Part shown: positions 1 through 10,141 of the stretch, in pieces | How the letters are laid out: every line of letters starts with the position of its first letter | How positions within the stretch are numbered: the stretch's first letter is position 1 | NCBI GenBank assembly: GCA_005788935.1 | Contig: SYAK01000378.1 | Location: 1-10,141, forward strand | Direction: 5' to 3' | Source of the DNA: Pseudomonadota bacterium | Lineage (GTDB): Bacteria > Myxococcota > UBA9042 > PHBI01 | DNA length: 10,141 nucleotides | The notes under the pieces: model-generated | Databases searched by the model: none | Told to the model about the DNA's origin: nothing | The model's input: only the letters and a program-made list of their open reading frames with translations | Translations under genes and position numbers: made by a program

Positions 1-593
1 CCGAGGTCCTGCCGTCGGTCCTGATGCTGGCGGTGGCGCCGCTCGCCCTGGCGTCGGTCGTGGCGCTGGCCCGCATCGGCACGCCGAGCGTCACCCGGCT
101 GCGGGTCGACCACCGGATCGTCGCCGCCATGGTGCTGGCCCCGTTCCTCATCGGACAGCTGGTCGGGCCGCTCGTGCGCCCGACCCTCATCCGGCACGCC
201 GCGGCCGCGGGCTGGATCGACCGCCTCGTCATCGCGGCGCTGGTCTACCAGTCGGTGGGCCAGAGCGTCGCGAGCGGGGTCGGAGACAGCCTCGGGCTGG
301 GACCGCTTGTCGCGACGGCCTTCGGTGCCGGGCTCTTCTTCAGCCTGCTCGCTGGGATGGGGGCCCTCATCGGCCGCATCTTGCGGCTCTCGCGCGAGGA
401 CGCGATCGTGCTGGGCGTCTGCGGCGGCATGAAATCCATGGCCACCGGGCTCCCGATGCTGCGGGTCCTGCACGGGGACAGCCCCGCTGCCGGCCTGCTC
501 GCGGTCCCCCTCATCCTGTACCACCAGGTGCAACTCGTGCTGCTCTCGCTCTGGTCGTCAGCCGCGGCCCGGCGGCACGACGCTCAGCCCTGA
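1..593 (+). CDS. SBF-like (bile acid:sodium symporter family, YfeH-type) transporter, 3' part
   Basis: The frame is open to the left edge, with codons running from base 3, so the true start lies outside the window and about 196 C-terminal residues are visible. The protein is almost entirely hydrophobic with at least five membrane segments. Near its end it carries GMKSMATGLPM, followed by VPLILYHQVQLVLLSLW. These match the conserved C-terminal helices of the SBF-like/YfeH branch (PF13593) of the bile acid:sodium symporter superfamily, where a K-S-x-A-x-G-x-P-M stretch precedes a P-L-x-x-Y/F-H-Q-x-Q-L helix. The family is expected to move organic anions with sodium across the inner membrane; the substrate cannot be read from sequence. 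The stop codon lies inside the last codons of the convergent TetR-family gene (10-base overlap). Family placement is fairly sure, function only general. Confidence 0.78.
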   Translation, partial: EVLPSVLMLAVAPLALASVVALARIGTPSVTRLRVDHRIVAAMVLAPFLIGQLVGPLVRPTLIRHAAAAGWIDRLVIAALVYQSVGQSVASGVGDSLGLGPLVATAFGAGLFFSLLAGMGALIGRILRLSREDAIVLGVCGGMKSMATGLPMLRVLHGDSPAAGLLAVPLILYHQVQLVLLSLWSSAAARRHDAQP

Positions 594-1225
594 CCGTCCT
601 CGGCGGCGGCCTCCGGCCCCTCGGTTGCGGCGAGCCTCGGAATGCGCAGCGGCGCGAGTGCCAGGGCCCACAGCGCACCGAAGCTCTGCTCTGGGTCGCG
701 CCCGGCCGCGTGCCACGCGAGCAGCGCCCCGTCGATGGTGGCAGCGACGAGGGCGACGACCGCCTCGGGTTCGCAGGTCTCGACGAGACCGCGGGCGAGC
801 CCGTCGTGCAGGGTGCGGACGGCGAGCTCATGAACGGGCCGCTGGTGCTGGGCGAGGCGGCTGGCGAGCGGGCTCTCGGTGCTGGCGTCGGCGCGCGCGA
901 GGATGGACGCGAACAATCCGATATCGCTTGGGTTTGCGGCGTAGAAGGTCCGCACGGCCTCGACCCAGGCGTCGAGGAAGTCCACGGGGTGATAGCGCCC
1001 GACGAGCTGCCCGACGAGGTGCGCCTGCTGCCGCGTCAGCAAATCGCCCATGGCCGCCTCGGTGATGGCCGCGGTGTCATGAAAGTAGTAATAGAGCGTA
1101 GGCCGCTTGAGTCCGAGGCGTGACGCGAGCTCGGTCATCGTCAGCCCTTGCGGGCTCTGGCGCATCAGCGCAAAGGCCTCACGGGCGAGGGTCTGACGGC
1201 GGGCGAGGTTGACGGGGCGCGGCAT
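584..1225 (-). CDS. TetR/AcrR-family transcriptional regulator
   Basis: 213 residues, the usual TetR length. The N-terminal helix-turn-helix spans about residues 10-50; GLTMTELASRLGLKRPTLYYYF includes the recognition helix LKRPTLYYYF at 39-48, typical of the family. The remaining ~160 residues form a helical ligand-binding and dimerisation domain with no family-specific signature that I recognise. The start at 1225 was chosen because AGGAG lies at 1232-1236 with a 6-base spacer and the HTH then begins at the normal distance. Longer in-frame starts (1264, 1351) would read through the promoter and operator. A promoter-like pair and a 15-base palindrome sit just upstream, which suggests autorepression. 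It converges on the SBF-like transporter gene with a 10-base overlap. The effector and regulon are unknown; candidates are its own gene and the neighbouring genes that carry the same palindrome. Confidence 0.9.
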   Translation of the reverse strand: MPRPVNLARRQTLAREAFALMRQSPQGLTMTELASRLGLKRPTLYYYFHDTAAITEAAMGDLLTRQQAHLVGQLVGRYHPVDFLDAWVEAVRTFYAANPSDIGLFASILARADASTESPLASRLAQHQRPVHELAVRTLHDGLARGLVETCEPEAVVALVAATIDGALLAWHAAGRDPEQSFGALWALALAPLRIPRLAATEGPEAAAEDGQG

Positions 1226-1245
1226 CGGGTTCTCCTCGGCGTGCG

Positions 1246-1260
1246 TTGACGGGGCGTCAG
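1246..1260. promoter_or_regulatory. Palindrome TTGACGGGGCGTCAG, probable operator of the TetR-family gene
   Basis: Perfect 5+5 inverted repeat TGACG-N3-CGTCA, ending 20 bases before the repressor start codon and just downstream of its predicted -10 box. A bound dimer here would cover the likely transcription start, the standard arrangement for TetR autorepression. The same inverted repeat recurs at 3160, 3186, 5066, 8012 and 8314. That TetR binds it is inference. Confidence 0.55.
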
Positions 1261-1288
1261 TCATGGGCACGCGACGCGATCCCGTCAA
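1260..1288 (-). promoter_or_regulatory. Candidate sigma70-type promoter of the TetR-family gene
   Basis: Read on the minus strand, TTGACG (1288-1283) is followed after exactly 17 bases by CATGAC (1265-1260). The -35 matches 5 of 6 consensus bases. The -10 is weak (A2, T3 and A5 match). Predicted transcription starts near 1253, inside the palindrome 1246-1260. The spacing is ideal but the -10 is poor, and sigma-factor preferences of this organism are unknown. Confidence 0.4.
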
Positions 1289-1358
1289 GCCTCGCCCGAC
1301 AGACCGCGACGTTTTGGGAGCGCGGACCGACCCGGACCCACCGCGGCCCAACCCCAGA

Positions 1359-1373
1359 CTGACGCTATGTCAG
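1359..1373. promoter_or_regulatory. Degenerate palindrome CTGACGCTATGTCAG between the COG2509 and TetR-family genes
   Basis: CTGAC-N5-GTCAG is a perfect outer inverted repeat; one inner base differs from the TGACG-N3-CGTCA form. It lies in the 189-base gap 1226-1414, about 100 bases upstream of the site at 1246 and about 70 bases beyond the predicted -35. It could be a second operator for the repressor gene. I see no convincing hairpin terminator for the COG2509 gene in this gap. Confidence 0.4.
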
Positions 1374-1414
1374 ATTGGGTGCCGTGTGTGCCGCATCAAA
1401 ATCCGGACAATGGG

Positions 1415-3022
1415 TCAGGCTACGGCGAACGACGCCGCTGGCGCCGCGAGACCCGCGAGCAGCGACTCCGCCACGCGCAGGCCATCGAGCGCCGACGACA
1501 CGATCCCACCAGCCTGGCCCGCCCCCTCGCCCGCAGGAAAGAGGCCAGGAAATCCGGGCGCCTGATGGTCGTCGCTGCGGACGAGCCGCACCGGGCTCGA
1601 GGTCGTCGTCTCGACCCCGATGAGGACGGCCTCGGCGGTGTGGTAACCCCGCATCTTCTGGTCGAACCGGAGAACCGCCCGCGCGATGGCATCGCCAAAG
1701 CGTGCCGGGATAATGGCGTGCAGGTCGACTGACGTCAGGCCAGGCCGAAAGCTCGTCTCGGCTGGCAGCGTTCCTTGCCGCTTTGTCAGAAAATCGGTCA
1801 GGCGCTGGGCTGGCGCGCGATAACCGCCGCCACCCGCCCGAAACGCCGCCTGCTCGAGGTGGCGCTGGAACGCGAGCCCGGCGAGCGGCCCAAGATGGTC
1901 GAGGTCGCCAGGGCGGGAAATCCAGAAGTCGCGCGGCTCGACCGTCGCGACGAGGGCCGCGTTCGCGAAGCGTGTCCCGCGCTTGTGGTTCGACATGCCG
2001 TTGACGTTCAGGCAGTCGGCCTCAGTGGGCGTCGGGATGACGAAGCCGCCCGGGCACATGCAAAACGAGTAGACCCCGCGATCGGCGACCTGGGCCTTCA
2101 GGAAGTACTCGGCAGGCTCGAGGTCGGGGTTCTCCGCGTGCGGCCCGTACTGGATGCGATCGATAAGCGCCTGCGGGTGCTCACAGCGGGCGCCGATGGC
2201 GAAGGCCTTGCGCTCCATCAGCACCCCGCGGGCGTGGAGCCAGCGGTAGACGTCACGGGCCGAGTGGCCGGTCGCGAGGATGACGCCCGGACCCTCGAGG
2301 GTCTCGCCCGACGCGAGGACGACGCCGTGGACCCGCCCACTGTCGGCCTGCAGGAGATCGACGACCTTCGCGTCGTATCGAACCTCGCAGCCGTGTTCGA
2401 CGAGGAAGGCCTCGAGCCGCTTGTAGGCCATGATGATGCGGTTCGTCCCGACGTGCGGGTGGGCGTCGGTCATAATGGACGCAGGCGCCCCGAGCGCCAC
2501 GAGATCTGCGTGGATGCGGTCGATCTCGGGGTCGCGCCGCCGCGTGTAGAGCTTGCCGTCCGAGTAGGTCCCGGCCCCGCCCGCGCCAAAGCAGAGGTTC
2601 GACTCCGGGTTCAGCTGCCCGTGGCTGCGGAGCGCCACGACGTCCCGGTGGCGCGCGACGAGCGCACCGCCCCGGTCGAGGAGAATCGACGGGTGTCCTC
2701 CCTCGAGCAGCCGAAGGGCAGCCCAAAGCCCGGCGGGCCCGGTGCCGACGATGATCGGCATCTTGCCAGGACTCGGCCGTGCGAGGGGCGTGCCGATCCG
2801 GAGTCTGGGCGACTCATCAGGCGGCGGCGCGTCGGCGGTCGTCCAGACCTCGACCGTGAGGACGCGCTTCGGGTTCTTGCCGCGCGCGTCGAGGGAGACC
2901 TTGCGGATGCGAGCCTCGACGATCGCGTCGAGGTGCAGGCCGAGCTGGCCAGCCACAGCGGCGTGGAGCTCGGCGGGCCCGTGTCCGAGCGGCAGCGGGA
3001 GATCACGGACGAGGGTCGTCAT
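1415..3022 (-). CDS. COG2509-type FAD-dependent dehydrogenase (uncharacterised NAD(P)/FAD oxidoreductase)
   Basis: 535 residues, normal for the family. Residues 1-80 are the family's N-terminal domain, with a KVSLDARGKNPKR stretch at 41-53. The FAD-binding Rossmann motif is IIVGTGPAGLWAALRL at 90-104. Other landmarks are SNLCFGAGGAGTYSDGKLYTR at 141-161, ILATGHSARD at 248-257 (second FAD contact), YSFCMCPGG at 318-326 with a CxC pair, and NGMSNHKRGTRFAN at 341-354. A GEGAG stretch near the C-terminus closes the flavin fold. The family is widespread and soluble but its reaction is unestablished, so only a flavin-dependent redox role can be stated. GGAGG lies 4 bases before the ATG. The start codon overlaps the mutY stop as ATGA, so translation is probably coupled to mutY. 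Three palindromes sit 102-179 bases upstream, inside mutY. Confidence 0.9.
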   Translation of the reverse strand: MTTLVRDLPLPLGHGPAELHAAVAGQLGLHLDAIVEARIRKVSLDARGKNPKRVLTVEVWTTADAPPPDESPRLRIGTPLARPSPGKMPIIVGTGPAGLWAALRLLEGGHPSILLDRGGALVARHRDVVALRSHGQLNPESNLCFGAGGAGTYSDGKLYTRRRDPEIDRIHADLVALGAPASIMTDAHPHVGTNRIIMAYKRLEAFLVEHGCEVRYDAKVVDLLQADSGRVHGVVLASGETLEGPGVILATGHSARDVYRWLHARGVLMERKAFAIGARCEHPQALIDRIQYGPHAENPDLEPAEYFLKAQVADRGVYSFCMCPGGFVIPTPTEADCLNVNGMSNHKRGTRFANAALVATVEPRDFWISRPGDLDHLGPLAGLAFQRHLEQAAFRAGGGGYRAPAQRLTDFLTKRQGTLPAETSFRPGLTSVDLHAIIPARFGDAIARAVLRFDQKMRGYHTAEAVLIGVETTTSSPVRLVRSDDHQAPGFPGLFPAGEGAGQAGGIVSSALDGLRVAESLLAGLAAPAASFAVA

Positions 3023-4395
3023 GGGTCCTCCGTGCGAGCGACGTCGAGGGTGGGGAGGGCGAGCTGTGCCGCCTGTGCATAGGCGGCGGTCGAGCGCTTG
3101 CGAGGGCGCTGTTCGGCCGTTTCCTGACGGTTCGGCAGCTGACTGGTCCGAGGTTTTCTCTGACGTCCCGTCAGATGAGCGAAGTCTGACGCGGCGTCAA
3201 CCCGGCTCGCCGCGAGCAGCGCGAGTGACTTGCGCGCGAGCGTCGAGAGCGCGAGCACCCCATCACCCGACACCGGGGCCCACGCGAGACCGTCGTCGAT
3301 CATCCCGGCTTCGATCTGAGTCGACCACGCCCGGGTGTTCGAGGCGGTCCGGACCTCGAGGGTCAGGCTTCGGTGCGTGAAGGCGTGCACGACGTGGCCG
3401 AGCGAGGAACCGCCCGCGAGCGGGACCCCGAGGCGTTCGCCCAGGGAGGCCAGCAGCTCGGACAGCTCGGGCTCCCCTGCCCCGTCCCAGCGAGTCTCGG
3501 GGAGCCCCCAGAGGCCCGCGAGGAGGCCGTCCGCCGGTCGACGCGCGAGCAGCACGAGGTCGGAGCCGGCGTGCGGACGGATGGCGAGCGCGACGCCTTG
3601 GACCGATGTTGGCGCGCGGCGCGGCAGCTTCAGGGGCCAATCGGTCGGACGCCCCGACGCCCGCCCGCGGCAGGCGGGAGCCCACGGACACGCCTCGCAG
3701 GCCGGCCGGGCGGGTGTGCAGACGAGGGCGCCAAGCTCCATCAGGCCCTGGTTGTGGGCGGACGGGTCCTCGGGGCTGACGAGCGCCTCGGCGAGCGTCC
3801 ACAGCCGACGCTTGCCAGCCGTCCCGTCGCTTGGGTCCTCGAGCGCCACGAGGCGGGACAGGACGCGCTCGACGTTGCCATCGACGAGGGGGGCGCGCAC
3901 CCCGAAGGCGATCGACGCGATCGCACCCGCCGTGTAGGGACCGACGCCCGGGAGGGTCCTGAGGACCGACGGATCGCGGGGCAGCTCGCCGCCGTGACGC
4001 TCGGCGACCGCGATAGCGCCCGCGTGAAGCAGCCGCGCCCGACGGTAGTAGCCAAGCCCCGACCAGCGCGCGAGCACATCATCGAGCGACGCGGCGGCGA
4101 GCGTGGCTGGGTCGGGAAAGCGGGCAATGAACGCATGGAAGTACGGAATGACCGTATCAACTTGCGTCTGCTGGAGCATGACCTCCGAGACCCAGACCCG
4201 CCAAGGGGTCGGCGCGTCCCGCCATGGCAGCGCCCGGCGCGCACCCGCGAACCAGCTGCGGAGCGAGTCCGAGAGCCCGCGCCGCGACGCCGCGTCGAGG
4301 CCCTCGGGGTTGGAGGCGGAGTCGACGGAAGACGGGCGGCGGGCGGCGGGCGGGCGCTTCGGGGCGACCTCGGCCTGTCGGATGGTGCGGGGCAT
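3019..4395 (-). CDS. mutY: A/G-specific adenine DNA glycosylase MutY
   Basis: MutY removes adenine mispaired with 8-oxoguanine or G, working with MutM/MutT against oxidative mutation. Seen in the 458-residue form: LPWR at 56-59; SEVMLQQTQV at 70-79 with catalytic Glu71; helix-hairpin-helix LPGVGPYTAGAI at 148-159; VDGNVERVLSR at 171-181 with catalytic Asp172; iron-sulfur cluster cysteines 226, 233, 236 and 242 spaced C-x6-C-x2-C-x5-C; and a C-terminal NUDIX-like 8-oxoG recognition domain at about 264-395, including HAFTHRSLTLEV. All key residues are intact. Oddities are a ~40-residue N-terminal extension and a ~60-residue basic tail (398-458) carrying three palindromes in its DNA. The ATG at 4395 has AGGA upstream; an in-frame GTG at 4434 with GAGGG is a real alternative. 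The stop overlaps the next gene (ATGA), and a VOC gene lies 95 bases upstream on the same strand. Confidence 0.95.
   Translation of the reverse strand: MPRTIRQAEVAPKRPPAARRPSSVDSASNPEGLDAASRRGLSDSLRSWFAGARRALPWRDAPTPWRVWVSEVMLQQTQVDTVIPYFHAFIARFPDPATLAAASLDDVLARWSGLGYYRRARLLHAGAIAVAERHGGELPRDPSVLRTLPGVGPYTAGAIASIAFGVRAPLVDGNVERVLSRLVALEDPSDGTAGKRRLWTLAEALVSPEDPSAHNQGLMELGALVCTPARPACEACPWAPACRGRASGRPTDWPLKLPRRAPTSVQGVALAIRPHAGSDLVLLARRPADGLLAGLWGLPETRWDGAGEPELSELLASLGERLGVPLAGGSSLGHVVHAFTHRSLTLEVRTASNTRAWSTQIEAGMIDDGLAWAPVSGDGVLALSTLARKSLALLAASRVDAASDFAHLTGRQRKPRTSQLPNRQETAEQRPRKRSTAAYAQAAQLALPTLDVARTEDP
3124..3200. repeat. Cluster of three TGACG-N3-CGTCA palindromes inside the 3' end of mutY
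   Basis: Sites are CTGACGGTTCGGCAG (3124-3138, one mismatch), CTGACGTCCCGTCAG (3160-3174, perfect; flanking T and A extend it to 17 bases) and CTGACGCGGCGTCAA (3186-3200, perfect core). Centres are 36 and 26 bases apart. The cluster lies in codons for the poorly conserved MutY tail and 102-179 bases upstream of the COG2509 start codon, so it could be a regulatory region for that gene embedded in mutY. Confidence 0.6.
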
Positions 4396-4490
4396 CGGCG
4401 TTCCTGCGCGGTGTCGTTCCGCGAACATGCGCACTCTAGGCCCTCACGCGCCTCCGGGAAACGGGAAAGCGGCGCCGCGGCCGCGACCCG

Positions 4491-4982
4491 TCAACCTTGC
4501 GCGGACGTCAGGGCGTTGATGACCTCGGGCGGGGCCTGCACGAGCTCGATGAGGACGCCGAGCCCCGAGCCCGGAGACGCGTCGTTGCCCTTGGGATGGA
4601 TGAAGCAGATGTCATGCCCGCTCGCGCCAGGCCGGATGCCGCCCGGGGCCATGCGGACGCCCGCCGCTGTCAGCCAGGTGACCGCGGCCGGGAGGTCATC
4701 GACCCACAGCCCGAGGTGGTTCAGCGGCGGCTCGTCGACGCGCGGCTTGCGGCCCGGGTCGAGGGGCTGCATCAGGTCGACCTCGACCGCGTAGGGCCCG
4801 ACGCCGAGCGACAGGACGGCCTCATCGACATTCTCGCGCTCGCTCGCGAAGTGCTTGACGACCGGAATCCCGAAGAGCGTCGTCCACAGGCCGAGCAGCG
4901 CCTGCTTGTCGGGGCCACCGATGGCGACCTGCTGCAACCCGAGGATCCGGAAGGGCCGTGGCGTCGAAGGCGTCGTGTCCAT
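4491..4982 (-). CDS. VOC-family (glyoxalase / methylmalonyl-CoA epimerase-like) protein
   Basis: 163 residues with two beta-alpha-beta-beta-beta modules: QQVAIGG near 17-23, [11 protein letters not shown] at 64-74, [10 protein letters not shown] at 88-97, and [12 protein letters not shown] at 142-153. Probable metal ligands by family position are Gln18 (usually His), Glu67 or Asp69, His89 and Glu146. This set resembles the Gln/Glu/His/Glu set of Zn-type glyoxalase I more than the His-first set of epimerases. [12 protein letters not shown] at 122-133 is shared with epimerase-like VOC proteins. The substrate cannot be assigned. The ATG at 4982 has only a weak ribosome site; an in-frame GTG at 5036 would add 18 residues that look non-conserved. 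It lies just upstream of mutY on the same strand (95-base gap), and two palindromes lie 84-139 bases upstream. Confidence 0.85.
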
Positions 4983-5065
4983 GCGTCCAGATCTGCCACG
5001 GATCCAGGACGCTGGACAACCGCGTGGCGCAGGCACGGACCGAAAGACCTGCCAGAAGAACAGAC

Positions 5066-5121
5066 TTGACGAACCGTCAGGTCACGACGTCACACGGAGA
5101 CAACGTTCTGACGAATGTCAG
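5066..5121. promoter_or_regulatory. Two palindromes in the divergent VOC / secreted-protein intergenic region
   Basis: The 230-base region 4983-5212 separates two divergent genes and should hold both promoters. It contains TTGACGAACCGTCAG at 5066-5080 (perfect TGACG-N3-CGTCA) and CTGACGAATGTCAG at 5108-5121 (same arms, spacing one base shorter). A further GACGTC lies between them at 5086-5091. The TTGACG arm could also be a -35 box for the plus-strand gene, but I find no good -10 at the right distance. Confidence 0.5.
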
Positions 5122-5212
5122 GCCCTCTGGCGCGTCGGACGGCGACAGGCCACGAGCGGACCGCGCAGGACGCGCGCTTCCGGAGATGGCCCTCGACCGA
5201 AGGAGCCCCGCC

Positions 5213-5698
5213 ATGCGCAGCCGCACCCTCGCCCTCGCCGCCGCCATCGTCACCACCCTCGTCGCGGGCCGCGACACCTCCCCCGCCTTCGCCCGACCGA
5301 CCGCTGTCGTCGCGTCGAGCGCGCGTGCCCCTGCCGCCCGGCTCGCGAAGGGCTGGATCGTCGCGCCGCGCGTCCACCCGCGGATGATCGGCCCGATCGA
5401 CCTCACGAACCACCGCACCGCGCGCGCGGCGGCGCGCATCGAACGCGTCATCCGGGACTACGAGCGCGCCCTCGGCCGCGCAGACCGCCTGAACCTCGGC
5501 TCGCGTCGGCAGATCTCCGACCTGCGACGCGACGTGCTCTTCCTGCGCGGCCTGCTGCAAGGCCTCCGTCGCGACGGTTCGCTCGACAGCCGCGACATCG
5601 GGATGCTCGACGCCGCGATGCTGGACGTCGAGCTTCGACTCGAGGCCCTCGGCCCGCGCGGGTTCACGGCACTCGTCCGCATGGTCAAGGCCCGCTGA
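5213..5698 (+). CDS. Small secreted helical protein of unknown family
   Basis: 161 residues; no family recognised. Residues 1-27 look like a Sec signal peptide: MRSR, then LALAAAIVTTLVAG, then a likely signal-peptidase I site after PAFA. About 30 residues rich in Ala and Pro follow. From about residue 60 to the end the protein is strongly helical, charged and Arg-rich, with ISDLRRDVLFLRGLLQGLRRDG and MLDAAMLDVELRLEALG in amphipathic, coiled-coil-like patterns. There is no cysteine. I infer a periplasmic or exported helical-bundle protein. The start at 5213 has AGGAG at 5201-5205 with a 7-base spacer; longer in-frame starts would remove the signal peptide from the N-terminus. It is transcribed away from the VOC gene and converges on the OmpA-like gene with 16 bases between stops. 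Confidence 0.75.
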   Translation: MRSRTLALAAAIVTTLVAGRDTSPAFARPTAVVASSARAPAARLAKGWIVAPRVHPRMIGPIDLTNHRTARAAARIERVIRDYERALGRADRLNLGSRRQISDLRRDVLFLRGLLQGLRRDGSLDSRDIGMLDAAMLDVELRLEALGPRGFTALVRMVKAR

Positions 5699-5714
5699 GC
5701 GCGGATACCCGCTA

Positions 5715-6401
5715 TCAGATCGCGCAGTCGATCCAGGCGATGAAGGCGCTGCGGTTGATGTCATCCGCCGTGCACGCCGTGTCGCCGCGGCTGCGCTTCC
5801 ACGCGCAGAACGTATCATCGAGCTGCGCGAACTCTTCGCCAAGCCACAGGAGGCCAACCTGCTTGCGGATGTCGGGATCGGCGAAGCGCGTCTCGAGATG
5901 GGTCATGACCGCGCTGGCCCGCCCCTCGGACAACTCGCGATTGGAGTTGGCGCTACCCTCGGGCGAGGCCCGCGCCACGACGAAGAAGAAGCTGGCACCG
6001 CGGCGATCGGCCCACGCAGCGTCGACGAGCGCCATCCCCTGCGGATCGAGTTCGCTCTTGCTCTGGTCGAACTGCAGGATCGAGACGCGGTCCTTCAGCG
6101 GGACGAAGAGCGCGTTGAAGTCGGCATCCGACAGCTCGACGACCTTGGCGGCGTCAGCGGGGCGGCACCCGCGGTCGTCACCGCCGAGCAGACCGCAGGC
6201 GCCCGCGACCCGACGCACGATCTTCTTCAGGTTGGCGTTGCACCAGCCCTCCTCGGCCATCTGCGCGACCGCGACCGGGGCCGCGTCGGGGCTGTAGGCG
6301 GCGAGCTCGGCCTTGGCGTCGCCAAGCCAGCCGTTGACGAAGAAGAGCGGGGCGAGGAGCCCGGTGGTCCAGACGGCAAAAGCGGGAGCGAGCTTCTTCA
6401 T
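5715..6401 (-). CDS. OmpA-like envelope protein with six cysteines
   Basis: 228 residues. An N-terminal hydrophobic segment (about 5-25, then AKA at 29-31) is a signal peptide or membrane anchor. Residues ~105-226 resemble the OmpA C-terminal peptidoglycan-binding domain: VSILQFDQSKSELDPQG at 106-122, NRELSEGRASAV at 154-165, LGEE at 187-190 and INRSAFIAWIDC at 215-226. The Arg that contacts diaminopimelate in OmpA aligns with Arg161, but the matching Asp is Ser146, so canonical binding may be lost. Cysteines are at 54, 69, 79, 199, 210 and 226, an even number suited to three disulfides and unusual for OmpA domains. The ATG overlaps the stop of the VKOR-DsbA gene as ATGA, so the protein is probably made with, and oxidised by, that enzyme. 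The domain call is by motif only; an outer-membrane or periplasmic site is inferred. Confidence 0.72.
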   Translation of the reverse strand: MKKLAPAFAVWTTGLLAPLFFVNGWLGDAKAELAAYSPDAAPVAVAQMAEEGWCNANLKKIVRRVAGACGLLGGDDRGCRPADAAKVVELSDADFNALFVPLKDRVSILQFDQSKSELDPQGMALVDAAWADRRGASFFFVVARASPEGSANSNRELSEGRASAVMTHLETRFADPDIRKQVGLLWLGEEFAQLDDTFCAWKRSRGDTACTADDINRSAFIAWIDCAI

Positions 6402-7762
6402 GGCTGGTCTCCGTTGGCCGCCGGGGCGGCTGGCGCAGGGGCAGGCTTCTGGCGGCGGGCGAAGTCGGGCGAGAGCCAGGCGTTCAGCATGTACTCGAGG
6501 CCGAGGTCGGTGTCCTCGTCGCACAGGCGGCGCCCGTCGACGTAGAGCTGCGGGGTCTGGACGGGCATCGCGTTCTTGACCGCAAAACGCAGCGATTTTG
6601 TGACCTTGGCCTTCGCGGTCGCCGTCCCGAGGCAGCCCTTGATGCCTGGAAAGCGGCTCAAGAGCTCGGCGCGGAGCGCCTTGTCCTCGGCCTTGTTGTC
6701 GGGCTTGCCGCTCGAGGCCGCGCGCTCGGACTTGGCGAGCTCGATGAGGCGGGTCTGGTCGGCAAAGGCCCAGTCGAGGATCTGCTGCGCACCCTCGGGC
6801 GCGCACAGGATCGCCTCGCTGATGGCGCAGGCGCCCGGGTGGGGAGCGTCCTTCACCATCCAGTTGCAGGCCGTGTCGAGCGGGAAGAGCAGCGCTTCGA
6901 GCTTCAACCGGGGCGCGAAGCCGCTCGCCGCGAGGCGCTTGTCGAAGGAGCGGCACGAAGGGCAGAGGGGATCGAGGACCGCGATCGACGGGACGGCACT
7001 CGGATCGTTGTGAGCGCCGAGCTTGACGAGCACCCCCGCCTCGTCGGTCGTGTCGGTCAGGAAGCCGCAGCCGTCCATCGTCGGACGGTCGTCCGGGACC
7101 GACGCCGTATAGAACAGGTAGGCGGCCGCCACGAAGCCGACGCCCGCGCCGAAGTTGACGAGCCAGAAGCGGATGACGCTGCCCTCCGTGGCGGGCGAGG
7201 CGCGCCACCACGCGAGGATCGACATCAGGAACAGGACGCCCGAGGCGACGTAGATACCGATGCAGACCTCGCAGAAGGCGCCGAGCTCGGTCGCGGCAAT
7301 GTTGCCGTAGATGACGGACATGCCGACGGGCAGGAGTGACCCGACGAAGAGGAAGAGGCCGTCCCGACGCGTCGGGGTCCCGACAGCACGCGAGAGCGTG
7401 TAGGCGGTGAAGAACGCGAACACCGCGAGGGCGAGCAGGCTGACCGGGATGCCACCCCAGTGCTCGGTGCGGTTGAACGAGCTGTAGACCGAGTACATCG
7501 CGGCCTTGCAGCCCGACGCCCCGACGACAGCCTCGCCGCCTGGCAGGACGGAGCACGAGACCGCGTGCGTCTGCCCGTCGAGGTGGGCGATGAAGTCGCG
7601 CGTCGAGACGCTCGACGAGACGAGGCCGAAGATGGCGCCGATCGCCGCGAGGAGCCACCAACCGCGCGGGTTGCGATGCGGCGCCGGTCCAGAGGGCGCC
7701 TGGCGGGTCGGCGCTGGCTCGGGCGGGGGCGGGTTCAGATCAGGATCGGGTGCTGCGGTCAC
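6398..7762 (-). CDS. Fused VKOR-DsbA (vitamin K epoxide reductase family / thioredoxin-like) disulfide-forming protein
   Basis: 454 residues. A Pro-rich cytoplasmic stretch (9-33) precedes a VKOR domain with about five membrane helices (36-50, 104-122, 136-153, 160-185, 196-218). Loop cysteines are Cys70 and Cys85, followed by the family's SVYSSF and GIPVSLLAL; the quinone-side motif is CEVC at 164-167. From about 235 a periplasmic DsbA-like domain follows: LDPLCPSC at 263-270 with redox pair Cys267/Cys270, and the cis-proline loop QTPQLYVDG at 402-410. The role is to oxidise periplasmic thiols and pass the electrons to quinone, doing DsbA and DsbB work in one chain. Cysteines at 232, 299, 312, 320, 377 and 414 are extra. 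The GTG start at 7762 has GGAGG with a 5-base spacer. The stop overlaps the OmpA-like gene start (ATGA). Confidence 0.9.
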   Translation of the reverse strand: MTAAPDPDLNPPPPEPAPTRQAPSGPAPHRNPRGWWLLAAIGAIFGLVSSSVSTRDFIAHLDGQTHAVSCSVLPGGEAVVGASGCKAAMYSVYSSFNRTEHWGGIPVSLLALAVFAFFTAYTLSRAVGTPTRRDGLFLFVGSLLPVGMSVIYGNIAATELGAFCEVCIGIYVASGVLFLMSILAWWRASPATEGSVIRFWLVNFGAGVGFVAAAYLFYTASVPDDRPTMDGCGFLTDTTDEAGVLVKLGAHNDPSAVPSIAVLDPLCPSCRSFDKRLAASGFAPRLKLEALLFPLDTACNWMVKDAPHPGACAISEAILCAPEGAQQILDWAFADQTRLIELAKSERAASSGKPDNKAEDKALRAELLSRFPGIKGCLGTATAKAKVTKSLRFAVKNAMPVQTPQLYVDGRRLCDEDTDLGLEYMLNAWLSPDFARRQKPAPAPAAPAANGDQP

Positions 7763-7772
7763 GTGGGCCTCC
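7763..7772 (-). promoter_or_regulatory. Strong ribosome binding site selecting the GTG start of the VKOR-DsbA gene
   Basis: On the minus strand GGAGG (7772-7768) is followed by CCCAC and then GTG. The optimal spacing favours this non-ATG start over the upstream in-frame TTG at 7843, which would add 27 residues read through the intergenic gap. The 117-base gap 7763-7879 also holds a weak partial palindrome (CGACCGGGCGTCAA, 7830-7843) and no clear promoter. Confidence 0.7.
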
Positions 7773-7879
7773 CGGAAGCGTGGGCGAGGACCGAGCGGCC
7801 ACCCGCGGAGGCGGTTCAGATCCCAAATCCGACCGGGCGTCAAGGAAGTCGTCAGGTTCGTGGTGATGACTGGCGTGAT

Positions 7880-10141
7880 TCAGGGCCATAGGCGGAGGCG
7901 ATGGTCCTCGCGGCGCCGCGCGGCTTCCGCCGCCTCGTCGAGCGGGACGCGGCCCTGGTCGCCACCGAGATGGTAGAGGCCGGCGTCGACCGCGAGCGCC
8001 GTGCTCCTGACTTGACGATCCGTCAGCCTGATGGCGAACGCGTGCCGGAGCGTGACACCGCGCGGCGCGTCCGCGAGGAAGAAGGTGCCGCCGACGACCG
8101 CGTGATCGGCCTGCCCGACGCGACGGTCGCCCGCGAAGACGTGCACGAAGAGGCCGACCGAGCGCGGGACCGGTCCATCGACGCGCAGCCACAGCTCGCC
8201 GTGAAGCAGTCCATCGGCATCGGGCCCGCTGAAGCGGGCGGCCTCGAAGGCGACAGGCAAGGCGAAGCGGGCGTCGATGCGGCGCGCGTCCGACGGTGGC
8301 GGCGCGTCAAGGATTGACGTTCCGTCAGGATTCTCGACGACGGGTGCCTCGGTGGCTTCCGTCGGCAGGGTGAGGGCCGTCAGGCCGAGAACGAGCAGCG
8401 GTCCAGCGAGCAGGGCGAGGGCCGACGCACCCTCGCCGAGGCGCGCGCGGCGCCACCAGACGAACAGGGCCGCGATGACGAGGCCGAGGGTCGACGCGAG
8501 CCCGAGCAAGGCCGAGTTCGGCGAGAAGCGGAACGCGAGACGATGCTCACCAGCGGGCAGCGTGACCCCGAGGAGGCGGTCGACGCCATCCGGACGGCGT
8601 GTTTCACAGGACTCCGACTCGGACGAGGCGAGCGGGCAATGCAGGACCTGCCAGCCCGGATGATGGTTCTGGTTCACCCACAGGCGGCCCGGTGACGCAA
8701 GTCGGGCCGCGACGGTGAGGCTGTTCGGGCGCCACGCGACGATCCGGACCTCGCCCGAGGCGGGCGCATCAAGGCCGACCTCGGAGCTGAGGTCTCCCCG
8801 AAGCCGCGGCGACATGACGACCGGATAGGCCTCGCCACAGCTGATGGAGCCGCGGTTCGAGGCGGCGAAGAGGCCGGCGAGCCAACGGTTGCCGCGGGCC
8901 TGCGCGAAGGGCTGGTCAACCTCGGGAGGTGCAGGCACGAGCGCGATGCCTCCCGTGAGGCGGTGAAAGGCCACGACCTGGCTCGCGCTCGCGACGAGCA
9001 GGCTCGAGGCGACAAGCCCGACCCCGACGCGTGACGCGCGCGGCCCCCGTCGCTCGAGCCAGCCAAGCAGCACACACGCGCCCGACAGGACGAGCGGAAG
9101 CGCGAACAGCGCGGCAGGCAGGAGAAATCGCTCGGGATAGCGGAGCGTGCTGAAGAGCGGCAGCTCGCGCATCCACGAAAATGGCCCTTCCCCGTAATGA
9201 TAGCCCGTCGCGAGCGCCACCGTCAGGGCGAGCATCGCGGCCGGGAGGCGGACCTCACGGCGCAGGAGCCCTGGGAGGGCGAGCGCGAGATAGACCGGAA
9301 GACCGATGTGGTAGCGCCCTGGCAGGTCACCTGTCGCCTCGGTCCCGGGCATGGCGAAGGCCATCGCCGCAAGCTCGCCGAGTCCGTGCCCGGGCGTGCC
9401 GGCCATGACGCGCGGGCTCCGGGCGAGCTCGGCGAGGATCGGCCAGAGGCGGAAGGCCGCACCCGCGACCATGACCGCCCCTAGCAGCGCGCCGCGACCG
9501 AGGAAGCGGCCCCAAGCGCGGCGGGAGGCGTCGCGCGGGGCAGCTCCGAGGGCCTCGACGGCCGCGAGCAGAATGGTGATCGGCGTCGCATACGTGCCGC
9601 CGAAGCCGATCATGAAGCCGAGCGCGGCCCCCGCCGTCACGAGCCCGCGACGCGAGCCCCGCATGGCGCCGTGGGCGCCGACGAGGACCCACGGTACGAG
9701 CGCGAAGCCGAGGAACTGGACCCAACCGAGCGCATAGGCCGTCGCAAGGTAGGCATTGAGCGCAAAACATGGCGCAAGCCACACCGCAAGCCAGGTGACG
9801 CGCGGCGATCGGGGTGCGCGCAGCAGCAGATAACGCCAGGTCCCCTCCAGGCCGAGGACGAGCATCGCGAAGGTGATGAGCGGCGCCGCGAGCGCAGCAC
9901 CGAGCAGCAGCGACAGCAGGAACGGAGGCGCTGCAAAGCGCGTCTGGGGATTGCCGAGCGCGTAGAGTCCGCCACAGGACCACGGGTCCCACAGCGGCAG
10001 CTCGCCGTGGTCGCGCAGGCTGCGGACGGCGTGATCTTCATACGCAAGCAGAAAATGTGCGTCATGAAAATCGTTGAGCTGTCCCGCCTGCCCAAGCGCG
10101 ACCCACGTCGCAGCGAGTGCCAGCAGCGAGAACCACCCAAG
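7880..10141 (-). CDS. YfhO-like multi-spanning membrane protein with C-terminal beta-sandwich domain (5' end outside window)
   Basis: The frame stays open from the stop at 7880 to the right edge, giving 753 visible residues; an ATG at 9865 is internal. An extracytoplasmic loop near the visible N-terminus reads LPLWDPWSCGGLYALGNP, typical of YfhO/GT-C-like proteins, and is followed by about ten membrane helices. FSTLRYPERFLLP (visible ~330-342), PGWQV (~495-499) and GVTLPAGEHRLAFRFSP (~525-541) match the YfhO family (PF09586) pattern of a beta domain before a last helix. After a final helix pair, the last ~130 residues form a further beta-rich domain with GLFVHVFAGDRRVGQADHAVVGG, like the tail of some family-39-type glycosyltransferases. 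In characterised Gram-positives YfhO takes part in glycosylating cell-wall polymers; the substrate here is unknown. The gene lies 117 bases upstream of the VKOR-DsbA gene on the same strand. Confidence 0.82.
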   Translation of the reverse strand, partial: LGWFSLLALAATWVALGQAGQLNDFHDAHFLLAYEDHAVRSLRDHGELPLWDPWSCGGLYALGNPQTRFAAPPFLLSLLLGAALAAPLITFAMLVLGLEGTWRYLLLRAPRSPRVTWLAVWLAPCFALNAYLATAYALGWVQFLGFALVPWVLVGAHGAMRGSRRGLVTAGAALGFMIGFGGTYATPITILLAAVEALGAAPRDASRRAWGRFLGRGALLGAVMVAGAAFRLWPILAELARSPRVMAGTPGHGLGELAAMAFAMPGTEATGDLPGRYHIGLPVYLALALPGLLRREVRLPAAMLALTVALATGYHYGEGPFSWMRELPLFSTLRYPERFLLPAALFALPLVLSGACVLLGWLERRGPRASRVGVGLVASSLLVASASQVVAFHRLTGGIALVPAPPEVDQPFAQARGNRWLAGLFAASNRGSISCGEAYPVVMSPRLRGDLSSEVGLDAPASGEVRIVAWRPNSLTVAARLASPGRLWVNQNHHPGWQVLHCPLASSESESCETRRPDGVDRLLGVTLPAGEHRLAFRFSPNSALLGLASTLGLVIAALFVWWRRARLGEGASALALLAGPLLVLGLTALTLPTEATEAPVVENPDGTSILDAPPPSDARRIDARFALPVAFEAARFSGPDADGLLHGELWLRVDGPVPRSVGLFVHVFAGDRRVGQADHAVVGGTFFLADAPRGVTLRHAFAIRLTDRQVRSTALAVDAGLYHLGGDQGRVPLDEAAEAARRREDHRLRLWP
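8012..8026. repeat. Palindrome TTGACGATCCGTCAG inside the YfhO-like gene
   Basis: Perfect TGACG-N3-CGTCA inverted repeat preceded directly by an extra half-site CTGAC (8007-8011). On the coding strand it spells CTGACGGATCGTCAA, within codons for LTDRQ in the terminal beta domain, about 250 bases upstream of the VKOR-DsbA start. It shares the WWC centre with the sites at 5066 and 8314. Confidence 0.6.
8305..8328. repeat. Composite palindrome: three alternating half-sites inside the YfhO-like gene
   Basis: TTGACGTTCCGTCAG (8314-8328) is a perfect copy. The preceding CGTCAAGGA makes its left arm also pair with CGTCAA at 8305-8310, so CGTCAA-GGA-TTGACG and TTGACG-TTC-CGTCAG share one arm. The codons encode a Pro/Asp-rich linker between the last membrane helix and the terminal beta domain, where amino-acid constraint is low. 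Confidence 0.6.

What the first reader, a model, noticed from the sequence alone, without database searches (positions are those of the whole stretch)
1246..8328. Dispersed 15-base palindrome YTGACGNNNCGTCAR, strongly over-represented
Exact TGACG-N3-CGTCA occurs at 1247, 3161, 3187, 5067, 8013 and 8315. Near-copies occur at 3124 (one mismatch), 1359 and 5108 (GTCA arms kept), and a no-spacer TGACGTCA at 1730. With ten fixed bases and about 70% GC, independent bases would give roughly 0.01 exact copies in 10 kb, so six is far above chance. Four copies are in coding DNA, in different reading frames, in variable tails or linkers, so selection or spread acts on DNA, not protein. Several share an asymmetric core, CTGACGGWWCGTCAA. 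The copies cluster upstream of minus-strand genes (TetR-family, COG2509, VOC, VKOR-DsbA). It could be the operator of the local TetR-family regulator, a HIP1-like genome-wide iterated palindrome, a methyltransferase or structural-protein site, or a very small mobile repeat. I cannot name a described element with this sequence.
Basis: partly seen in the sequence, partly recalled or inferred. Interest (0 to 1): 0.72.

Follow-up and report, generated by a model that had tools for sequence, protein, structure and literature searches.

The report
Repeated gapped palindrome in uncultured myxobacterium
A 13-base mirror-like DNA word occurs six times in ten thousand bases of what seems to be an uncultured myxobacterium, far more often than chance or protein coding allows, so it is probably a docking site for a DNA-binding or DNA-marking protein, although which one, and whether the word fills the whole genome, could not be tested.

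Summary
TGACG-N3-CGTCA occurs exactly six times in 10,141 bases, with no copy at spacers 0-2 or 4-12. Expected: 0.009 from base composition, 0.086 from the window's own arm counts. Four copies lie in genes; none of 10,000 synonymous resamplings gave more than two.

The word is rare elsewhere: 0-29 copies per genome in 377 genomes of the phylum of a 'Myxococcales' MAG, 0-10 in 198 of a Desulfosarcina phylum, against 592 per Mb here. No close relative was among the 377 (best VKOR identity seen 54%), and the window's own genome is not held, so genome-wide or local stays open.

At 8315 the word differs from relatives by in-register substitutions without a gap, which argues against a mobile repeat. 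A 79% relative keeps compatible residues at 8013 and 8315.

Best reading: a DNA recognition site iterated at HIP-like density, read by a dimeric binding protein or methyltransferase; a promoter regulon is the main rival. No paper with the motif strings was found.

The parts
1247..1259 (.). exact copy TGACG-GGG-CGTCA, 22-34 bases before the assumed TetR start
1360..1372 (.). one-mismatch copy TGACG-CTA-TGTCA, upstream of TetR
3125..3137 (.). one-mismatch copy TGACG-GTT-CGGCA, in the mutY tail, 109 bases before COG2509
3161..3173 (.). exact copy TGACG-TCC-CGTCA, reads LTGRQ in the mutY tail
3187..3199 (.). exact copy TGACG-CGG-CGTCA, reads VDAAS in the mutY tail
5067..5079 (.). exact copy TGACG-AAC-CGTCA, between the VOC gene (-) and an ORF without a family (+)
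5109..5120 (.). related TGAC-N4-GTCA, spacer one base shorter
   Evidence: read
8013..8025 (.). exact copy TGACG-ATC-CGTCA, reads LTDRQ in the membrane-protein gene; same residues in a 79% relative
8297..8309 (.). one-mismatch copy TGGCG-GCG-CGTCA
8315..8327 (.). exact copy TGACG-TTC-CGTCA, reads PDGTS on a motif N-[PAS]-[DN]-G kept in five of seven related loci
584..1225 (-). TetR-family regulator gene, candidate reader of the palindrome (not shown)
   Evidence: Pfam TetR_N on the longer ORF 584-1351; BetI-like below cut-off

Best explanation
The palindrome is a sequence-specific recognition site in double-stranded DNA: two 5-base arms read by a symmetric dimer (or by a methyltransferase acting on both strands) with an unread 3-base centre. 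In this uncultured, probably myxobacterial lineage the site is iterated at about 0.6 per kb, within the range reported for cyanobacterial HIP sequences. Copies arise in place by point mutation and are kept where protein constraint is weak (gene tails, linkers, leaders), rather than being copied in as a unit. Shown: non-chance frequency, strict arms and spacing with a free centre, a DNA-level rather than protein-level cause, no gap at one site against seven relatives. Inferred: that the density holds outside these 10 kb, that relatives show the older state at that site, and that a dimeric protein or methylase reads the word.
For: Six exact copies against 0.009 or 0.086 expected, only at spacer 3 within N0-N12. 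Codon control: 4 in genes, never more than 2 in 10,000 resamplings. Spectrum: exact 6, one mismatch 3, two mismatches at background. Best 5+5 gapped palindrome P 5e-10 against 1e-5 for the best of 44 ten-kb chunks. Site 8315 differs by four substitutions and no gap from the related locus L250 (AATCCTGATGGGACGCCG against AATCCTGACGGAACGTCA). Relative P0242 (79%) keeps LTDRQ at 8013 and D-G-S-S at 8315, where its T-to-S change can fall on the free centre. LTxRQ is found in 4 of 360 listed homologs: the window's own two, and P0123 and P0242, third and second in their lists. 592 per Mb lies in the 'around 500-2500' per million given for HIP1 and alternate HIPs (PMC4390886 section 2.3).
Against: The own genome could not be counted, so all density rests on 10 kb. 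No dense genome among 377 and 198 searched. With one-mismatch sites included, copies cluster (P 0.002-0.003), and 6 of 9 lie 28-171 bases upstream of an assumed gene start, which suits promoter sites better than an even HIP; the six exact sites alone do not cluster (P 0.14 and 0.31). Relative P0122 has LSERQ and LTKRR, which cannot be the exact word. 4 LTxRQ against 1.9 expected from composition, two of them the window's own, is not significant by itself. The motif is gapped and 60% GC, unlike most alternate HIPs, and 592 per Mb is below the 1000-2000 that the same paper's discussion calls general.
Confidence: 0.48

Rival explanations
1. Operators of one transcription factor (the local TetR protein or a more global regulator) that controls several transcription units of this region; the palindrome is frequent only here or only at promoters.
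For: 6 of 9 exact or one-mismatch sites lie 28-171 bases upstream of assumed TetR, COG2509 or VOC starts, in places two or three together. A TetR-family gene is adjacent. A 13-15-base palindrome is a normal size for such operators (general knowledge).
Against: Sites 8013, 8297 and 8315 are 257-559 bases upstream of VKOR and inside another gene. Six perfect sites of one local repressor in 10 kb would be unusual (general knowledge). No operator of a relative was available for comparison; one search gave only weak matches (best E 4e-6).
Confidence: 0.33
2. Very small mobile or copied repeat that inserted six times.
For: Arms are identical and copies dispersed.
Against: Site 8315 has no gap against seven related loci, the centre differs at every site, and no direct-repeat family of 16 bases or more covers a site. 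At 8013 the window loop is one to four residues longer than in the seven loci, so that site alone is inconclusive.
Confidence: 0.07
3. RNA hairpin or terminator element.
For: The word can form a stem of at least 5 pairs with a 3-base loop; two of six 27-mers fold with z below -2. One copy (5067) meets a loose terminator scan.
Against: Folding of the six 27-mers spans -4.2 to -9.4 kcal/mol with z from +0.43 to -2.73. Terminator-like sites number 2 against 3.3 in shuffles. No Rfam family reached its gathering score.
Confidence: 0.05
4. Chance or codon usage.
For: The arms are common words here (30 and 29 copies), and GACG-N3-CGTC occurs 7 times against 1.7 expected from its arms.
Against: All null models above.
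Confidence: 0.02

Closest known systems
HIP1 and alternate HIP sequences of cyanobacteria (PMC4390886; seen: abstract, sections 2.3 and 2.6, first of three parts of the discussion)
   Same: Palindrome, strongly over-represented, about 500-2500 per million bases; a model in which it is made in place by mutation and repair.
   Different: HIP core words there are ungapped and 5-8 bases, mostly 75-100% GC (TCGATCGA, 50%, is named as an exception), tied to a methyltransferase of that sequence and counted in whole cyanobacterial genomes. Here: 10 fixed bases with a free N3, 60% GC, no methylase seen, 10 kb only, myxobacterial relatives.
matS sites of MatP, GTGACRNYGTCAC (PMC6907758, passages seen)
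   Same: 13-base palindrome with TGAC...GTCA arms, bound by a dimer.
   Different: TGAC and GTCA are 3 apart in matS and 5 apart here; matS is on average one per 35 kb in one macrodomain, here one per 1.7 kb.
TetR-family operators (general knowledge)
   Same: Short inverted repeat near a TetR gene.
   Different: Many copies, several inside unrelated genes; binding untested.
Paired TGACG-N3-CGTCA words in IMG/VR viral contigs
   Same: Same core word.
   Different: 79 of 110 listed pairs (found by a pattern that allows only distances 18-48) are 21-23 or 33 bases apart, often with G...C flanks; many contigs are near-duplicates.

Membership tests
HIP (highly iterated palindrome) | Palindrome over-represented across the whole genome at about 500-2500 per Mb | tested here: inconclusive
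   592 per Mb in 10 kb; own genome not held; distant genomes 0-29 copies each
HIP (highly iterated palindrome) | Ungapped word of 5-8 bases, mostly 75-100% GC | tested here: not met
   Gapped N3, 10 fixed bases, 60% GC (PMC4390886)
HIP (highly iterated palindrome) | Methyltransferase for the sequence in the same genome | not testable with these tools
   No genome held; no methyltransferase family among the nine window ORFs scanned with Pfam
matS/MatP | GTGACRNYGTCAC | tested here: not met
   Spacing between TGAC and GTCA is 5, not 3 (PMC6907758)
TetR operator of the local regulator | Sites near the regulator's own start | tested here: met
   1247 and 1360 are 28 and 141 bases upstream of the assumed start
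TetR operator of the local regulator | Protein binds the site | not testable with these tools
   Needs a gel shift or DAP-seq
Mobile repeat (REP/MITE-like) | Copies inserted as a unit, shared flanks | tested here: not met
   No gap at 8315; no repeat family of 16 bases or more covers a site; 8013 inconclusive
Rfam RNA element | Match to a curated family | tested here: not met
   0 matches at gathering score

The most novel reading that the evidence does not exclude
A HIP-like system outside cyanobacteria: an unstudied, probably myxobacterial lineage whose chromosome carries thousands of copies of a gapped palindrome with ten fixed bases and a free three-base centre, longer than the HIP core words described in PMC4390886, made in place by biased mutation or selection and read by an unknown methyltransferase or chromosome-organising protein.
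Probability: 0.4. Interest if true: 0.72.

Novelty: new variant of a known kind. Interest (0 to 1): 0.5.

Why it matters
What HIP sequences are for is called a mystery in the paper read (PMC4390886), which treats cyanobacteria. An independent, gapped case in another phylum would help to separate the methylation model from a structural-protein model. If it is instead a regulon, it gives an operator for an otherwise unknown regulator of an uncultured group.

Tried and rejected
Looked for a dense genome: 4 genomes of fetched loci (0, 0, 3, 5 copies), 377 of one phylum (336 have at least one, maximum 29 in 6.7 Mb with control 1; I did not tally the control column), 198 of another (112 have at least one, maximum 10). 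Four of the higher-count genomes were looked at (29, 17, 15 and 14 copies; one with 18 and another with 17 were not): scattered words, plus a 26-base-period triplet in G164.

Looked for other iterated palindromes in pieces of five related genomes and L005. In 175 kb of G111 several words reach very small P because there is more sequence (4-base arms: CGTC-N0 106 against 36, P 1e-21; 5-base arms: best P 9e-9), but at about 3- to 13-fold excess among the words listed, against 70-fold here. G197 was spoiled by N runs in that table. The 44 ten-kb chunks come from four related genomes (G168 pieces were too short), L001, L005 and seven Bacteroidota loci.

Closest genomes by VKOR: 49-54% for the top five (70 of 377 with a match; only the best few candidates per genome were scored); all 16 genomes of one order and all 52 of one class carried handles already listed.

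Viral contigs with paired words: tight pairs, in several of the seven loci looked at inside an ORF; no tie to the window seen. RNA hairpin and terminator: weak. TetR by solved structures: weak matches only. Membrane-protein homologs in 15 chosen genomes: 4 of 15 matched at 31-36%, so the phylum was searched (7 of 377 at E 1e-110 or better, two candidates scored per genome).

First codon control had a wrong frame for VOC; it was repeated with the right frame with the same result.

Full report
What is there. The window is 71% GC. Where a source names its protein relatives, they are mostly Myxococcota, Myxococcales or Deltaproteobacteria. It seems to be part of a 51,298-base contig, because the rows for its own MutY and membrane proteins (no source shown) give that contig length (inference). 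No genome is held for it.

The palindrome. Six exact TGACG-N3-CGTCA words, with arms fixed, spacing fixed and centre different at every site (GGG, TCC, CGG, AAC, ATC, TTC). Five of the six fit the asymmetric form TTGACG-N3-CGTCAG on one strand or the other (4 on +, 1 on -); the sixth is CTGACG...CGTCAG. Null models reject chance: base composition 0.009 and first-order Markov 0.01, the window's own arm counts 0.086, dinucleotide shuffles for up to two mismatches and synonymous resampling. In 44 ten-kilobase chunks of other fetched DNA (four related genomes, L001, L005 and seven Bacteroidota loci) the best gapped palindrome with 5-base arms reaches P 1e-5 against 5e-10 here. In longer stretches of G111 smaller P values occur, at lower fold excess.

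DNA, not protein. The coding copies use two frames. In one, the word reads L-T-x-R-Q. Among the 360 listed homologs (the best 120 of each of three searches that found 1,380, 7,915 and 291), LTxRQ is in four: the window's own MutY and membrane proteins, and P0123 and P0242, the third and second of their lists. Composition alone predicts 1.9, so this is suggestive, not proof. In P0242 both membrane-protein sites stay compatible with the exact word although neighbouring residues have changed. Against this, P0122 has LSERQ and LTKRR, which cannot encode it exactly. The DNA of these relatives could not be read.

Origin at one site. The membrane-protein gene was aligned with seven loci. At 8315 none of the seven has a gap within the span of the word; five keep N-[PAS]-[DN]-G there, and L250 differs from the window by four substitutions over 18 bases. 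The simplest account is that the word was made in place there. At 8013 the window loop is one to four residues longer than in the seven loci (two in four of them), which leaves that site undecided.

Distribution outside. Counts in 377 genomes of the phylum of G001 are 0-29 (336 of 377 with at least one), and 0-10 in 198 genomes of the phylum of G003 (112 of 198); G001 is the genome of a MAG titled Myxococcales, G003 that of Desulfosarcina alkanivorans. Both draws were even samples of larger groups. No close relative was seen among the 377 (VKOR at most 54%); the 198 were not compared by protein. So these searches show that the word is rare elsewhere; they do not tell whether it is dense in the window's species.

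Position. Nine sites with at most one mismatch are clustered (4 neighbouring gaps under 120 bases, P 0.002; 3 under 50, P 0.003), and 6 of 9 are 28-171 bases before an assumed start. The exact six alone do not cluster significantly (P 0.14 and 0.31). The starts are my choice, and the upstream count was made after seeing the sites.

Reading. The facts call for a recognition site of a symmetric reader. I prefer the iterated (HIP-like) form because copies also fall inside genes, because exact copies outnumber one-mismatch copies, and because the rate lies in the range given for HIP sequences in PMC4390886, though below the 1000-2000 per million that its discussion calls general. Promoter clustering keeps a regulon as a serious rival. 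Membership in HIP is not claimed: the gap and the GC content do not fit, and genome-wide count and methylase are untested. No paper held the motif strings (six strings, 0 papers in an open-licence library; a subscription paper could be missed). Three further searches were seen as short listings with abstract starts (20 of 1,489, 12 of 624 and 12 of 1,814 papers) and showed no such element.

Noticed in passing
L109-L201 (viral contigs): 93 viral stretches carry two TGACG-N3-CGTCA words close together (pattern limits distances to 18-48); distances of 33 (34 pairs), 23 (23), 21 (13) and 22 (9) make up 79 of 110 pairs, often with G...C flanks. In L119 and L144 they lie in the N-terminal coding part of an ORF with similar neighbouring ORFs.
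   Followed up: partly
G164:C237:3478-3542: Three exact TGACGTTCCGTCA words at a 26-base period, iteron-like.
   Followed up: no
window 1209-1219 and 1246-1256: TTGACGGGGCG occurs twice just before the assumed TetR start or at its first codons, once as part of the full palindrome and once running into CGGC (read).
   Followed up: no
window 3019-3199: The MutY protein has a long, poorly conserved tail that carries three of the sites; relatives P0122 and P0123 also have long tails with similar short motifs.
   Followed up: partly
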